IMG/VR virus record: IMGVR_UViG_3300027793_000063
Coordinates: 1-64,000 of that record
Direction: 5' to 3' (one strand)
Source: a virus
DNA: 64,000 nucleotides
Below the pieces are notes generated by a model, which worked only from the letters and a program-made list of their open reading frames with translations, had not been told where the DNA came from and did not search any database. This document shows, in pieces, positions 1 to 64,000 of the stretch (position 1 is its first letter; each line of letters begins with the position of its first letter). The position numbers were made by a program, and so were the translations under genes.

Positions 1-697
1 TCTCCACGTCCCACAGACGCACGACGACCTGCTTGGGCGGGCCGACCACATCAACTCCATCGGGATTCGGGTCGTCGCCATCGTTCGTCAGATCCCAGTC
101 CACTTCGAGCAGGACGCGCGGACTCTCATCCGGGTCCTGCACCTGGATGACCCAGTCCGGGTTCTCCGCCGGCTTCCCGGTGATGATGTAGTAGAGCCGG
201 TTGACGAAGTGCATACCGTTCACGATGCAGAACTCCCCGTCGTCGTCATCCATCGCCGTCCACACACGGTTCTCTTTGACCGCCTCGTTGAGGGCGCGCA
301 GGTCGTCCGCATCAGTCCAGTCGCGCTGCCGGTAGTAGCCGCCTTCCTCGTTCTCTTCCGGGTGGTAGCGCGCGATGAACTGGTCATCGGTCAGATGCAG
401 CAGCAGCCCGTGCATCGGCTCGGCCGGTCCCAGCCTCATGCGCAGTAGTGCCAGGACGTCGTTGCCGCATGCGTCGATGATCTGGATGTTCACGCCGAAC
501 TCCTCGGCGATGCCGCGGCTCGCCGTCGTGATGTCGATCGCGTCCAGCCGGAGGCTGCTCTTGATGTCGGCTGACAAGTCGATCCGATCGATGTCGTCTT
601 TCCTCCTGATGTTCGCCGCGACGGCGAGGATTTCGCGCAGTTTGTGCGCGCGTGGGTCGGTAGTCATTGTGGTAGTCATTGTGGTTTCAGCGCTCAT
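1..697 (-). CDS. Hypothetical protein, C-terminus beyond window
   Basis: This frame is open from ATG 697 to the left edge (at least 232 residues). ATG 697 overlaps the stop of the upstream gene (ATGA). The first codons contain a 12-bp tandem duplication that repeats the residues T-T-M-T-T. Residues about 42-75 (DLSADIKSSLRLDAIDITTA then GIAEEFGVNI) resemble the helix II/III region of acyl carrier proteins, but Ala stands where the phosphopantetheine Ser would be, so this similarity is weak. The rest is acidic and unrecognised, with a GFCIVNGMHFVNRLYYI-like hydrophobic stretch. Confidence 0.8.
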   Translation of the reverse strand, partial: MSAETTMTTTMTTDPRAHKLREILAVAANIRRKDDIDRIDLSADIKSSLRLDAIDITTASRGIAEEFGVNIQIIDACGNDVLALLRMRLGPAEPMHGLLLHLTDDQFIARYHPEENEEGGYYRQRDWTDADDLRALNEAVKENRVWTAMDDDDGEFCIVNGMHFVNRLYYIITGKPAENPDWVIQVQDPDESPRVLLEVDWDLTNDGDDPNPDGVDVVGPPKQVVVRLWDVE

Positions 698-975
698 GCT
701 CCGTAGGGTGTGATGACCAGAACGCATTCACGCCCGCCGATCAGGACGGTCTCCAGTTTGCTGCCGCACATATTTTCCAGGCTCTCCAACCAGTAGTTCC
801 AGTCGCCGTTGACCGCTTCGTGGACAGCTCCGCGGACGTCTCCTCCTGCAACGACCTCGACAGCCTCCACGTGGAAGCTCTTCCCGGCGATGCTGATTAC
901 GCTCTTCCAGTAATGCGGCACGCACTCCCGCATTTCGAGCTCTTCGTTCCCGATGATGATTGTGGCCGTGTTCAT
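694..975 (-). CDS. Hypothetical small protein (MNTATIIIG...)
   Basis: 93 residues. ATG 975 was chosen because a GGAGG lies 7 nt upstream and the codon overlaps the upstream stop (ATGA at 972-975). An in-frame alternative start at 1026 lies inside the preceding gene. No family was recognised. Its ribosome-binding region is nearly identical to a segment at 1106 inside the upstream gene (see findings). Confidence 0.75.
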   Translation of the reverse strand: MNTATIIIGNEELEMRECVPHYWKSVISIAGKSFHVEAVEVVAGGDVRGAVHEAVNGDWNYWLESLENMCGSKLETVLIGGRECVLVITPYGA

Positions 976-1304
976 TCGCCGGCCTCCGACGGCTGCCCAG
1001 TGGACACCGAGGTGATGTTGCGCCACCAGCGGTCAGGCAGCGGCGAGCCCGGGGGCTGCAGCAGCACTCCGGCGCTGCGCGTCGTGATTGACGTGGTCGT
1101 GTTCATTCGCCGGCCTCCGACGGTTGCTGCCCAGTCGCAGTAGTTCTGGCACGTCGGGCAGTGCAGAGCTTCAGCAGACGAGCCGTGGTCGTGAGACTCG
1201 TCGCCGTATGGTCCGACGCCGTCTTCGTCGCTGGTTGCGGTCAGGCGCCAGCGTCCGGTGGGTTGTCCGTTTTTTAGGATTTGCAGGGGTTTGATGATAA
1301 ACAT
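972..1304 (-). CDS. Hypothetical protein (GRWRLTATSDEDG type) with C-terminal extension
   Basis: 110 residues from ATG 1304, preceded by an A/C-rich leader without a clear Shine-Dalgarno. Residues 1-57 (MFIIKPLQILKNGQPTGRWR, later HDHGSSAEALHCPTC) resemble a small conserved phage protein that I recall ending near the CP dipeptide. Here the frame continues for about 50 low-complexity residues, passing in frame through a copy of the next gene's ribosome site and start (VGGRRMNTTTS). The tail is therefore probably an accident of duplication, not a domain. An independent start at ATG 1106 is possible. Confidence 0.65.
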   Translation of the reverse strand: MFIIKPLQILKNGQPTGRWRLTATSDEDGVGPYGDESHDHGSSAEALHCPTCQNYCDWAATVGGRRMNTTTSITTRSAGVLLQPPGSPLPDRWWRNITSVSTGQPSEAGE

Positions 1305-1457
1305 GGTTTTGATTTCTGAGTGTGGTCCCGCCGTTGAAGTGTGGAAGTGAGTCGCCCCGCCCCTCCCATGAAATGGGCGACTGCGGCGCACGCCTTTCCA
1401 CCAAGATTTTGTCTTGAGCGTTCGCCGGCGTGAATGCCGGACAACTCACTCCGCACT
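1305..1457. other. Intergenic segment with hairpin
   Basis: 153 bp without a supported gene. It contains an 8-bp inverted repeat (AGTCGCCC at 1350-1357, GGGCGACT at 1375-1382) and a nested CCCAT/ATGGG hairpin. No U-tract follows it, so it may be a weak terminator or a stabiliser of the mRNA end. Confidence 0.4.
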
Positions 1458-2078
1458 TCAACGTCGCACGAAGTCGCAGTCCTTCAACGCGAATTGTTTC
1501 GTCTGACCGTCCTCGGTGTCCACGGCTTCGAGCAGCCACTGGGCCTCCGGGTGCCACTCTGTGCGGCCCCAAAAGATGCGCACCGGACGGATTTCCCGGC
1601 AGCGCTCGACGCCGCGCCAGTTTCGGTAGCGCACCTGCATCTCCGCCCTTGGCGGCGGCGTCGGGCCATTCGCTACAACAGCCCCACTGATGGCGTCCGG
1701 GTATGGCGAGACATCGGCACACACGCAGTCTCCAACAATGCGTTTGTCCTTCTTGTCTGCGGGATCGTCGAGCGCAGCGGCTCCGACGGTTCCCGAATTT
1801 TCAGCGGTGGCGCTTACGACGCACTCCGCGCCGGAAAACAGCGGACTAAAGTGACGCGCTGCTGCGTGTATGACCACATCCCCGAACACCGCGCCGTCGT
1901 TCCCAGAATCGTCCCACAGGGAAAGGTTCCCAAAGTGGACACCACCAAGACGAGAGGTCCCCCTCAAAACAGTCGGCTGTCCGCTGTATTCAGGAAATGT
2001 TCTTTGCAGGTAGTGGACGCAGAAACTAATCAGGCGCGACTGAATCCGCAGTTTAAGGTTGTTCCAGAGTCTTTTCAT
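1458..2078 (-). CDS. Hypothetical protein with EWHPEPQWLL-type C-terminal domain
   Basis: 206 residues from ATG 2078, overlapping the previous stop (ATGA). The C-terminal ~60 residues (VRYRNWRGVERCREIRPVRI, FWGRTEWHPEAQWLL, ...FALKDCDF) match a recurring small phage and prophage domain I know as a stand-alone protein. Residues 35-75 (LGGVHFGNLSLWDD, GAVFGDVVIHAAA) have a short-repeat pattern like the beta-helical segment of the upstream neighbour, which suggests the two genes share an ancestor for that part. Function unknown. Confidence 0.8.
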   Translation of the reverse strand: MKRLWNNLKLRIQSRLISFCVHYLQRTFPEYSGQPTVLRGTSRLGGVHFGNLSLWDDSGNDGAVFGDVVIHAAARHFSPLFSGAECVVSATAENSGTVGAAALDDPADKKDKRIVGDCVCADVSPYPDAISGAVVANGPTPPPRAEMQVRYRNWRGVERCREIRPVRIFWGRTEWHPEAQWLLEAVDTEDGQTKQFALKDCDFVRR

Positions 2079-2425
2079 TTGGGGCGGTCGACGTTGCGAT
2101 TTAGCGAAGCTGTATCCAGCAGCAAAACATTGCCGGTCGTCGTTGCGTTCCCGCTCATGCTGGAGTTACCCGTTAGTATCAGATCGCCTACCACGGTGCC
2201 AGTCAGGGTAGCGTCACCGCACAGCTTCAAGTTACCAATTAGGACGCCGGACATTTCGCCCCCCATCATAACTGTAGTGGGGCGATGCTTCGGCTTCTTG
2301 CGCAGTTCCGCTAGCACCAGCGCGAGTGTGGACTGTTCCAGGGCCAGGGCAGCTGCACGCCGGCGTTTCCACGCGCGTCGTGCAGCTGTTTGCCTGGGGG
2401 TGGAGACTTTTGATATTCGCTTCAT
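2075..2425 (-). CDS. Small bactofilin-like/beta-helix repeat protein
   Basis: 116 residues from ATG 2425, with AGGAGC upstream. The N-terminus is very basic (RRAWKRRRAAA). Residues 50-105 are short repeats of the type xGVLIGNLKLCGDATLTG, TVVGDLILTGNSSMSG, resembling a polymer-forming bactofilin right-handed beta-helix, though far shorter than a full bactofilin. This similarity is by pattern only. Coupled to the downstream gene, which shares the repeat style. Confidence 0.7.
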   Translation of the reverse strand: MKRISKVSTPRQTAARRAWKRRRAAALALEQSTLALVLAELRKKPKHRPTTVMMGGEMSGVLIGNLKLCGDATLTGTVVGDLILTGNSSMSGNATTTGNVLLLDTASLNRNVDRPK

Positions 2426-2440
2426 TGCGTGTTGCTCCTA

Positions 2441-2643
2441 CTACTCGCCATCGGGATACTCCAGCTTGAGCGCGGACAGATTGCTGCGGATGTAGTCGGC
2501 CACAGCATCAGCGCCGACCGGCTCGGCGCGCTTGCCAGCATCCCACCAGAGCCAGTGCGCATACTTCGCGGGATGTCCTGCATGGGCGTGCCGCGATACT
2601 TCCCGAACGGCATCGGGTCCAGATCGCCCAGGGGCTCGCTCAC
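2441..2643 (-). pseudogene. DUF3820 family protein, apparent -1 frameshift
   Basis: Reading from ATG 2643 gives MSEPLGDLDPMPFGKYRGTP followed by MQDIP, the conserved start of DUF3820 (MPFGKYKGxxxxxVPxxYLxWL). The expected continuation KYAHWLWWDAGKRAE...ADYIRSNLSALK sits in the -1 frame and ends at 2441. Joined at the CCC run (about 2570-2573) the product is 67 residues, normal for the family. Either one C is missing (sequencing error or real mutation) or translation slips here; no classical slippery heptamer is present. The unshifted product would be a 73-residue protein with an unrelated tail. Confidence 0.75.
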
Positions 2644-3068
2644 GGCTTGACCTCCGGCGGATCAAACACGTGCGTCCGCGGGTCAAACGCCGGCTCTCCC
2701 TGCGCCAGGGAGTCGCGCAGGACGCCGAGGTTCGTCATTGCGTGCTTCAGCTCAAGCAGGTGCCCCTGCAGTCGGCATTCGAGGTATGGCACCTGGCTCT
2801 GCCATTTGGCCAGGAATCCCCACTGCATCGACTTCGCCAGCTCCAGCGGCAGCAAGCCGTGCAGGTAGAGCAGCATGTCGCTGTGTTCCGTTTCGAGGTG
2901 GAACTGCACGGGCTTCTGCGGCAGATTTATCCAGTCCTCGGTCATGCCGACGCCTTCAATAGCGCAGGGTTTGTGCGGCAGGAACTTGGACACGCGGATT
3001 TGGATCGTGTAACCGGTCATGGTGGCTGCCCCGGTTGAGTTGATTGATCGTTTTTCGATGTCTGACAT
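2640..3068 (-). CDS. Hypothetical protein
   Basis: 142 residues from ATG 3068, whose leader (AACCAACTCACAACATC) is C/A-rich with no Shine-Dalgarno. MTGYTIQIRV (ATG 3020) is an alternative start. Helical middle with leucine-rich segment (LLYLHGLLPLELAKSM). The stop overlaps the downstream start. No family recognised. Confidence 0.75.
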   Translation of the reverse strand: MSDIEKRSINSTGAATMTGYTIQIRVSKFLPHKPCAIEGVGMTEDWINLPQKPVQFHLETEHSDMLLYLHGLLPLELAKSMQWGFLAKWQSQVPYLECRLQGHLLELKHAMTNLGVLRDSLAQGEPAFDPRTHVFDPPEVKP

Positions 3069-3083
3069 GATGTTGTGAGTTGG

Positions 3084-3662
3084 TTACTTTTTGTCGTGCA
3101 TGATCAGCAGCTCCCCGTGACGCTCGTATGGCGTCCACTGGTAGTTCTCCGGCAGCTTGCCGCTCAGCTTCGTCAGCGCCCCGTACCACGTCTCGCCGAT
3201 GTCCGTGTGCGCCCGCAGCGCCCGGTAGAACGTCGGCAGGCCGGCGCGGTAGCCACGCCACACCCTGGTCGGATGCCAGAAGCCGGCGCTGCCGCGTCGC
3301 AGGATGGGGCCCAGGCACTCCAGCAGCTCCTCATGCGTCAGGTCGTTGCCCTTGTTGTCGTCGCCCCAGATGAACAGCCGCTCCGGGTAGAACGTGGAGG
3401 ACTCGTTGTCGCGACCGATCAGCGGCCGCCCGTTGCGCATCCCTTCCGAGAGGAACGCGTAGTGATGCTCCTTGGCGTCGTCGTCGACCCGCCACCCGTA
3501 GGGCGTGGCGATGCCGGCCGCGATGCGATCGGGCCTGCCCTTGATGGGGAACACGTGGTCGCCCTGGGATGTCGTCACGCCTTCGGTCGGCATGTCCGGC
3601 GACAGGTTGTACATGGACTGCATGAAGCCCCACATGGCTCCGCTGAGATGAATTGCTTTCAT
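3084..3662 (-). CDS. Hypothetical protein
   Basis: 192 residues from ATG 3662 in ATGA overlap with the sigma-like gene upstream, so the two are probably co-translated. Rich in aromatic residues and glycine, with charged segments (FLSEGMRNGRPLIGRDNESS, FIWGDDNKGNDLTHEELLEC). No motif recognised. Confidence 0.8.
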   Translation of the reverse strand: MKAIHLSGAMWGFMQSMYNLSPDMPTEGVTTSQGDHVFPIKGRPDRIAAGIATPYGWRVDDDAKEHHYAFLSEGMRNGRPLIGRDNESSTFYPERLFIWGDDNKGNDLTHEELLECLGPILRRGSAGFWHPTRVWRGYRAGLPTFYRALRAHTDIGETWYGALTKLSGKLPENYQWTPYERHGELLIMHDKK

Positions 3663-4558
3663 TGCTGTGCTGTTGGGTTGTCGAGTTCGCGTTCACGTTT
3701 GCGCAAGATCTTCCGCAACTTGAGAAACGCTTCGTTTTGGATCTGCCTGGTGCGCTCCCGTGTGAGGCCAACCTTTGTCCCAACCTCATCGAGCGAGAAT
3801 CCATCAGCACGCATCCGTATTATGAGACGTGCGCGCGCGTCGAGTTCGGACAGGCTCTCCTCCAGCAATTCCAGCGCTACAGGCTCCCGATACTCCTCCG
3901 CTGCTACGTCTCTGGCGGCGCGCAGCGGGCGGGCGAATGTGAGCGGTTCTTCCGGGAGTTCGCCTGACACGATGCGTGTATGAGTTCTGATGCGTTCCTG
4001 AGCGCGGTCTGGGGTCAGTCGTCCATCGGGACAGCATTCGCGACAGATGAACATACCAACACGCTGGCTCTTTCCGCCGCTCTGGCCCTTGCTGCGGGGT
4101 CCGTGGATGATGACTCCGTTCTTGACCGGCATTCCAGTCGCGCGCACCTCGCAATAAGCGCACTTGCGACCACTATTTGCTGGAGGCCTGCCTTCAGCGA
4201 TGCGCTTTTCGCGGCGTCTTGCGGCTGCAGCCCGGCCGCGCTCGGACTGGTTGTATAGACGCGTGTGCTCGGGGTTTCGTTTACCGTTGATCCTGGAAGG
4301 TACGCCGTATTTCAACTGTTGGCGCATTCCCGCATTTGGATACTTCTTGCAGTAATACCAGCGCTGATATGCGGGATTCCGCCTGCCGTCGACCATGCAG
4401 GGAGGAGCACCTTCGGCGCGTGGCTTGCGAGGTTCGACTCCGAGGACATTACGAGCATACCAGACATGGTAGGCTGGATTACTGCGCCCATCTGGAAGCC
4501 TGCTTTTCGGTTTCTCGTTAGCTGCGTTCGTGCTCATGTCTGACGTTGATGTGATCAT
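3659..4558 (-). CDS. Sigma-70 region-4-like protein with repeated N-terminal motif and zinc-binding segment
   Basis: 299 residues from ATG 4558 (ATG 4537, MSTNAANE, is equally plausible because of its C/A-rich leader). Residues about 229-290 look like sigma-70 region 4: LSELDARARLIIRMRADGFS then LDEVGTKVGLTRERTRQIQ, the helix-turn-helix that binds the -35 element, and a LKLRKILRKRERELD tail. No region 2 or 3 is visible. The N-terminal half is unusual: three copies of DGRxNPAYxxWY (residues ~23-34, 57-68, and a weaker one at 91-102), then a CxxC (133-136) and CxxCC (172-176) that may bind zinc. It could be a minimal sigma factor or a sigma-derived DNA-binding regulator. Confidence 0.8.
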   Translation of the reverse strand: MITSTSDMSTNAANEKPKSRLPDGRSNPAYHVWYARNVLGVEPRKPRAEGAPPCMVDGRRNPAYQRWYYCKKYPNAGMRQQLKYGVPSRINGKRNPEHTRLYNQSERGRAAAARRREKRIAEGRPPANSGRKCAYCEVRATGMPVKNGVIIHGPRSKGQSGGKSQRVGMFICRECCPDGRLTPDRAQERIRTHTRIVSGELPEEPLTFARPLRAARDVAAEEYREPVALELLEESLSELDARARLIIRMRADGFSLDEVGTKVGLTRERTRQIQNEAFLKLRKILRKRERELDNPTAQQ

Positions 4559-4596
4559 TTGAGTTCGCGTTCGCGTTTGTTGATTCTCCTCGCTGC

Positions 4597-5109
4597 TTAC
4601 TCCGTGGCCGTGCCGTCAGCGATGCGCTGCAGCCGTCGGCTCATTAGGACGATCAGCTGATCGAACCCTTGGCACACGTCCGTCGCCTTCCGCTTGTGAA
4701 ACGGGTTGCGCGCCTTCGGATCCTCACAGAAGTCCGCCCGGATGATGGTCTCCCTGTCGTAAGCAGGGCCAAAGTCCATGTGCCAGCTCACCACGAACGT
4801 GTCCGGCTGCCAGGACTTCCCGTCGAATTCGAGCGTCGCGGACAAGCCTGTCGGGCCGGTGATACGGATCTCCGCGCATCGGTTCAGCTCACGCTCGATC
4901 GTGTAGGGCACCTTCAGCTCGTCGCACAGCTTGATCATGAGATCGAGCATCCGCTTGCGATCCGCTTTGCGGCGCTCCGACAGCTCCCAGTAGGGCAGCG
5001 GCTCGCCGCGGTGCAGTGGGCCGCAATGTTCGCAGGCAGCGGCACCGTCTGATTTTATGGTCAAGAAGCCCTCGCAGGTCGGGCACGGAATGATGTGGTC
5101 AGTATTCAT
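4597..5109 (-). CDS. Hypothetical zinc-ribbon protein
   Basis: 170 residues from ATG 5109. The N-terminus carries a probable zinc ribbon (CPTCEGF...ACEHCG, residues 9-29), followed by a basic helix (SERRKADRKRMLDLMIKLC) and an alpha/beta region ending in a helical C-terminus. Overlaps the upstream gene by 11 bp. Function unknown. Confidence 0.75.
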   Translation of the reverse strand: MNTDHIIPCPTCEGFLTIKSDGAAACEHCGPLHRGEPLPYWELSERRKADRKRMLDLMIKLCDELKVPYTIERELNRCAEIRITGPTGLSATLEFDGKSWQPDTFVVSWHMDFGPAYDRETIIRADFCEDPKARNPFHKRKATDVCQGFDQLIVLMSRRLQRIADGTATE

Positions 5110-5335
5110 GGTTGAGATAGGCGTCCTCGCGGTCGCCGTCGATGTAATCCCGGCACGTCGGGCATGTGACCTCGGTGCGCAGGTTGGTCCAGAGCAGGTT
5201 CCACGTGCGTTTGTTGCACAGCGGTCGCCCGCCTTTCCTCGGGTCGCGTTGATCGACGCCGATGCGCAGATGCACGACCTCCTGCTCTTTCCCGTTGGGG
5301 AACGGTCCGTCTGGGTTTCCGCGACTTGTAATCAT
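5099..5335 (-). CDS. Hypothetical small protein with CxxC
   Basis: 78 residues from ATG 5335, chosen for the ATGA overlap with the upstream stop at 5332. Contains CNKRTWN and a CPTCRDYIDGDRED motif near the C-terminus, possibly half of a zinc site. Confidence 0.7.
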   Translation of the reverse strand: MITSRGNPDGPFPNGKEQEVVHLRIGVDQRDPRKGGRPLCNKRTWNLLWTNLRTEVTCPTCRDYIDGDREDAYLNHEY

Positions 5336-5580
5336 AGGATTGGTCTGAACGAGATTTCGCCATCTACGAACTCGAACGCTTCCGCGGTCCACGCGAACGA
5401 CACGTAGCCCACCGGATAGAGGGCCGTCGCGCTTTGAATGACGATCCCCTCGATGAAGCGGTTTTCAGGGCGTCCGGCTGGGATGCCCATGATGACGATC
5501 GGATCCCTGGTGCCATGCAGAAAGCTCGCCCACATCGCCCCATCCCTGCCGCGCCAATTCGCGTATTCCTGATCGGTCAT
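5332..5580 (-). CDS. Hypothetical small protein
   Basis: 82 residues, ATG 5580 overlapping the upstream stop at 5577. Mixed alpha/beta composition ending SFAWTAEAFEFVDGEISFRP. No family recognised. Confidence 0.7.
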   Translation of the reverse strand: MTDQEYANWRGRDGAMWASFLHGTRDPIVIMGIPAGRPENRFIEGIVIQSATALYPVGYVSFAWTAEAFEFVDGEISFRPIL

Positions 5581-5819
5581 ACCGCCTCCTCCTCTTTCTG
5601 GATGCGCAGCCGCCCGAGGATGTCCTCGGCGGTCCAGCCGTTCGTCAGCAGGTATTCCACCTGCGCCGGCTGGCCGTTGTTGTTGACGGCGGACGCCTGC
5701 TCCGAGGCGCAGTCATGTATCAGCGCGTCCAGCGATTCGCCGGGATGCTGGGCATTGACGACCTCCAGCAGGGCGCTGACCCGCTCGGCAGCGCGCTTCG
5801 CTACGTCAGGGTCCTTCAC
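5577..5819 (-). CDS. Hypothetical small protein, GTG start
   Basis: 80 residues. GTG 5819 is favoured because it forms a GTGA overlap with the upstream stop at 5816; a longer reading from 5861 would overlap the upstream gene by 46 bp. Helical (KDPDVAKRAAERVSALLEVV); the end YLLTNGWTAEDILGRLRIQK resembles a small helical adaptor. Unknown function. Confidence 0.7.
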   Translation of the reverse strand: MKDPDVAKRAAERVSALLEVVNAQHPGESLDALIHDCASEQASAVNNNGQPAQVEYLLTNGWTAEDILGRLRIQKEEEAV

Positions 5820-6547
5820 GCTTGTGCCTCCCCGTCGGTGGTGGAAGACCGACTGCGCCACCGGTCGATCTGCAGACGCAGATCGGTGCGCTCTCGCAAT
5901 ACCGCGTCCAGCGCGACACTCATCTCCGCGAGTTCCCGCTTCGCCGCGTCGCGCTCGATGCGCAGCGCGTTATCCGCGATCCTGAATTTGTCGCACGCGC
6001 TGCCAAGGACGACGAGTTCGGCGCGGGCTTTGGCGAGGTCGGCTTTGAATGCGTCGCGCTCCTTCCTCAGTTCGTCGACCGCGGCGCTGAGCGTATCCAG
6101 CGCGACATTATTTTTGCGCTGGTTTTCCTCGAGGTCGATACGCCTGGACGTTTCCAACGCGCTCTGCCGTGTGTCTTGCGCTTCCTTGCACGCCGCGACG
6201 AAGGCGTCCAGATACGCCTGGTCTCTCTGTATGCTCTTCGCGGTCTCTTCCTGCACCTCCGGAGTATCGCCGGCGTCGGGCTTCAGGCTCGTATACCTTG
6301 CGAAGATTTCCGAAGCCCACTCGACGAACTCGCGCAGTGCCTGTGGTGTGACGTCGGCGCCGAGGAAGCTGGCACTATGCATCAGCTTCACGGTCGTCAT
6401 CCATGCAGCATGTGCTGCTCCGCCGTCTGCCACCGTCTGGCCATTGTAGTGGAGGCCCTGCTTGTCAACGCGGAGCATTTCCCCGCCTGCAACCATGAAC
6501 CGGATGCTATCTTCTGGTGTGCCCGTGATGGTTGGATTTTCATTCAT
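5816..6547 (-). CDS. Coiled-coil protein
   Basis: 243 residues from ATG 6547. After a ~100-residue head (GEMLRVDKQGLHYNGQTVAD) the protein is a long coiled coil (about residues 115-225: QRDQAYLDAFVAACKEAQDT, RKERDAFKADLAKARAEL, RIERDAAKRELAEM). The leader is made of a tandem duplication that includes the stop codon of the upstream GHKL ATPase gene. Probably a structural or scaffolding partner; no family recognised. Confidence 0.8.
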   Translation of the reverse strand: MNENPTITGTPEDSIRFMVAGGEMLRVDKQGLHYNGQTVADGGAAHAAWMTTVKLMHSASFLGADVTPQALREFVEWASEIFARYTSLKPDAGDTPEVQEETAKSIQRDQAYLDAFVAACKEAQDTRQSALETSRRIDLEENQRKNNVALDTLSAAVDELRKERDAFKADLAKARAELVVLGSACDKFRIADNALRIERDAAKRELAEMSVALDAVLRERTDLRLQIDRWRSRSSTTDGEAQA

Positions 6548-6551
6548 TGGA

Positions 6552-6575
6552 GTTTTTATTGTCGTTTTTATTGTC
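6552..6575 (-). repeat. 12-bp tandem duplication forming a leader
   Basis: Two head-to-tail copies of GTTTTTATTGTC (plus strand) plus a partial third. The upstream gene's last codons and TAA (stop at 6568) lie inside the repeat, so the leader of the coiled-coil gene is a copy of its neighbour's 3' end. Confidence 0.85.
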
Positions 6576-8517
6576 GTTTTTCCCACGCGTCCAGGTCGAC
6601 AGCCGACCTGACCACATCCCCGAACCACTGGTCGTCCCCCACGCCGATCCCGTGCTCTTTCGCGAGGTAGGCACGGACACGCTCCAGCGTGACGGGATGT
6701 TCAGAGACCAGCTCTTCGATCCGCCCCGCCTTGCCGTCCTTGTGTATGGACACCATCTTGTGATTCGCATCCTCATCGGCGGACAGCTGGAAGCTGCGCA
6801 GCTCGATGCGGTTGTCGTCGTAGCCGCTGCCTTTGCGCCCGTCGTGGCGCAAAGTCCAGACCACGTCTTCGTTGCGCGCAACCCAATCGATATCGTCGAT
6901 CACAGCGTTCACCCTGTAACGCAGCGCTCGCTTGATCTGCCCGCAGAACTCGAACAGCCAGACCGTCGCATCACGGAGGAATTCGCGCTCCTGGTCCTCT
7001 ATACTGTCCCCGTCGCCTTCGGTGTAGGCTTCGAACAATTCCGCTGTCAGCGTTCTTGCGACGTCGGCGATGCGATCAGGTTCGGTCTTGATGGTCGCGC
7101 GCAGATAGACGCTGTTCTCATCCATAGCAGAACTCCACGAAGAAAACTTCGTGTCGCCCAGCACAATCACGTCCGGATTGATCGTGATTGTGCGCGCGTC
7201 ACTCAGGTGCATGGCCACCTCGATGTTGTCCGCAAACTGATGCTGCGCCTTGCCCAACTGGTCGCTCAAATCCTCCTGCGCAATCTCCTTCCCGTCGATC
7301 TTCACGACCGCCCCCAGCAGCAGCGGAATGCTGTCATACCACGCGTAGCCGCGCATCTCGGCTCTCGTGCGGTAGGCGTTGATGTGCGCGTCTGGGTCTA
7401 CGGTCGCGTTGTGTTCGCCGATGAGATACTTCAAGAAGGCCCACGCGCCCGTCGCCGGGTCGATCAGCACGCGCGTATGCTCCCGACCGGTGTAATCCGC
7501 GTCGCCGTATGCCGCCAGGTTGAAGCCGGCTTCCGCGATGACCAGTCCGAACCGTTCCTTAGCGCGACGGTAGAGCGCGTATGGAAGGTCGTGCGTATCT
7601 CTGGGGTCGACCGTCTGCCGCATGATCAGCCACTGATAGATCGTGCGCTCGATCTCCTCCAGCAGCGCGGCGCGTCCGCTGTTGTGCTTCACCGCGTTGC
7701 GGGCCGGCAGCACCAGCTGAAGCACACGCGTGTGGAGCACGTCAACCTGCACCTCGACGTGACAGTGGCGCAGCCTGGGGATGATCTCGCCGAGATCTGC
7801 ACTGCCCCAGGTGATGGAGACGCCGCGAAAATTCAGCGTAACCCGCGCGTGATCGTCATACTGGTAGGAGACGCGATGCCGCGCCCCTATGCGCACACCA
7901 AGCTCCGGAACTTCCCGGACGGGCATCTGAGTGTCGTGCAGGAAGTCCTTGGGCTCGATCACAGTCGCGAGTCCATCGTCGATCTGCACGCTGACCTCCT
8001 GGATCCCGCAGAACTGTGCGGCTTCCATCAGCGCTGCGCGCAGGTTGACTACCTTCTGCGACTCCCACGCGAACTCCACAGAGAAGCCATCCAGATGCTC
8101 GATTTTCAACTGCTCGACGCCCACCTCGCCGCGGAACGCCGCCGGTGTGAATTCGGCCGTCCAGTCGCAGGAGTTCACCCAGACGCTCGGGATGTTCGAC
8201 AGGCAGAAGAAGCCCATACCAGCCGGGTCTTCCTCGTGCTCGACTTCGTCGCTCCATCCTCGGCCCGCCAGGCGCAGCAACGGCGCAGGACTCTCCAGGC
8301 CCTTGCCGTTGTCCGCGCATACGACGCAGGCGGCGCATCCGTCCTCCCCCTCCGTCAGATGCACGGTGACACGGGTGGCCCCGGCGCGGCGGGCGTTCTG
8401 CAGCAGTTCGACCCATACGGTGGTCGGGGACGCGTCGAATACGCGGTCGACTTTCTGCAAGAACCTCGGATCGACAGAGGCCCAGTGGATATTAGTTGGT
8501 GGTGGTGTAGTTGGCAT
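6568..8517 (-). CDS. GHKL-type ATPase (HSP90/MutL-like ATP-binding domain), copy 1
   Basis: 649 residues from ATG 8517; longer in-frame codons upstream lie inside the preceding gene. The N-terminal Bergerat fold is visible: N-box VELLQNARRAGATRVTVHL with Asn at ~41, G1 box CADNGKGL (Asp69, Gly71, Gly73), and G2 box AGMGFFCLSN (~99-108). Known GHKL ATPases use ATP-driven dimerisation; the remaining ~530 residues are not recognised, so substrate and role are open. There is no MutL endonuclease motif and no MORC zinc finger that I can see. The adjacent coiled-coil gene downstream may be a partner. A second GHKL gene lies at 31208-33034. Confidence 0.85.
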   Translation of the reverse strand: MPTTPPPTNIHWASVDPRFLQKVDRVFDASPTTVWVELLQNARRAGATRVTVHLTEGEDGCAACVVCADNGKGLESPAPLLRLAGRGWSDEVEHEEDPAGMGFFCLSNIPSVWVNSCDWTAEFTPAAFRGEVGVEQLKIEHLDGFSVEFAWESQKVVNLRAALMEAAQFCGIQEVSVQIDDGLATVIEPKDFLHDTQMPVREVPELGVRIGARHRVSYQYDDHARVTLNFRGVSITWGSADLGEIIPRLRHCHVEVQVDVLHTRVLQLVLPARNAVKHNSGRAALLEEIERTIYQWLIMRQTVDPRDTHDLPYALYRRAKERFGLVIAEAGFNLAAYGDADYTGREHTRVLIDPATGAWAFLKYLIGEHNATVDPDAHINAYRTRAEMRGYAWYDSIPLLLGAVVKIDGKEIAQEDLSDQLGKAQHQFADNIEVAMHLSDARTITINPDVIVLGDTKFSSWSSAMDENSVYLRATIKTEPDRIADVARTLTAELFEAYTEGDGDSIEDQEREFLRDATVWLFEFCGQIKRALRYRVNAVIDDIDWVARNEDVVWTLRHDGRKGSGYDDNRIELRSFQLSADEDANHKMVSIHKDGKAGRIEELVSEHPVTLERVRAYLAKEHGIGVGDDQWFGDVVRSAVDLDAWEKRQ

Positions 8518-8845
8518 TTGTGAAGTGGTTGAGTAGTCGTTCCGCTTTGAGCCGCCATCGAATGGCGGCTTTGATACAGGCAAGCATCGACGGGAAGTTG
8601 TCCGGGTTGAAGCGCTTCGTGATCTGGTTCCTGCAGCATCCGCGCCGTCCACGACCGCCGATGTAGGCCATCACCACGACGCCGGCGAGTCGCTTCCCGT
8701 GCGCGCTGTTGACCACCAGCGCAACGCCCGTGGGCAGTTCGATGTCCACGACGGTCCTGCCGTCCCAGACTTTCGCACGGCGGATTTTCTTCGTCGGAGA
8801 TTGCTTCGGCTTAGGCCGGTTGCAGTTCGCGTTGTGCCGGGGCAT
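8492..8845 (-). CDS. Basic hypothetical protein
   Basis: 117 residues from ATG 8845. N-terminal tail strongly basic (RPKPKQSPTKKIRRAKVWDG), then a beta-rich core (VVDIELPTGVALVVNSAHGK) and a second basic helix. It overlaps the GHKL gene by 26 bp. Composition suggests nucleic-acid binding, as inference only. Confidence 0.65.
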   Translation of the reverse strand: MPRHNANCNRPKPKQSPTKKIRRAKVWDGRTVVDIELPTGVALVVNSAHGKRLAGVVVMAYIGGRGRRGCCRNQITKRFNPDNFPSMLACIKAAIRWRLKAERLLNHFTNANYTTTN

Positions 8846-9128
8846 ATGCGTCGATTTCTTCTTCCTCCTCCAGCGTCTCCAGCGGCGCGAATCGTTCCTG
8901 CTTGAACGCCAGTTCCTCCCCGCCCTTGTGAGTCGGGTCGACGTCGTTCTTCAGCTCTTCGAGCAGCAACGCGACGGTCGCAGAATCTGAGCCCCGGATC
9001 GTCTCGCGCCGCAGACACACCTCCCGGATGGTGTAGATGTTGCCCTTCTTCGGAAGCTGCCTGAAGACTTTGACGAACATCGGAGTGAAGTCGTCGTTGA
9101 TGCAAACTACCTTGTCGCCTTTGTTCAT
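8811..9128 (-). CDS. Conserved phage protein of the GDKVVCINDDF...LPKKGNIYTIRE type
   Basis: 105 residues from ATG 9128 in ATGA overlap with the upstream gene. The pattern MNKGDKVVCINDDF, then LPKKGNIYTIREV, a LLLEEL segment and FAPLETLEE near the end matches a small conserved family (SH3-like barrel by appearance) common in phages and prophages. Function not known. Confidence 0.8.
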   Translation of the reverse strand: MNKGDKVVCINDDFTPMFVKVFRQLPKKGNIYTIREVCLRRETIRGSDSATVALLLEELKNDVDPTHKGGEELAFKQERFAPLETLEEEEEIDAYAPAQRELQPA

Positions 9129-9853
9129 GGTGTGGTTGGTGTGGTTGGGTGGTGTCTCTCGAAGTATGATGCCCGTTTCGCAAGTCGCTCGATGCGTGCC
9201 TGCAGCGATGCAGCCTGCAGGCGCAGACCAGCCGTATCGACGGGCGTGCCGTAGCGTTTGTGCAGCAACGCAGCCGCTTCCTGTTCCGACGTCGCGTCCC
9301 AACAGCAGATCGTCACCGCGCCGTCGCGCACTTGGATCGTCACGTTCCCGCGCAGATGCCACACGCTGCAATACCCAGCCGAAGACCCAAAGATCAGATC
9401 CATGAGCTGGCTGCATCCGTCCTCTGTTGCAACTTCGACCTGCTGCCAGAATTGGAACTCCGAGCACGATGGAACCACCCCGATCCCGCTGCGCAGGACA
9501 TCCTCGATCTGCCGGGTCGTCTCGAACTGGAAGTCCACTTCCGTTACGCCTTGCGTGCCGTATTTCGCCTCCGGCAGCAGAATCGCGCTGTCGTCGTCGA
9601 CGGAGCCTCCATACTGCCTGGCCCCGATCGCCAGCAGCAGTTGATCCGCCGGTAGCAGTTCAACGGGCAGTCCTCGCAGCCAGCGTGAGGCGAGCGCCAT
9701 GTGCGGGTCGAGAGGGGCACGCCCGAACACGTGTCGCCAGCCCTTCTCGTTCAGCAGCAGCCTGTCGAATGGATACGGATGCTTCTCCTGCAAGGTCGCG
9801 CATAGCGCCTCGTCCAGCAGTTCAATCGTCAGTAGTTTATTGGGTCGGTTCAT
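9125..9853 (-). CDS. Hypothetical protein
   Basis: 242 residues from ATG 9853, leader TAACCAAATACA without Shine-Dalgarno. Ends in a helical coiled segment (LRLQAASLQARIERLAKRAS) and a TTPTTP tail encoded by the C/A-rich leader of the next gene. No family recognised. Confidence 0.8.
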   Translation of the reverse strand: MNRPNKLLTIELLDEALCATLQEKHPYPFDRLLLNEKGWRHVFGRAPLDPHMALASRWLRGLPVELLPADQLLLAIGARQYGGSVDDDSAILLPEAKYGTQGVTEVDFQFETTRQIEDVLRSGIGVVPSCSEFQFWQQVEVATEDGCSQLMDLIFGSSAGYCSVWHLRGNVTIQVRDGAVTICCWDATSEQEAAALLHKRYGTPVDTAGLRLQAASLQARIERLAKRASYFERHHPTTPTTP

Positions 9854-9862
9854 TGTATTTGG

Positions 9863-10183
9863 TTACCAGGCAAAGTCCTCCGAGCGCACTTCCGTCAGCT
9901 TCCCCGGCATCAGCAGATTGCCTGGAGTCTGACCGGCCCGCCAGGCGCGCGGCACGGCGTGGACCATGCCGTCCGAGGACCCTGTGGACCCCAGCCAGCG
10001 CGTTGTCCAGCCGTCCGGCAGCAGGACCTCATAGTCGAACAGGCTCGGGAACAGTTCCGTCTTGCGTCTGGCGCGGGCCGCCTCTTCGGCTTTGCACGAG
10101 ACGCTCCACAAGGACACCGGTTCCGTGCGCCCACGCAGGTAATTGTGGACTGCTTGCTGCGCTTCTTTTTGGCCGCGTCTCAC
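9863..10183 (-). CDS. Hypothetical protein
   Basis: 106 residues; start at 10183 overlaps the upstream stop (10180). Basic helical N-terminus, then a segment rich in Trp (DGWTTRWLGSTGSSDG). Unrecognised. Confidence 0.7.
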   Translation of the reverse strand: MRRGQKEAQQAVHNYLRGRTEPVSLWSVSCKAEEAARARRKTELFPSLFDYEVLLPDGWTTRWLGSTGSSDGMVHAVPRAWRAGQTPGNLLMPGKLTEVRSEDFAW

Positions 10184-11013
10184 GGCAACTCCTCTCCGTC
10201 CGGAATCGACAGCTGCGACGGCTCACAATCAAAGACGTTGTCGACCTGGTCCCGCACCTGAATCATTCCCTTGTCATGACCGGCGACAGTTCCCCGGAAT
10301 GCGTGAGCGAAGTCGCCGTCCTTGGGCTCGGCGTCGACGCTGATACCCACAGGGTAGCACGCGCGATCGATTTTCGTGTTCTCAGGCGGCGTGCCGTCTC
10401 CCTCGTAGCGGCGAGGCTCGGACTCCGCAGGCGAGACGCCTTTTCTCCTGCGGTAGAATCCCTCGGGAAACACCGGCGCCTCGGGTCCGCCGATAACTCT
10501 GCCGCACGTCCCTGCAAACACCTCACTATGCGCGTCAGCGCTCAGCCAAACATGATCCCCCGCCTGCAGCGCAGTGCCGCGCGGGATAATCTCCCAGTCC
10601 GGGTGCGGTGTAAGATCCGGCTTTATCCGGTCATCCAACTGAGGGATTGCAAGATACGCCGGGACTCCTGGTGCTTTCGCCTCTCCGTATGCGACGGTCT
10701 GCACGGCAGCGAGGACTGTATGCACACGTGAATAGGCTGCCTTGATATTGACCGGCAGCTCCGAGTAGCGCGGATCCTGCCCAATCTGGATGTCCACGTA
10801 TTCCAGCGCCGCCACCACCTGCTCAAAGTTGTTACCCCAGTGCGCGATGAGGGAGGCCCTCGCTTCCCGCTCTTCGACTGTTCCATCGCATAAGTCGGTC
10901 TCCGCAAACGAGCGGCTCATATCTGCGCAGGTCACGACTCTGTGGCTGATCGGACACACCGATAAGCGCGACAGGTTCGCCTGCTTTGCAAGATCTTCGT
11001 AGGTTGTTTTCAT
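10180..11013 (-). CDS. Hypothetical protein
   Basis: 277 residues from ATG 11013 (MKTTYEDLAKQAN). Helical N-terminal half (EREARASLIAHWGNNFEQVV) and a beta-rich C-terminal half (HDKGMIQVRDQVDNVFDCEP). ATG 11034 is an in-frame alternative that would overlap the upstream gene. No family recognised. Confidence 0.8.
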   Translation of the reverse strand: MKTTYEDLAKQANLSRLSVCPISHRVVTCADMSRSFAETDLCDGTVEEREARASLIAHWGNNFEQVVAALEYVDIQIGQDPRYSELPVNIKAAYSRVHTVLAAVQTVAYGEAKAPGVPAYLAIPQLDDRIKPDLTPHPDWEIIPRGTALQAGDHVWLSADAHSEVFAGTCGRVIGGPEAPVFPEGFYRRRKGVSPAESEPRRYEGDGTPPENTKIDRACYPVGISVDAEPKDGDFAHAFRGTVAGHDKGMIQVRDQVDNVFDCEPSQLSIPDGEELP

Positions 11014-11026
11014 GGGTGTATGCGGT

Positions 11027-11446
11027 TCACGCATCGGTCCGGCAGTTGAAGTCCAGGCTGGTGGCGAGCGAAAGGCCGTCACGTCTGCATACGGTGTCCG
11101 CTTTGTGTAGCGCGATCCGGTAGCCCAACTCTCCGCCGCAACAAGTCACGACGGTCAGCTCCCTGCCTTTAGCGGTCAGAGCGGTGTAGATGTAGAGACC
11201 CTCCGGAGGCACGACACGTACGAACTCCGGAGGCGGCAGCGAGCGCATGCGCTCCATCACCTGCTTCTCCATGTCGCACACCTGGCTTACCAGCTTGTCG
11301 AATTTCTCCTGCAGGCGGTTCTGCTTCGTGTAGTCCACCTCAGATTCGTCGGCCCGGGTCGAGCGGTTGGTGTCCATCTCGTCCTCGTAGGCTTCCTCGG
11401 CCGCATCTCTGCGGGACTTCATCTTGCTCAGTTTTGCGTAGCTCAT
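11027..11446 (-). CDS. Coiled-coil hypothetical protein
   Basis: 139 residues from ATG 11446. Highly charged N-terminal helix (SKMKSRRDAAEEAYEDEMDT) followed by a coiled-coil-like stretch and a compact beta-rich end. Its leader is a duplicated copy of the upstream gene's last codons and stop. Confidence 0.75.
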   Translation of the reverse strand: MSYAKLSKMKSRRDAAEEAYEDEMDTNRSTRADESEVDYTKQNRLQEKFDKLVSQVCDMEKQVMERMRSLPPPEFVRVVPPEGLYIYTALTAKGRELTVVTCCGGELGYRIALHKADTVCRRDGLSLATSLDFNCRTDA

Positions 11447-11447
11447 G

Positions 11448-11480
11448 TTTTTATGTGGTGAATTTTTTATGTGGTGAATT
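11448..11480 (-). repeat. 17-bp tandem duplication spanning stop codon and leader
   Basis: TTTTTATGTGGTGAATT occurs twice (11448-11464 and 11464-11480, plus strand). On the sense strand this is TTCACCACATAAAAA repeated: the first copy holds the upstream gene's final codons and TAA stop, the second serves as leader for ATG 11446. Confidence 0.9.
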
Positions 11481-12039
11481 CGTGCCTCTCGACTGTGAAC
11501 TGTCCGACGTATTTGCCGCGTTGGTATGCCTCAACCTTCCAGCCGTCCATGCGGTTGCGCGCCCATACCATCCGCTGCACCTCCAGCCTCCAGCGGCGCC
11601 ACTTCTTGACGCCAGCCTTGTTGTGCGACAGGTCGATCTCGCCAGTCAGCACAGCCTCACGGACAATTCCGATGTTCGCCCGGCTGCGTCCCCGCGGCGA
11701 CCGCCCGTTGTTGATTACGATCTGACGCACCCGTTCCCGGGTGATGCCGAGCCTCGCCCCGATGGATATCAGCGTATCGCCGCGGTCAAACAGTCGCAGC
11801 AGTTCCGAGTGGTCCAGGATCTTCCTGATCTTGCAATTCGGCGTCCCTTTCCTGAAACCCCTCCGACGTATCGCAACGCCGGCGATCCGCAGGTAACGCA
11901 GCAGTGTGACACTGCTGAAGCCCGCCTCCTTGCTGAGCGCCTCCGCGGTCTCGCCCGCCTCGTAGCGCGGAGCGAAGCCGCGAACAACAGCGAGGCGGCG
12001 CTGCACATGCTCTTCGCGGACGGATCGTTTCGCGCTCAT
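11467..12039 (-). CDS. Helix-turn-helix protein with sigma-70 region-4-like motif
   Basis: 190 residues; ATG 12039 overlaps the upstream stop (ATGA). Two helix-turn-helix segments are visible: residues ~33-52 (AEALSKEAGFSSVTLLRYLR) and ~90-110 (LISIGARLGITRERVRQIVI). The second carries the TRERVRQI signature of sigma region 4.2 recognition helices and matches TRERTRQI in the protein at 3659-4558. The C-terminus is basic and Trp-rich (KKWRRWRLEVQRMVWARNR). Likely a DNA-binding transcription regulator or reduced sigma-like factor. Confidence 0.78.
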   Translation of the reverse strand: MSAKRSVREEHVQRRLAVVRGFAPRYEAGETAEALSKEAGFSSVTLLRYLRIAGVAIRRRGFRKGTPNCKIRKILDHSELLRLFDRGDTLISIGARLGITRERVRQIVINNGRSPRGRSRANIGIVREAVLTGEIDLSHNKAGVKKWRRWRLEVQRMVWARNRMDGWKVEAYQRGKYVGQFTVERHEFTT

Positions 12040-12362
12040 CCGTAATCCTTTCCGTCGATCACCGGGATGACGAAGTGGTCGGTGCCGTGCACCCAGCGCA
12101 CGAATGCCATCGCCGCCGCCTCGGTCTCGGCCAGCAGGACCGTGTCGTGGATGGCCTGCTCGCATCCGGTGACTGGGCCGCTGGTTGTGCCGCGGCGACG
12201 TGCGGGGTGCATGTGCCGGAACCGCTTCAGGTCCTTCGGGATGTTCCACTCGACGTGGCAGTTGAGGCAGCGCAGAGCTTTTCCAGGGATCCGTTCGTGG
12301 CGGTAGACGCGACAACGCGGACATTCGATCGCCAACTTTGGGTCAGCGCAGGTGTGGTTCAT
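12036..12362 (-). CDS. Zinc-ribbon hypothetical protein
   Basis: 108 residues from ATG 12362, behind a C/A-rich leader (AAAACCAACCAAAACAAA). Zinc ribbon CPRC (~15-18) and CLNC (~32-35). C-terminal region helical. Coupled to the HTH gene downstream. Confidence 0.7.
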   Translation of the reverse strand: MNHTCADPKLAIECPRCRVYRHERIPGKALRCLNCHVEWNIPKDLKRFRHMHPARRRGTTSGPVTGCEQAIHDTVLLAETEAAAMAFVRWVHGTDHFVIPVIDGKDYG

Positions 12363-12388
12363 TTTGTTTTGGTTGGTTTTCTGTCGTG

Positions 12389-12667
12389 TTACCGAGGCGA
12401 TGCGTTCTTCTCGAACCCACAGCGCGAGCGCGTGAATTGCTTTCCGGTGTCGGTAGCGGTGTAGCGAACGGCGTAGTCCTCGACCTCGGTCACCGTGACC
12501 TCGCGTCCGTCCAGCCACCACGCGCGATGCCTGACGTTCAGCAGTCCGTGGTTGCGCTCTCGCTTGAGGCGTAGCCTCCGTGCTGCCAGGGTATCCAGAG
12601 TCCAGTTTAGCAGCACGGAAGCGGCGATGATCGCCGCGCAGATGCACAGGATGGTTTCAGTATTCAT
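12389..12667 (-). CDS. Small membrane protein
   Basis: 92 residues from ATG 12667. An N-terminal hydrophobic helix (ILCICAAIIAASVLLNWTLD) predicts one membrane span, followed by a basic cytoplasmic-type linker and a soluble tail. Its leader (CAACAACAATCTCCACACC) is C/A-rich. Confidence 0.75.
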   Translation of the reverse strand: MNTETILCICAAIIAASVLLNWTLDTLAARRLRLKRERNHGLLNVRHRAWWLDGREVTVTEVEDYAVRYTATDTGKQFTRSRCGFEKNASPR

Positions 12668-12809
12668 GGTGTGGAGATTGTTGTTGGGGTCTGCGTTTGT
12701 CGTTTTCGAATTCCTTCATCCGCTCGTCGTAGCCCTTCTGCCAGTGCGCCTTCAGCTCATCCGCATCCTCCCCGACGAACTCCGGCGTGACTGCGCGATA
12801 GGCGTTCAT
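12657..12809 (-). CDS. Very small acidic/basic helical protein
   Basis: 50 residues, MNAYRAVTPEFVGEDADELK to ...QQSPHHEY. ATG 12809 overlaps the upstream stop (ATGA), and its end overlaps the next start by 11 bp. Position in a fully coupled series supports it as real. Function unknown. Confidence 0.6.
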   Translation of the reverse strand: MNAYRAVTPEFVGEDADELKAHWQKGYDERMKEFENDKRRPQQQSPHHEY

Positions 12810-12916
12810 GATGCACCAGAGGCATCGTCCCGGCCCATGCTCTCGCAGATGTCCCGAAACCCATTGTGCATGAAGGTCGCGCGGATCTCCTCGCGGATTG
12901 CTTCGTCATCAGACAT
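12806..12916 (-). CDS. 36-residue protein
   Basis: MSDDEAIREEIRATFMHNGF to ...DDASGAS, ATG 12916 with leader CTCACCACACC. Ends in ATGA overlap with the 50-residue gene. Short and helical; real by context only. Confidence 0.5.
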   Translation of the reverse strand: MSDDEAIREEIRATFMHNGFRDICESMGRDDASGAS

Positions 12917-13454
12917 GGTGTGGTGAGAACGGTTGAGGTTGCAGCCGCTGCACGCACTCGGTGAGGCAGATGGGTTTGTATCCCACGCATGGCGCTCCGA
13001 CGTCCATGGATCTTCCCGACCCAAGCAGGTGACCGTGGCTGTGCCCGTAGAAGTGGTAAGCCCCGTGGTGCGAGTTGCGCCACACCCGGTGCGCGTAGTG
13101 GCTGAGATACATCTTCACGTCGTTGTTCACCCGCACGTAGCGTGCCTCATGGGCCTCATCGAACAGGTCCCGGTGTTTCCATGCCACCTTGTCGTCGTGG
13201 TTCCCTCGAATCAGGATGACCTTCCCGCTACGACTGCGCAGCGCGCCCATGAGCACCTCCAGGTCCTTCTTCTTGGCGGCCACGTCTCCCAGTATCCACA
13301 GCGTAATGCCGGGGCGCATGACGTCAGCACACGCGGCCCGCATGCAGCCGTCGTGGTGCTCGATGTCGTCGAACGGACGCTTGTCGTGCCGCAGGATGTT
13401 CGCGTGTCCAAGATGCAGATCCGAGATCAGGTAGTGACGGTCGGTCTCGTTCAT
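12909..13454 (-). CDS. Metallophosphoesterase
   Basis: 181 residues from ATG 13454 (ATGA overlap upstream). Calcineurin-like phosphoesterase motifs are clear: DLHLGH (Asp12, His14), a GDVA segment, IRGNHDD, and a C-terminal FYGHSHGH. These ligate two metal ions in phosphoesterases acting on phosphomono- or diesters. The size suits the small single-domain phage and bacterial forms; the substrate cannot be read from sequence. Confidence 0.9.
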   Translation of the reverse strand: MNETDRHYLISDLHLGHANILRHDKRPFDDIEHHDGCMRAACADVMRPGITLWILGDVAAKKKDLEVLMGALRSRSGKVILIRGNHDDKVAWKHRDLFDEAHEARYVRVNNDVKMYLSHYAHRVWRNSHHGAYHFYGHSHGHLLGSGRSMDVGAPCVGYKPICLTECVQRLQPQPFSPHHV

Positions 13455-13654
13455 TTGCGTCCACTCCACTTTCTGCCCTTGCGGAGCCACTGGCGGGCAC
13501 ACTCCACTGCGTGCTCCAATGGTCGATGGTCGTCGGAGTCCGTGATTTCCACGATCTCCCGCAGCAGCTTACACGCCTGTCGTCCTTCCTGCGTGATCAC
13601 CCGTATCGCGGCGCGAGCTGCCACAAGAGCAGATGCAGTTTCACTTTCTTTCAT
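13451..13654 (-). CDS. Hypothetical small helical protein
   Basis: 67 residues from ATG 13654, in ATGA overlap with the stop of the gene at 13651. Entirely helical (VAARAAIRVITQEGRQACKL) with a basic C-terminus. The frame continues open upstream into a relic reading LPWPAKEIGAWKVEC (see the next gene). Confidence 0.6.
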   Translation of the reverse strand: MKESETASALVAARAAIRVITQEGRQACKLLREIVEITDSDDHRPLEHAVECARQWLRKGRKWSGRK

Positions 13655-13911
13655 TTTTTGCAGTTGATTTCGATCGAGCGCAGGTCGTCCGGCTGTCGTG
13701 CATGCCGTATGCGCTCCGCAGATGACGCACTCCACCTTCCAAGCGCCGATCTCCTTCGCCGGCCACGGTAGCGGCGCGCGGCAGAACAATGCGCCGCACA
13801 GCGAACTCCGCCATGCGGGCGCGGGTCTGTTTCGCAGTCCAGATCATAGCCACAGTTCCAGCATCGGTATGCGGTTTCCAGATTGCGCTCGTTGCATTTG
13901 AGACAGTTCAT
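13651..13911 (-). CDS. Zinc-ribbon protein containing an out-of-frame relic of a second domain
   Basis: 86 residues from ATG 13911. Residues 1-27 form a double-CxxC ribbon (CLKCNERNLETAYRCWNCGY). Downstream, the DNA encodes a segment closely matching the C-terminus of the gene at 15690-16154 (LPWPAKEIGAWKVEC...CTTAGRP), but here in another frame. The last codons (PDDLRSIEINCKK and stop) return to the ribbon frame. The current reading frame is thus a chimera with a nonsense basic middle. Confidence 0.6.
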   Translation of the reverse strand: MNCLKCNERNLETAYRCWNCGYDLDCETDPRPHGGVRCAAHCSAARRYRGRRRRSALGRWSASSAERIRHARQPDDLRSIEINCKK

Positions 13912-14438
13912 GGGTGTGCTTTGGTAGCGCCGTTCCCGGCGGAGTCGGTGAGCTTTTCGTCGTATTTCCTTCCCTCCGTGGCGACGGCTTCACCCTTCGG
14001 AAGCTCCACACGCGTTCCTAGAACTGGCACCGGGAACTTTGGCAAGCGGTCAAGCAAGCCAGCGGGCACGTTGCCCACAGAGCCAATGACACCCCACGCT
14101 GGCGGTATCTTCGCGCGGCACCCGCTCTTAAAGTCAATCCGGTCTTGCGCGACAATAATTGATCCGGCGCCGTGTTCGTTGTAGGGCGACAAGTGCCCTC
14201 CATCAATCAAGGCCAGCGCGAGCAGTCGCTTCGCTCTCGCATTGAAGCTCATGTAGTGGCCCTGGCACAGATTCGCCGGGCGTCCGGCTACCATGTGGTA
14301 TTTCTCATCCATCACCGCGTGCGCGGCGATGGTGTTCGGGATTCGTGCGCGGCAGGTATGTGGACACCGTGCGCCTGTCTTGCGGCACTTGGCTTCGCAC
14401 TGCGCGTGCCAGTCGGTCGGATAGTATGGGATGCTCAT
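13908..14438 (-). CDS. Cysteine/histidine-rich hypothetical protein
   Basis: 176 residues from ATG 14438 (a TTG at 14462 is less likely). The first half contains CEAKCRKTGARCPHTCRARI and LCQGHYMSFN, suggesting bound zinc. Overlaps the zinc-ribbon gene downstream (ATGA). No family recognised. Confidence 0.7.
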   Translation of the reverse strand: MSIPYYPTDWHAQCEAKCRKTGARCPHTCRARIPNTIAAHAVMDEKYHMVAGRPANLCQGHYMSFNARAKRLLALALIDGGHLSPYNEHGAGSIIVAQDRIDFKSGCRAKIPPAWGVIGSVGNVPAGLLDRLPKFPVPVLGTRVELPKGEAVATEGRKYDEKLTDSAGNGATKAHP

Positions 14439-14520
14439 AGGAAGAAACTCCGCCCACTCCAAGGGGCATTCTGCTTTGAATAACGGTCGTGAACTTCAAC
14501 GGCGGAAAGATAACTAGAGG

Positions 14521-14790
14521 CTACACGCGAACTCCGCCGCTCGGGTTCGAGCGCGGGCTGGCAGATTCCGGTCCATGAGCTTCACCGATAGACGACGGGC
14601 GCGGCTTCGATGCGGCGCGGTGCATCAGGCGCACGCATTCTTGCAGCCAGTAGCGATATAGCCCCATGTCTCTGCTTCTGAGGGCGCGCTCTTTGCAGTT
14701 TTTCGCCATGCGGAGTTCCGCTCCCTCGTCGTCTATCACCCGAATGCAGCGAACCGCACCCACGCTGGTTTGTGTGTCTGTTTTGTTCAT
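14521..14790 (-). CDS. Hypothetical small protein with duplicated C-terminal tail
   Basis: 89 residues from ATG 14790. Basic helical core (MAKNCKERALRSRDMGLYRY) and the tail GEAHGPESASPRSNP, encoded by a 39-bp sequence identical to one at 15121-15159. Confidence 0.65.
   Translation of the reverse strand: MNKTDTQTSVGAVRCIRVIDDEGAELRMAKNCKERALRSRDMGLYRYWLQECVRLMHRAASKPRPSSIGEAHGPESASPRSNPSGGVRV
14549..14587 (-). repeat. 39-bp direct repeat, copy 1
   Basis: Identical to 15121-15159 and encoding the same C-terminal tail (GEAHGPESASPRS) in the same frame of two different genes. Confidence 0.9.
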
Positions 14791-14801
14791 AGAGTCTGTC
14801 C

Positions 14802-15098
14802 TTATTCTGGCGGTCGCTGATCCGGCGCGTTCTGTGCCTTCCTGACTGCTACCACGCAGTATCCCCTGCCGCCGACGTTTTGCAGGTCCAGATAGGCCAT
14901 CGCATCATGGACGTTTTCACGCCATGCCACGCCTGTCTTCCCGCCATCGTTTGAGACGGCGAAGATTATCCCCGGCACAGAACCAGCGCGCTGCATGGAA
15001 CCGGACCCTGCCGGTTCGCGCCGCTCTGTTTCGTAGCGTTTTTCGTTTTGCTCCACAGCGATGTCCCACGCTGATTTGTGATCGTTTTCTGGGTCCAT
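14802..15098 (-). CDS. Hypothetical small protein
   Basis: 98 residues from ATG 15098. Acidic N-terminus, then GIIFAVSNDGGKTGVAWREN and a YLDLQNVGGRGYCVVAVRKA segment. Unrecognised. Confidence 0.65.
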   Translation of the reverse strand: MDPENDHKSAWDIAVEQNEKRYETERREPAGSGSMQRAGSVPGIIFAVSNDGGKTGVAWRENVHDAMAYLDLQNVGGRGYCVVAVRKAQNAPDQRPPE

Positions 15099-15101
15099 AG
15101 G

Positions 15102-15449
15102 TCAGTGAATTTCGGGTTGAGAGCGCGGGCTGGCAGATTCCGGTCCATGAGCTTCACCGTTCGGCGCATCGTCCATGAGCGGGTTCACGGCTTTGACGGC
15201 CTCCCGCGCCCCCTCCGCCACCACCGCAAAGTATTCGTCGTATAAGTGCTCCCACTTCTTTGTTTTCAGCTTTGACCAGCAGCGAGCGATGAGTTGGTGG
15301 TCATCGCGGCTGCACCGACCGGATTTCGAGCGGAATGCCACCGCCACCACCTCCGACCGCGTGGTGTTCAAACGCACAAAGAAGTCATAGAGCGTAAGCG
15401 CCGAACCATGCGCTGATGCAGGACGGCGGGTATGGCGGTCAGCGTGCAT
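15102..15449 (-). CDS. Hypothetical protein with duplicated C-terminal tail
   Basis: 115 residues from ATG 15449, chosen for the strong AGGAGG 5 nt upstream. Basic N-terminus, central helices (CWSKLKTKKWEHLYDEYFAV), then the shared tail GEAHGPESASPRSQPEIH. Confidence 0.7.
   Translation of the reverse strand: MHADRHTRRPASAHGSALTLYDFFVRLNTTRSEVVAVAFRSKSGRCSRDDHQLIARCWSKLKTKKWEHLYDEYFAVVAEGAREAVKAVNPLMDDAPNGEAHGPESASPRSQPEIH
15121..15159 (-). repeat. 39-bp direct repeat, copy 2
   Basis: Identical to 14549-14587. Lies at the 3' end of the gene at 15102-15449. Confidence 0.9.
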
Positions 15450-15693
15450 TTGAACCTCCTGTTGGCCCGTCGCCGCATAGCTCCCCGCCGCCCCCTTCGC
15501 GGTTCGGAGCGTTTTCGAGAACGCGGTCATAGCGGCAGTGCGGGCACTCCACTAGTTCGGAGTCCATGTCTTTCTTGCAGTTGGGGCATTTCATAATTTC
15601 GATTTGTGAGCGCCGGTTGCGGCGGTCGATGGGCTTTTCGATCTCCTGCAGCAGACTCAACGCTTCTGATTCGATTTTGCCTGGCTGACTCAT
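15439..15693 (-). CDS. Zinc-ribbon small protein
   Basis: 84 residues from ATG 15693 (ATGA overlap upstream). Helical N-terminus, then CPNCKKDMDSELVECPHCRY (~35-54), a zinc ribbon like that of the gene at 13651-13911. ATG 15594 (MKCPNCKK) is a possible internal start. Gly-rich tail. Confidence 0.65.
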   Translation of the reverse strand: MSQPGKIESEALSLLQEIEKPIDRRNRRSQIEIMKCPNCKKDMDSELVECPHCRYDRVLENAPNREGGGGELCGDGPTGGSNAR

Positions 15694-16154
15694 GAGTTTG
15701 GTTTGTTGCACCTTACGGTGATGGACCTCGGATCATCCGGTCGCCCGGCCGTCGTGCACGCCACCCGAAGGGCGCAGATGGTGCACTCCACTTTCCACGC
15801 GCCGATTTCCTTGGCCGGCCACGGCAGCTGCACCACGCAGACATTGCCGTCGCCTTCGACACCGCCGGTCTGATTCAGATGGACACCTTCCGGGTAGTTC
15901 GGGTTGGCGGGGTGCTTGGCTTTCTGTCCGGTGCCAAGAAAGCGCACCAGAAACTGGTCCGGGGACCGGCGCGACGCACCCATGTTCAGCAGCAGCGGCT
16001 CGCCCGTCGCTTCACAGTAGGCCCAGTGGGTGAACTGCTGGTCGCCCAGGCCGAAGCTGCGATACTCGACGACCTCGTGCGTTCCGCCGCAGCGGGGGCA
16101 CACATCCACCTTGATGCGCACGGTCGCCGGCCATTGTTTGTCAGTTTCCGTCAT
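15690..16154 (-). CDS. Hypothetical protein with two CxxC pairs
   Basis: 154 residues from ATG 16154 (ATGA). CPRCGG at ~19-24 and CTICALRVAC near the C-terminus. The segment LPWPAKEIGAWKVECTICAL and CTTAGRP recurs out of frame at 13651-13790, so this is the intact paralogue. Confidence 0.7.
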   Translation of the reverse strand: MTETDKQWPATVRIKVDVCPRCGGTHEVVEYRSFGLGDQQFTHWAYCEATGEPLLLNMGASRRSPDQFLVRFLGTGQKAKHPANPNYPEGVHLNQTGGVEGDGNVCVVQLPWPAKEIGAWKVECTICALRVACTTAGRPDDPRSITVRCNKPNS

Positions 16155-16690
16155 GCGTTGATGAGTGTGATTCCACCGGTGAGCCGGCAGCGGGTCAATC
16201 CGCGATGCTTCAGCATGTCCGTCGTGACGCGGAACCTGGAGTCGTCCTCGTCCTGAAAGTAGGGCGTCAGGCAGTTCGTCGTGTGATTCACCGACAGCAC
16301 GAGCCGACCGCGACAGATCGGCTGGAAGTATCGCACAGTGCGATCAGCAGTCTCCTCGCTGCCTACGAGCGCCCGCAGATCCCGGCAGAACTGCCGGGCA
16401 GCTTCGGGCATGGAGACGTCGATGCGCCAGCACTCCGCATACTCCGGGACGCCGTATTCGTCTGCCAGGTCCTCCCAGCCGGAGACACAGGAGAACTCGC
16501 GCAACTCGGGGTTGAAGAATCGCAACGCAGGGTTGTCGACGAGCGATTCGCGGAACTGCTCCCATCTCATCCCGTCCAGTAGTCTGAAGGCCGTCACGAT
16601 CGGCGGCTCGGGCACAGAGGCGGGCGTGAGCAGCAGCTCGGCGGAGAGCATCCACTGCTCCTCGCGCATGGTTTTTTCGGCGTCGGTCAT
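16151..16690 (-). CDS. Hypothetical protein
   Basis: 179 residues from ATG 16690, in ATGA overlap with the upstream stop. Its leader resembles that of the gene at 972-1304 (CTCAGAAATC). Mixed alpha/beta; no family recognised. Confidence 0.75.
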   Translation of the reverse strand: MTDAEKTMREEQWMLSAELLLTPASVPEPPIVTAFRLLDGMRWEQFRESLVDNPALRFFNPELREFSCVSGWEDLADEYGVPEYAECWRIDVSMPEAARQFCRDLRALVGSEETADRTVRYFQPICRGRLVLSVNHTTNCLTPYFQDEDDSRFRVTTDMLKHRGLTRCRLTGGITLINA

Positions 16691-16902
16691 GATTTCTGAG
16701 TCTTATAGGTGTTGGCTTCCTTCTTCGGACATCCCTCGCGCAACATGGTCAGACAGCGCCGTGTGGATCTCCCCCTCTGCCCCAGGCACTCGACCACGTA
16801 GCTGCAGCGGCTGCAGGTGAGTCGCGTGCTGGGCTTCATGGCTCCATTGTCGTTCGGCAGGTCCACGCGTTCAATGCTGCAGTTGACCTGGGTGTCACTC
16901 AT
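16687..16902 (-). CDS. Small cysteine-rich protein
   Basis: 71 residues from ATG 16902, with AGGAGG upstream. Contains LTCSRCSYVVECLGQRGRST and a basic tail. Possible zinc binder. Confidence 0.65.
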   Translation of the reverse strand: MSDTQVNCSIERVDLPNDNGAMKPSTRLTCSRCSYVVECLGQRGRSTRRCLTMLREGCPKKEANTYKTQKS

Positions 16903-17095
16903 CAGCGCCCCTCCTGTTGTAGTGTGTCTCGATGAGTCGGCTGGTGTCAGCGACCCTCTTGGCAAGCTGGCAGTCCGCATGCGTCGTGAACAGCGACGTG
17001 TAGAACGCCGCGGTGTTTCCGCAGACGTCTTTCCGCGCGCGCTCCTGGGCCGACGGCGTCAGCACGATGGGCTTGTGGCAGATGGTGCAGTTCAT
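16895..17095 (-). CDS. Small zinc-binding-like protein
   Basis: 66 residues from ATG 17095 (ATGA). CTICHKPIVL at the N-terminus with a second Cys/His set (VCGNTAAFY, THADCQLAKR), reminiscent of small phage treble-clef proteins. Confidence 0.65.
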   Translation of the reverse strand: MNCTICHKPIVLTPSAQERARKDVCGNTAAFYTSLFTTHADCQLAKRVADTSRLIETHYNRRGADE

Positions 17096-17655
17096 TGTTC
17101 TCCCTCGACTGGCAGTTCTTCAGACTCGGCGAACGCGGTGACGATGAGCCGAATGGCTTGCTCGGTTTCGGCGGGATGGCTGCGGCGGCGGTCGGCATCG
17201 AGCAGAAGATTGCACAGCGCGCCATACCGCAGGGTCTGCTGGCTGCCGGGCCGGGCAGCCGCTTCGTCTGCGCAGGCCGGGCACCCCTTGGCGCAGCCGT
17301 CGGGTCCGCTTTCGTGCTCCAGCTCTGACACGTAGTCTTCGTCTCCGATTAAGAAAGCGTGCAGGAGATGTGGGGGCGACCGCCGGTCGAGATAACGCGG
17401 TATCGTTACGGCGACGTCCTCCGTGTCTTTCACAGCGCCGATCAGCCTCACGCCGCCGCCGCTGAATTCCAACGCCCGCGTGTCCTGCCTGGCCTGGTCA
17501 CTCAGTGAGGGATCCACGCGCAGTTCTCCTCCGTGTGTGAGCACCGCCTGCCGAAGCACCCGGGCGTAGAATTGCAGCGTCTCCGCCTGATTCAGCGCGT
17601 CAGCGAGCGCGGTATCCAGGTCTTTTTTCAGTTGTGCGATTCGTTCAATGGTCAT
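17092..17655 (-). CDS. Hypothetical helical protein
   Basis: 187 residues from ATG 17655, leader CTACCAACATCAAAAAC. Coiled-coil-like N-terminus (IAQLKKDLDTALADALNQAE) and a CAKGCPACADEAA motif in the middle. No family recognised. Confidence 0.75.
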   Translation of the reverse strand: MTIERIAQLKKDLDTALADALNQAETLQFYARVLRQAVLTHGGELRVDPSLSDQARQDTRALEFSGGGVRLIGAVKDTEDVAVTIPRYLDRRSPPHLLHAFLIGDEDYVSELEHESGPDGCAKGCPACADEAAARPGSQQTLRYGALCNLLLDADRRRSHPAETEQAIRLIVTAFAESEELPVEGEQ

Positions 17656-17673
17656 GTTTTTGATGTTGGTAGT

Positions 17674-17955
17674 TCATGCTGCGCTCACCTTGAATGCGAG
17701 GGTCTTCCCGCGTGTCTGGCATCGCCAACCGGACGTAACGCACATCACTCCCTGTCCCAGCGCCGGCATGACGGTGCGAAAGGTGTTGACCTCCGACAGC
17801 GTCAGCTCCACGCAGTCGCCAATCTCCATGTGGCGCGCGAGCCGCACCATGTCCATCACCTTGCGATGCCGGCGCTTCTCCGGTCTGCCGGTCGGCAGCT
17901 CCATACCCTTGTGGATGACGTAGTCCATCTTGTCTCCGCCGATGGTGAAGCTCAT
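17674..17955 (-). CDS. Hypothetical small protein
   Basis: 93 residues from ATG 17955 (ATGA, with GGAGG upstream). Basic middle (TGRPEKRRHRKVMDMVRLAR) and a beta-rich end. Unrecognised. Confidence 0.65.
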   Translation of the reverse strand: MSFTIGGDKMDYVIHKGMELPTGRPEKRRHRKVMDMVRLARHMEIGDCVELTLSEVNTFRTVMPALGQGVMCVTSGWRCQTRGKTLAFKVSAA

Positions 17956-18143
17956 CCGCGTTCCACCTCCCTGATCTCGCCCGTCTCCGTGTTCTTCCAC
18001 CTCTCGATGAAATAGGGCGTCGTATGGAGCGGCCACAGCCAGTTCGGCCCTTCATATCCCGTGGACTCGATCTCCACCAGCTCCCAACCGTCCTTCCAGG
18101 CCCACTTCCACCAAGCGATCCACCGCATGACGAGACGCTTCAC
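17952..18143 (-). CDS. Trp-rich small protein, GTG start
   Basis: 63 residues from GTG 18143, which forms a GTGA overlap with the upstream stop. Begins VKRLVMRWIAWWKWAWKDGW and is strikingly Trp-rich, possibly membrane-associated. Ends FIERWKNTETGEIREVERG. Confidence 0.6.
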   Translation of the reverse strand: MKRLVMRWIAWWKWAWKDGWELVEIESTGYEGPNWLWPLHTTPYFIERWKNTETGEIREVERG

Positions 18144-18829
18144 GGCTGCGCTCCCTTGTTGGTCGACACGTGCTCCGCGATACCGAGGCAGAGTCGGGTC
18201 AGCTCTTCCCAGTCGTTGACCTCGTTCATGAACTCCCGGCACGGTCCGTCGTAAGGTTTCGCGGTGTGCGGAATTCCCTGCGCGAAGGCATGCCCGGTCG
18301 CGTAGAATACGGTTGCGTCCGTGAACGGGACAGGGCCGACGTGGATCAACATTCCACCTGACCAGTCGCGCGAGTACCAGTCCGTCGATCTGTCGCGGGC
18401 AGCCCAACGGTCCTTTTCGTCGCCGCACACCTCTGACCACCACCACGAGGCCCCGAGACCAAGTCCGTCTCGAAAGCGCTTGACCCGCAGTATGCGCGGA
18501 TCGTTCATCTCCTCGTCCGTCCAGCCAGCGTAAGAGTAAGCGCGTTTGCTTTGAATTGTCTCCTGATACCAGGTGAACGACCTCGGCTTGTAGAAGAACG
18601 AGAGCGGCAGGTTCAGCACCTCGTCTGTCCGCACATACAGGTTCAGGTCGTGGAAGTTGTCGCGCAGCATGAACGTCAGCCCCGGCATGGTGATGGTCGG
18701 GACCGGCAGGATGATGCTCTTGCTCGTGTGCGAGTGGTTGATGTCGACGGCAGCGGCGTTGAGATGCTGCGCGAGCTGGTGTATCTGTCCGATTTGCTGT
18801 AGCGCAGCAGGGTGTGTAAACTGGATCAT
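18140..18829 (-). CDS. Hypothetical protein
   Basis: 229 residues. ATG 18829 is preferred over GTG 18859 because it makes the usual ATGA overlap with the upstream stop. Aromatic-rich, with GLGASWWWSEVCG and a STDWYSRDWSGGMLIHVGPV stretch. No family recognised. Confidence 0.75.
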   Translation of the reverse strand: MIQFTHPAALQQIGQIHQLAQHLNAAAVDINHSHTSKSIILPVPTITMPGLTFMLRDNFHDLNLYVRTDEVLNLPLSFFYKPRSFTWYQETIQSKRAYSYAGWTDEEMNDPRILRVKRFRDGLGLGASWWWSEVCGDEKDRWAARDRSTDWYSRDWSGGMLIHVGPVPFTDATVFYATGHAFAQGIPHTAKPYDGPCREFMNEVNDWEELTRLCLGIAEHVSTNKGAQP

Positions 18830-19110
18830 TTGTGTGATTTGGGTCTGAGTTTCGGCCACTCCTGCGGCAGCATAAGCTGCACGCCGGTGATGTCGCGCTC
18901 GGTAGGGAGCGGGAGCGCCTCGGGTTCATCGGTAGGGAGCGGGAGCGCCTCGGGTTCATCGGTAGGGAGCGGGAGCGCCTCCGGTTCTGGAGCGGACGCA
19001 GGAGGAGCTACGATCTCCGGTGTATCCTCCGGGAAGGTGGCGATCTGCCAGATGAGCAATACCCAACAGGCGATGATGCCGCCGCATGCGTAAGATGTCT
19101 TGCGGTTCAT
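18826..19110 (-). CDS. Small membrane-anchored protein with Pro-rich repeats
   Basis: 94 residues from ATG 19110. One N-terminal membrane span (GGIIACWVLLIWQIATF), then three copies of PEALPLPTDE encoded by a 30-bp tandem repeat. The anchor plus stiff Pro/Glu spacer resembles a spanin- or tether-like layout, but no lipobox or coiled coil is present, so no function is assigned. Confidence 0.75.
   Translation of the reverse strand: MNRKTSYACGGIIACWVLLIWQIATFPEDTPEIVAPPASAPEPEALPLPTDEPEALPLPTDEPEALPLPTERDITGVQLMLPQEWPKLRPKSHK
18901..18980 (-). repeat. 30-bp tandem repeat inside a coding region
   Basis: Two exact copies at 18901-18930 and 18931-18960 and a partial third to 18980. The unit is a multiple of three, so it adds ten residues per copy without breaking the frame. 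Confidence 0.95.
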
Positions 19111-19493
19111 TTACGTGTTCGCTTTTGCGGTTCCTTGGACGTCGCACCGAAGGCTCTCTCTCGGTTGGCCAGCTTCAGCAGTTCGCCGGGCGTAGTGGCG
19201 TTTCCCACTTCGTCCGGCGCGACGTCTTCCAGCAGCATCGGAATGACGACGTCCAGCCGCCATTCCATCACCGGCGCTACATACAGTTCGCCCTCCCAGT
19301 ATCCGAAGTCCAGGATGTCACCACTCTGCGGCTCGCAGCCCCAGAACATACAGAACTCTTCGATGTCGAATCGGTCAATGGTCTTCAGCTCGTCGGTGCC
19401 GTAGTAGTCGGACCTGACTCTGTTGACGATCCCATCTTCAGGGCTTACGCGCAGCTCGCCGTTTGACGAGTAGATGATGATCTCTTGCATCAT
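19107..19493 (-). CDS. Hypothetical acidic protein
   Basis: 128 residues from ATG 19493 (ATGA; a second Met follows). Contains DRFDIEEFCMFWGCEPQSGD and FGYWEGELYVAPV, with a basic tail. Unrecognised. Confidence 0.7.
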   Translation of the reverse strand: MMQEIIIYSSNGELRVSPEDGIVNRVRSDYYGTDELKTIDRFDIEEFCMFWGCEPQSGDILDFGYWEGELYVAPVMEWRLDVVIPMLLEDVAPDEVGNATTPGELLKLANRERAFGATSKEPQKRTRK

Positions 19494-19942
19494 CTGCGCA
19501 TGCTGAGGTCGTCGCACAGTGCCCCGACCGTGGGGAACCCCTGACTGAAGTCCACCGAGTAGTTGAACCCGTGATACGGGTAACGCTGCGACTGGAAGGC
19601 CACATACCATTCGCCTTCTTCGCCGTCCTTCACCGCCAGTGTCCAGTCGCCGGCGCTGCTGCAAGTCTCGACGGATTGGACCTCCGCAAACCCCAGCTCC
19701 TCGAAGAACTGGTAGTAGCTCCCCGCGCCGGCGCCGGGCACCGCGACACCCCGCCCGTCGCGCAGGAGGTCGTAGGCGCCCTCCTTGGTCTCGATCTTCT
19801 CTCCGCCGGGGCGCACAGTCCCGTTGTCGTTCCACGGCGCCGTGTAGAGCGCCCCGAGGCCATGCGGCTGCTCCGCGATTCCGGTTGCGTGTTCTGCGAT
19901 CATCCGCGCGAGGACTTCGCTGTGAGTTTTTGACATCATCAT
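19490..19942 (-). CDS. Hypothetical protein
   Basis: 150 residues from ATG 19942 (three Met codons in a row or nearly so: MMMSKTHSEVL). Contains GAGAGSYYQFFEELGFAEVQ and a beta-rich C-terminal part. Unrecognised. Confidence 0.75.
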   Translation of the reverse strand: MMMSKTHSEVLARMIAEHATGIAEQPHGLGALYTAPWNDNGTVRPGGEKIETKEGAYDLLRDGRGVAVPGAGAGSYYQFFEELGFAEVQSVETCSSAGDWTLAVKDGEEGEWYVAFQSQRYPYHGFNYSVDFSQGFPTVGALCDDLSMRR

Positions 19943-19951
19943 GGGTTTGGG

Positions 19952-20197
19952 TTAACCGGCAGCATCGCCGGAGGTGTTACAAGGAACCATCGAATCTGGA
20001 CATCGCCAGATGTACACGGCGCCGTCCGGCGACACGATCTTCCTCGGTGCGATCTGCTCCAGTTCCAATACCCGCGAGATGAATATCTCCCTCTCCTTGC
20101 AGAGCATCACGATAATATCCTCCAGGGAGCGTCCGCGTCGCAGCATGCTGTAGACGACGACGTTTGTGCGCTTGATGCGTTCGAACTCGTCGCTCAT
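19952..20197 (-). CDS. Hypothetical small protein
   Basis: 81 residues from ATG 20197 (ATGA). Helical (MSDEFERIKRTNVVVYSMLR, then SLEDIIVMLCKEREIFISRV) with a beta end. Unrecognised. Confidence 0.65.
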   Translation of the reverse strand: MSDEFERIKRTNVVVYSMLRRGRSLEDIIVMLCKEREIFISRVLELEQIAPRKIVSPDGAVYIWRCPDSMVPCNTSGDAAG

Positions 20198-20505
20198 GGT
20201 GTCTTCTCCACCGCTTGCGCCCTCACAAGGATGGCGCGGTATGCCCTCGCAAGGATGGCGCGGTATGCTATGTAGGTCTTGCGTGCGCCCCGCACGCCTT
20301 CGTCGGCGTCGGACTCGCAATTCCGCATACCCTCCTCGAACCCGTTGATCATGTCCCAGACGAGCTGTTTCAGATCGGTCACGCGCTTCTCCATAAGCCG
20401 GGCGTGTTTGCGCATCTCAGCGTAATGATCCCCGTGTCCATGCTCGCACTGGTTGGCGAGCCGAGTGTCGAGACGGTCGGTCAGTGGCGAACGAGAGACG
20501 CTCAT
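20194..20505 (-). CDS. Helical protein with tandem repeat; EHGHG family
   Basis: 103 residues from ATG 20505. The N-terminus MSVSRSPLTDRLDTRLANQC then EHGHGDHYAEMR matches the gene at 23128-23427 (MSVSQSAINGCLL, RFEHGHGADLEIR), so the two are paralogues. Near the end a 24-bp tandem duplication gives YRAILARAYRAILVRA. Confidence 0.7.
   Translation of the reverse strand: MSVSRSPLTDRLDTRLANQCEHGHGDHYAEMRKHARLMEKRVTDLKQLVWDMINGFEEGMRNCESDADEGVRGARKTYIAYRAILARAYRAILVRAQAVEKTP
20221..20268 (-). repeat. 24-bp tandem duplication in coding sequence
   Basis: 20221-20244 and 20245-20268 differ at one base. In frame, adding eight residues to the protein at 20194-20505. Confidence 0.92.
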
Positions 20506-20960
20506 GGTGCCTCCTCCGCCAAGTGAACGGGAGGCTCGACCCCCAGTCGTCTCAGCACGAGGTCCGCGCCCTCGCGCATACAGGTGACGTCGCCGTTCGT
20601 GAATGCCTCGTTGGTGACGCGAAGCGTCATCTGACAGTCCATCGACACGCTCTTCAGCATGTCAACAGCGGCCTCCTTCTCCGCCTCCAACTCCTTAATG
20701 CGCCGGTTCGCTTCATCGGTCTGCTTGTGCGATTCCTCCAAGGCGAAGCACTTGAGGTGGAAGTCCCTTTTCAGTGTCCCGTGCTGGTATGCGATTTCCT
20801 CAAGGCACTCGATGCGCCGGTGCTGCCCTACAATGATCGCGTAGAGCGACTCTTCGTAAAGAGTGCTCCCGGTGTAGACTCCATCGAGGATGTTCGCCAG
20901 GGTCGATGGACGCAGCCCGTCGAGCCCGCAGTCGTCCGCGATCTCTTTGATGGTTTTCAC
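20502..20960 (-). CDS. Coiled-coil hypothetical protein, GTG start
   Basis: 152 residues from GTG 20960 (GTGA overlap upstream). Starts KTIKEIADDCGLDGLRPSTL, then a long coiled coil (ESHKQTDEANRRIKELEAEK). The N-terminus could be a small HTH-like segment. Confidence 0.7.
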   Translation of the reverse strand: MKTIKEIADDCGLDGLRPSTLANILDGVYTGSTLYEESLYAIIVGQHRRIECLEEIAYQHGTLKRDFHLKCFALEESHKQTDEANRRIKELEAEKEAAVDMLKSVSMDCQMTLRVTNEAFTNGDVTCMREGADLVLRRLGVEPPVHLAEEAP

Positions 20961-21241
20961 TGAGCTTCCTCCGTGTGGTCGACTTCCTCATCTGTCTCTG
21001 CCACGAGCAACAGCTCGCGCTCCAGCCACAGAGCACCCTCCGAGTCCACGAAGATGCGTTGACCGCAAGCGACCCGCGTCTCCTGCGCATCCCAGTCCAC
21101 GTCGGTCGTGCCTTCGTAGTCGATGTCATACCGTCCGTCGACTTGCGGCGCTTCGATGCCGGCATTGACGATTTGCGCCACGCCCGAGATCCGCTCCTCG
21201 GTGCCGACGATGTCCTTCCCTGTTGGGGATTGTAACTTCAT
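20957..21241 (-). CDS. Hypothetical acidic protein
   Basis: 94 residues from ATG 21241 (ATGA). Beta-rich and acidic (GRYDIDYEGTTDVDWDAQET). Unrecognised. Confidence 0.65.
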   Translation of the reverse strand: MKLQSPTGKDIVGTEERISGVAQIVNAGIEAPQVDGRYDIDYEGTTDVDWDAQETRVACGQRIFVDSEGALWLERELLLVAETDEEVDHTEEAQ

Positions 21242-21561
21242 GGTTGAGTTTCTTTTTTACGATAGTCCACGTAGGCCACCGGGTAGAGGAACCGGCTGGG
21301 GGCATCCCCGAGCCGGAACCCTGCCTCCTCCACTTTGGAGAGAGGCCAGCTGTTGCTCGGCCCCATCGCCAGCACGCTGAGATGGCCGCAGTGTGAGCTG
21401 TCCATCTGCAGACACTCGAACAAGACGAGGGCCTCCTTGTCCGGATATCTGGCGGCCATCTCCATGATTGAGGCATGGGTTGACGGGGCCATCTTTTCCA
21501 AGAGATCGAAGATGGTGATCTCCTTCACTTCCCCGGAAACTGGGTTGATGAGTTTGTTCAT
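21238..21561 (-). CDS. Hypothetical protein
   Basis: 107 residues from ATG 21561 (ATGA). Helical start (TIFDLLEKMAPSTHASIMEM), Cys/His in the middle, ends FLYPVAYVDYRKKETQP. Unrecognised. Confidence 0.7.
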   Translation of the reverse strand: MNKLINPVSGEVKEITIFDLLEKMAPSTHASIMEMAARYPDKEALVLFECLQMDSSHCGHLSVLAMGPSNSWPLSKVEEAGFRLGDAPSRFLYPVAYVDYRKKETQP

Positions 21562-21791
21562 TTTTTGTTCTGCTGTTCTGTGTATTGCTCCAGTGCGCTC
21601 GACGTCGGACCAAACGACTCTCCGAGCAGGAAGCTGATGTGTCCGATGATGCACTTCAGGGACGGCTCGCAGCGAAGTGCCGCCGGTCCGTTCGCATACT
21701 CCTTCACAGCCGCGCCGAGCGCGATGAGAAGTCCAGCGACGTTCTGTGCGCCCGCGTTGCAGTGGTCAGCCAGATCGGTGAGTTTGCTCAT
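21558..21791 (-). CDS. Hypothetical small protein
   Basis: 77 residues from ATG 21791 (ATGA). Hydrophobic Ala-rich helix (VAGLLIALGAAVKEYANG) that might be amphipathic or membrane-associated. Unrecognised. Confidence 0.65.
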   Translation of the reverse strand: MSKLTDLADHCNAGAQNVAGLLIALGAAVKEYANGPAALRCEPSLKCIIGHISFLLGESFGPTSSALEQYTEQQNKK

Positions 21792-22060
21792 TTGCGCACC
21801 CCCACAGGCTGACCAGCCAAACTGATCCGGTGATACTCGTCGCAGCTCCAGACGACCCCATACCACCGGAAGCCGCGGGCGCGACCGTTCATCCCGTGCC
21901 ACTTGGACTTCTTTTCCGGCGCGCACTGCTTGGTCTTTTGCGCCGCCATCTCATCGGCGATGCGCTGCGCCTTGGCACGATCCGCAATCACCTGCTCACC
22001 GCTGTCGCTCAGCAGGAAGCCAAGGCCGAGCTTGATCGGCAGTCTGGTTACGGTGCCCAT
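21788..22060 (-). CDS. Hypothetical small protein
   Basis: 90 residues from ATG 22060, with AAGGAG upstream. Helical middle (ADRAKAQRIADEMAAQKTKQ) and a Trp/Tyr-rich end. Overlaps the upstream small gene by 13 bp. Confidence 0.65.
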   Translation of the reverse strand: MGTVTRLPIKLGLGFLLSDSGEQVIADRAKAQRIADEMAAQKTKQCAPEKKSKWHGMNGRARGFRWYGVVWSCDEYHRISLAGQPVGVRK

Positions 22061-22227
22061 TGCGGACTCCTTTCGGCGCGTGCGCGGATCTGTCTGAGAT
22101 GCGCGTGCCACTCCCTCCTGTGTATCCAGCCGCCGTAAGGGGCGGCGATGAATCCGCGCCCACGCATTACCGCGTTGTGGCGACGCTCGCGCTCCAACGC
22201 GGCGATGTCTTCTTCGTGTGTGGTCAT
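22048..22227 (-). CDS. Very small basic protein
   Basis: 59 residues from ATG 22227: MTTHEEDIAALERERRHNAV, then RGRGFIAAPYGGWIHRREWH, ending in TAA. A start right at the end of the preceding gene and a ribosome site for the next gene inside its 3' end fit a coupled series. Confidence 0.6.
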   Translation of the reverse strand: MTTHEEDIAALERERRHNAVMRGRGFIAAPYGGWIHRREWHAHLRQIRARAERSPQWAP

Positions 22228-22228
22228 A

Positions 22229-22606
22229 TTATTTCTTGTCCGGCTTAATGGCCTCGCACTCGGGGCATATCAGATCGAAGTCGGCCTCTGTGATGTCGCG
22301 CAGTTCACCGGGCGGAAATGCCCGGCTGCAGACCGAGCAGATGTCCACACCGGTGCCGTTCTTCTCGGCTGCGACGACCAGCTGACGCCGCGGCACCGTG
22401 ATGAGCCACGGGCGCTCAGGGATGTTCACGACCACCAGGTCCAGCTTCCTCGCCTTTATCATCCGCTCGAACCCGGGGATGAAGGGCTGACCCACCTCGC
22501 ACAGCAGCGAACATTTGAACCCCATGTCCTTCGTAGCCTCGTAGCAGAAGAAGTGGGCGGTGTACCCGGCAATTCTCTTCGTCGCGATTCTCAGGTGGTG
22601 GTTCAT
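22229..22606 (-). CDS. Zinc-ribbon hypothetical protein
   Basis: 125 residues from ATG 22606, with GGAGG upstream. C-terminal CSVCSRAFPPGELRDITEAD then CPECEA, a probable zinc ribbon (~92-119). N-terminal half alpha/beta. Confidence 0.7.
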   Translation of the reverse strand: MNHHLRIATKRIAGYTAHFFCYEATKDMGFKCSLLCEVGQPFIPGFERMIKARKLDLVVVNIPERPWLITVPRRQLVVAAEKNGTGVDICSVCSRAFPPGELRDITEADFDLICPECEAIKPDKK

Positions 22607-22851
22607 GCCGACACCTCCGTCGTCGGTATCCCGAGCGCCTTTTGGATTTCGCGCAACTGGGTCGCGCGTCCGAATTGCTCGCCGAGGCGACGACCCGCGT
22701 CGAACCCGTAGGCCGCGGCGCGAACTTCCGCTTCGTCCTTCACAGCCCATCGCAGCTGGCAGACGTGCTCGCCGTCATCGCTGCAGATGTTCGTGTAATT
22801 GCCTTCGATTTCGTAGCTCCACGTCTCGATTCCGATGCGAACTGTTGTCAT
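22603..22851 (-). CDS. Hypothetical small protein
   Basis: 82 residues from ATG 22851 (ATGA). Beta-rich start (TTVRIGIETWSYEIEGNYTN), helical end. Unrecognised. Confidence 0.65.
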   Translation of the reverse strand: MTTVRIGIETWSYEIEGNYTNICSDDGEHVCQLRWAVKDEAEVRAAAYGFDAGRRLGEQFGRATQLREIQKALGIPTTEVSA

Positions 22852-22904
22852 GGTTGTTTTGGTATTTTAGATGTGCGTCTGTAGGTCAGTTGGCGACGGC
22901 TCAT
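22848..22904 (-). CDS. 18-residue coupled mini-ORF
   Basis: MSRRQLTYRRTSKIPKQP. ATG 22904 overlaps the upstream stop and its TGA overlaps the downstream ATG, both as ATGA. It bridges what would otherwise be a 49-bp gap, so it may exist to pass ribosomes on; a very basic peptide product is possible. Confidence 0.4.
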   Translation of the reverse strand: MSRRQLTYRRTSKIPKQP

Positions 22905-23131
22905 TTCACCCTCCTGAAATCGCCGGCGTTTACGCTCCCTTCCACGACTGGGTTCGCCCTCCATGCGCCTTCCGCGGTGCCGTAGCCGAGGCGATGGCAC
23001 AGGCCCCACATGTCGGAAGACGACTCCCATTCGCTGAATGACGTGTAGTTGTTCCGGAGTCGGGTCCTCCAGCCCATGAGTCCTGACTTGCAGCGTACCC
23101 GGTAAACGCGATTGGTGGTGTGCGTCTTCAT
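22901..23131 (-). CDS. Hypothetical small protein
   Basis: 76 residues from ATG 23131 (ATGA). Basic and aromatic (MKTHTTNRVYRVRCKSGLMG, SDMWGLCHRLGYGTAEGAWR). Unrecognised. Confidence 0.65.
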   Translation of the reverse strand: MKTHTTNRVYRVRCKSGLMGWRTRLRNNYTSFSEWESSSDMWGLCHRLGYGTAEGAWRANPVVEGSVNAGDFRRVK

Positions 23132-23427
23132 ATCGAGAATTCCGCGGTGAAGCGGTGCTTGATCGAATTCCGACGCAGCCACTCCATTACCAGCGTCAGC
23201 TTGGTAATACCGAACTTATGGATGTCCAGGATGTGATACGGTCCGCGGCACCACGACTTCCACCGCCCGAGCACGGGCTCCTGTGGATCACCCAGGATGC
23301 CGGCCAGTTCGTCGAACCGATACTTCGGCAGTCGCTGTCGGATTTCGAGATCGGCCCCGTGTCCGTGCTCGAAACGATTGAGCAGGAACAGGAGGCATCC
23401 GTTGATGGCTGACTGAGATACGCTCAC
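23128..23427 (-). CDS. EHGHG-family hypothetical protein, GTG start
   Basis: 99 residues from GTG 23427 in GTGA overlap with the 31-residue membrane peptide upstream. N-terminal similarity to the protein at 20194-20505 (MSVSxS...EHGHG...EIR). Ends in LTLVMEWLRRNSIKHRFTAE. Confidence 0.7.
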   Translation of the reverse strand: MSVSQSAINGCLLFLLNRFEHGHGADLEIRQRLPKYRFDELAGILGDPQEPVLGRWKSWCRGPYHILDIHKFGITKLTLVMEWLRRNSIKHRFTAEFSI

Positions 23428-23519
23428 TTGGTCCTCCTACGGTTGCGCCAACCGACTAGCAGCAGCGCGCCGACCGCCAACGCGAGGATGACGCACGTCG
23501 TCTTGTTCGTGATTTTCAT
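23424..23519 (-). CDS. 31-residue single-span membrane peptide
   Basis: MKITNKTTCVILALAVGALL continuing LVGWRNRRRTK. One hydrophobic helix with a positively charged C-terminal cap, ATG 23519, ends in GTGA overlap with the next gene. The AGGAGG formed by its last codons (CGTAGGAGGACC) serves the downstream GTG. Confidence 0.65.
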   Translation of the reverse strand: MKITNKTTCVILALAVGALLLVGWRNRRRTK

Positions 23520-23525
23520 GGTGGA

Positions 23526-23918
23526 TTAGGAATTCGCCGCTTCTTCGGCTTTGCAATATGCCGCGTAGGTCTTGAAGCCCCCCTTGTCATACCACTTCCT
23601 GATCTTCTTCGGATCGTGGAAGTGGCCCTGTCCGGGCTCACGGCGGCTGAAGCCGACGATAGACTTGAACGTGTCTCCCGGCGTGCAGAACTTCTGCAGC
23701 ACCAGCTTCGCTTCCTTGTTTTCCATGGCCGCATGGATGGACTCGATGGTGACTCCGATATCGAGGTTGACCCGGCCGTAGCCGTCGTAAGATCCGGCGA
23801 CGCGATCGCCGTTCTTGAACAGCATCACGACCTCGTATGTCTCGGGCATGTATCCCCAGCTGCTGCTGTTCAGGATGGGGAGGTTGGTTTTCGCACACGT
23901 ATAGGATGAGAATCCCAT
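23526..23918 (-). CDS. Hypothetical protein
   Basis: 130 residues from ATG 23918, behind a clear leader of repeated CCAA units (CACCAACCAACATAAACC, then AAACCAAACCA). Contains a beta-rich segment (YEVVMLFKNGDRVAGSYDGY) and a basic C-terminal part. Unrecognised. Confidence 0.75.
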   Translation of the reverse strand: MGFSSYTCAKTNLPILNSSSWGYMPETYEVVMLFKNGDRVAGSYDGYGRVNLDIGVTIESIHAAMENKEAKLVLQKFCTPGDTFKSIVGFSRREPGQGHFHDPKKIRKWYDKGGFKTYAAYCKAEEAANS

Positions 23919-23951
23919 TGGTTTGGTTTGGTTTATGTTGGTTGGTGTTGG

Positions 23952-24164
23952 TTACAGTCCGTCGATAATCGCAGGCTCCACGTTGAGATTCTGAAGCTGG
24001 GTCAGCGTGGCATTGTATAGCGCGGTGACGGTGACCTGCGCGTCGTGGACCCGCCGGCGGTTCGTCTCGCTATTCGCGTGACTTTGCGCCTTCGCGGCCG
24101 CCGCATAAACGATCAACGCTTCCTGAAAGCGCACCAAGGCAGTGGCATACGGCAGCGCGTTCAT
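23952..24164 (-). CDS. Hypothetical helical protein
   Basis: 70 residues from ATG 24164 (ATGA), with GGGGG upstream. Entirely helical (RFQEALIVYAAAAKAQSHAN). Unrecognised. Confidence 0.65.
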   Translation of the reverse strand: MNALPYATALVRFQEALIVYAAAAKAQSHANSETNRRRVHDAQVTVTALYNATLTQLQNLNVEPAIIDGL

Positions 24165-24745
24165 TCGTCCCCCTTCAGATAGAATCCGCTGGAGGCCCAC
24201 ACGACGACCGAGTCGGGCGGGCGACCGTCGGTGATGATCTTGGCGTAGTAAGCGCCCTCCAGTTTTGGCGTGAGCTTTCCATCCAGTCGGAGTTCACCGT
24301 TGAACTCCTTCTTCGCCCATTTTCGGATCAGCGCTTCCAGGTCCACCTTCTCCCGCTTTCGGACTGGGCGCACCCACTCCTGTCCGCTGCGACACTCTCG
24401 CACAACCATGTAGCAGTCCAGTGGTTTGCCGGCGGCTCTCGCCCGGTTGAACACGCCCATCGCAGTGTCGGCCTCCTTGTCGAGCCGTGTGCCAGCGAAC
24501 GACACCCACACCCACGCCGAGACGTAGGCGCCGTTGTCGTCGCCTTCGCTGACGATCGCATAGTCATCCACCTCCGTCTCACCTTCAGTCGACGCGGCGT
24601 CAGCCAGCGCCACAATTTCAGCAACACGGTCCGGGTCGGTCTGGGTAGCGCTGGCTGCCTTCACGCAGTCTGCGATGGTCAGGTCGCCGCGACGGATGGC
24701 TTCGGTGATCGCCCGCGCTGTCAGTTTGTCGTCGGCGTTCCACAT
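24161..24745 (-). CDS. Hypothetical protein
   Basis: 194 residues from ATG 24745, one base overlap with the upstream gene. Helical N-terminal third (KLTARAITEAIRRGDLTIAD), then a beta-rich core (NGAYVSAWVWVSFAGTRLDK). Unrecognised. Confidence 0.75.
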   Translation of the reverse strand: MWNADDKLTARAITEAIRRGDLTIADCVKAASATQTDPDRVAEIVALADAASTEGETEVDDYAIVSEGDDNGAYVSAWVWVSFAGTRLDKEADTAMGVFNRARAAGKPLDCYMVVRECRSGQEWVRPVRKREKVDLEALIRKWAKKEFNGELRLDGKLTPKLEGAYYAKIITDGRPPDSVVVWASSGFYLKGDE

Positions 24746-24939
24746 CAGTTACCCTCCATTTCGTTATGCGAAAAGCTATCGACCTCCGGCACTCCGTCCT
24801 TGTTGATGTTGAGTCGCATGATGACGTCCTCATCGTCGAACATTTCGCGCGCAGCGTCGAGCCGCTCGGCGGCGTTCTTGTATGGGCCGTGCACTTCGGG
24901 TTCGACACCCTCCACTACGTTGATGATGTATAGGTTCAT
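24745..24939 (-). CDS. Hypothetical small acidic protein
   Basis: 64 residues from ATG 24939, leader GTAACCAACACATAACCA. Pattern MNLYIINVVEGVEPEVHGPY resembles small phage proteins with a DPEGPFxTxEE-like layout; function unknown. Confidence 0.7.
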   Translation of the reverse strand: MNLYIINVVEGVEPEVHGPYKNAAERLDAAREMFDDEDVIMRLNINKDGVPEVDSFSHNEMEGN

Positions 24940-24953
24940 TGGTTATGTGTTGG

Positions 24954-25502
24954 TTACAGGTTAATATCGCTTTCGACCTCGTTGCCCCAGCTAGCCCATC
25001 CGTCGTGCTTCTGTCTCGCGAAGAGTTCGACACGCGGCACGTCCCCCATCAGTCGCACCAGCCGGTCGCGGGCCTCGTCCGGCTTACGAGAGTGCTCGCG
25101 CACCTTAGCGTGGATGAGCTGCGGCACTCCGCAGCTCACGCGCTTGGGCTTCCCGCGCACCGCGAATAGGCAGTCCTCTGAGTTGGCCCTGGTCCAATTT
25201 CCCATGCCGAAGTGATCCTTCCCGTGCTTAGTCAGCTTGTGCCAGGTGAACCCCTTCGTCGTCTTCAGTTTGAAGCCCCAGGCCCGCACGAGCTTCAGTG
25301 CCTCCTCTGGCATCGCCCCGACCCACCACATGGCCAGCAGGCAGTCGTCTGCAGCCAAGTCCGCCACTGGCAGCGCGCACATGTCGTCAACGCTCATGAC
25401 CGAGTATTTATGACACGCGCCGCGCTCTCCGGCGCTGGCCTTGTCGTTGAATTGCCAGGCCGGATCGGCGTAGATGATTTTGTATTTTGGTTGGTCGCTC
25501 AT
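24954..25502 (-). CDS. MT-A70-like DNA adenine N6-methyltransferase
   Basis: 182 residues from ATG 25502, one base overlap with the upstream gene (TGATG). The catalytic motif is YADPAW (residues 11-16), a DPPW variant with Ala in the third position. It is followed by WHKLTKHGKDHFGMGNWTRA and CLFAVRGKPKR, the usual GNxxRxxxExxLxxxRGxP region of MT-A70-family phage enzymes. These transfer methyl from SAM to adenine N6 in DNA, often to resist restriction. Typical length for the phage branch. Confidence 0.9.
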   Translation of the reverse strand: MSDQPKYKIIYADPAWQFNDKASAGERGACHKYSVMSVDDMCALPVADLAADDCLLAMWWVGAMPEEALKLVRAWGFKLKTTKGFTWHKLTKHGKDHFGMGNWTRANSEDCLFAVRGKPKRVSCGVPQLIHAKVREHSRKPDEARDRLVRLMGDVPRVELFARQKHDGWASWGNEVESDINL

Positions 25503-25741
25503 CAGTCGTCGCTTGGTGTGAATGTTGTCTCTTCTCCGCACTTGGTGCACACGGCGTCGTAACCAACGGTGGCTCCGTAGGACCGCGTCGTCTTCCAGTC
25601 GTGGACGCATTCCTCCTCGGCTGCGACCACGTCCGGGAATATCCGGTCCAGCGCTGCCTGCAGCTCCGGTGGTGTGTCCTTCGCTCCTTCCGGAATGATT
25701 CCGCTGAAGAGCCCGGTGTCGTCGTTATTTGTTTTGTTCAT
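25502..25741 (-). CDS. Small putative zinc protein
   Basis: 79 residues from ATG 25741. C-terminal CVHDWKTTRSYGATVGYDAV then CTKCGEETTF, a C-H-C-C set fitting a zinc ribbon. Directly precedes the adenine methyltransferase. Confidence 0.7.
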   Translation of the reverse strand: MNKTNNDDTGLFSGIIPEGAKDTPPELQAALDRIFPDVVAAEEECVHDWKTTRSYGATVGYDAVCTKCGEETTFTPSDD

Positions 25742-26018
25742 TGGTGTATTTCTTGTAGTACAGATCGAGCTCCGCGCTGAGAGCCCAAAACTCGGCTTCA
25801 TAGTGTTCGTAGGCTTCCACATCCCCACGCTGCAGCGCAGCGCGGGCATTCGCGGAAGCTCGGTTGAGCGCGTCGACCATCCCGCGCGACCACGCCAGTC
25901 GAGCAGCCCCTACCCTGTGTGCGCGCCGCTGACCTAACACAACGCTCACGGACGCCAGCAGCATGCCGACGACCACACCACCCATGAACCACGTCAGTAA
26001 ATCCGTCGCGATGTTCAT
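25725..26018 (-). CDS. Small membrane protein
   Basis: 97 residues from ATG 26018 (ATGA). N-terminal span (LLTWFMGGVVVGMLLASVSVV) and a soluble helical tail (NRASANARAALQRGDVEAYE). Unknown role. Confidence 0.7.
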   Translation of the reverse strand: MNIATDLLTWFMGGVVVGMLLASVSVVLGQRRAHRVGAARLAWSRGMVDALNRASANARAALQRGDVEAYEHYEAEFWALSAELDLYYKKYTNEQNK

Positions 26019-26278
26019 TCTGGTTCGATTTGTTGTGCACCCGGAATCGGGGTCAGTTGATCCCGGGCGAATGCGAGTTGCTCCTCCTTGGTGCTGATGC
26101 TGGATCCCTGCCAGAGATCGCAGAAGCTGAGATACTCCAGCCCGATGTGCGTCACGCCGTCGTTGCGCCGCGTCGGTGTCCACCGATAGAACATTTGCGG
26201 TGTCTGCCCGGTCGGGTCACCCGGCCACGGCAGATACATTTGCGCGCCGCGGGTCGCCGCCGCTTGCTGCGCGGTCAC
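26015..26278 (-). CDS. Hypothetical small protein, GTG start
   Basis: 87 residues from GTG 26278 in GTGA overlap with the ligase stop. Pro/Gln-rich, with MYLPWPGDPTGQTPQMFYRW. Unrecognised. Confidence 0.65.
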   Translation of the reverse strand: MTAQQAAATRGAQMYLPWPGDPTGQTPQMFYRWTPTRRNDGVTHIGLEYLSFCDLWQGSSISTKEEQLAFARDQLTPIPGAQQIEPE

Positions 26279-28812
26279 AGCATCGCCCGCGCTTCGGCCT
26301 CCGTGAGAATCCGCACGCCGGCGTCCTGCGCCTTCTTGAGCTTGCTGCCGCAGTCCTCCCCGGCGATCAGGAAGTCCGTCTTCTTGGACACCGAGCCGCT
26401 GAGCTTGGCGCCGGCCTTCTCCAGCTCCGCCTCCATCACGTGACGGGGCACGCTGATTGTGCCGGTGAGCACGACCGTCTTGCCTTTGAACAGGCTGTCG
26501 CCAGCCGCCGGCTCTGCCTTGACGGGTTCCGGCGCGTAGTTGTCCGACTTCACGGTGTCCGGGATGAGCGACAGGACACGCCTGCCTTCAGTGCCGTTGA
26601 CGAAGTTCACCAGCGCCATCAGCGAGACCGGTCCCAGGTGGTGACTGATCTCGTATTGCTTCTTGATGATATCGAACTCCGGCGTGGAACTGACAGCTGG
26701 GTAGCCCACCATCCGACGGAAGAAGCCGACGGAAGATGTGCACTCCTCGACGAGATGCAGGACGTCTCTGCACAGCCGGCTAATCTCCTTCGACGTGTTC
26801 TTGCCGATGGTGTGGATCCCCAGCGCGGCAATCCAGTTCCGCAACGGCAGTTTCTCCGCCGCCCGCATGGCTTTATGCAGCGTCTCCGCTCTGGATTCGC
26901 CGAAGGTCATCTTGCCGCCAGACTCCGTGGTCCACGACAGATTGGCGAACCATGATGCGGGAACCTTGAACAGGTCGAACGGATGCTGGAAATTGTCGAT
27001 CTCCAGCGGCGCGCGGAACGCGATCTCCGCGCACAGCTCAGTGCCCATCTGGGACAGGTTCAGGCAGTCGCGACTGGCCATGTGCTCGATGCGGGCCGCC
27101 ATCTGGGCCTTGCAGCCGGCGGTGTTGGTGCACATCCAGACCGAGGCTGCTTTGGCGGTCGACTTACCCACCGACTGTGCCGCCCTCATGACTACTGCTT
27201 GCTCGATGCTCGTGCTTCCGCAGCTCGGGCACTTGCCGCCGATATGATCGGGGAGGTTGAACTGCGGACGTCCTAGATCGTCACCGCCGTAAGCCGCAGC
27301 GAAGTTCGCCACGCGCGCGACTCGCATCTGCTCGCGAGTCGGATCGTCTCCAAACATCCTCCGCGCGGTGTCGACTGTGTTTTTGCTTGCGGCGACTCGC
27401 ACGATCTCCGGGATCACAGCACCAGCCTTGCGGACGATGACCCGGTCGCCCACGGCCAGCCCCAAGCGATTCACCTGGTCCTCGTTGTGCAGCGTGGCGC
27501 GCGAGACGACGCTGCCGTCCACCTCGACCGGTTCCAGCTCTGCCACGGGCGTCAGGACGCCGCTGCGGCCCACCTGGACGGTGATGGCCTTCAGCGTGGT
27601 CTCGACCTCATCCTGCTTGAACTTGAAGGCGATGGCCCACCGCGGCGCCCGGGATGTGCTGCCGAGGTGCTCGCGCAGCTTGTAGTCGTTGACCTTGAGC
27701 ACGACGCCGTCAGTCGGATATGGCTGATCGGCGATCTCCTTCAGCCGGAGCCACGAGATCACCTCGCCCGTCGCTCGGTGGCTGCCGTCCGCAAGGAGGT
27801 AGACCGCCGGTGCGAACTTGAGCCCCAGCGATTGCAACCACTCCGCGTCGTCGCCGTAACAGTCGGACAACGTGTCGGAGGCGATGCCGTGTGCGATGAA
27901 CGACAGCCCCTGTCCGGCCACCTCCGCGGGATTCTTGCGCCGCAGGATGCCGGCCGCTGCGTTGCGCGGGTTGGAGTAGACCTCCTCGCCCGCCGCCTTC
28001 TGCCGTTCGTTGAGTGCCTCGAAGTCGGCGAAGGTCATGAAGACCTCCCCGTTGATTTCGACCGGCTCGCACTGCAGCTCCAGCGGCACCAGCTTGGCCA
28101 TCATCACGTTGAGCGTGACGTCATCCCCGGTCTCGCCGTCGCCGCGGGTGACCGCCTTCGTCAGATGTATGTGTTCCGACTGCCCGATGCGCGCGTAGGT
28201 CAGGCGCAGGCTCAGCCCGTCGATCTTCGGCTCGGCGACGAGCGCGCAGCCTTTGCAGGCCTCGTCTCCGTTCAGCTTCGCCAGCCACTTGGTCAGCTCA
28301 TCGATGTTGCCGTCGTCCCCGGCGAAGACGTTGTCCAGCGACTGCATCGGGCAGCTGTGCTTCACCTTGGCGAACCCGGACTGCGGATGCGGGGCCGCTC
28401 CCACTTTGTCCAGGATGGTGTCGCGCCACACCGGGTCGTCCGTCTCGTGGGCATCGTCGGCGCGTGCGTCCTGGTGTTCCCGCCAGAGCGCGTCGTATTC
28501 GGAGTCGCGCATGATGGCGTTGCCGTTCATGTATGCCTCGTTGGCGACGCGAAGCTTCTGCTCGCGCTCTGCGTTGTTCAGTTTTGTGGTCGTTGTCATG
28601 ATTTTGATGATGTGGAGTTTGTCGAGGGCCTCGTCAGACCATGTGCGTCCGAAGGTTCGGACTGCTATCTCAGGGCTCATTTCTGGCCAGAGTGAATACC
28701 CCGTTTCGTTCATGTCCGCGTCGAAGTAGTAGACGATCGTGCCGCTCGACCTCCTTCCTGAGAAGGTGGAGATGCTGCGCAAGTGCTCGTCGGTGCAGGG
28801 ATGGCTGGTCAT
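26275..28812 (-). CDS. ligA: NAD+-dependent DNA ligase
   Basis: Seals nicks in duplex DNA using NAD+. Domains in order: shortened Ia region (NNAEREQKLRVANEAYMNGN then DSEYDALW), adenylation motif EPKIDGLSLR with the nucleotide-binding Lys, OB-fold region (GRSGVLTPVAELEPVEVDGS), four-Cys zinc finger (CPSCGS ... CTNTAGC), helix-hairpin-helix (NWIAALGIHTIGKNT) and C-terminal BRCT (GKTVVLTGTISVPRHVMEAE). From ATG 28812 (ATGA overlap upstream) it is 845 residues with a novel ~70-residue N-terminal extension. From internal ATG 28599, behind a C/A-rich leader, it is 774 residues and more typical. The extension may be a small gene fused by loss of its stop. Confidence 0.95.
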   Translation of the reverse strand: MTSHPCTDEHLRSISTFSGRRSSGTIVYYFDADMNETGYSLWPEMSPEIAVRTFGRTWSDEALDKLHIIKIMTTTTKLNNAEREQKLRVANEAYMNGNAIMRDSEYDALWREHQDARADDAHETDDPVWRDTILDKVGAAPHPQSGFAKVKHSCPMQSLDNVFAGDDGNIDELTKWLAKLNGDEACKGCALVAEPKIDGLSLRLTYARIGQSEHIHLTKAVTRGDGETGDDVTLNVMMAKLVPLELQCEPVEINGEVFMTFADFEALNERQKAAGEEVYSNPRNAAAGILRRKNPAEVAGQGLSFIAHGIASDTLSDCYGDDAEWLQSLGLKFAPAVYLLADGSHRATGEVISWLRLKEIADQPYPTDGVVLKVNDYKLREHLGSTSRAPRWAIAFKFKQDEVETTLKAITVQVGRSGVLTPVAELEPVEVDGSVVSRATLHNEDQVNRLGLAVGDRVIVRKAGAVIPEIVRVAASKNTVDTARRMFGDDPTREQMRVARVANFAAAYGGDDLGRPQFNLPDHIGGKCPSCGSTSIEQAVVMRAAQSVGKSTAKAASVWMCTNTAGCKAQMAARIEHMASRDCLNLSQMGTELCAEIAFRAPLEIDNFQHPFDLFKVPASWFANLSWTTESGGKMTFGESRAETLHKAMRAAEKLPLRNWIAALGIHTIGKNTSKEISRLCRDVLHLVEECTSSVGFFRRMVGYPAVSSTPEFDIIKKQYEISHHLGPVSLMALVNFVNGTEGRRVLSLIPDTVKSDNYAPEPVKAEPAAGDSLFKGKTVVLTGTISVPRHVMEAELEKAGAKLSGSVSKKTDFLIAGEDCGSKLKKAQDAGVRILTEAEARAML

Positions 28813-29342
28813 CCTTGGACCTCCAGCTCTTGCACGTAGACGAACATCGGCTGCGGCCCGACGTAGCCTGCGATGTCGAATCCTCCCTGCCGATGCGTGT
28901 GCGGTTCGTATTTCCTGGGGCCGTCGTAGTAGTTCACCGGCTTGGTGAACTCCTTCACGAGCCTGTCGGCCACCTCCTGCGTGGCAGCAACCTGCATCTC
29001 CCAGCATCGACCGAGCCGGTAGCCGTCGTAATCCACCTTCATGACGACGAAGACCTTCGAGGCTCTGCGCATCGCTTTACGGCAAACCTTGTAGACATCC
29101 GAATTCTGCGCTGCGGCTGCGGCCAGTAGAAACTGATCCCACTTCAAGCCGGCGAGACCAAGCGCCACGGCCAGTTTGGCTGCGGCTTTTTGCCCGACCG
29201 GGCGTCGAGCGTTCTCGATGTTCGAGATGAAGCTGTGCGGAATCCCCGATTTCTCAGCCAGCGCCCGAAGACTCAAACCCGCATCACTTCGCCGCGCACG
29301 GAGAATGGAAGCGAGGATCGCTGGGGCAGACTCACGCTTCAT
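28809..29342 (-). CDS. XRE-family helix-turn-helix regulator
   Basis: 177 residues from ATG 29342. Residues ~9-65 are a Cro/CI-type HTH (LRARRSDAGLSLRALAEKSG, IPHSFISNIENARRPVG). The C-terminal ~100 residues are a separate beta-rich domain of unknown role. It overlaps the upstream gene by 11 bp and precedes the ligase; it may repress or tune a phage promoter. Confidence 0.85.
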   Translation of the reverse strand: MKRESAPAILASILRARRSDAGLSLRALAEKSGIPHSFISNIENARRPVGQKAAAKLAVALGLAGLKWDQFLLAAAAAQNSDVYKVCRKAMRRASKVFVVMKVDYDGYRLGRCWEMQVAATQEVADRLVKEFTKPVNYYDGPRKYEPHTHRQGGFDIAGYVGPQPMFVYVQELEVQG

Positions 29343-29781
29343 CCTTGGTCTCCCTCTCGGCGATCGCGATCCGGTCCATCGCCTTGTAGTGAGCGCCGCG
29401 TATCTCTGCGAGCCGTTCGCGCTTGGCGATGTAGAGCGCGCTCCACGCGTAGCGTTCCTTGAGCTGCGCCGGGGTGCGCAGGTCTGCTGCCTCTGGCTGG
29501 TCGCTGGCGAGCATTTGCTTCTCCATGTGGACCATCTCCGCTGAGATACGATCCCACTCCGGCTTCACCTTCAGCCAGGCGTTTTCCTCCACCAGCTCGT
29601 CGTAGCGGTTCCAGCAGAGGACCAGCCGCTCGGCGTTTCTCAGTCCGTCCACGGCTTCGTGGTCCTCCACCGTTTCCGCCACGAGCGCCGCGCCGTCGAC
29701 CGCGCGTATGGAGAACCTCTGATTGAGGCGTGTGCGCTCCGTGACCACGTGCAGCTTCCCTTGTGTGTGCGCGGTGGTCAT
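29332..29781 (-). CDS. Phage protein with HTP-like N-terminal motif
   Basis: 149 residues from ATG 29781, with GGAGGTGTCATC upstream. The first ~65 residues (AHTQGKLHVV ... NAERLVLCWNRYDELVEENA) resemble the HTPGPW/NARLIAxAP family common in phages; the rest is a charged coiled coil. Function of the family is unknown. Confidence 0.75.
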   Translation of the reverse strand: MTTAHTQGKLHVVTERTRLNQRFSIRAVDGAALVAETVEDHEAVDGLRNAERLVLCWNRYDELVEENAWLKVKPEWDRISAEMVHMEKQMLASDQPEAADLRTPAQLKERYAWSALYIAKRERLAEIRGAHYKAMDRIAIAERETKDEA

Positions 29782-30302
29782 GATGACACCTCCACGTCTA
29801 CCGACGTCATGTAGGACGTCAGCCCGGCCCCAGGGACCACGTGACCGTCGATGAACACCTTGACCGCCTCCATGGGAATTTCGAAGGATATGGTCGCCAG
29901 CTCCTCCGGCATGAACTGCTTCGGCAGCGACACGCAAAACGTCACGTCCACTGACACCTTTTGCGGCTCCGGCCCGTCGCCGATCAGGATGAGCCACCCA
30001 GGGTTGCACGCGACGAGCCAGCTCGCGAAGGTGAACTCGATACCCGGATGCTGTGCGGCGTGCCGGTGGGTGAGATCGACGATCTGGTTGGCTTCGCCTT
30101 CGCCCCGTATGCGGCACGTCCAGTCGCCTGCTTCGTCGAGGACGAAAACAGAGACCGCATCGGTCTCTGAGAGCGTGTGCGGCGGTCCGTCGGCGGCGTA
30201 GCTTGGCAAGAGGCGTGCAACTCGAAGGGCGGTGCTAAACCGGCGGGAGTATGTCGGCGTACCGCCGCTTCTCGACGGTAGTGTTGTTTGGATTCTGATC
30301 AT
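29778..30302 (-). CDS. Hypothetical protein
   Basis: 174 residues from ATG 30302 (ATGA). Beta-rich throughout (FTFASWLVACNPGWLILIGD, VSVDVTFCVSLPKQFMPEEL). Unrecognised. Confidence 0.75.
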   Translation of the reverse strand: MIRIQTTLPSRSGGTPTYSRRFSTALRVARLLPSYAADGPPHTLSETDAVSVFVLDEAGDWTCRIRGEGEANQIVDLTHRHAAQHPGIEFTFASWLVACNPGWLILIGDGPEPQKVSVDVTFCVSLPKQFMPEELATISFEIPMEAVKVFIDGHVVPGAGLTSYMTSVDVEVSS

Positions 30303-30646
30303 GGGATGATTTCGCCGCGTAGTATGCTCTTGTCTGTTTCCAGCTCCGCCATCTGAATCCGAAGGCTGTCCTGGCGTTCCTGCAGTGCCGCGATCTTCTT
30401 GTTCGTTTCTATCAGGGTCGGGTTCTGCGGACATACGACGGACACCAGCGCCGCTTCATAGTTGGGCACCCACTCGACCTCGCAGCCGCACAGGAACCCC
30501 CGCTGTTCCCAGCGTTGCCCGTTGGTATGCTGGCGTATCTCCGGCGCTTTAAGCCCGTATGTCGATACTCCGACGCGCTCGGCGACTACCGTCCGCTCGC
30601 CGCACGTCGGGCACGCGCCGACTTTGAGATGTCTGAATTGGATCAT
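30299..30646 (-). CDS. Zinc-finger/coiled-coil protein
   Basis: 115 residues from ATG 30646. N-terminal CPTCGERT (~12-19) and CGCEVEW (~53-59) give a zinc site, followed by a coiled coil (ETNKKIAALQERQDSLRIQM). Unrecognised. Confidence 0.7.
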   Translation of the reverse strand: MIQFRHLKVGACPTCGERTVVAERVGVSTYGLKAPEIRQHTNGQRWEQRGFLCGCEVEWVPNYEAALVSVVCPQNPTLIETNKKIAALQERQDSLRIQMAELETDKSILRGEIIP

Positions 30647-30648
30647 TG

Positions 30649-31146
30649 TTATTGCTTGAAGAGTTGCAGTTGTTTGACGTTGATGTCCCAGATTTCGACG
30701 TAGTCCCTGATTACCAGCTTCTGGCAGTCCGCCGGCAGAAGCCGGAACGGAATGCGCCGGCTGTTGCCGTCTCCCCATTTGGCCTTGGCGCCGATCTTTG
30801 GCGGCCGGCCGCCAGGCGCGTCGAAGTTCAACTCCGCTTCCCCGTGCATACCGACTCCCTGGGGATGGAACGGGTGACAGCTCATCCCCACGTAGTGCGC
30901 ACGACCGCCGCGTCCTTTGAAGCGCCCAGTGAACACCACGGTGTAGCGGTCGGCGGTGCCTTTGCCGGCAGGCAGCAGACGGTGTCCGCAATCCTTCACC
31001 GGGCAACGCTTGCCGCCTCCGCTGCTGAACTCGAAGCATTTCACGCAGAACGATTCGTAGACACTGCCTCCGTTATCGTAAACGCGGACGTACTTGGGAA
31101 CGCCGTCCGGCATCAGCCGCTGGCGTCTCGTTTCTTGGCTTATCAT
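30649..31146 (-). CDS. Hypothetical protein with Cys cluster
   Basis: 165 residues from ATG 31146 (TTG 31158 is less likely). CVKCFEFSSGGGKRCPVKDC (~34-53) looks like a zinc site; a basic Gly-rich loop follows (GRFKGRGGRAH). Unrecognised. Confidence 0.7.
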   Translation of the reverse strand: MISQETRRQRLMPDGVPKYVRVYDNGGSVYESFCVKCFEFSSGGGKRCPVKDCGHRLLPAGKGTADRYTVVFTGRFKGRGGRAHYVGMSCHPFHPQGVGMHGEAELNFDAPGGRPPKIGAKAKWGDGNSRRIPFRLLPADCQKLVIRDYVEIWDINVKQLQLFKQ

Positions 31147-31162
31147 TTTTATCTGCAACGAC

Positions 31163-31193
31163 TCGCGCCGGGGAGGACGTCTCCCCGGCGCGA
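31163..31193 (-). terminator. Strong hairpin, probable terminator
   Basis: Perfect 13-bp stem (31163-31175 with 31181-31193) and a 5-nt loop in the 61-bp gap after the GHKL gene. No clear U-tract follows on the sense strand, so termination may be partial or Rho-aided. Confidence 0.65.
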
Positions 31194-31207
31194 TATTGCT
31201 GCGGTTG

Positions 31208-33034
31208 TTAGTTTACGCCGTGCGGTGACGCCGACGCTTCCTCGTCCTTGTAGACGTGCTGCTCGTGAGCATACGCCTCCGCCTCCTTGATGATGTTCTC
31301 CTGTATCGGCTTCGGCAGCTTGCCGCCGCGACGCAGCATGATGTTGATGAACACCTGGTATGCCTTCCGGCACGCGTCAGGCAGCGCCTCGGTGAAGTCC
31401 GCGTAGCGTTGCAGGCACTCCACGCTGTCGTCCTTTTCCGCCGTGCTGTCGCTCGTGAAGGCATACATGTCCGCCACGATGAGACCCGCCTTGAACCAGT
31501 CGCGCTCCATGCTGAGATTCAGCGTGGCGACAAAGTTACGGTCGAACGTGATGTGACTGACGCCGTCAGTCCACGCTTTTGTCAGGTCCGTCTGTCCGAT
31601 GCCAGCGGAACGGTTTTCCCTGTCTTGGAATCCGTTTACGGAGTAGTCCAGATGGCTCATGACGTTCTCGATGCAGCGAATGAAGTCCTCCTCCCGCTGC
31701 GTGTACTCATCCGGACTGAGGCGGTGGTAATCGCGGTCGTCCACATCCTCGAGCAGAAGCTTGTAGTCCGCCCAGACCAGCATGCCGCGAAAGCGGTCAA
31801 ACAGTTGTTCGTTGCTCCTCGACGGCGGCACTTCGCAGATCACCTTGATAGCTGCTGCTCCCTGTTCGGCAGGGTCGTCAATATCGTCCGCATGCAGCCA
31901 CTCCAGGACCACTTCGTCCAGGACGACAGCCCGTTTCAGCTGCATCACCTTCTCGGCCTCGTGATCGCCCTTCGGCCCGAAACACAGAGACACGCGACCA
32001 TCAGCGTCGCGCAGGATCTTCGGCGTGTCGGACCGGGTGTGGATGAGGTTGTAGAGCTGGTGCGGAGACCAGAGCTTCCCGGTGACGTCCGGCAGGCAGG
32101 CGGTGTCGTAGAACACACCGTAGGCGACAGAGCCGCCGCCGGCGTATTCCTCCACAAAGTTCCGCGCCTCCTGGCGGTTGAGCTTCTTCTTGTTCGATGC
32201 GCTCCTGATGCCCTCTTCCTTCAGCAGCTGCGCGATCTTTTTCCAGCGCGCACAGCGGCGCAGCACCTGGTTGCGGGCGAAGTTGACGCTGACTTCCTGC
32301 CGAATGACGATCACCCCCTCGAGTCCGAATTCCGACAACGGCAGGGACTCGACAAAGACGCCCTGCTGGTAAACGTCCAGCCCGGTGCCGTTGCGGTAGC
32401 GGTGTTCGACCACTTTCTTCTTGATGTAGGCGAGGTCGTTGACCACGTCCCACTTCAGCGTGGCCGGGTCCGTCGCGACACTCTTGCCGTTGACGACCAG
32501 GTTGCGGTCGGTGTAGCGGCAGAACTTCGTGATCTGGTCCACGGTGTGCTGGATGTCGCGCAGGGACAACGCATCGTAGAGTTCGATCTCGACGATGCAA
32601 CCGGGCTGGTCGGGGTGTCCCTCTTCGTAGTCGTAGTCGAGGCCCCATTTGTCGACGTCGGTGATCATCCTGAAGTTGGCCGAGCGCCAGGTGTTCTTTC
32701 CGAACGCGAACATCTGCCCGCGTCCGATGCGGAACTTGCCGAACACGGTGTCCTTGGCGAAGCCTTCGTCGTCCATGGGGTGCGGGTTGCCGAACTCCTC
32801 GAATACGTCCTTGACGATCTGCCCGGCGAAGCCCCTGCCGTCGTCCGTGATGCGGACCAGCTTGGTCGTGATGGTGACCGCGATGTTCTTCGCGGCCTGG
32901 TCAATGGAGTTCATGACCCCTTCCAGAATGGCTTTGGCGATGGTGCCGGCCTGCGATTTGATGACCTGGAGGACCAGGTTGCTGTGCGCGCGCATGGTGC
33001 GGCGCTCTGTCTTAATAGGAGATGTTGCTGTCAT
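31208..33034 (-). CDS. GHKL-type ATPase (HSP90-like ATP-binding domain), copy 2
   Basis: 608 residues from ATG 33034, behind a CAACAACAACAACA leader without Shine-Dalgarno (ATG 32995 also possible). Bergerat motifs: N-box ILEGVMNSIDQAAKNIAV (Asn42), G1 ITDDGRGF (Asp64, Gly66, Gly68) and a glycine-rich lid FGKFRIGRGQMFAFG (~99-112). This layout matches GHKL proteins found in phages and mobile elements. The C-terminal ~450 residues are unassigned. A distant second GHKL gene at 6568-8517 shares only the ATPase motifs by eye. Confidence 0.88.
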   Translation of the reverse strand: MTATSPIKTERRTMRAHSNLVLQVIKSQAGTIAKAILEGVMNSIDQAAKNIAVTITTKLVRITDDGRGFAGQIVKDVFEEFGNPHPMDDEGFAKDTVFGKFRIGRGQMFAFGKNTWRSANFRMITDVDKWGLDYDYEEGHPDQPGCIVEIELYDALSLRDIQHTVDQITKFCRYTDRNLVVNGKSVATDPATLKWDVVNDLAYIKKKVVEHRYRNGTGLDVYQQGVFVESLPLSEFGLEGVIVIRQEVSVNFARNQVLRRCARWKKIAQLLKEEGIRSASNKKKLNRQEARNFVEEYAGGGSVAYGVFYDTACLPDVTGKLWSPHQLYNLIHTRSDTPKILRDADGRVSLCFGPKGDHEAEKVMQLKRAVVLDEVVLEWLHADDIDDPAEQGAAAIKVICEVPPSRSNEQLFDRFRGMLVWADYKLLLEDVDDRDYHRLSPDEYTQREEDFIRCIENVMSHLDYSVNGFQDRENRSAGIGQTDLTKAWTDGVSHITFDRNFVATLNLSMERDWFKAGLIVADMYAFTSDSTAEKDDSVECLQRYADFTEALPDACRKAYQVFINIMLRRGGKLPKPIQENIIKEAEAYAHEQHVYKDEEASASPHGVN

Positions 33035-33085
33035 GTTGTTGTTGTTGTCGTGGTTGCTATTTTCCTCGTTGTAGGCTGTCGGCTG

Positions 33086-33562
33086 TCAGCCTTCGTCTTT
33101 TCGCGCGGCGGTCCTGTCCGCGCAGATCGGGCATTCGCCGTCCCATCCGTCCCCGTTGCCCGCGTAGGGCTCGAAGCAGGTGCGGCAGTAGTCGTCGGGA
33201 CTGTCCTGGTATCGCTGCTCCACCCACTCCAAGTATTCCAGCTTGGTCTCGCCAGCCTGCGTCTCGTGCAACCAGTCGGCCACTGGATGTCCCGGGATCT
33301 CAGCGGGGAGGCTGTAAATGACCGGCGGCCAGACAGCGCGTTCTATATCCAGCGCCTCGATGTCAGCGTCCTCGATGCTGTGCTGGTCGCCCATGAGAAC
33401 CACTTTGCTCCAGTTCTCGCACGTCTGCGCCGGACACAGTAGCGCATAGTCGTACGGCACCTTCGGCGGAGTCCCGTATGCGAGCATTAGCTTGCCGCAC
33501 TTCGGACAAGCGTGGTCAAACCACTCACACCGCTGCTGTTGCTCAATTTCGTTGCGTTTCAT
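33086..33562 (-). CDS. Zinc-ribbon hypothetical protein
   Basis: 158 residues from ATG 33562. CPKCGK (~19-24) with CPAQTC (~43-48), and a second pair CRTCF/CPIC at the C-terminus. Acidic middle. Unrecognised. Confidence 0.7.
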   Translation of the reverse strand: MKRNEIEQQQRCEWFDHACPKCGKLMLAYGTPPKVPYDYALLCPAQTCENWSKVVLMGDQHSIEDADIEALDIERAVWPPVIYSLPAEIPGHPVADWLHETQAGETKLEYLEWVEQRYQDSPDDYCRTCFEPYAGNGDGWDGECPICADRTAARKDEG

Positions 33563-33568
33563 ATCATA

Positions 33569-33982
33569 TCACGGAACGACCGGCGGGCCGTATCTGTCGC
33601 TCGTCAGCATATACTCCACCGTCTGGCGGAGGGCCGGCAACTGTCCGGCCTCTTCCACGGCGTCCAGGTGCGCTCCCTTGCCGTGGCTGGCCGCGACCGC
33701 GTGGAACTCCGTGCGCTTGTGATGCTCGTGGTAGACCATGACCCACATCTTGTGGAAGTCCATCCCGGTCTGGTCACACAGGACGCCGACGAGACGTTTC
33801 ACGGACCTGCGCATCTCTTTCATCTCGTCGTCCACCATGGACTTCGTCTCCGGGTTGCTGCCGTCCATGGCTTTCGCCAGTTCGGCCGTCGCTGTTTCCA
33901 GCTTCGTCATCGCCGTGGTCACCGCATCGCGGGCCTCGGTGAAGTTCATCAGCAGTTGTTTCGGCGCCGTTTTCTTTTTCAT
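33569..33982 (-). CDS. Hypothetical helical protein
   Basis: 137 residues from ATG 33982 (ATGA). Starts MKKKTAPKQLLMNFTEARDA, then helices and a His-rich segment (VMVYHEHHKRTEFHAV). Unrecognised. Confidence 0.7.
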   Translation of the reverse strand: MKKKTAPKQLLMNFTEARDAVTTAMTKLETATAELAKAMDGSNPETKSMVDDEMKEMRRSVKRLVGVLCDQTGMDFHKMWVMVYHEHHKRTEFHAVAASHGKGAHLDAVEEAGQLPALRQTVEYMLTSDRYGPPVVP

Positions 33983-34194
33983 CGTGGTGTTTTCTTTGTG
34001 GCTGCGTAGCGATCGAAGTTGTAGCCGCTTCCGTCTTTGTATTTCTTGACGCGAAGCAGCTCGCCCAGCGCCTCTCTGTTGGTATTGTGGTTCGAGCCGC
34101 GGCAGCAACCGCAGCCCTCGCTACTCATGTAACGCGCAACCGCTGCCCTTACTTCCGCCAGGTCTACCATCGGTTTCTCGTGGTGTCTTTTCAT
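33979..34194 (-). CDS. Hypothetical small protein
   Basis: 71 residues from ATG 34194 (ATGA). Contains GCGCCRGSNHN and a basic end. Unrecognised. Confidence 0.65.
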   Translation of the reverse strand: MKRHHEKPMVDLAEVRAAVARYMSSEGCGCCRGSNHNTNREALGELLRVKKYKDGSGYNFDRYAATKKTPR

Positions 34195-35264
34195 TGTGTG
34201 ATCTCGATGGGTTTGACCTCTTCAGGGACGGGCTGTCCGACGCTTGCGCAGATCTCTTTCCCGCTGAAGTTGTTGATGAGCAGGACGGTCAAGTCCCTTT
34301 TGTCGGCCCACACCGGCGATTTCATTTTGCCCGTCTCCCTGTCCGACACCTGCCATAGACCGAAGCACTGCCTGTATCTGCCCGTCATCATGAACCCGTC
34401 CGGCGTTTTGACGTTGATCGTCCAGCCCGTGGCGTCCAACGGATCCTTCAGCCGCGCAAGCAGCGTCTCCAGTTGCTTCAAGACGATGCCGTCCGTCAGC
34501 TTCTTGAACGTCGCCGGTCGCTTGATTTTGTGCTCGCCCCATTCGACGAGCAATACCCATCCCTCTGTGGCGTCGCCGGACAACTTCCACCCGAAGTTGA
34601 TACTGCGTTTTCCGTGGGGTCCCTCGACGAGTGTCCACACCGTTATGCGCCCGTCGAACCCAAACGGCATGTCGACGTCGACCGACCGAGTCTTCGGATG
34701 CTTGCTGATGCACTCCGGGAACTTCGCCTTCAGCCGGCAGGTGATCTCCTGAGCGTCCACCTTGGGTTTGTCCTTCCTGGTGACGGTCTTCACCAGGACG
34801 CTCAGATGCACCCATTCGTCGACGTGCTCGGTGCTGACGAACACGTAGGGCGACAGCGCGCGGATCGCTCTGGCGTGCGCCCGCATGCTGTCGATGATCT
34901 CCGGCGCGGGCTCGTCGTCGCCGGCCCCGCGGCGGTCGGATGCTGTCAGCCGGATGGTGCCGTCGCTTCCGACTTCGTCGTCGTCGATGCCGAGCCGCGG
35001 CTTCAGGTAAGCGCGCACTTGTTCGGCGATTTTCAACTGGGTTGCGTTAGGACTGTGTGATGTTTGGATCTTCATGCTTCTGTCGGTATTTCTCATGGTT
35101 TTTGTGGGTTTGGGTTTCACTGGTCCTCCCGGGTCGTCCGCGAACGGGCTGCAGTTGCACTTCGCGCCGGCGATCTTCACCCAGTAGGCGGCGTGGCCGC
35201 AGCGGGCACACTTGTCGTGCCGCTGCGCCTCGTCCTTCGTCATCGGTCGTGTCTGGTAGATCAC
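34191..35264 (-). CDS. Hypothetical protein with N-terminal zinc finger (possible two-gene fusion)
   Basis: 357 residues if read from GTG 35264, which is in GTGA overlap with the upstream stop. Residues ~8-40 hold a zinc motif (CARCGHAAYWVKIAGAKCNC). The frame then passes through CCCAAACCCACAAAAACC, translated as PKPTKT, which is the leader style seen before many starts here. ATG 35096 (MRNTDRS) and ATG 35075 (MKIQTSHS) follow. The main body (~295 residues: AEQVRAYLKPRLGIDDDEVG, DMPFGFDGRITVWTLVEGPH) is unrecognised. Confidence 0.7.
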   Translation of the reverse strand: MIYQTRPMTKDEAQRHDKCARCGHAAYWVKIAGAKCNCSPFADDPGGPVKPKPTKTMRNTDRSMKIQTSHSPNATQLKIAEQVRAYLKPRLGIDDDEVGSDGTIRLTASDRRGAGDDEPAPEIIDSMRAHARAIRALSPYVFVSTEHVDEWVHLSVLVKTVTRKDKPKVDAQEITCRLKAKFPECISKHPKTRSVDVDMPFGFDGRITVWTLVEGPHGKRSINFGWKLSGDATEGWVLLVEWGEHKIKRPATFKKLTDGIVLKQLETLLARLKDPLDATGWTINVKTPDGFMMTGRYRQCFGLWQVSDRETGKMKSPVWADKRDLTVLLINNFSGKEICASVGQPVPEEVKPIEITQ

Positions 35265-35785
35265 AGCAGTCCGAGCGCCATCATGTCCGTGTCGATGAGC
35301 CCTGCCGTCAGGTCTGCGTAGTTCGCGTCCTCGGGTTTGGCCGCCATAACTTCCTCCCGGCAAGGATCGCACATGGTCAGCGTCCCAGTGACTCGCTTTG
35401 CGTCCCGGTGACCACAGTAGTCGCACTCGTATTCCCCCGGCTTGGGCGTGCGCTTCCCATACATGCGCCTGGCGTGCTCTAAATCGCGGTTCGCTTGCTC
35501 AAAGTCGGGGTCTTGTCCGACTTTACTGTCCCGCATCAGACGCCCTAGTATGCGGTAGTGATCCTTCAGGAAGTGCAACTGCGCCAGACAGTATTCTGCC
35601 CAGAACTCTGAACCCATCGGCATCCCTTCGCGCTCGAACGCGTCCAACAGCGCGTTGAGCTGCTTATCAGCATCCACCATACGCGCCAGCCGGTAATGCG
35701 ACCTCGGGAAGAGCGCCTCGACGGTCATTGCTGCTTGTCGCCGGCAGCGTTCCTTGTCCTCGTCGTTTTTGGATTGTCGCTTCAT
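35261..35785 (-). CDS. Hypothetical protein with C-terminal zinc ribbon
   Basis: 174 residues from ATG 35785, with GGAGGATGTGGC upstream. N-terminal helices (RLARMVDADKQLNALLDAFE), then CDYCGHRDAKRVTGTLTMCD followed by PC, a four-Cys ribbon (~124-146). Unrecognised. Confidence 0.72.
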   Translation of the reverse strand: MKRQSKNDEDKERCRRQAAMTVEALFPRSHYRLARMVDADKQLNALLDAFEREGMPMGSEFWAEYCLAQLHFLKDHYRILGRLMRDSKVGQDPDFEQANRDLEHARRMYGKRTPKPGEYECDYCGHRDAKRVTGTLTMCDPCREEVMAAKPEDANYADLTAGLIDTDMMALGLL

Positions 35786-36018
35786 GCCACATCCTCCGCA
35801 GGGCGCGGCGATACCAGCGTCCAGTCTCGCAGGATGCTCTTGCACGACTTGACGAAAGCCATCGGCGCAAATCTCGGGTCGTCGGCATACCGATAGTAGC
35901 AAACAGCCAAGCCTTCGTCGATGTAGACGATACGGATTGTCGTGTTAGGATTGTTGTCGTCCGGGTTGCGATATCGCTGTCCGACGACGACTTCGGACGG
36001 CGCTTCCGTTTGTTTCAT
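35782..36018 (-). CDS. Hypothetical small protein
   Basis: 78 residues from ATG 36018 (ATGA with the methyltransferase stop). Beta-rich (QRYRNPDDNNPNTTIRIVYI). Similar small proteins with a GQRYRxxD start occur in phages; role unknown. Confidence 0.68.
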   Translation of the reverse strand: MKQTEAPSEVVVGQRYRNPDDNNPNTTIRIVYIDEGLAVCYYRYADDPRFAPMAFVKSCKSILRDWTLVSPRPAEDVA

Positions 36019-38129
36019 TTGTAGATGTGTTCAACTTTTGGCCACACGTTGGAGTTCTGCGAATACCACGCCAAGCCGAGGGCTCGAGACACGCCGCGGC
36101 TGACACTGTTTCCGATGGCCCTAATGATCTCAGTCTTTGTGCAATGGCTCCATTTCATATCGTCTGGAAAGCCCATCGCGCGCTGCAGCTCCAGTGGCGT
36201 CAGCATGCGATAGAACAGGTCGATCTTGATCAGCTTCCCGTCCAGTTCGATCACCGGGTAGACCAGGGCGTGCCCGGCCTTGGTGCGCACGGTCGGCAGC
36301 GGCTCGTCGATCGACTTCCCCTCCGAGCCGTTGCTGTAGTAGACGTAGATCCACGGCTTGGCGTCGACCTTGCCCCGGCGCTTCAGCTCCGCCACCAGAT
36401 GGTTGAGGAACGTGGTGGCGCGCGAGGTGTCCACGCCCTTCTCGCTGCACGCGTGAAGGAACCGGTCTGACACCACCTCGAGCTCGACCTCGATGCAGGT
36501 CTGGCTCGCCTTGGTCACGATTGTGCGGACCGGGGCGTCGACCGGGTAGGTCCCGTCGTTGCCCCTGGCGCCGCCTGTCTGGTCGATGGCGAACATGAAC
36601 GCCTCGGCGATGGCCTGGTGGCTGCCGCCGGCCGTGGAGGTGCGCAATGGATCGTCCACGCTCTTGCAGACGCCGGTGCCGCGCTGGTTGTCCGGCATGG
36701 CGATCTCGGGCTGCATCACGTAGTGCCCTTGGGACGTCGTAAGCGACGTCAGGGGGCTGTCGATGCTCTGAGCGGTGCTCTGACCCTTCAGCTGGACGAT
36801 CGACGGCTCCACGAGGCCCTCACCGGTCATGGTGGTGGTCACCGTGCTAACCGGTGTGTCGACGCCCTTCACCCAGTCCTTTTTGCTGCCGGCATGGTGC
36901 GGGATGATGTAGGCCTCTGACCTCACGACGCCGCCGGCGCCGTGGCTCGTAACCGTGGGTACCGGGTCGTCCACGCTGTGCGTCCTGGGCTCTTGGCCTG
37001 GGGCTTCGCCGAAGTTCGGCGTGATGAATTCCCCTTCAGCCTTCACCAGTCCGCGCTCACCCTTTGCGGTGAACGTCTGGAGCGGCTGGTCCACGTCGTG
37101 CACACGACGATCACAGTCCGACGCCTTCGGGCTGCCATGAGCCGAGCTGATCAGGAACTCGCGCAGTCCGTATTTCACCAACCCGATGGCCAGGCGGCGG
37201 AACGTATTGTCAGCGAGGTTTTTGTTCCTCGTAAACACGCTCAGGCCCTTCAACTCCCACTGAATGACGCTGGTCCGAGCGGTACGCCAGTCCATCGGAC
37301 GCCCGTGCCCGGTGCCGCGCTCCCCGGCGTAGGGGTCCGGCCAGACGATCTTCTTACCTGAATCCTTGCGGACGAAGTAGACGAACAGCCTCTGGCGGAT
37401 GGTGGGGTCACCGTAGTCAGCGGACTTGAGGACGCGGTAGTCGGACTCGTATCCCAGCGCCTGCATCTCGGCGATCCATGCCTGGAAGTATTCGCCGCGG
37501 CGCTCCTTGTCCGGCACCTCGTAGGGTTGGTAGCCGGCAGCCTTCATGCGCTTGCCCCAGTCTGTCTCGGTCTCTTTCGCCCGTCGGCGCTCCTTTTTCC
37601 GCAACTTTACTGGTCGGCCCTTCCGAGCCCACATGAGTTCGTCCACGATTGGTGGACCCGCCTTCTCCGGCCAACGCTTCTGGATCACAGGGCCATAGGT
37701 CAGAAATTCTCTCACGTTCTCACATATCACAGCTTCAGGACGCAAGTGGCGCACCCAATCGACTACGCTGAAGGCGTGACTTCTGCCTTGCTCAGTCACG
37801 CAGGTTGCTCCCCTGGCCACGCTGAAATGAACGCAGCTCGGACTAGCCCAAAGCAGGCTGCAATTTGTACCGTGCGGAAACACAGCGACCGGATCTAACA
37901 AAAACAGATCCTCCATGATATGCCGGTGCTCAGGGTGGTTAGCTTGGTGAATCTCAATAGCCTTGTCCCAGTGATTGACGAATGTTCCGCGCACGTCGCG
38001 TTGCAGTATGACGTTGGCATCGAGCAGGCCACCACCTGAACCACCACAGCCGCAGTAGAGGTCAACTAGGTTATCACGCCGATCGTCAACTTGCCTCTCT
38101 GACAGCACTATCAGATTGTTTTCTCGCAC
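36015..38129 (-). CDS. DNA cytosine-5 methyltransferase
   Basis: 704 residues from GTG 38129, long for the family (~330-450). Motif I DLYCGCGGSGGG (~23-34), motif IV ASPSCVHFS with catalytic Cys99 (SPSC in place of the usual PPC), motif VI ENVREF (~137-142), motif VIII near DYGDPTIRQRLF, and motif X IGNSVSRGVSRALG at the C-terminus. Between VIII and X are about seven copies of a (S/V)(V/I)DxPxxTxTxxxG unit, e.g. SVDDPVPTVTSHG and SIDEPLPTVRTKAG, which enlarge the target-recognition region. Overlaps the HNH/AP2 gene by 44 bp. Confidence 0.93.
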   Translation of the reverse strand: MRENNLIVLSERQVDDRRDNLVDLYCGCGGSGGGLLDANVILQRDVRGTFVNHWDKAIEIHQANHPEHRHIMEDLFLLDPVAVFPHGTNCSLLWASPSCVHFSVARGATCVTEQGRSHAFSVVDWVRHLRPEAVICENVREFLTYGPVIQKRWPEKAGPPIVDELMWARKGRPVKLRKKERRRAKETETDWGKRMKAAGYQPYEVPDKERRGEYFQAWIAEMQALGYESDYRVLKSADYGDPTIRQRLFVYFVRKDSGKKIVWPDPYAGERGTGHGRPMDWRTARTSVIQWELKGLSVFTRNKNLADNTFRRLAIGLVKYGLREFLISSAHGSPKASDCDRRVHDVDQPLQTFTAKGERGLVKAEGEFITPNFGEAPGQEPRTHSVDDPVPTVTSHGAGGVVRSEAYIIPHHAGSKKDWVKGVDTPVSTVTTTMTGEGLVEPSIVQLKGQSTAQSIDSPLTSLTTSQGHYVMQPEIAMPDNQRGTGVCKSVDDPLRTSTAGGSHQAIAEAFMFAIDQTGGARGNDGTYPVDAPVRTIVTKASQTCIEVELEVVSDRFLHACSEKGVDTSRATTFLNHLVAELKRRGKVDAKPWIYVYYSNGSEGKSIDEPLPTVRTKAGHALVYPVIELDGKLIKIDLFYRMLTPLELQRAMGFPDDMKWSHCTKTEIIRAIGNSVSRGVSRALGLAWYSQNSNVWPKVEHIYK

Positions 38130-38790
38130 TTTGTAATTTCTTATGAGTTAGATACCAGCTATACGCCTCCTCCGGTGTCGCGAACTGTTGCGACTCCAGT
38201 CTCTTTCCGCTTACTAATATGCGCGCCTTATAGGCAGATCGTCTCTTTTTGACGCCTGGGTAGCCTGTTTTGTTAGACTGCGGTTTAGGCTTGAATCCGC
38301 AGCCTTTTTTAGCTTTGGGTCGCGTCGGCGTATGCAACGCTTTTTCTAGTGACCAGTTTAACGGCGCGCTCAAGCGCTTCTGCACTGCGGCGTAACTGAT
38401 TCCTGCCAATTCGCACGCTTCGGCTAAGCACATAGTCAACCCGCGGAATACTATCATGCGAGATGAGCGCCTATTGCGGGAGTTCACCTTACGACTCACC
38501 CATCTGCAGTTATGTCTGTCGTATCCTAGCTCGTTATCCCGCCTGTCGATTTCGTGTCCTGCGCTCGGCTTCCTGCCCATATCGGACAGAAAAGCGTCGA
38601 AGTCTGTCAACCATTCGGCGCACACTTTGATTCCTCGCCCTCCATAATTGTCCCACGCGGGGTCAGTGGGACGCGTGCACCGATTTACCAGCCCTCGCCA
38701 AATGCGATACTCCTGCGTGTAAGATTGTCCATGTTTGCATGCTCTTGGTGGTTGAGCTTCTGGAGGTGTGATCTCTATCATGGTCCCCAT
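38086..38790 (-). CDS. HNH-like/AP2 homing endonuclease-like protein
   Basis: 234 residues from ATG 38790 (ATG 38781 also possible). Residues ~28-110 (EYRIWRGLVNRCTRP, DNYGGRGIKVCAEWL, HEIDRRDNELGYDRHNCRWV) match the widespread phage HNH-associated domain with its Cys/His/Asn-Cys-Arg-Trp signature. Residues ~175-220 (TGYPGVKKRRSAYKARIL, QQFATPEEAYSWYL) match an AP2 DNA-binding domain. The pair is typical of mobile homing-type endonucleases. The DNA is visibly more AT-rich than its surroundings, supporting transfer. Confidence 0.85.
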   Translation of the reverse strand: MGTMIEITPPEAQPPRACKHGQSYTQEYRIWRGLVNRCTRPTDPAWDNYGGRGIKVCAEWLTDFDAFLSDMGRKPSAGHEIDRRDNELGYDRHNCRWVSRKVNSRNRRSSRMIVFRGLTMCLAEACELAGISYAAVQKRLSAPLNWSLEKALHTPTRPKAKKGCGFKPKPQSNKTGYPGVKKRRSAYKARILVSGKRLESQQFATPEEAYSWYLTHKKLQSARKQSDSAVREAS

Positions 38791-38843
38791 TACGCATCTC
38801 GTAGCGTTAAATGCAAGAGTTATTTAATTGGGGCTCTAGTCGA

Positions 38844-39104
38844 TCATTTCGACTTCCTCCTCGCCTGACGCAGGGCCGGTAGGATTTTTCCGTTCGCGCA
38901 CATCCAGCGTCTGCCCGTGTAATTCATCGCGCGCGACATCAGCGTTCCCATGTCTACGGCACCAGCGCAAGGGTATCCTCCATCGTGGGACTTGTAGCTG
39001 AACGCGGTCGCCGGTTTACCGTTGTAAGGCTTCCAGCTGCGCCCAGTCCACATGTGGATATCCGTCGCGCCCTTCGGCGGGCGGCAGAGTTTCGACTTTT
39101 TCAC
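38844..39104 (-). CDS. Hypothetical basic protein, GTG start
   Basis: 86 residues from GTG 39104 (GTGA overlap). Basic at both ends (VKKSKLCRPPKGATDIHMWT ... ALRQARRKSK) with aromatic/Gly middle. Unrecognised. Confidence 0.65.
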   Translation of the reverse strand: MKKSKLCRPPKGATDIHMWTGRSWKPYNGKPATAFSYKSHDGGYPCAGAVDMGTLMSRAMNYTGRRWMCANGKILPALRQARRKSK

Positions 39105-39373
39105 GGCTTCACCCCCATCCGCCGCAGGTGCATCTCCGCGTCCATCTTGGCACGCTCCCAGTCTGCCCACGCGTCTGGGTAGCCGGTCTTGTCGAAGCAC
39201 TCGTTCGCGTAGTTGACCTCCTCGATGAGGGCTTTCGACACGGTGATGAGGGCGTCGTGCGAGTCGTTCATGCGTCCGCCGCGGGCCGACCGCAGGGCAG
39301 CCTCGAACTTGTTCTTCTTGGTGGTCAGCCGGGTCTTGAGGCGGCGATACTGCGACTGGTCGAAGTCGCTCAT
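39101..39373 (-). CDS. Small helical protein, paralogue A
   Basis: 90 residues from ATG 39373 (ATGA). Coiled N-terminal part, then CFDKTGYPDAWADWERAKMD and LRRMG. The same FxxTGYPxxxxxWExxxxxAExxxRxxG layout appears in the neighbour at 39370-39633, so this is a tandem gene duplication. Confidence 0.72.
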   Translation of the reverse strand: MSDFDQSQYRRLKTRLTTKKNKFEAALRSARGGRMNDSHDALITVSKALIEEVNYANECFDKTGYPDAWADWERAKMDAEMHLRRMGVKP

Positions 39374-39633
39374 ACGGTTGCCCCCAGACTGCGCATTTGC
39401 TGCTCCGCCGTCGCCCGGCCCGTCTCCCAGCGTTCCAACTTCTCGGACGTCGGGTAGCCGGTCTCGGCGAAGGCCTCCACTGCCCGCCAGAACGCGCGAA
39501 TGAACTCTCGGGCGGCCCGTATGACGGCACGCACGGTCGCCGCGCTCCGGCTGACTGTAGTCTGATGCACAGCTTGGAGGAGCTGCGCGTGCGATGCGTT
39601 GAGACGGGATTCGATTTGTTTGTGCTTTTTCAT
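39370..39633 (-). CDS. Small helical protein, paralogue B
   Basis: 87 residues from ATG 39633, behind a long C/A-rich leader (AACCAACCAAGCCAACTAAC and more). C-terminal part AFAETGYPTSEKLERWETGR matches paralogue A. Function unknown. Confidence 0.72.
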   Translation of the reverse strand: MKKHKQIESRLNASHAQLLQAVHQTTVSRSAATVRAVIRAAREFIRAFWRAVEAFAETGYPTSEKLERWETGRATAEQQMRSLGATV

Positions 39634-39687
39634 GGTTGGTTGGTTAGTTGGCTTGGTTGGTTGGTTCCTCTTTGGTATTCATACCGG

Positions 39688-39918
39688 TCACGCGACCTCT
39701 TTCACGTAGACATTGGCGTACTCGGCCGGGCATCGCACCACGAAGGTCGACGGCACCGCCTGTCTGAACTTCTCGGGCCACACGGACGGCATCCTTACCC
39801 ACTCGTCCCGCTTCTTCGGCGAGTTAAAGTGGACTACCTCCGTCCGCATTCCGCCGCTGGTGTAGTAGCAGTCGCTCCCGAAGGGCGACTCGTAGCACCT
39901 GATGGCTTAGTATTTCAT
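39688..39918 (-). pseudogene. Small gene interrupted by in-frame TAA at codon 4
   Basis: From ATG 39918, placed 4 nt after the upstream stop, the frame reads M-K-Y-stop-A-I-R-C-Y-E-S-P-F-G-S-D, then stays open for 71 more codons (YYTSGGMRTEVVHFNSPKKR ... YANVYVKEVA) to TGA at 39688. A CAA-to-TAA change at codon 4 would explain it, giving a 76-residue protein. A shorter product could start at ATG 39849 (53 residues). TAA is used as a true stop elsewhere here, so recoding is unlikely. Confidence 0.7.
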
Positions 39919-39922
39919 AAGC

Positions 39923-40507
39923 CTAGTTTGCTGGGTCCTCTTTGTCCGGATACAGTCCGCGCTTCTCGTCGCGCCGCTGCTCCTCGATCACTGCCGCTCT
40001 GCGGTCCGCCACGTCGCGCTCGGCCTCAGCGCGGTCCGTATAGACGATCCCTCGGCAGTCGCCCTGCGTGGTCATGTAGGCCAGTTCGTTCTGCGCCTCG
40101 TCCACGCTTGTGAACGTCTCGATCACGCCGGTGCCGGCCCACACAACGTAGGCGCTCGGCTCCTCCGGATCTTCGGACAGCACGGTGTCGTAGTATTCGG
40201 TGGCATCCCACGCCAGGCCCTCCATGGATACGAGCTTCACACCGTGCCTGCGCAAGATGGTCACAAACTCCTCGTCGTTCTGCGGCTGTGCGAGGAGCAA
40301 GTCGCCGATGTTGAGATCCTCTCTGGACGTCCCCCAGACCTCCCGCCCGGCTTGGGTGTCGTCGACCCACTCGGTAATCCCGCGCTTGAACATCTCCATC
40401 GCGTCCGTGCTGGAGGCAGTCTCGTCGTCGGTCTCCAGGATAAGCACGGCGGCGTTCGTCATGCCTGCCATCCCCTGCCTGGTGAACAGAATCGTGTGCT
40501 TCTTCAT
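39923..40507 (-). CDS. Hypothetical protein
   Basis: 194 residues from ATG 40507 (ATGA). Alpha/beta N-terminal half (MKKHTILFTRQGMAGMTNAA), then an acidic region and a charged C-terminal helix (DRAEAERDVADRRAAVIEEQ). Unrecognised. Confidence 0.75.
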   Translation of the reverse strand: MKKHTILFTRQGMAGMTNAAVLILETDDETASSTDAMEMFKRGITEWVDDTQAGREVWGTSREDLNIGDLLLAQPQNDEEFVTILRRHGVKLVSMEGLAWDATEYYDTVLSEDPEEPSAYVVWAGTGVIETFTSVDEAQNELAYMTTQGDCRGIVYTDRAEAERDVADRRAAVIEEQRRDEKRGLYPDKEDPAN

Positions 40508-40827
40508 GATTTGTTCGGTTTCGGCAGCTTCTGCAGCAGCACATCGGACGCCGCCGCGAGCCTTGCCATCTGGCCCATAGTCCTCGCATTGGCGAAGCCC
40601 CGGAGAAGTCGCAGCATCTTCGGGATCGCCAGGATCAGCTTGATGTTCGCGCGGTCCTCGTTCGTCATGACGCGCTCGTCCATGTTTCCATCCGCCCGCC
40701 CGGACGCCACATGGGCAGCGCACACGTCCAGCTTGACGTTTCCGATGTCCACGCCGGCCAGGTTGCCGTCGTCGTCGCGCACCTCGACAGCCTTCCATGG
40801 GAACGGAGTGTGTCCGGAGCGGCTCAT
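40504..40827 (-). CDS. HTPGPW-type conserved phage protein
   Basis: 107 residues from ATG 40827 (ATGA). Begins SRSGHTPFPWKAVEVRDDDG and ends in a DRANIKLILAIPKMLRLLRG helix, the layout of the very common phage family HTPGPW...NARLIAAAPELLEAL. Function of the family is unknown. Confidence 0.8.
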   Translation of the reverse strand: MSRSGHTPFPWKAVEVRDDDGNLAGVDIGNVKLDVCAAHVASGRADGNMDERVMTNEDRANIKLILAIPKMLRLLRGFANARTMGQMARLAAASDVLLQKLPKPNKS

Positions 40828-41000
40828 TTCGAGTCCTCCACGTTCCAGTCGGTTACTTGGAAGTCCTCGACGCTGGCTTTATCCCCGCAGTTCAGTTCCA
40901 GGTGCAGCTCCGCTGAATCCATGACCTCAGACACTTCGACACCTTCGTCGACGCGCAGCTTCAGGGTGGTCGACACCGTGAGAAAGACGTCGCGCGTCAT
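40824..41000 (-). CDS. Hypothetical small protein
   Basis: 58 residues from ATG 41000 (ATGA), with GAGGAGG upstream. Beta-strand pattern (DVFLTVSTTLKLRVDEGVEV). Unrecognised. Confidence 0.65.
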   Translation of the reverse strand: MTRDVFLTVSTTLKLRVDEGVEVSEVMDSAELHLELNCGDKASVEDFQVTDWNVEDSK

Positions 41001-42100
41001 TTCGAGTCCTCCTCGGCCGGGTGCAGATCCACGGTGATGTGGCCCTGGTCGTCGCACACGTATGCCGTGCGTCCGTCGTCGTGCCGATACCAGTGTTCGG
41101 TGCCCACGCCGGTCGAGGGGCCGTCAGTCGGCGTCCACTCATCCGAGTTGGTGCCCGTTTCCGTGCACAACTTCCGCATGTGCGCAGGCAGACTCTCGTA
41201 GTCGCCCTGCGCGTCGTCGGCCTCCTCGTCGCCGATGAACACGACGCGCAGCTCGGCGACGCGGCGGCCCCAATCTTTGTCTCCCACATACCTTGCGGTC
41301 ACTGGATAGACCCCATCCCCGAATCCAGTGCGGGTGACCACGCCCGCTCCCGCATGCCCCTTCGTGTAGTTCAACTGCCCTCCATGGAGCTTGTGATCGT
41401 CGGTCGCAGCGCAAGCTCCAGAGTAGGAGAACTCGCCCGGGTTTTTGCGGATTGCTGGTATCGCGTAAACGACGCGTTCCTCGGCCATCTGGTTCATCGT
41501 CTTGCCGTATTTCTCAACCACGGCAGCGTATGAATCGAACCCGATTGCGTCCTTCTGCGGAGCGGCCCCGTGCAACGTGCAATACAGGATGGTGCCGTCC
41601 TTGTGCCGGTAAGCCGGCGCTACCATTCTCGTTTCCGCATCTGCTTTCTTCCACTCGTCCTCGATGTAGCACGGGTCACATAGCATGAGCTGCCCGGAGT
41701 CCACGCCGACCACGCCGACCTCCATCCACTCATCGTCCTTGGGTGGCGTGTCGATGATCATCTCGTTGTCGCACTCCTCGCTGTTGACGAACTCGATGAA
41801 GCTCAGCGGCGTCCAGCCTTCGCTCTCGATTCGTTCCAGGTTGTCGTTGACATACTTGGTGTATGCCTGGGTGGCCGTCATGCGCGCCGGCACGACACGC
41901 ACGGACAGATTGTCCGTGACCCACTCCAGCGTCTGGCTTACGCCATTCGCGTCCAGGTAATGTCCCTGACCGCAGTGACGATGTAGGAACCTTGCAGCCG
42001 CGCAGACCAGTTCGTCCAGCGTGGGATACGGATACGGGAATAGCGGACGGTTGTCAGGTCCGATGAGTAGGTAGCCCTCCGGCTTAGGTTGTTTGCTCAT
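40997..42100 (-). CDS. DUF4241-like protein with extra N-terminal domain
   Basis: 367 residues from ATG 42100. The second half carries the DUF4241-type pattern: VGVVGVDSGQLMLCDPCYIE, later GFGDGVYPVTARYVGDKDWG and RVAELRVVFIGD. This domain (CDPCY and GDGxYPV motifs) is common in phages and bacteria and of unknown function. Residues 1-120 are a separate, unrecognised domain. Confidence 0.8.
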   Translation of the reverse strand: MSKQPKPEGYLLIGPDNRPLFPYPYPTLDELVCAAARFLHRHCGQGHYLDANGVSQTLEWVTDNLSVRVVPARMTATQAYTKYVNDNLERIESEGWTPLSFIEFVNSEECDNEMIIDTPPKDDEWMEVGVVGVDSGQLMLCDPCYIEDEWKKADAETRMVAPAYRHKDGTILYCTLHGAAPQKDAIGFDSYAAVVEKYGKTMNQMAEERVVYAIPAIRKNPGEFSYSGACAATDDHKLHGGQLNYTKGHAGAGVVTRTGFGDGVYPVTARYVGDKDWGRRVAELRVVFIGDEEADDAQGDYESLPAHMRKLCTETGTNSDEWTPTDGPSTGVGTEHWYRHDDGRTAYVCDDQGHITVDLHPAEEDSK

Positions 42101-42101
42101 G

Positions 42102-42644
42102 CTATTTGTGGTGTTTTGTGAATTGTTCCAGCGCGAAGCGCGGATGGAAGATGCCTTCCAGTTTTCCTGTGTTGCGGTTGATGGCGCGACGGATGCCGTT
42201 CACGTCGTGGACGAACTCCTCGTCGGATGCATCCCGCAGTTCCGCCAGCTTTAGCTGGCAGCCGTTGGCGTGGCAGGCGGTGATGTCCATATCCCACTGC
42301 AAGACGCTGGCGACCGGCAGCAGTCCCATGTCACCAAGTGTTTGCGCACGCTTCGCGATGCTGTTGATGAGGCTGTCCTCGTAGCGACTGACCGTCAGGT
42401 TCAGCTTTTCGTCTGTCACTTCTGTATGCTCGCGGACTTCCTGGCGTCTCACTACTTCGGGTTCGTATCGCACCCCCTCCTCGCTGTATTGCGTGTAATC
42501 AGTGTTGGCCGCCTCGGTAAGGGCTGACTCTATTGCAACTTCCTCTGCGCGCTCTGGGTCCGTGTAATAACTTGCGATTTCAAGAGGAAACGTCGCACGA
42601 CGATAGGAGTGTCTGGTGACTTCAATATCAAACTGTATGCTCAT
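42102..42644 (-). CDS. Hypothetical protein
   Basis: 180 residues from ATG 42644. Acidic, mixed alpha/beta (YYTDPERAEEVAIESALTEA). Unrecognised. Confidence 0.72.
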   Translation of the reverse strand: MSIQFDIEVTRHSYRRATFPLEIASYYTDPERAEEVAIESALTEAANTDYTQYSEEGVRYEPEVVRRQEVREHTEVTDEKLNLTVSRYEDSLINSIAKRAQTLGDMGLLPVASVLQWDMDITACHANGCQLKLAELRDASDEEFVHDVNGIRRAINRNTGKLEGIFHPRFALEQFTKHHK

Positions 42645-42646
42645 GA

Positions 42647-43687
42647 TTATGTTTCGGCGAGTAGTGTCCCCAGGGCTGGATACGACACGAAGAACCGCGG
42701 CACCGGTGTGTGCTCGTCCTTCAGCTTGTGCTCGCGTATCAGCTCCGCGGCGCGCTGACCTCCCAGCTTCCCCCACTCGAGCGCACCATCCCCGTTCAGG
42801 ACGACCCCCGCCGTGTGGGGATAATACCGGTGCCCGCTTTTGACCATGTAGACGCCACTCACATAAGGCCCGTGCGGCGCGGCCAGTTGCAGGAGCTTTG
42901 AGCCGAAGACGATCTCCGCAGGCAGGCAGCCATACACGCCGATCATGATGGAGTCCGGGTGCGTCCTCAGCCCGATGTTGCGGGCCCGAGCCAGGTAGTC
43001 CCGGACGTCGTCGAAGCCATTCTTGATCCCTGGTGCACCCAGTGTCATCAGCGGTAGCGACAGGAACCCGCGACCTTTGGCGTCGCGCAGCAGGTCGAAC
43101 TTCTTGTCCTCGTCACGCTCACGCTTGGCGGTGATGTCCCACTTCCCTTTTCGGTCGTAGGACACACTAACCCACGTCGGGTGATCGGCGGCCTCGATGG
43201 CCATGAACAGCAGATTCGCGCGGGCATGTCCCCAGGTGGCTACGGTCATCGGATGTCCGCCGCCTTCGTATTCTTTGCCTGCCGCCTTCATCGCCTTCTT
43301 CCTGGCACGAGTCCACACAGCCTCCTCCGCGGCCTCTGCCGCCCAGATCTTCTCGTGCGCGGGAAGGTCGATGAGTTTAGCCAGCCGCTCAGCGTCGATG
43401 TAGTCGCCCACGTTGGACGGTATGTCGAAGCACTCGACCTTCCACTTCTTGCGGGCCTCGATCAGGATGTCGACGTAGCGGTTGCATTCGTCATCCTCCA
43501 GCGCGCTCAGTTTGATCTGCCCTGTGCCCAGCGGCATGAAGTCGGGGGAGCCACGCTCCCCTTTCTCACGCTCGATTTTCTGGTCCGCTTCGTCCCATAA
43601 CCCGAGGGCTTTGGACTGTTTCTTTAACCAGGCGTCTGCCCGATGCCGCTTGTCGTCAGGCGCGCGGAATTTCAGGTATGTTCCCAT
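42647..43687 (-). CDS. Hypothetical protein
   Basis: 346 residues from ATG 43687. Helical, charged N-terminal half (KKQSKALGLWDEADQKIERE), and an alpha/beta C-terminal half (HPDSIMIGVYGCLPAEIVFG). No family recognised. Confidence 0.78.
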   Translation of the reverse strand: MGTYLKFRAPDDKRHRADAWLKKQSKALGLWDEADQKIEREKGERGSPDFMPLGTGQIKLSALEDDECNRYVDILIEARKKWKVECFDIPSNVGDYIDAERLAKLIDLPAHEKIWAAEAAEEAVWTRARKKAMKAAGKEYEGGGHPMTVATWGHARANLLFMAIEAADHPTWVSVSYDRKGKWDITAKRERDEDKKFDLLRDAKGRGFLSLPLMTLGAPGIKNGFDDVRDYLARARNIGLRTHPDSIMIGVYGCLPAEIVFGSKLLQLAAPHGPYVSGVYMVKSGHRYYPHTAGVVLNGDGALEWGKLGGQRAAELIREHKLKDEHTPVPRFFVSYPALGTLLAET

Positions 43688-43705
43688 GTGTTTACGGTTT
43701 CAGTT

Positions 43706-44557
43706 TCACGCCATCAGCGACATCTTCCCGAGCGCCTCCTCCATGTTGAAGTCGCGCCCGTCGAAGTGCAGGTCGCGCTCGGCCGGCATCTTAAACCGGG
43801 GGCCGCGGATGGTCTCCAGTTCCTTGAGGCTCACCGTGCCATACTCGACGCATCCGAGGCCGAGGTCGCAGACAGCCCACAACGTGTCTCCGTCGTCCTC
43901 GATGCTGCACAGCAGCCACGTCGCCGAGCCCTCCGGCAGGAAGATCTTGTAGATCGGCTGCGGCTCCTTGCCGACGGCCGCACGCAGCTTCGCCTTCATC
44001 GCATCGGTCAGCAGCGACTTGCGCTCCGGTTCTTTCGGCGCCGCGCGCTCCATCTCCACGGGCTGCCCCAGTGCCGTCAGCAGCTTCTTCTTGAAGTCGT
44101 GGTCGGCAATCGCCCGTGTGTTCCTGACGCTGTCCTTCTTCTCGACGAGCAGCGTCAGGGTGTGACTCCACCCCAGCGTATGCAGCACCAAGTGCTTCTT
44201 GAGGTAGTCGATCAGCGCATCGGTGCCCTCCTCGTTGTAGTCGATGAAGCGTCCGCCCTTGCCGTCCATGACGAGCGACCGGAATCCGCCTTCGGCGCGC
44301 GCGTGGGACTCGAAGATGGGGCGCGACTCCTCGTGACCGCGCAGCACGATGGCGCCGGCCCTCAGGACTCCCTCCAGTCCGTAGATCTTGCGACCGCGCG
44401 GCTCGGAGTAGCACAGCTTCTCGCCTTGCGACGTCTCAAGCCAGCCTTTGGACACGATGGGTTTGCGGACGTCGCAGCCAAACATCCCACCGCCGACAAC
44501 CAGCAGGGTGAATTTGGACTTTGGCTTGGATAGGATTTCGAGTGCAGGATTTCTCAT
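43706..44557 (-). CDS. DUF2958 domain protein
   Basis: 283 residues from ATG 44557 (ATGA). The C-terminal ~80 residues (PIYKIFLPEGSATWLLCSIE, LWAVCDLGLGCVEYGTVSLK, AERDLHFD) match DUF2958, a domain common on plasmids and mobile elements and of unknown function. The N-terminal ~195 residues (TLLVVGGGMFGCDVRKPIVS) are unrecognised. Confidence 0.85.
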   Translation of the reverse strand: MRNPALEILSKPKSKFTLLVVGGGMFGCDVRKPIVSKGWLETSQGEKLCYSEPRGRKIYGLEGVLRAGAIVLRGHEESRPIFESHARAEGGFRSLVMDGKGGRFIDYNEEGTDALIDYLKKHLVLHTLGWSHTLTLLVEKKDSVRNTRAIADHDFKKKLLTALGQPVEMERAAPKEPERKSLLTDAMKAKLRAAVGKEPQPIYKIFLPEGSATWLLCSIEDDGDTLWAVCDLGLGCVEYGTVSLKELETIRGPRFKMPAERDLHFDGRDFNMEEALGKMSLMA

Positions 44558-44832
44558 GGGATTTTGATGAATAGTGTTTTCTGGTATTCCTCGGTGCGTC
44601 GGAACGGGTCCGACAGGTCTCCTTCGTCTGACTGCACCAGGCACCGTTTGCCTTTGTAGGTGCAGAACACCGGATTGAAGTTGCCGATCTGCTCAGCGCG
44701 CAGCACGCACTTGATCGTCTCCACCTTCTCGTGGTGTCCGTAGTTGCCGGTGATGGCGCCCATGGATTCACTGCCGTAATCCGTCTGGCCGGGCAGGTAG
44801 CGTCGGACCTCGACGGTGTGTTTCTTCTTCAT
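44554..44832 (-). CDS. Hypothetical small protein
   Basis: 92 residues from ATG 44832 (ATGA). Basic N-terminus (KKKHTVEVRRYLPGQTDYGS) and a beta-rich core. Unrecognised. Confidence 0.68.
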   Translation of the reverse strand: MKKKHTVEVRRYLPGQTDYGSESMGAITGNYGHHEKVETIKCVLRAEQIGNFNPVFCTYKGKRCLVQSDEGDLSDPFRRTEEYQKTLFIKIP

Positions 44833-45440
44833 GTCAGATTGCTGACCCACACCAGCACCTCCTCGTTCCAGCCGTATTTTTCAGCCACCAGGATCTCCAG
44901 ATACCTCCAGATTTCTTCCGGGATACCGGGGCGGTCGGGAATCGACGGGTAGTCCGAACCTTCGCCTTGGCAGAAGGTGAAGAACACGTCCGAAAACGCG
45001 TTCGGCTCCTCGCCCTGGTGCCACGTCGCCGTGCCCTTGTGCGTGAGCCATCGGAAGAAGTCCGGATTCTCGAACCAGGCCGGCGCGTTGATGCGCAGCA
45101 GTTTCATGGAGCCGCTGTAGGAGTCGACCTTGAGCGCCTCGTCGTCGCACGACTTGTAGCGAGCCAGTCTGCGCGCGAGCGCCAGTAGAACCTGCGCGTC
45201 GCTTTCGAGGCCCGCAGAATCCGGTATCGTGTCAAACATCTGCAGACCAAACGCCGGCAGTAGATCGAATATATCCGTGAATGCCTGCGTCACGCACAGG
45301 TAGCGCGCGGCTCGCGCCTTGCCATCCATGGGCGACGCCAACGGCGACCTCTGTATGGCGTCCTCGATGATCGTCGACACCTCGGGCGACACCTGCGCCC
45401 ATATCTCGTCGAACTCCTGCGGAGTGAGTAGTGCGCTCAT
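44829..45440 (-). CDS. Hypothetical protein
   Basis: 203 residues from ATG 45440 (ATGA). Mostly helical, acidic, Trp- and Phe-rich in the second half. No family recognised. Confidence 0.78.
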   Translation of the reverse strand: MSALLTPQEFDEIWAQVSPEVSTIIEDAIQRSPLASPMDGKARAARYLCVTQAFTDIFDLLPAFGLQMFDTIPDSAGLESDAQVLLALARRLARYKSCDDEALKVDSYSGSMKLLRINAPAWFENPDFFRWLTHKGTATWHQGEEPNAFSDVFFTFCQGEGSDYPSIPDRPGIPEEIWRYLEILVAEKYGWNEEVLVWVSNLT

Positions 45441-46201
45441 ACGAGTTCAAGCCATCCCGGCTCGGGTATCTGACCGCCCCACAGCCCGCCGATGACGGGA
45501 GAGAAGAGCGCGTCATTGCATATCCAATTGCCGTCCGCGTCCAGCCACTTGACCGCCGGTACGCCGTCGCCGTGGGTCATCGAACTGCCCGCGCATGTCA
45601 GGATACGTCCGACATCGAGGTGCTCGAAGTGTCCCTGGCTTGCGTATGGCGCTATCGGCTTCATGCCGCTGATGTAAGCGCCTTTCTTGATCACTCGGAA
45701 CTTCGCACCCTTGATGAACAGATCGCGGTAAGCTTGCAACTCCATTGGTTCAGCTTTTCGGTTGGTCTCGTCCTTCATCGCGCCGCACGCGAGGCGGGCG
45801 ATCAGTTCGCGGCTTACCGAGCTTCCAGGCCAGTCGGTGTCGTAGCGCTTCTGTACCGCCTGCAGGAAATCCTCCGGCCCGCTGAACTCAGGCGCGAAGT
45901 CGATGGCGTCCACGTAGCGCAGGTCGACCCGCGCTCCAGTGGTCCGCGGGTCGCGATCCGGCGGCGGAACAAACCCGGGCGGATCTCCGATGTTGAACTG
46001 GCTGCCAAACAGATGGTCGGTCTCCACCTCCACCCATTTGCCGGCGGCGAAGTCCATGACGGCGAACCAGCCCTGCATCGTCGGCTGCTGCCGGCTATGC
46101 GCGGCGAAGGACTTGTAGTCCGCGCCAGTCTTCAGCCCTTGCCCTTTCGCCATGCTTGCCGCGTAGCTGCCGTCAATGTCCTTGGTGATCTTAATTCGCA
46201 T
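45437..46201 (-). CDS. Hypothetical protein
   Basis: 254 residues from ATG 46201, overlapping the upstream gene by 11 bp. Mixed alpha/beta with Gly/Pro-rich C-terminus (FSPVIGGLWGGQIPEPGWLE). Unrecognised. Confidence 0.75.
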   Translation of the reverse strand: MRIKITKDIDGSYAASMAKGQGLKTGADYKSFAAHSRQQPTMQGWFAVMDFAAGKWVEVETDHLFGSQFNIGDPPGFVPPPDRDPRTTGARVDLRYVDAIDFAPEFSGPEDFLQAVQKRYDTDWPGSSVSRELIARLACGAMKDETNRKAEPMELQAYRDLFIKGAKFRVIKKGAYISGMKPIAPYASQGHFEHLDVGRILTCAGSSMTHGDGVPAVKWLDADGNWICNDALFSPVIGGLWGGQIPEPGWLELV

Positions 46202-46484
46202 TTGCAGCCTCGTGGATGTTACGACGCGCAGCCTCGGACAGTTTGGGCCAGGCGGCCGCAAGGTCCGAGTCGTATTCCCCGGACGTGACGACGGGCTCCT
46301 CGATAGTGCCGTCGCTGCCGTCACCGCCTAGCGGCTTGGCGTTTCCGGCCTTGTGTGCCTCCTCCAGGATAGCCCACAGTTCGCTGTAGGTGGCGTCCGT
46401 GAGTCCGGAGACGCACTCGGCGACTTCGTCGACGGAGAGATGTCGGAGTTTCCCGGGCGGTTGCGTGATGTCGATGTTGTTCAT
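46191..46484 (-). CDS. Hypothetical small acidic protein
   Basis: 97 residues from ATG 46484, leader CACAACTAACCAACAAGC. Helical, acidic. Unrecognised. Confidence 0.68.
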   Translation of the reverse strand: MNNIDITQPPGKLRHLSVDEVAECVSGLTDATYSELWAILEEAHKAGNAKPLGGDGSDGTIEEPVVTSGEYDSDLAAAWPKLSEAARRNIHEAANAN

Positions 46485-46493
46485 GCTTGTTGG

Positions 46494-46682
46494 TTAGTTG
46501 TGCGTAATGATGATGTTGCTCCCGTAGTGTTCGTAAGCTTTCGCTTTCGCCCTCTCCAGGTCGGTGTCCTGCAGGTTTGTCCAGATGACGCGGTTGCCGA
46601 CAAGCTCACCAATGAGGTAAGCGTTGCGGCGCGGATGATACTCGATATGGATATCCTTACGGGGTTTAGTTGTTGCGCTCAT
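46494..46682 (-). CDS. Hypothetical small protein
   Basis: 62 residues from ATG 46682 (ATGA). Beta-alpha pattern (HIEYHPRRNAYLIGELVGNR, then a LERAKAKAYEH helix). Unrecognised. Confidence 0.65.
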   Translation of the reverse strand: MSATTKPRKDIHIEYHPRRNAYLIGELVGNRVIWTNLQDTDLERAKAKAYEHYGSNIIITHN

Positions 46683-47104
46683 CCGCCGACCCCCTGAGCC
46701 TGCAGCCATTGCGAGGTGTTGAATGTCCGCACCTCCGTCGCCGTGATGTATGCCGCGCCGCCGCCGTAGGCATCCACGCGCGGGTTGGAGCAGTCGTATG
46801 ACCACTCGAACGAGACCGGCTCGGTCATGTCGAACTTCTGCATGAGATGCTGGATGAGCTTTATGATCTCGTCGATGCCCCCGCTGTCGCTGTGAATCCA
46901 GATATCGCTGCCTTCATCCTTCTCGACGTCGAAGTTCCAGTTTTCGTCCTCGGCGTCCTTCTCCCAGCCTTTGGGTATGTCCGTTTCCGGCTTGTCGCCG
47001 TTCGCGCAATCAGCCATCGCCTGCGCTAGTTCGACGGCATACTGGACAGCTTCCGCAGACGGAAGCGCCAGTTCCATGCTCACCTTTGTGTAATAATCAG
47101 CCAT
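46679..47104 (-). CDS. Conserved phage protein (ADYYTKVSMEL...WSYDCSNPRVDAYGGGA type)
   Basis: 141 residues from ATG 47104. Pattern MADYYTKVSMELALPSAEAV, then IWIHSDSGGIDEIIKLIQHL and FEWSYDCSNPRVDAYGGGAA, matches a conserved family seen in many phages and plasmids. No biochemical function is known to me. Confidence 0.8.
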   Translation of the reverse strand: MADYYTKVSMELALPSAEAVQYAVELAQAMADCANGDKPETDIPKGWEKDAEDENWNFDVEKDEGSDIWIHSDSGGIDEIIKLIQHLMQKFDMTEPVSFEWSYDCSNPRVDAYGGGAAYITATEVRTFNTSQWLQAQGVGG

Positions 47105-47105
47105 T

Positions 47106-47852
47106 TTATGTTTCGCGCAAAAGCACGATTTGAAGTTGGGGTTGAACCTGGTACGACAATCCGGTGGACGAGTAGTAAACGCTGGCCATCAGCGGTCGCA
47201 TATCGACATCGAAATAATCCTTCGCGTAGTTCTGCACCCAGTGAGGAATGCCGCGCACCTTCAGATTGCTGGTATACTTGTCCTCGCCCCTGGCGTCGTA
47301 AAACGCCAACGGAAGGTCGTAGGACAGATCCGTCAATTCGTCCATGGTCTCCGGCCGTCCGCGACGCAATGAGACGGTCAGCAGCAGCATGCCGCCGACT
47401 GCCAGAAGTTCGTTGCGAAACATGGCGGCGAGGTCTTCCTTCTTCTCCTTGGACCAGGTTCCCATCCAGTCCAGGTAGATAACGTCATAAGGCCGGCGCC
47501 TGGTCGTCAGGTCCGCGAAGCTGCGGAAGTCAACCGGACCAGCGGTCATCTTGAAGTGTTGCGGCAGAGCCTCGCCGAACTTGGCGGTATTCTTGTAAAT
47601 CCTCGGATCCCGCTCGAGCCCGAGGAATTCCATCTTAACGTCCGGGAAGTCACTTGCCAGCGCCTGCTCCCACACCCATGTCTGCGCAGGGAAGGACAGT
47701 ATCCGCAGTCGCTTCTTCATTCGGCGATACTGTCGCATCAAATCAAACGCCATGGCCCGATACAGCATGGCGTCTGCCAATCGCTTGGAGGTGTTCAGTC
47801 CCCATGCTATACGGTTGGGGTCGACGGTCTCTTTCTGTAGCTTCGGCTTCAT
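47106..47852 (-). CDS. SAM-dependent methyltransferase-like (Rossmann) protein
   Basis: 248 residues from ATG 47852 (ATGA). A class I methyltransferase order can be traced: KKRLRILSFPAQTWVWEQAL (strand 1/motif I position, but lacking the usual GxGxG), EFLGLERDPRIYKN (acidic end of strand 2), PYDVIYLDWMGTWSK (strand 4), and LAVGGMLLLTVSLRRG (strand 5). The missing Gly-rich loop lowers certainty; it may be a divergent nucleic-acid methyltransferase. Confidence 0.65.
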   Translation of the reverse strand: MKPKLQKETVDPNRIAWGLNTSKRLADAMLYRAMAFDLMRQYRRMKKRLRILSFPAQTWVWEQALASDFPDVKMEFLGLERDPRIYKNTAKFGEALPQHFKMTAGPVDFRSFADLTTRRRPYDVIYLDWMGTWSKEKKEDLAAMFRNELLAVGGMLLLTVSLRRGRPETMDELTDLSYDLPLAFYDARGEDKYTSNLKVRGIPHWVQNYAKDYFDVDMRPLMASVYYSSTGLSYQVQPQLQIVLLRET

Positions 47853-48826
47853 GCGTTGGTTGGGTCGAGCAGATACACCTCGTAGTCGCCCTCGCGGATG
47901 CAGTCGTGCTGCTGCAGAGTCTCCCGCAAGGATGCCTCGGCCGTCGCCCGGTCCTCTGGCTCCGTCAGGATTGGTCCATACGTGTTCTCGATGGCGCACT
48001 GCACAGCGTGCTCCAGCGCCGCCTCTGCGGTCGGATGAACGCTGACCCATGGTCTCTGGCAGATGACCTCGCAGACGATGTGCTGCCCTGCGCCCTCGAA
48101 CCAGCCCTCCAGCAGCATGCGCCAGGCGGTCCGATCGGCGCGAATGAACGGCTTCAGCTGGCAGCCCAGTTTCTCGGTGAAGTATTCCAGCATGAACTTA
48201 GGCACAGACACTGCGCAGTCGGCGTGATGCTGATCCACTTTCCGCGGGTCAACGCCGGCTTTGTATGCCTCGCCCAGCATCTTGACATACTCCGTCATCA
48301 CGCCGCACCACTCGATCACGGAATGGATGCCGCACTGGGCGCCCAGTGCGTAATAGGAAGATGCCAGATCCCTCGCGCGCTGAAGCGCCTCCTCCGCTGA
48401 GGTAGGCGACACCCCGGAGTTGCTCCAGGCCGGCGCGCGAAACACGAACGGTTCCATCAGTCCGGTCGCCGCGCGCGGCGTGGCTGGCTCGGCGTGGTCC
48501 AAGTAGTTCCGCAGGCGCTCCTGCAGCCTGGCGAGATATTCCTCGCGCAGATCCAGCACGTTGGACAGACGTCCGCGCATGCCCAGATCCCGCAGCGCCA
48601 CGCTGGCAATCTCCATCAGCTCGTTCAGCTCCGTGTCCGTGAACGGCGGAATCTCCGGCAGTTTCTCCTGCGCGCAGTTCAGCCGCTCACACAGGTCTCC
48701 GATTTCGTCCTCCGTGGGCAGCGGCAGTCTGCCGCTGTCGGTGGCGATGTCGTCGACATCACGATGGTTGCCGACAGTCGACTGGTAGCTGCGCAAGGCT
48801 GCCAGGATGGTGTGGATGTGGTTCAC
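47849..48826 (-). CDS. Hypothetical protein, GTG start
   Basis: 325 residues from GTG 48826 (GTGA overlap). Helical N-terminal part (EYLARLQERLRNYLDHAEPA), then a Cys/Trp-rich middle. Ends GDYEVYLLDPTNA. Unrecognised. Confidence 0.75.
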   Translation of the reverse strand: MNHIHTILAALRSYQSTVGNHRDVDDIATDSGRLPLPTEDEIGDLCERLNCAQEKLPEIPPFTDTELNELMEIASVALRDLGMRGRLSNVLDLREEYLARLQERLRNYLDHAEPATPRAATGLMEPFVFRAPAWSNSGVSPTSAEEALQRARDLASSYYALGAQCGIHSVIEWCGVMTEYVKMLGEAYKAGVDPRKVDQHHADCAVSVPKFMLEYFTEKLGCQLKPFIRADRTAWRMLLEGWFEGAGQHIVCEVICQRPWVSVHPTAEAALEHAVQCAIENTYGPILTEPEDRATAEASLRETLQQHDCIREGDYEVYLLDPTNA

Positions 48827-49044
48827 TTGAACGAGATGGTGGTGCGGTTGCCGATTGTGCACATGTTGAACTCGCCCTTGGCTGCCCGTCTGCCAATGGT
48901 GTCGATCTGCTCCTGTGACCAGACGGTGTCCTCGGTGCCAATGAGTTTGCACACTTCCTGCACCTGCCGCAGATCCCTGGCCACGTAGGCCGGGTGGTGC
49001 GGCAGGTCGACTGACGATATTCTGATGATTTCGATGTTGCTCAT
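48823..49044 (-). CDS. Hypothetical small protein
   Basis: 73 residues from ATG 49044 (ATGA). Alpha/beta with SVDLPHHPAYVARDLRQVQE. Unrecognised. Confidence 0.66.
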   Translation of the reverse strand: MSNIEIIRISSVDLPHHPAYVARDLRQVQEVCKLIGTEDTVWSQEQIDTIGRRAAKGEFNMCTIGNRTTISFK

Positions 49045-50198
49045 GAGTTGGTGAATGTTGTGTCGTCCTCGGCCGTGTAGATTTCCGCCCCGGTGTTGCC
49101 CAACGGCATCGCCTTCCAGTCCTTGTCCGACTCCTTCGGTGTCCGCCATTGGGACGGCATCTTGGGAATCGTCTGGATGATGGCGCCATCGAACTTCGGA
49201 TCGGGCTGCCAGTCGTTCCTGATGGCTTTCTCGGCCAGGGCCTTGATGCGCTTGGGCGGCTCACCCTCCTCCCACTGGATGTCGCCCCAGACGTTGGCGA
49301 CCACCCATTCATCATCGTCCGTGCGGACGCGATACCAGGAGGCATTATCTCGTTTCCAGTAGTAGGCGGTCTCCGCCTTCATGTGCTCGATGTCGCGGTC
49401 GAAGTCGGCCGTCCAGAACGGGAACAGGTGGGTGAACGGGCCGGAGCAGACCTCCGAGCCTTCGACGATCGAGCCGAACTTGATGCCGCAGCATTTCGCC
49501 GGGTCCAGTGTGGCGGTACCGCGCCCGAGGTCCTCGTAGTAGACCTCCCGGTAGTCGGCGCCTACATGCTCCGTGCTGGCCGGCTGCCGCAGATGAAGCG
49601 CGGTCCTCGTCTTCCGGACCAGCTCCAGCGTGCGTCCAGTGCGCTTCTGCTTGGCCTCGTCCGCCATGTAGGCGCGGACGAGCTCGCAGTAGTGCGCCCA
49701 GGTGCGCTCCTTGCGGTCCAGCCCGTCCTTGTCGAGCCCGAGGAACTGGACGAACTTCGGGTCCAGCTCGCCGGCGTTGACGAGCCTGGCGCGGTTCCGG
49801 ACGCAGCGCACGACCGCCACCTTGGAAGGATGCTCGATGTCCTGCGCCGGCGTCACCAGCTCCAGGAACTGAGCCCAGGGCCCGCAGTCGGTGTACTTGT
49901 AAAAAGCACGCGCCCACTGATACGGGCTGTCGCCGCAGCCGCGCCATTCCAGGAACTCAGCGAGGTTACGGATCAGTCGACCTTTCGTGCATGGCGGTTT
50001 GTTGAACCAGTCGAACTTGACGCACACGTTGTATGCGGCTCGCTCGACGGATTCTCCTTTCTCCGGCACGTAGATCTCCGACACATAATCCTCGCCTCGT
50101 TCCGCTCCGAATCGGAGCTGGAAGGCGCGGTCTCTTTTCGTTTCGCCGACGCGCTCGATGGAGCAGCCGGCAGGTAGTTTCAGTTGTTTCTTACTCAT
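49041..50198 (-). CDS. Hypothetical protein
   Basis: 385 residues from ATG 50198, leader CACAACCCCAAACCAAAC. Basic N-terminal third, Trp-rich C-terminal third (YYWKRDNASWYRVRTDDDEW). No family recognised despite its size. Confidence 0.78.
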   Translation of the reverse strand: MSKKQLKLPAGCSIERVGETKRDRAFQLRFGAERGEDYVSEIYVPEKGESVERAAYNVCVKFDWFNKPPCTKGRLIRNLAEFLEWRGCGDSPYQWARAFYKYTDCGPWAQFLELVTPAQDIEHPSKVAVVRCVRNRARLVNAGELDPKFVQFLGLDKDGLDRKERTWAHYCELVRAYMADEAKQKRTGRTLELVRKTRTALHLRQPASTEHVGADYREVYYEDLGRGTATLDPAKCCGIKFGSIVEGSEVCSGPFTHLFPFWTADFDRDIEHMKAETAYYWKRDNASWYRVRTDDDEWVVANVWGDIQWEEGEPPKRIKALAEKAIRNDWQPDPKFDGAIIQTIPKMPSQWRTPKESDKDWKAMPLGNTGAEIYTAEDDTTFTNS

Positions 50199-50346
50199 GT
50201 TTGGTTTGGGGTTGTGCCCCCGCCAAACGGTGAGTCCCCGGCATCTCGCCCGGGATGGACGTGCATAGCCCAAAGGCCGAATGTCCCTGATGTGCGGCAG
50301 GCCCAGGCCTGCGTGGTGTCAGCGCCCCGTCGCTGGGGCGAAAGAA
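50199..50346 (-). other. Gene-free segment with stacked hairpins
   Basis: 148 bp between two genes. Inverted repeats: CGCCCC/GGGGCG (50323-50328, 50335-50340); perfect palindrome GCAGGCC-CA-GGCCTGC (50297-50312); GTCC/GGAC enclosing CCG/CGG (50234-50260). No start with a good site and no tRNA signature (no T-loop TTCRA). It could be a structured non-coding RNA, a processed leader, or a terminator cluster. Confidence 0.5.
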
Positions 50347-50805
50347 TCAGCTACCGCATGGCGCATCCATGACCCAGAGGATTTCCTCCAGGCGAACGTC
50401 CACGCCGCGGTCGGCGGGATAGGGCAGACCAGGCACTTCGCGCAATTTGCGGTCGTCGTCGTCGCTGCCGTCAATGATGCCGCCCAACGTGAGCCACCCG
50501 TTACCGTGCCACGTCGCCTCTTGAAACCGGATTACCTCGCCCGATTTCAGCTTCAGCGCGTAATCGAAAGAGTCCGTGCACGCTTTGGCCAAGGCATGCG
50601 ACCCGAGATCCTTCTCAAGTTTGCGCAGCTCTTCTTCGTCACGCTTTCGCCTGGCTGCGTCATACGCGACCAGACGTGCCTCTTCTTCCCGCTTTGCTTC
50701 TTCTCCGTGTTCGCCGCGGAGCGCCTCCTCCGAGCGCTCTATAGCGCGGTCAATTTCGTCATCTTCGATTTCCTGGTCGGTGGGACCATTGTTGCTAACA
50801 CTCAT
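50347..50805 (-). CDS. Hypothetical coiled-coil protein
   Basis: 152 residues from ATG 50805, behind a long C/A-rich leader (AACAACAACCCCAACAACC). Charged coiled coil (~15-75: RAIERSEEALRGEHGEEAKR), then a small beta-rich domain (LKLKSGEVIRFQEATWHGNG ... RGVDVRLEEILWVMD). Unrecognised. Confidence 0.75.
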   Translation of the reverse strand: MSVSNNGPTDQEIEDDEIDRAIERSEEALRGEHGEEAKREEEARLVAYDAARRKRDEEELRKLEKDLGSHALAKACTDSFDYALKLKSGEVIRFQEATWHGNGWLTLGGIIDGSDDDDRKLREVPGLPYPADRGVDVRLEEILWVMDAPCGS

Positions 50806-50860
50806 TTTTGGTTGTTGGGGTTGTTGTTGCGGTTATTCGGTGGTCCTCAGATTGGTGCAT

Positions 50861-50878
50861 TAGATGGTGAGCCATCTA
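50861..50878 (-). terminator. Short hairpin in intergenic gap
   Basis: 7-bp stem TAGATGG/CCATCTA with a 4-nt loop in the 80-bp gap after the gene ending at 50886. No U-tract, so only a possible terminator. Confidence 0.35.
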
Positions 50879-50885
50879 CTCGATC

Positions 50886-51152
50886 TCATAGCTTCTCCGG
50901 GTCCGGCACGTAGCCGCATCCTTCCATGGCGCCGTCGATGCCCTTGGCGCGCAGTGCCTTCTTGATGCCGCCCTCCTTCGCTGAGCACTCCAGGCAGATG
51001 GTGTCATTGTTGAACCACGACATGATGCGTGCGATCAGTTCGTTTGGACACCGAGCGCACTTGTTCGCGGCGAAGAACGGGTCCGGCGTCGTGCTGCTGG
51101 GCAGTCGCGGCGCGCGGTCAGATCTGAATTGTTGACCTGCTGTTAAGCGCAT
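50886..51152 (-). CDS. Zinc-ribbon phage protein (NKCARC...MSWFNNDTICLEC type)
   Basis: 88 residues from ATG 51152. CARCPNELIARIMSWFNNDT then CLECSAKE gives a CxxC-x(20)-CxxC ribbon (~32-60) of a common phage family; the tail (GIDGAMEGCGYVPDPEKL) is also usual. Function unknown. Confidence 0.8.
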   Translation of the reverse strand: MRLTAGQQFRSDRAPRLPSSTTPDPFFAANKCARCPNELIARIMSWFNNDTICLECSAKEGGIKKALRAKGIDGAMEGCGYVPDPEKL

Positions 51153-51985
51153 TGGGTTGATGTGTGTTTGCTAAATTCCTCCAGGATCTGCAGCGCCGGA
51201 AGATGCCGGTATTTCTCGAAGCCTTTCGCCTCCAGCTGCTCTACGCCGGGTCGATGGTCCATGGAAGACTGCAAGTCAGCAGCATCGCCGCCGGCGGCAA
51301 TCACGGCAGAACGCAGCCCGGCGCCGAAGCCTGCGATCATCAGATCCCACTCGGCTATCTCGCCCACCAGCGCCTGCAGGTCACGATCATCCCAGTAGCC
51401 AGACTCGTCGCTGACGCGTGCCAGAATTCCAAGTTCCTTGGCCTTGTCCAGAATGGCGATGACGCACAGATGGCACTCGAGGAAGTGCTTCAGCCCGCCG
51501 CAGCGGGGGTCGTTGGCATACTGCGTCTTGCAGAATGAATTCCACCGCCAGGTCGCACCTTCCGCCTTCAGCTTCTTTCCGTTGAAAATCCTCGATCTGG
51601 GAAACCGCACCAGACCGAAGTTGGCAGCCTCGCAGCCTTCGCCCGGCCACGTGCTGAACCCATGGAACTCCTGCGCGTGGATGTCGACCGATCGCCTGTA
51701 GCCCGACGCCTTCTCGCGCGGCGTGGTCACATCCACCGAGTCGCGCAAGCCCTGAATTGCCCGCCAGCGAAAGGACTCTGCGTCCATGTCGTCAGGCAGT
51801 GCCGGATACGTCTCTGCCTTGTTGTAGTCCACGTCGGCGCCTCCGCTGAACACGCCGGAGACGGTTTCGAACGGAAGGTCCATCGCGAACGATCTCAGCG
51901 CCGTAATTGCTTCGAGCGCTTTCTTGCTCCCTGCTTTTGTTGCCGGCGCTTCGAGCGCCAGGTCGTAGTGTATGGTAAGTCCCAT
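51143..51985 (-). CDS. Conserved phage protein (MGLTIHY type)
   Basis: 280 residues from ATG 51985. MGLTIHYDLAL, then FGLVRFPRSRI and TWRWNSFCKTQYANDPRCGG match a conserved hypothetical family found in phages and bacteria that starts MGLTIHY and contains the FCKTQYA motif. No function known to me. Confidence 0.78.
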   Translation of the reverse strand: MGLTIHYDLALEAPATKAGSKKALEAITALRSFAMDLPFETVSGVFSGGADVDYNKAETYPALPDDMDAESFRWRAIQGLRDSVDVTTPREKASGYRRSVDIHAQEFHGFSTWPGEGCEAANFGLVRFPRSRIFNGKKLKAEGATWRWNSFCKTQYANDPRCGGLKHFLECHLCVIAILDKAKELGILARVSDESGYWDDRDLQALVGEIAEWDLMIAGFGAGLRSAVIAAGGDAADLQSSMDHRPGVEQLEAKGFEKYRHLPALQILEEFSKHTSTQCA

Positions 51986-51986
51986 G

Positions 51987-53048
51987 TCAGTATAGTTGTT
52001 GGTGTTTGATATCCCACAGTTCTTGGTATCGCTGCCGCACAGTGCTCTCGTCGAGGTAAGGACTCTCCCACTCGTAGAACGCGCAGATCGACCGGCGCAT
52101 CTCTGCGAGCTTCCTACTCTCCTCCGCGGTCGGCACGCAGTGCGGCCAGCCCTTGGTGAACTGCAGATGCTTGGGCACCCAGCCCTGCGCTTTGTTCCGA
52201 TGTGCTGCCAGACTCTGCGCGGTGCCCAATCGTTCGAGCCCATTCGGGACCAGGTCCGGCGCCAGCGACGTGAGCCAGCGGCTGCCCTGGAACGCGAAGC
52301 CGCTCGCCAGTTCGAGGTCGCACATCCGGACGTAGATCGCCGCGGCGGCCGGGTCCTTCAGGCTGGCGCGCAGGTCCGCCTCGTTGGCGAGGATGCAGAA
52401 CCGACACGACACGCGGGATGACCCGAACAGCGAGTATGCCTCATGGGGTTTGATGCCTGACGCGGCAATCTCCGCCCACACGTCTTCCTCCGTCCAGTGA
52501 TGAATAGGGCGCCATGCTAGGCTGCCGGGCGGAAGCTTGGCAACAGGCGCGCAGACGGGCTGCTTGGAGCGTGCAGCGCTCTCCTCCCCGCGCACGCCGG
52601 TGACGTTGAGCACCGGAACCTTGCCGAAGCGTCGCTTGATCAGGGAGGTGATGGGAGCGACCTTCAGCTCTGACTGACAAAAGCGCATGGCCGGCGTGCT
52701 CCACGGCAGCACGACAGTCACAGTCTCCATCGCGCAGTAGCGACGCTTGGAAGACGCCCACCTAGACTCCCAGCGCTCCATCATGCCCCCGGCTGGGCGC
52801 GTGCAGGATGCCAGTTCCCACCCCGTGCGCTCAGCGATGCGCTGGCAGCTAGGCCAAGAGTCGAGCCACTCGGTGGATCCCAAATCTGCATGCAGAAGCA
52901 GCTTCGGGCCGGCGTAGTCGAGAAGAGCCTGAGACACTGCCCAGGCGACGGCCGTGGAATCCTTTCCGCCGGAAAGGCCGATCACCACAGGAGCCTGCGC
53001 GTTCAGCAGGCGTTGCACTTCGGGAGGTATCAGGATGTTTCTGCTCAT
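51987..53048 (-). CDS. PAPS reductase/DndC-like ATP pyrophosphatase
   Basis: 353 residues from ATG 53048. PP-loop SGGKDST (26-32), then HADLGSTEW (~53-61), a RFCQSELKVAPI segment (~122-133), TGVRGEES (~150-157) and CRFC (215-218). This is the CysH/DndC-type adenine-nucleotide alpha-hydrolase family. The three Cys at 124, 215 and 218 could hold an iron-sulfur cluster. Phage members are usually labelled PAPS reductase, but DndC-like roles in DNA phosphorothioation or tRNA thiolation are alternatives; no dndD or dndE is visible nearby. Confidence 0.88.
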   Translation of the reverse strand: MSRNILIPPEVQRLLNAQAPVVIGLSGGKDSTAVAWAVSQALLDYAGPKLLLHADLGSTEWLDSWPSCQRIAERTGWELASCTRPAGGMMERWESRWASSKRRYCAMETVTVVLPWSTPAMRFCQSELKVAPITSLIKRRFGKVPVLNVTGVRGEESAARSKQPVCAPVAKLPPGSLAWRPIHHWTEEDVWAEIAASGIKPHEAYSLFGSSRVSCRFCILANEADLRASLKDPAAAAIYVRMCDLELASGFAFQGSRWLTSLAPDLVPNGLERLGTAQSLAAHRNKAQGWVPKHLQFTKGWPHCVPTAEESRKLAEMRRSICAFYEWESPYLDESTVRQRYQELWDIKHQQLY

Positions 53049-53055
53049 GGCGTGG

Positions 53056-53343
53056 TCACCAGCATTCGATGAGCGGTTGAATGTCCTCGCGGTAGATACG
53101 GTCGCAGATGTCCTCGTATTTCAGCGATGTGTCCGGTCTGCCTCGTCGGCGACATAGCACAGCCGCGCGCTTGTCGCAGGCGTAGTTCATGAGGCCGTTG
53201 GCCGCCCGCTTGCACTGCGACCCTCGGAACCCCAGCCGGCGGGCCAGGGAGACGCCGCGCCACGGCTCATACTCCCGCAGAAACTCATCGAGTTCGGCCT
53301 CGTCGTCCAGGTTGATGTCCAGTGCGAAAGGTTTGTCGCTCAT
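53056..53343 (-). CDS. Hypothetical small protein
   Basis: 95 residues from ATG 53343 (ATGA). Helical with a basic middle (LGFRGSQCKRAANGLMNYAC). It ends 7 bp before the PAPS-reductase-like gene and may be co-translated with it. RRGRPDTSLKYEDICDRIYR looks like a small HTH-like segment. Function unknown. Confidence 0.7.
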   Translation of the reverse strand: MSDKPFALDINLDDEAELDEFLREYEPWRGVSLARRLGFRGSQCKRAANGLMNYACDKRAAVLCRRRGRPDTSLKYEDICDRIYREDIQPLIECW

Positions 53344-54047
53344 GACCTCACCGCCTTGCATGTCGCCATAGCCTCGTCGCGCAGCTTGTGCAGCTCGCGG
53401 ACGGTCGCCTGGTAGCGAGCCTCGGCGGCCTGGCTCGGCTTCCATTTCAGCAGCGTTTCCACCTGCTTCGCGACGCCCTCGCCGTATTTCTCCACGAGCC
53501 ATTCCCTGGGAGACTGATCCACCTCGGCAGTCCACTTGTCGAAGTTCACCCCGTGCTGGCGCATCAGGGACTTCAGCAGGCCCATCATGTCCAGACTCCA
53601 CGGGCCGCCCATCATGTAGGACAACGCTTCGCCGCAGCTGAGTGGATCGACGCCGAGCACGTGCTTCAGCCCGACCGTCAGCTCGTCCGGTGGATACCGA
53701 TCGTGCTGCGTGTAATACGTCAGCGCTACCTGCTGTAGCGAGTAGTCGCAGCACATCAGCCCGCACGCCGCCAGCGGCAGGCCGTATTCTTTCGCGTAGG
53801 CCATCCACTCAGCATACCAAGCGTCCCACGCTTTCAACTCGCAGAAGCGATTGTCCGGTTCTTTCGGCGGCTCCGGGACCTCCAGCTTCGTCCACGCCTG
53901 CTTCCCTGTGAGCTTGTAGCTGAACGAGCCGCGTCCGATCCAGAATATCCGCTTTTTCCCTTTTCCTTCGTCGTAGCTGCTCACGCTGATCGGCCAGCGC
54001 GAGTAGGGGATCGTGTAGCCGTTGAAGGCTCTGAGTGCGTTCATCAT
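53340..54047 (-). CDS. Hypothetical protein
   Basis: 235 residues from ATG 54047 (ATGA). Trp/Tyr-rich helical protein (FCELKAWDAWYAEWMAYAKE) with several Cys; C-terminal coiled helix. Unrecognised. Confidence 0.75.
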   Translation of the reverse strand: MMNALRAFNGYTIPYSRWPISVSSYDEGKGKKRIFWIGRGSFSYKLTGKQAWTKLEVPEPPKEPDNRFCELKAWDAWYAEWMAYAKEYGLPLAACGLMCCDYSLQQVALTYYTQHDRYPPDELTVGLKHVLGVDPLSCGEALSYMMGGPWSLDMMGLLKSLMRQHGVNFDKWTAEVDQSPREWLVEKYGEGVAKQVETLLKWKPSQAAEARYQATVRELHKLRDEAMATCKAVRS

Positions 54048-54250
54048 GGTCGTGTTATTACGGCGCTCAACTCACGCGTCCTCTTCACCACCGTGGCGAT
54101 ATCAACGCCGGCCGCGAACATTGGCGGATTGTCCTGCAGCGCGTGTACTATCGGATTGTTCGCACTACGGACGGTTCCTCCGCCGAAGCTGGGGAATTCG
54201 TGCGCGAGAATGGCGACGATGTCGTCTTCGTTTTCAGGTATAATTTTCAT
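54044..54250 (-). CDS. Hypothetical small protein
   Basis: 68 residues from ATG 54250. DDIVAILAHEFPSFGGGTVR suggests a compact alpha/beta fold. Unrecognised. Confidence 0.65.
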   Translation of the reverse strand: MKIIPENEDDIVAILAHEFPSFGGGTVRSANNPIVHALQDNPPMFAAGVDIATVVKRTRELSAVITRP

Positions 54251-54274
54251 GGTCGAATTTGATTTTCAGTTTAG

Positions 54275-55174
54275 CTACTCGGTCGGACCGTCCTCATCCA
54301 GCGCCAGGCGCAGCCCGGACAGATCAGTCTCTCCGGCCGCGATCCGCTTCACGCCGAGCAGGATTTGCTCCAGGAGCGGCTCACCGCCGGCCGCCTGCAG
54401 ACGCATGGCGGTAGCGGACATGTCGAGTTCCTTGATCATCTGCGGCAGCTCCTCGAGGTCATGCTCCGCTTTTGCGAGCTTCTGCTCGGCTGCGAGCATC
54501 TGCTTCATCGGCTCAACGAAAGTCATCCGCGCGTCCTGCAACTCGCTCGTGCACGTGACGGTCAGTGTGCGGGTGAACTCCAGCGAATCTTCGTTCTCAG
54601 CGTCGCCTTTGCTGATCACGATCTCAACTCCAATCTCGAGGTCGTAACTGAGATCCGGGTCGTCCAGCGGCTCGTCGTAGTCGAGTAGCGTGATGTTGAG
54701 TGCCAACTCGCGACCGCCGCTGCCGCCGAGATGGCAGCGGCCTCCGTCGATCTCAATGATCCCCATCTGGCGTCCCAGTGCTTCGTTCGCTTTCGGGCTG
54801 CACACGAAGAAATCGTGACGGAGGCCGAGCGTCACGGTGACCGAAGAATACTCGACTTCGTGTTCGTCGTCCGTCTCCTTTTCATCAGTGGTCGGAAACA
54901 GGCGGTTCATGACTTGGAACGAGTGACGCAAGTCGCTGATCAGCGCGCCTGCGACGGGCTTGACACATTCGACCACTGCCTTGTTGTAGGCGTCGCGCAA
55001 CGGTAGGGTGGAGTCCCACGCTGCTGCGACCTCCAGTTTGGATTCCTTGATGCGAGCTTTGAAGGTTTTCTCCAGCTCGTGTTTTCCGAGCTTGAGCGCG
55101 TCGCCGGTCAGTGCGCGCTGATCTTCGAGGCTCTGCCTTATGATGGGTTCGGTGATGGTTGGTTTGATTTTCAT
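54275..55174 (-). CDS. Hypothetical protein
   Basis: 299 residues from ATG 55174. Helical N-terminal third (LGKHELEKTFKARIKESKLE), a beta-rich acidic centre (DDPDLSYDLEIGVEIVISKG) and a coiled coil at ~220-260 (LAAEQKLAKAEHDLEELPQM). No family recognised. Confidence 0.78.
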   Translation of the reverse strand: MKIKPTITEPIIRQSLEDQRALTGDALKLGKHELEKTFKARIKESKLEVAAAWDSTLPLRDAYNKAVVECVKPVAGALISDLRHSFQVMNRLFPTTDEKETDDEHEVEYSSVTVTLGLRHDFFVCSPKANEALGRQMGIIEIDGGRCHLGGSGGRELALNITLLDYDEPLDDPDLSYDLEIGVEIVISKGDAENEDSLEFTRTLTVTCTSELQDARMTFVEPMKQMLAAEQKLAKAEHDLEELPQMIKELDMSATAMRLQAAGGEPLLEQILLGVKRIAAGETDLSGLRLALDEDGPTE

Positions 55175-55187
55175 GATGGCGTTGGTG

Positions 55188-55673
55188 TTAAACCGGCTTG
55201 CCGGACTGTAATAGAGTGATGCCCCGCAGATGATCGTGCTCGTGCTGAAACACACGGGCCGGCAGACCTGTCAGCTTCTTGTCCGTGATCTTGTGCCCCT
55301 GCTCGTTGGTCCAGGACGCCAGGATGACGTATTCGCGTTCGACGTTGAACTGCCGTCCGGGTAGGGACAAGCAGCCTTCGACGTCGGTGACCTTGACCGA
55401 CTTGGGCCCGGGGCGCCAACTCGGGTTGACGCACAGATGCGCGACGCTCGAATTGACGTTACCAGCGGACGTGACCCTGGCACTCGCCGCGAGGAAGAAG
55501 AAATTCTCCCGCAGGCCGACCTGGTTCGCGGCGATGCCGCATGCGGACTTCTCACGGGCGAGCCGCATCAGGTCCGGGCGGTAAGCGCGTATTGCCGCTG
55601 GGTCCGACTGGATGCCTGTGAGATCCTCGTTGAGAATGTTATCGCGCGTGTTGATCAGTTTTATGGTTAGCAT
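55188..55673 (-). CDS. def: Peptide deformylase
   Basis: 161 residues from ATG 55673; the longer reading from 55703 would start inside the terminator hairpin. All three deformylase motifs are present: GIAANQVG (46-53), EGCLS (99-103) and HEHDH (144-148), whose Cys and two His bind the metal. It removes the N-formyl group from nascent proteins. Phage-encoded copies are known, often with a shortened C-terminus as here. Confidence 0.95.
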   Translation of the reverse strand: MLTIKLINTRDNILNEDLTGIQSDPAAIRAYRPDLMRLAREKSACGIAANQVGLRENFFFLAASARVTSAGNVNSSVAHLCVNPSWRPGPKSVKVTDVEGCLSLPGRQFNVEREYVILASWTNEQGHKITDKKLTGLPARVFQHEHDHLRGITLLQSGKPV

Positions 55674-55684
55674 GGGTACAGCAA

Positions 55685-55714
55685 AAGGCGTCCACGTGTA
55701 CACGTGGACGCCTT
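55685..55714 (-). terminator. Perfect 30-bp palindromic terminator
   Basis: AAGGCGTCCACGTG-TA-CACGTGGACGCCTT, 14-bp arms. On the sense strand it is followed by TTTTGC, giving a rho-independent terminator for the 73-residue gene upstream. It is close enough to the deformylase start to also shape that leader. Confidence 0.85.
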
Positions 55715-55740
55715 CTGAAAGAGGGTGAGTTGTGGTCCGA

Positions 55741-55962
55741 CTAGACGGCCTGAGCGATGCTCGCTTCGGCTTCCTCGATCATCAGACCGGTGCCGAGCAT
55801 GCGAGCGAGGGTCGCAACCTTCGTCAGCTGCTCGTCTTCGCGCGGCCAGCCGGCGGCGAGGAGCTCTTGCTGCTGCGGCGAGGCCGAGGCAGATTTTTCC
55901 ATGGTGGAGAATCCGGAACGAACAACAGCCCCGGTGATTTGGAGAAGCGCGAGATTAGTCAT
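55741..55962 (-). CDS. Hypothetical small helical protein
   Basis: 73 residues from ATG 55962, with AGGA upstream. Helical, Ala/Glu-rich (SASASPQQQELLAAGWPRED, TKVATLARMLGTGLMIEEAE). It sits alone between a hairpin that covers its ribosome site and a strong terminator, suggesting separate control. Confidence 0.7.
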   Translation of the reverse strand: MTNLALLQITGAVVRSGFSTMEKSASASPQQQELLAAGWPREDEQLTKVATLARMLGTGLMIEEAEASIAQAV

Positions 55963-56033
55963 GGCGGAATCCTACGCCAGCCGGTCTCGCAGCTCAAGCT
56001 ATTTCTTCGTGCCGGTCGGCGCAGGATTCCGCC
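55963..56033 (-). promoter_or_regulatory. Hairpin sequestering a ribosome-binding site
   Basis: On the sense strand GGCGGAATCCT (56023-56033) pairs perfectly with AGGATTCCGCC (55963-55973), the latter holding the AGGA ribosome site immediately before ATG 55962. About 49 nt with further CGCC/GGCG pairing lie between. Folding would hide the site, as in a riboswitch, thermometer or protein-binding leader. Confidence 0.6.
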
Positions 56034-56040
56034 GTCGGCG

Positions 56041-56220
56041 CTACGGCTTCGTCCAGTATGGCATGGTCGTGCCGACGCCCTGCTTTTGGACGAGACCTGC
56101 CTTGATCGCCTCGCGTTCGAGTTCGATGCTGTAAACCTCGTGGCACCCGCCGAGCGCGGCCGCCATCACGATTGCGATTGCAACGATTATCGTGAGGCAA
56201 GTTTTTGTGTCTTCGTTCAT
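56041..56220 (-). CDS. Small putative lipoprotein
   Basis: 59 residues from ATG 56220, behind an A-rich leader (CAACCAAAAAAGAAAAG). Hydrophobic N-terminal helix (CLTIIVAIAIVMAAALGGC) ending in LGGC, a plausible lipobox with Cys26. The mature part contains EREAIKAGLVQKQ and ends TTMPYWTKP, like small EAIKAGLxQ...W proteins seen in other phages and bacteria. Placed directly after the RNA polymerase gene. Confidence 0.68.
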   Translation of the reverse strand: MNEDTKTCLTIIVAIAIVMAAALGGCHEVYSIELEREAIKAGLVQKQGVGTTMPYWTKP

Positions 56221-56274
56221 CTTTTCTTTTTTGGTTGCGCCCGATGTTCGAGCGTGTGTTTGAGTTCCGCCGAT

Positions 56275-58188
56275 CTATTTCTGCATGACGTCCGCCAGCG
56301 GCACACGCCCAGCGAGGACGTCCTCGAGCTGCTGCTTCGTCAGTCCCAGCATCGTGCGTGCGGCGTCCTCCATCGCTGGATTGAGGATGGGCCGCGGCAG
56401 ACGAATGCGGCCCCACCGCTCCCCATTCAGCAGCCGGTTGTCGAAAAGGCCACCGGGGATCGGTGTCAGGTCGCGAAGATTCACCATCTCGCCGTTTTCG
56501 ACGTCGATCGGATCGCGCTCGTCCAGGTCGCCGTCCGTGAATGGCGCGAGGCGATACTTGCCCTTGCCGGAGTTGCGCGTGTTGATGCCGGCGCCCGCCA
56601 GCAGCGCGCGGAACTTGTGCCAGACAAACGGCTCGCCGATCTTTGGCAGCGTCTTGTCCGTGCGCAGTGCCATCCAGAAGTCGTGATTCTTCTGCCCGCG
56701 GATTGTGGCATTCTCCCGCATCAGCGAGTAGGCCCCGCTGGACAGTGTTGCAAAATTCTCGAGACCCGAGAAGCGCTTGGCCTGCGCGAATTCGCCGCCG
56801 CCGCGCGTCGGCTGCTGATTTTGGTCATAACTGCCTGTGCCACGGGCACTTACCTTCCCTTCACTTGTATGGTGCAGCTTGTGCACGAAGCCGTAACCCA
56901 CCGTCACCGGCGCGTCCAGCATCCGGCCTTCCTCCGGATCGTAGACCATCTCCTGTGACTGCACGCCGTTCTCGCGTTCCAGCTGGTCAATGTAGTCGTT
57001 CCAGTTCTGCCCTTTCGGCAGGTAGCTGGGCAGCTTCAGCGCGCGCCCCAGCTTCTTGGCAACCTTGCCGAGCCGCAGTTCGTGCTGTGACGCCGGGTTC
57101 GCCCGGGAGACTAGGGACAGCGGATTGAGCAGCGCATCCAGCGGCTGTCCGTCCTCCGTCCGCGGCATCTGGTCGTCGGGAATGATCTTCGAGACGGTCG
57201 CCTTGGCGCCCTGCCGCAGCACGATCTTGTCTCCGACTTCCGTCGGCTTTAGAAATTTCAGGACTACCTTGTAGCCGTTCTTGGTCGCGCGCGCGGCGAT
57301 GACCTGGGCCGGCTGCTGTCCGTGCCACACCTGAGCGGCGTCGCGGCGCTGCTGCCTCAGCGCCTTGCTGAGGCGCCCGATGTTTGCGCCGTCTGACGAC
57401 AGCGTGCGAGGCATCGTCGCGAGCATGACGGGGTCACCAGGCTCCAGCACGGTGCCAGGTCGCACCAGCCCGTGTTCGTCAAAATTTTCCAGCTTCTCCT
57501 TGGTGAAGCGGTTCGGGAAGAGGGCGCGGTAGTGGCTGAGACCTGTCTTCAGATTGTCCGAGCGGTCCTGGTGCATCACCTTGTATTGGACGGCGGACAG
57601 GCGCTTGGCGAACGACTCGCTGACAGGCATGGCGTCGTCCATTCCGAAGCCCTTGAATGGCACCAGAGCGATGCGGGCGTTCAGCCCCATGTTTTGCACG
57701 CCGTTGTCGTCCGTGTAGGACGATGCTGCCATCATCTGCCCGGGTTTGAAGGTGTCACCTTTCTTGAGCAGTGCACGAGAGGAAATTCCCGATTTCTGAT
57801 TGAAATACTGCTCGTTGTATAGGTCGACGTCCGCCGTCTCGCCGTCATCGTAGGAGACGCGGATGTAATCCGGCGTGACGCTGATGACGCGCCCGGCGCG
57901 CTTGGCGCGGACGGCGCCCATGTTCTCGCCGACGATTTCGTCAAAGCTGCGCCCTTCGGGGTCGGACGTGTCCAAGTTCTGGATCAGCGGAGCTTCGCCC
58001 TTGTCGATCGCCAGCGCCTGGTTCGCGAACCGCGCGCCGTAGAACAGCCGCGGCGCTTGCACTGCGCCGGCCAGCGGAATCATGTTGGTGTGCGACCCAA
58101 ACTGCTGCGAGGGCGAGGACAGCTCGTAATCGACATCCGGATCGTCATCCGGCACCTCTTCGAGGCGGTTGTTGCGTACGACGTGCAT
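56275..58188 (-). CDS. DNA-directed RNA polymerase beta subunit, C-terminal half
   Basis: 637 residues from ATG 58188. Conserved beta regions in order: LSSPSQQFGSHTNMIPLAGA and APRLFYGARFANQALAI (rifampicin/fork region equivalent), KFLKPTEVGDKIVLRQGAKA then VSKIIPDDQMP (the GDKxxxRHGxKG...MP catalytic segment), and GYGFVHKLHHTSEGKVSARG, SYDQNQQPTRGG (the YMLKLxH...KxHARSTGxYSxxTQQP region). Near the end GERWGRIRLPRPILNP and MLGLTKQQLEDVLAG resemble the start of beta-prime in phage polymerases. The N-terminal half of beta must be elsewhere, as in split phage polymerases. Confidence 0.88.
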   Translation of the reverse strand: MHVVRNNRLEEVPDDDPDVDYELSSPSQQFGSHTNMIPLAGAVQAPRLFYGARFANQALAIDKGEAPLIQNLDTSDPEGRSFDEIVGENMGAVRAKRAGRVISVTPDYIRVSYDDGETADVDLYNEQYFNQKSGISSRALLKKGDTFKPGQMMAASSYTDDNGVQNMGLNARIALVPFKGFGMDDAMPVSESFAKRLSAVQYKVMHQDRSDNLKTGLSHYRALFPNRFTKEKLENFDEHGLVRPGTVLEPGDPVMLATMPRTLSSDGANIGRLSKALRQQRRDAAQVWHGQQPAQVIAARATKNGYKVVLKFLKPTEVGDKIVLRQGAKATVSKIIPDDQMPRTEDGQPLDALLNPLSLVSRANPASQHELRLGKVAKKLGRALKLPSYLPKGQNWNDYIDQLERENGVQSQEMVYDPEEGRMLDAPVTVGYGFVHKLHHTSEGKVSARGTGSYDQNQQPTRGGGEFAQAKRFSGLENFATLSSGAYSLMRENATIRGQKNHDFWMALRTDKTLPKIGEPFVWHKFRALLAGAGINTRNSGKGKYRLAPFTDGDLDERDPIDVENGEMVNLRDLTPIPGGLFDNRLLNGERWGRIRLPRPILNPAMEDAARTMLGLTKQQLEDVLAGRVPLADVMQK

Positions 58189-58191
58189 GCG

Positions 58192-60294
58192 CTAGGACTG
58201 AGCCGCGGCGAGTCGCGGATCGGTTGTGATCTGGTTGCCGTAGATCTGACTGATGATCCCCATCCGATCGGGTGAGTTTACCATGTCGGACTCGCGCATG
58301 TAGCGCGGTGGCTGAGGCGTAGTGAGACGCTTCTTCAGCATCCAATCGAACATCGTGTCTCCAAGCGCTCCGTAGGATGCGCGATAGAGTCCAAGCCGCG
58401 GAAACAGCGCGTTGGCGCCGGCGTGATTGTTGAGCATCTGCCCTGATTCGGGCGCGAGATGCCGGAAAGGCTTCGGCGCGGTCCGTCCGGTCTCCGGGTC
58501 GATCGAGCCGGGCACACCGGCGGTGCCAGTGATGTAACTATCGTTGCCGTTGACCTGCAGACGCCCAGGCGCGGGCGGTCCTGTCATTGGCGGCGGCGGA
58601 CTTGCGACTTCGGGCGGCTCAGGCGGCATGCCGGTGGTGTAGCTCTGCCCGTTGACCTGCAGGCGCCCAGGCGCGGCCGTCTTGATTTGACCGACACGCT
58701 TCTGCAGCCGATCGATGCGGTTGCCGATCAGCCGTCCGGCGATCGTGTTCTCGCTGGCGCTCGCGGACGCCGCGCCGTCCGCCTGGGCCTTGCCCATCGC
58801 GGCCGTCATTTTCGCCTGCTCCTTCTGCACTGCGGACGTGGCCTTTGCCTGCTCCTTCTGCAGTGCAGCCGTGGCCTTTGCCGTCTCGAGCTGCAGTTTC
58901 AGCACTTCTTTTTCCTGCTGCTGCTTGCCCAGCTCCTGCTGAAAGCGCTGCTCCTGCTCCATCTGCGCCTGCATGGCTGCCTGCTCCGTCTGGCCCTGCT
59001 GCTGTGCAGCGGCCTGCTCGGCCTGCATGGCTTTTTGTTCGGCCTGCATCACCGCAGGGTTTGCGGCAGGCGGTGGCGTGATGGAGTTGGCAGTCGCCTG
59101 CTGCTGATTCTGCATCCGCAGCGCCGGGTTCTGTCCGAGCTGCGGCGGCACTGGGACGGCGCCAGCCGGCGCAGGCGCTGGTCCTAGCGCATACTTGGTG
59201 AGTTCGGCGACGAGACCCACCAGCGACGCAGCGGACTTCTCCACAGGCTGCGGCTGCTTCTCGTTGCGATGCTTCGTGCGCGCGCGAGTTTCCGTACGCA
59301 GGCGGCGGCGTGTATCGCGCCCCAGGTTCTGGATGAGCCGGTTCGAAAGTTGCAGGTCACCGATGGGCAGCTTGATCTGCGTCTCGATGTCGCCGGGATG
59401 AGCGGTCGGCAGCGTGACGCTGGCGGTTCCTGCTGCCTCCAGTGCAAGGCGCTTCTGCTCCAGGTCGCTTTTCTGTTTCGCCTTGTAGAGCAGAATGCCC
59501 AACGCGCCCAGGCCGAGCCCGCCGGCCCCCAACCAGACTTCCTTCGGGATGGATTTGATCGGGTTCTCGGCTGGCGGTTTCGCGCGGTCGTGTGCAAAGG
59601 ATTTCGCCGCCTCGGTCGCCGCGTTGTCGACGTTGTAGAGAGTGCCGACTCCTTTCATCGCGAGATCTTTGGTCGGCGCGAGCGCGATAGCACCGAGCCC
59701 GGTGAGGACGTTCTTGCTAGCGATCTGATGTCCGCCGACGGCCCCGAGCAGGGCGTTCAGCCCGCCCATCAGCGTGCGCTCCTTGTCCCACTTCCACGGT
59801 TGGAAGGTGCTGCCGATCGGACGCTTCGTGTCGGCCGCCTGGTCGAAGAACGCGGTCGTGCCGAGTGCTCCGAGAACGCTGCCCAGCGCCTGGATTTTGG
59901 CGTTCGCACACTTCTCGACGACCTCGATGTTCAGACTGCGCGCCAGGGCCCTGGACGGCGAGTTGTGCCGCATGATCATGGCCTTCACGTCATCGCAATG
60001 ATCGCGGACTTCCCGGATGACCTGTGCGACGGCCGACTTCGCGAAGCCGCGCTCGCGGTATGCCGGCAGAATGCCGACCGCGTAGTATCCGACTTTTTTT
60101 TCGCCCTCGTCGAACTTCTGCCAGCCGACAAAACCCACCGGGTCCGCGGTGGCAGATTCTTTCACGAGATACAGCCCGCCGTTGAACTGATTGGTCTTCA
60201 GTCCGTGCGGCCAGTAGGACGGATCCTCGTGCAGGATTCGACTCATGATGCCTTCGACGATGGGCAGCTCGGAGGCCGCGGCAACTTTGATCAT
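58192..60294 (-). CDS. GNAT-domain protein with long Q/A-rich coiled coil (possible virion protein)
   Basis: 700 residues from ATG 60294, chosen because the longer frame runs through the terminator hairpin. Residues ~1-135 are a GNAT acetyltransferase fold: YAVGILPAYRERGFAKSAVA contains the acetyl-CoA loop (Q/RxxGxG/A variant). Then a hydrophobic Gly-rich segment (WLGAGGLGLGALGILLY) possibly spanning membrane, a long Gln/Ala/Lys coiled coil (~440-560), two APGRLQVNG repeats and a C-terminal tail (YGALGDTMFDWMLKKRL). This mosaic suggests a structural or injected protein, perhaps packaged with the polymerase encoded next. Confidence 0.75.
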   Translation of the reverse strand: MIKVAAASELPIVEGIMSRILHEDPSYWPHGLKTNQFNGGLYLVKESATADPVGFVGWQKFDEGEKKVGYYAVGILPAYRERGFAKSAVAQVIREVRDHCDDVKAMIMRHNSPSRALARSLNIEVVEKCANAKIQALGSVLGALGTTAFFDQAADTKRPIGSTFQPWKWDKERTLMGGLNALLGAVGGHQIASKNVLTGLGAIALAPTKDLAMKGVGTLYNVDNAATEAAKSFAHDRAKPPAENPIKSIPKEVWLGAGGLGLGALGILLYKAKQKSDLEQKRLALEAAGTASVTLPTAHPGDIETQIKLPIGDLQLSNRLIQNLGRDTRRRLRTETRARTKHRNEKQPQPVEKSAASLVGLVAELTKYALGPAPAPAGAVPVPPQLGQNPALRMQNQQQATANSITPPPAANPAVMQAEQKAMQAEQAAAQQQGQTEQAAMQAQMEQEQRFQQELGKQQQEKEVLKLQLETAKATAALQKEQAKATSAVQKEQAKMTAAMGKAQADGAASASASENTIAGRLIGNRIDRLQKRVGQIKTAAPGRLQVNGQSYTTGMPPEPPEVASPPPPMTGPPAPGRLQVNGNDSYITGTAGVPGSIDPETGRTAPKPFRHLAPESGQMLNNHAGANALFPRLGLYRASYGALGDTMFDWMLKKRLTTPQPPRYMRESDMVNSPDRMGIISQIYGNQITTDPRLAAAQS

Positions 60295-60334
60295 GCGGAA
60301 TGCTACCGCACTTTCCGTCGCAGGTAAAGAGGAA

Positions 60335-60370
60335 GCAGCCGCCGCCACCGGTGAGGGTGGCGGCGGCTGC
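60335..60370 (-). terminator. Strong (possibly bidirectional) terminator
   Basis: Perfect 15-bp GC-rich stem (60335-60349 with 60356-60370) and 6-nt loop in the gap after the gene ending at 60403. The sense side continues TTCCTCTTTACC; the other side continues GACGATTTTTCC. Confidence 0.85.
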
Positions 60371-60402
60371 GACGATTTTTCCTTGTAGTGGTTGCGCGCG
60401 GC

Positions 60403-61365
60403 TTACGCCGCGCCGTCCTGGTTCATTGCGGCAATTTGCGCAGGCGTCAGTTCCAGCCGCTTGTGCGCGACATCGAACGCCGCAGATACGCTGCCGCTGC
60501 TGCAGTAGTCCGCGAACAGATCCGGGTCGCTTGATCCTCCGGCGTAGCGCGCAGCCCGAGCCGCCGCGATGCTCGCCTTCTTCGCGTTGCGCTGCTTTGT
60601 TTCACTGTCGTTTTGCTGCTTCAGTATGTTGCAGCTCCCGAGCTTGCCAAACTTGGGGAGCTTGCTGAAGCCGCCGAACATGTGGCACATGACAATCGTG
60701 ACGTCCCACGCCGAGACGAGGGTCTCGGCGTAGGCTTCCGCCTCCGGCGCAAGACGCGCCAGGAGATCGTTACTGCCGCTGCCTGGGACGGCTCCGGCAT
60801 CCCGCATGTCCTGCCAACTGCGCGGATCGACATAGATCTCGGAATTAGTTCCATTGGGGAGGTGTCCGATGAAGTGCTTGTCCGATCCCGGCGCGACGCG
60901 CAATATGCCCCACCCGGCTGCGGTGGGCATCAGATGTCCGAGTCTTGCCGACAGCCACGGTATCTCCGTCATGTTCACGGTGTAATCACCGCGGGCGGCG
61001 TCTCCAGTCAGCGTGATCAGTTCAGGCTCCGGCTGCTTGCCTGCCTGCATCCCGGCGAGGATCATTTCCGGGGTGATGAGTATCACCGCGTCCGTGTTCT
61101 CCGCCTCCTTGCGCCGGAATGCGGCGCCCCCAAAATACAGGATTTTACCGACGCCGTCGTAGGCAGCGAGGGCAAATCCGCACATGCGCCGCACGAATCC
61201 GCGGCGGAAGCGTCGCCCTGGTCTGGTGGTTATTCTGTTTGGGTTCGCCTGTGCCGGCTCTTTGGCCGCTTCGAACTCTTCGGGCGTGGCGCGCAGCCCG
61301 CAGAGTTCGGTTACTAATCCTTGCATGTCCTCGAGAGGGCTGAATGGGAGTTTGCTGATGTGCAT
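60403..61365 (-). CDS. Hypothetical protein
   Basis: 320 residues from ATG 61365, behind a long C/A-rich leader of CCAACC and AACAAA units. Basic segment ~45-62 (RITTRPGRRFRRGFVRRMCG), Gly-rich alpha/beta core, and a helical C-terminus (VSAAFDVAHKRLELTPAQIA). Ends in TAA just before a terminator. Position next to the polymerase and GNAT genes suggests a virion or packaging role, as inference. Confidence 0.78.
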   Translation of the reverse strand: MHISKLPFSPLEDMQGLVTELCGLRATPEEFEAAKEPAQANPNRITTRPGRRFRRGFVRRMCGFALAAYDGVGKILYFGGAAFRRKEAENTDAVILITPEMILAGMQAGKQPEPELITLTGDAARGDYTVNMTEIPWLSARLGHLMPTAAGWGILRVAPGSDKHFIGHLPNGTNSEIYVDPRSWQDMRDAGAVPGSGSNDLLARLAPEAEAYAETLVSAWDVTIVMCHMFGGFSKLPKFGKLGSCNILKQQNDSETKQRNAKKASIAAARAARYAGGSSDPDLFADYCSSGSVSAAFDVAHKRLELTPAQIAAMNQDGAA

Positions 61366-61442
61366 GTTTGTTGGTGTTTGTTGTTTTTGTTGGTTGGTTG
61401 GTGTTCGTTATGCGAACGGCATGAATTGCCGCTAGCAATGTA

Positions 61443-61868
61443 TTATGACGCAATCCGCGTCATTTTTGCATGGAGCGCCGCGTGCTCCTGAACACTCACC
61501 TGCACCGTCATCGGCGGTTTTCCGCGCAGCTTCGAGCTATACAACCCCAGAATCCGCCGTGCCTTACCCTCCAGGCGACCGTTGATGTCCCGCGGACGCA
61601 ACGTCCAGCCGATTACCGGCAGTCCTTTGAGATTCCATTTGAGCACCCGGATGAAATAAATGCGGGCCGGCTGTCCGGGTAGTCGCAGCTGATCCAGCGC
61701 TCCTATCAGTTTTCCGTAACGGTCGATGCGGTAGATCACCGACGGGTAGCATGGGATCTCGGCCAGGCTGTAAATCAAGCTGATGGCCCGCTTCGTGTCG
61801 CGTATCCCATACACGACCACTGAGTCCAGCGGTTTGCTTACGGCGTCCGGTGTCGGAGCATCAGCCAC
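61443..61868 (-). CDS. Hypothetical protein, GTG start
   Basis: 141 residues from GTG 61868, overlapping the upstream gene by 8 bp. Beta-rich basic protein (PSVIYRIDRYGKLIGALDQL, ARIYFIRVLKWNLKGLPVIG). The final codons form an ATGACGC/GCGTCAT hairpin. Unrecognised. Confidence 0.7.
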   Translation of the reverse strand: MADAPTPDAVSKPLDSVVVYGIRDTKRAISLIYSLAEIPCYPSVIYRIDRYGKLIGALDQLRLPGQPARIYFIRVLKWNLKGLPVIGWTLRPRDINGRLEGKARRILGLYSSKLRGKPPMTVQVSVQEHAALHAKMTRIAS

Positions 61869-62454
61869 GTGGGTAGAGCACCTGCACCGCCAGCCGGCGC
61901 GTGAGGTTGACAGACACCCCGTCGCGTCCTGGCGGAATGTCGGCGGAGCAGTCGGCTGCGTCGAACGGCACATCGAACACCTGCACGTCGTAGCGTCGGT
62001 TCCCTTTCCCGGCGACGATACAGACCTGCTTGCCGCTTTCGATGGCGTGGATGACGCCTTCGATTTCCGCCTTCGCCTCTTCGGTCCCCATCAGCGAGCC
62101 GATGCTCTTGAACAGCGACGCACGAGCCGGCGTGGACAACCGCAGCGCCGGGACTGCCGGAACTTCCGGAACTTCCGATCGTAGATGCTCAACGGTGGCG
62201 CTCGTCACCGCGGCGAGATCAGCGTCAGTCACCGCGGATGGGGTAACGACAACGGACAGGTCGCTCGCGGCGGTTGGCTGAGTCGGAATGGCGATGTCGA
62301 TATGCGCATCCAAGCAGTCCACGATCCGCCTGGAAATCTCGGCTCGCGTGCCTTCCGTATCGAGTCCCATGGATTCCGCGATGGCAATCACATCCGTTTT
62401 GCGGGGCAGTTCGGCAAGTGATTCGATGGTGTGAGGCGTAGCGGATTCGTTCAT
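61861..62454 (-). CDS. Hypothetical protein with SAP-like N-terminal helix
   Basis: 197 residues from ATG 62454. Residues ~15-48 (ELPRKTDVIAIAESMGLDTE then GTRAEISRRIVDCL) resemble a SAP-type helix-extension-helix that binds DNA. The C-terminal half is beta-rich (KQVCIVAGKGNRRYDVQVFD). Weak assignment. Confidence 0.7.
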   Translation of the reverse strand: MNESATPHTIESLAELPRKTDVIAIAESMGLDTEGTRAEISRRIVDCLDAHIDIAIPTQPTAASDLSVVVTPSAVTDADLAAVTSATVEHLRSEVPEVPAVPALRLSTPARASLFKSIGSLMGTEEAKAEIEGVIHAIESGKQVCIVAGKGNRRYDVQVFDVPFDAADCSADIPPGRDGVSVNLTRRLAVQVLYPRG

Positions 62455-62467
62455 GGTGTCGGGTTGG

Positions 62468-63244
62468 TTATCGGATTTTGACGTTGAGACCATCTTGGAA
62501 GTCGGTCACTTTCTGGAGCATGACATCCTGGTCCATGCAGGTAAAGGCGAAAGGATACTCCGGGTCGCCTGCGCACCTGTTCTTCCGCTTGCGCACGTCC
62601 CTCCAGTGCGCGTCGAACGTCGAGTCGGAGATCGGCTCCGCTACCACGCCGTCGTCCACCTTCGGATAAACCTCCCGCAGGTCCTCGAACACGAACTCAG
62701 GACGCGGTGGGCGCTCCCATCGTTGCCACAAGCGCAGGGCCAGTTCCGCGGCTTTCTGCACCTCCATGGGCGCGTAGACGAAATACTCACGATGCGTCGG
62801 CGCGATATCGAACTTGCTGTGGTAGACCAGCAGTGTCACGATGTAAGGCACCTGCGCGCGCACAAGCGACTCGCGGATCGGATCTCCGGACTGTCCGCGA
62901 TCGTCGAACTTGCCGACGCGAGCCATCCCCTGGATGTAGTAGGTCCGCATCTGCTTGGCGGACAGCACCGCGCCGTGCTTCGGATTATCCACGGGACGCC
63001 CGAGATGATCCCGCAACTGCACATTCTTGAAAATCTGCGCGTGTCTGGCTGTGTTTTCCATACCCCAGTAATGCGTCGCCGCCCGGATTCCGTCAACCCG
63101 TTTCTCTCTAAGCAAAATACGTTTCGCGCCGGGTATCATGGGTCGGTGCAGTGTATTTGACAATCCGTGATACCCTGGTCTCGTGCGCGGCGCCCCCGAA
63201 CGCGTTGAGCTGCCGCGTCTTACAGATTTCACTTCGAGTATCAT
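62468..63244 (-). CDS. Hypothetical protein, start uncertain
   Basis: 258 residues from ATG 63244, which has GAGG 4 nt upstream. ATG 63139 and ATG 63061 (MENTARHAQIFKN, 197 residues) are alternatives, and the first ~60 residues are Arg-rich and low-confidence. The core (QMRTYYIQGMARVGKFDDRG, ESLVRAQVPYIVTLLVYHSK) is alpha/beta and unrecognised. Confidence 0.68.
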   Translation of the reverse strand: MILEVKSVRRGSSTRSGAPRTRPGYHGLSNTLHRPMIPGAKRILLREKRVDGIRAATHYWGMENTARHAQIFKNVQLRDHLGRPVDNPKHGAVLSAKQMRTYYIQGMARVGKFDDRGQSGDPIRESLVRAQVPYIVTLLVYHSKFDIAPTHREYFVYAPMEVQKAAELALRLWQRWERPPRPEFVFEDLREVYPKVDDGVVAEPISDSTFDAHWRDVRKRKNRCAGDPEYPFAFTCMDQDVMLQKVTDFQDGLNVKIR

Positions 63245-63299
63245 TTTGCCTCTTTTGAACTTCCCGCTCGAGTATCATTTAGCCGTTTGCATGATACCT
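63132..63299. promoter_or_regulatory. Cluster of five GTATCA sites (putative operators)
   Basis: Five copies of (G/A)GTATCA(T/C) in mixed orientation: 63132-63140 (+), 63167-63175 (-), 63236-63246 (+), 63270-63280 (+), 63289-63299 (-). A weak sense-strand promoter TTGTCA-17 bp-CATGAT overlaps the first two. May be repressor sites; two copies coincide with ATGATACTCGA start codons, so duplication of an initiation region is an alternative explanation. Confidence 0.4.
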
Positions 63300-63311
63300 T
63301 TCTTCTGGGTC

Positions 63312-63887
63312 CTATAATGCTGGCGGCAAAACCACCTCGCGCGTGATGCGCAGAGTCTCGAACTTTCCAGACTCCAATTTCAGCGTGTGGATGTAGTATC
63401 GGGTCGGCAGATTCAGCCATCGCGTCAGTTCCTGTTTCGCCCGTGGAACACTGCCCTTGGCCGGCTTCGGCATGCCTGGCTCTTGCAGGGATTTCAACCG
63501 CATCAGGTAGAGTGCGGTGTCTGACGTCGGCAGCGTGGCGAGGTTCGGCGTCAGCATGTGATACTCTGCGCCCCTGGAGCCGCCGCTGCCCTCTTCGCGC
63601 GTCTGCGTGGACTTCTCGCGAGACTCGATCAGCTGCGCTCGTGCCGCGATCAGATCGACCGTCTGCAGGTCGCCGCGATCGGACGCCGGCCAGTCCTGCA
63701 CGCTCACTTTCCCTTCCCGCAGCCGCTTCAGATCTTCGGCTTGCATCGCGGCGTATGCTTCCAAGGACAGAAGCTCCACCTGGATGTCTTTTGCGACGCC
63801 TTCGGAATCGCGGTAGTTGAGGATCTCGATCGTGGTGCCTGGCGCTGCGCTCAGTAGCGCGGCTTTGATTTGTGTGATGTCGTTCAT
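63312..63887 (-). CDS. Hypothetical protein
   Basis: 191 residues from ATG 63887, just after the terminator hairpin at 63917-63947. Helical centre (EAYAAMQAEDLKRLREGKVS, DLIAARAQLIESREKSTQTR) and a beta-rich end (TRYYIHTLKLESGKFETLRI). Ends in TAG. Unrecognised. Confidence 0.78.
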   Translation of the reverse strand: MNDITQIKAALLSAAPGTTIEILNYRDSEGVAKDIQVELLSLEAYAAMQAEDLKRLREGKVSVQDWPASDRGDLQTVDLIAARAQLIESREKSTQTREEGSGGSRGAEYHMLTPNLATLPTSDTALYLMRLKSLQEPGMPKPAKGSVPRAKQELTRWLNLPTRYYIHTLKLESGKFETLRITREVVLPPAL

Positions 63888-63916
63888 GATGTGATGGTTG
63901 TTGATGTACGCAAAAA

Positions 63917-63947
63917 GCCCGGTCACCGCACTGGGCGATGACCGGGC
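63917..63947 (-). terminator. Rho-independent terminator
   Basis: 9-bp stem GCCCGGTCA/TGACCGGGC followed on the sense strand by TTTTTGCG, classic form. Ends transcription of the gene entering from the right edge; the next gene starts 30 bp downstream. Confidence 0.88.
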
Positions 63948-63967
63948 AGATGAACCGCAAAGAAATT

Positions 63968-64000
63968 CTACATTTTGTCCGGCGCGCTGGCCACGGCGTC
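63968..64000 (-). CDS. C-terminal end of a gene entering from the right edge
   Basis: Last ten codons D-A-V-A-S-A-P-D-K-M and TAG at 63968, followed 20 bp later by the terminator. Too short to identify; supported only by the terminator placement. Confidence 0.45.
   Translation of the reverse strand, partial: DAVASAPDKM

What the first reader, a model, noticed from the sequence alone, without database searches (positions are those of the whole stretch)
56275..58188. Phage-carried split RNA polymerase: beta C-terminal half running into beta-prime-like sequence
The protein keeps the catalytic beta segments but ends with GERWGRIRLPRPILNP/MLGLTKQQLEDVLAG, which looks like the beginning of beta-prime in phage polymerases. 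A break at this point would make an unusual subunit boundary compared with phiKZ-type splits. With two sigma-like proteins in the same window, the phage may run its own promoter class.
Basis: partly seen in the sequence, partly recalled or inferred. Interest (0 to 1): 0.75.

Follow-up and report, generated by a model that had tools for sequence, protein, structure and literature searches.

The report
Five-piece phage RNA polymerase, β–β′ junction
This phage gene encodes the second half of one big RNA-polymerase subunit joined to the first ~90 residues of the other; it is one of five gene pieces into which a fused viral RNA polymerase has been cut, showing how far this universal enzyme can be fused and re-split.

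Summary
Window 56275-58188(-) encodes 637 aa. Residues ~6-545 are the C-terminal half of RNA polymerase β, catalytic lysines conserved; the last ~90 are the start of β′. All relatives where both parts can be seen join β to this β′ start in one chain.

The gene belongs to a large clade of tailed phages, complete or long genomes ~160-225 kb (probably the "mReC" of Weinheimer & Aylward). Of 160 loci, 72 encode a single-chain β-β′ (~2,000-2,200 aa), 35 split it after the catalytic DxDGD domain (as Salmonella phage Arash does), and 33 also cut after the β′ start. The window's lineage has five pieces: βN1 | βN2 | βC-β′N1 | β′N2 | β′C; no cut lies at the ordinary β/β′ boundary. All pieces are under purifying selection, and a closed ~200 kb relative carries one set. 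β′N2 and β′C are off this contig; in a sister genome β′N2 starts ~1.1 kb beyond its end.

In Arash virions the fusion protein is the most abundant protein and a sigma is present, so I infer a virion polymerase. The window's two "sigma-like" proteins match only sigma region 4. Verdict: new variant of a known kind.

The parts
56275..58188 (-). Whole gene: betaC-beta-primeN1, 637 aa (third of the five RNA polymerase pieces)
   Evidence: ORF; beta; beta-prime start; dN/dS 0.12 against G002
56554..58188 (-). Beta part, residues 1 to ~545, about E. coli beta 649-1325
56275..56553 (-). Beta-prime part, residues ~546-637: N-terminal clamp segment, about Taq beta-prime 16-53 and 90-128; the segment between them is missing
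   Evidence: A2 profile
57634..57636 (-). D185, equivalent of E. coli beta D814 (the preceding residue, E813 in E. coli, is D here)
57226..57228 (-). K321, equivalent of E. coli beta K1065
   Evidence: invariant in 156 relatives
57202..57204 (-). K329, equivalent of E. coli beta K1073
   Evidence: invariant in 156 relatives

Best explanation
The gene encodes one of five subunits of a bacterial-type RNA polymerase core of a large tailed phage. The clade's polymerase is a beta-beta-prime fusion, a single chain in many members. In this lineage it is cut into betaN1 (495 aa), betaN2 (~220 aa core), betaC-beta-primeN1 (637 aa, this gene), beta-primeN2 (~383 aa, with NADFDGD) and beta-primeC (~620 aa). 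Shown: homology, order, the five-gene layout in several assemblies, conserved catalytic residues, purifying selection. Inferred: the five chains assemble non-covalently into one crab-claw core without phage alpha; the active site is formed by beta-primeN2 (three Asp) and this protein (two Lys); the fused chain ties the beta C-terminus covalently to the beta-prime clamp. Also inferred, from the relative Arash: the enzyme is packaged in the virion with a phage sigma and starts early transcription after injection.
For: Homology of both parts. The remaining pieces found with Arash gp206/gp216 as probes. Same five-part layout in G000/G003, G001, G002; L043's genome has the four gp206-derived pieces apart. 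G002 is closed (181-bp terminal repeat, portal gene across the ends) with one beta-prime barrel. dN/dS 0.12-0.20 for all five pieces. Beta always joined to the beta-prime start in relatives. No alpha in five records. Virion proteome of Arash: gp206 3516 spectra (most of all proteins), gp216 1210, sigma gp10 467 (PMC10585845). gp10 homologues in G001, G002 and D69.
Against: No activity or complex has been shown. Beta-primeN2 and beta-primeC are not on the window's contig and are taken from sister genomes. Packaging data come from Arash, ~30% identical, with a two-piece enzyme. The tail assignment needs the clade profile. Omega was not searched. The C-terminal Foldseek match to beta-prime was not separately resolved.
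Confidence: 0.85

Rival explanations
1. It is a phiKZ/AR9-type split polymerase (virion or non-virion) with slightly different cut points.
For: Both are split phage polymerases without alpha; the cut after the beta-prime DPBB is shared with phiKZ-type phages and cyanobacteria (PMC7598289). phiKZ-type virion enzymes also have at least five polypeptides.
Against: Beta and beta-prime fragments are never joined in the phiKZ scheme, and two enzymes per genome are the rule there; here one set is found in a closed genome. Best phage hits are Arash and Vibrio D69/D181/D148, not phiKZ relatives. Bacterial beta chains match at 1e-45 by plain sequence.
Confidence: 0.05
2. The ORF is a broken remnant or an assembly artefact of a longer fused gene.
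For: Most relatives have a longer chain.
Against: Same ends in G000, G001, G002 and G003 assemblies; dN/dS 0.12 over 637 codons; beta-primeN2 has its own start and an ORF of about the same length in 33 loci of a second, independent group.
Confidence: 0.03
3. The pieces are rejoined after transcription or translation, by trans-splicing introns or split inteins, so the working enzyme is still one chain.
For: Inteins are frequent in these polymerase genes.
Against: No intein halves are seen at the ends of the 637-aa protein, of betaN1 or of G002 betaN2 and beta-primeN2 (read by eye); the pieces lie 13-62 kb apart with many genes between.
Confidence: 0.05
4. The polymerase works like a cellular-style enzyme made late in the cell and is only carried over into virion preparations, not injected.
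For: The Arash authors name carry-over of abundant proteins as an alternative. There are no virion data for the window's lineage.
Against: Arash gp206 gives more spectra than the major capsid protein, and gp216 and a sigma are there too.
Confidence: 0.25

Closest known systems
Salmonella phage Arash gp206 + gp216 (OQ632216) and Vibrio phage D69 VPHD69_0261 + 0264
   Same: Same clade; ~30% identity over the whole 637 aa; beta joined to the beta-prime start; gene order with portal, beta-primeC and capsid genes alike.
   Different: Two chains only: beta through DYDGD in one, beta-prime C half in the other. Arash paper calls gp206 simply 'beta' and gp216 'beta-prime'.
mReC phages (Weinheimer & Aylward 2020, PMC7481178)
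   Same: Tailed phages with bacterial-like beta and beta-prime in a deep branch; L063 of our set comes from the same metagenome (3300017989) as two of their representatives.
   Different: The paper treats beta and beta-prime as subunits and mentions fusion only for crAssphage. Identity of the clades was not tested.
phiKZ/AR9-type virion and non-virion RNA polymerases (PMC7598289)
   Same: Split beta and beta-prime, no alpha; shared cut after the DPBB.
   Different: No beta-beta-prime junction; two enzymes per genome; other cut points in beta; no recognizable sigma there.
crAssphage fused beta-beta-prime; Helicobacter/Wolbachia RpoBC fusions (the latter from general knowledge)
   Same: Beta and beta-prime in one chain.
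   Different: The crAss protein is too divergent for the usual profiles (PMC7481178). The bacterial fusions are full-length and, to my knowledge, not re-split.

Membership tests
Two-barrel (multisubunit-type) RNA polymerase, beta/beta-prime | beta DPBB with the two catalytic lysines | tested here: met
   K321 and K329, invariant in 156 relatives
Two-barrel (multisubunit-type) RNA polymerase, beta/beta-prime | beta-prime DPBB with DxDGD | tested here: met
   NADFDGD in G002 beta-primeN2; not on the window's contig fragment
Two-barrel (multisubunit-type) RNA polymerase, beta/beta-prime | catalytic activity | not testable with these tools
   needs purified protein
Arash/D69 beta-beta-prime fusion clade | beta C-terminus continuous with the beta-prime N-terminus in one chain | tested here: met
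Arash/D69 beta-beta-prime fusion clade | place inside the clade on trees of beta and of beta-prime | tested here: met
   (sister genome G002 stands in for the window on beta-prime)
Virion RNA polymerase | present in virions | not testable with these tools
   shown for the relative Arash only (PMC10585845)
phiKZ/AR9-type polymerase | beta and beta-prime fragments on separate chains | tested here: not met
   beta and beta-prime joined in this gene
phiKZ/AR9-type polymerase | two polymerases per genome | tested here: not met
   one beta-prime barrel match in G002, G001, Arash and D69; a very divergent second enzyme could be missed
mReC | falls in the mReC branch of the RNAP tree | not tested
   reference sequences of that paper were not at hand; shared source metagenome only

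The most novel reading that the evidence does not exclude
A phage clade in which RNA polymerase became one chain and was then cut stepwise into two, three and five subunits, with the beta-prime cut near residue ~140-180 arising twice independently at a site where Thermus beta-prime carries a ~300-residue insertion, and with the ordinary beta/beta-prime gene boundary never restored; the five-part enzyme is a virion-packaged holoenzyme with its own sigma.
Probability: 0.5. Interest if true: 0.7.

Novelty: new variant of a known kind. Interest (0 to 1): 0.6.

Why it matters
It gives a natural series of the same enzyme as one, two, three and five polypeptides. How phage polymerases come to be split, and where a two-barrel polymerase tolerates cuts and fusions, becomes testable by comparison and reconstitution. 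It shows that the β/β′ gene boundary can be lost for good while the enzyme stays under selection. It also changes the reading of published annotation: the Arash "β" is β plus the first half of β′.

Tried and rejected
β′ (PF00623) on the window's own contig: none, explained by the contig end. Pfam on the window's 96-aa tail alone: nothing; a clade profile was needed. Promoter motif by k-mer enrichment in 58 upstream regions: no convincing motif, with crude gene calls. Literature searches for a fused β-β′ polymerase in this clade found none in the held library; subscription papers are not held, so this is not proof of novelty. tblastn of the upstream 718-aa gene against phages: no match. Staphylococcus, Listeria, Enterococcus and Salmonella hits look like bacterial rpoB in mislabelled contigs (one is a Salmonella chromosome contig). 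Considered and rejected: phiKZ-type membership, pseudogene or artefact, trans-splicing (see rivals).

Full report
WHAT IS THERE. Residues 125-463 match RNA_pol_Rpb2_6 at 3.9e-45, and residues ~6-540 align with β chains of solved polymerases. The stretch corresponds to about E. coli β 649-1325 (after removing a 38-residue start offset in the Salmonella record used as yardstick). The catalytic lysines (GDK, AK) and the D814 equivalent are invariant in 156 relatives; in the window's clade the E813 equivalent is D. AlphaFold with 70 aligned rows gives mean pLDDT 86.8, and Foldseek finds bacterial β chains at E ~1e-40.

THE C-TERMINAL 90 RESIDUES. A profile of 60 clade members for this stretch lists only β′ and archaeal A′ chains, at their N-termini: Taq β′ 16-53 at 1.3e-6, with a weak collinear second stretch at 90-128. 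Pfam RNA_pol_Rpb1_1 is recognised in 38 of 60 members scanned alone. The region between the two stretches, which in bacteria holds the β′ zinc-binding domain (general knowledge), is missing. The window's own tail alone is too divergent for Pfam.

THE REST OF THE ENZYME. The window's record is a 126,971-base fragment. Arash gp206 (1525 aa) is one chain from β through β′ DYDGD, and gp216 is the β′ C-terminal half. With these as probes the window's contig shows βN1 (495 aa, 74228-75715(-)) and βN2 (945 aa with an intein, 71090-73927(-)). Sister genomes G001 and G002 add β′N2 (G002 72557-73708, 383 aa, NADFDGD) and β′C (G002 95561-97450, 629 aa). Base 1 of the window's contig aligns to G001 177,128, ~1.1 kb before β′N2 at 178,250. 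G002 has a 181-bp terminal repeat and a portal gene that runs across its ends, so it is closed at ~200 kb, and it holds one β′ barrel. dN/dS is 0.12-0.20 in all five pieces. No α was found in five records; ω was not searched.

THE CLADE. In 160 IMG/VR loci, 72 have a full single-chain β-β′ (mostly 2,018-2,217 aa), 35 the Arash layout, 33 β plus β′N1 | β′N2 | β′C, and the window's close relatives the five-part layout; further loci are cut off by contig ends. β is joined to the β′ start wherever both can be seen, apart from one locus (L191) broken up by in-frame stops. On a β tree rooted with Salmonella RpoB the architecture labels need 3 changes against ~50 for shuffled labels. The split groups form one clade (SH-aLRT 97). 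The β′N1|β′N2 cut arises twice: a single origin is rejected at p 1.4e-6 on β and 2.6e-4 on β′. The direction of the first step is less sure: the β tree has single-chain forms at the base, whereas the β′ tree leaves them as one weakly supported side (69), so re-fusion is not excluded. The outgroup is one long row and the trees are quick ones.

WHERE THE CUTS FALL. β′N1 maps to Taq β′ 16-128, and β′N2 begins at Thermus β′ 457 but at E. coli β′ 181, so the cut lies where Thermus carries a ~300-residue insertion. The βN1|βN2 cut lies between E. coli β ~225 and ~426, where E. coli has a lineage-specific insertion (general knowledge) and where relatives L042 and L044 carry 424- and 384-aa insertions. 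The β′N2|β′C cut is the one shared with phiKZ-type phages and cyanobacteria (PMC7598289). Cuts thus seem to fall where insertions are tolerated; this is inference.

HOW IT PROBABLY WORKS. The five chains would assemble into one bacterial-type core, with the active site shared by β′N2 and this protein. In Arash virions gp206 is the most abundant protein (3516 spectra, 100% coverage), gp216 has 1210 and a sigma (gp10) 467 (PMC10585845). gp10 homologues are in G001, G002 and D69. In G000 and G002 the portal gene lies between βN2 and βC-β′N1. A packaged polymerase with its own sigma for early transcription is therefore likely but unproven here.

STATUS. Split phage polymerases and a fused phage β-β′ (crAssphage) are known. 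I found no description, in the library held, of this clade's single-chain enzyme or of its re-splitting; the mReC paper mentions fusion only for crAssphage. I file it as a new variant of a known kind.

Noticed in passing
G000 71090-73927(-) = L010:11090-13927(-): BetaN2 carries a ~330-aa intein in the conserved GPE^S motif (C...GN^S); G001 and G002 copies lack it. Inteins also sit in betaC of L041 and L043 and in several other loci.
   Followed up: partly
L029:2751-5885(+) (G001 178250-181384): A ~620-aa LAGLIDADG intein directly after NADFDGD of beta-primeN2; it appears to begin with ~80 residues (EVHNQV...) that do not look like a normal intein start. G002 lacks it.
   Followed up: partly
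L010:11090-13927(-), L028:4476-6287(+): BetaN2 has a ~410-aa N-terminal extension of unknown function in G000, G001 and G003 that G002 lacks.
   Followed up: partly
L010:14228-15715(-); L043:13626-16214(+): The C-terminal domain of betaN1 (WLQWYENYHTGRR...) recurs at the N-terminus of the L043 beta-primeN2 protein (42% identity), next to a NUDIX domain: a domain that has moved between polymerase pieces.
   Followed up: partly
L191:6704-12775(+): The polymerase is broken by in-frame stops into consecutive ORFs, which may mean a reassigned stop codon.
   Followed up: no
window 58192-60348(-): 718-aa gene ending 3 bases before the polymerase gene: GNAT acetyltransferase domain and a long Q/A-rich part; no match in the phage collection.
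   Followed up: partly
window 3659-4558(-) and 11467-12324(-): Proteins with a sigma region-4 helix-turn-helix only, no region 2 match; the first also has a cysteine-containing stretch that may be a nuclease fold.
   Followed up: partly
window 55188-55703(-), 26275-29007(-), 36015-38129(-), 51987-53048(-): Peptide deformylase, NAD-dependent DNA ligase, cytosine DNA methyltransferase and a PAPS-reductase-like protein.
   Followed up: no
L233 (NZ_JABAFY010000071.1): A relative of the polymerase lies on a 9.3-kb contig of a Desulfovibrio piger isolate genome, a hint at one host group of the clade.
   Followed up: no
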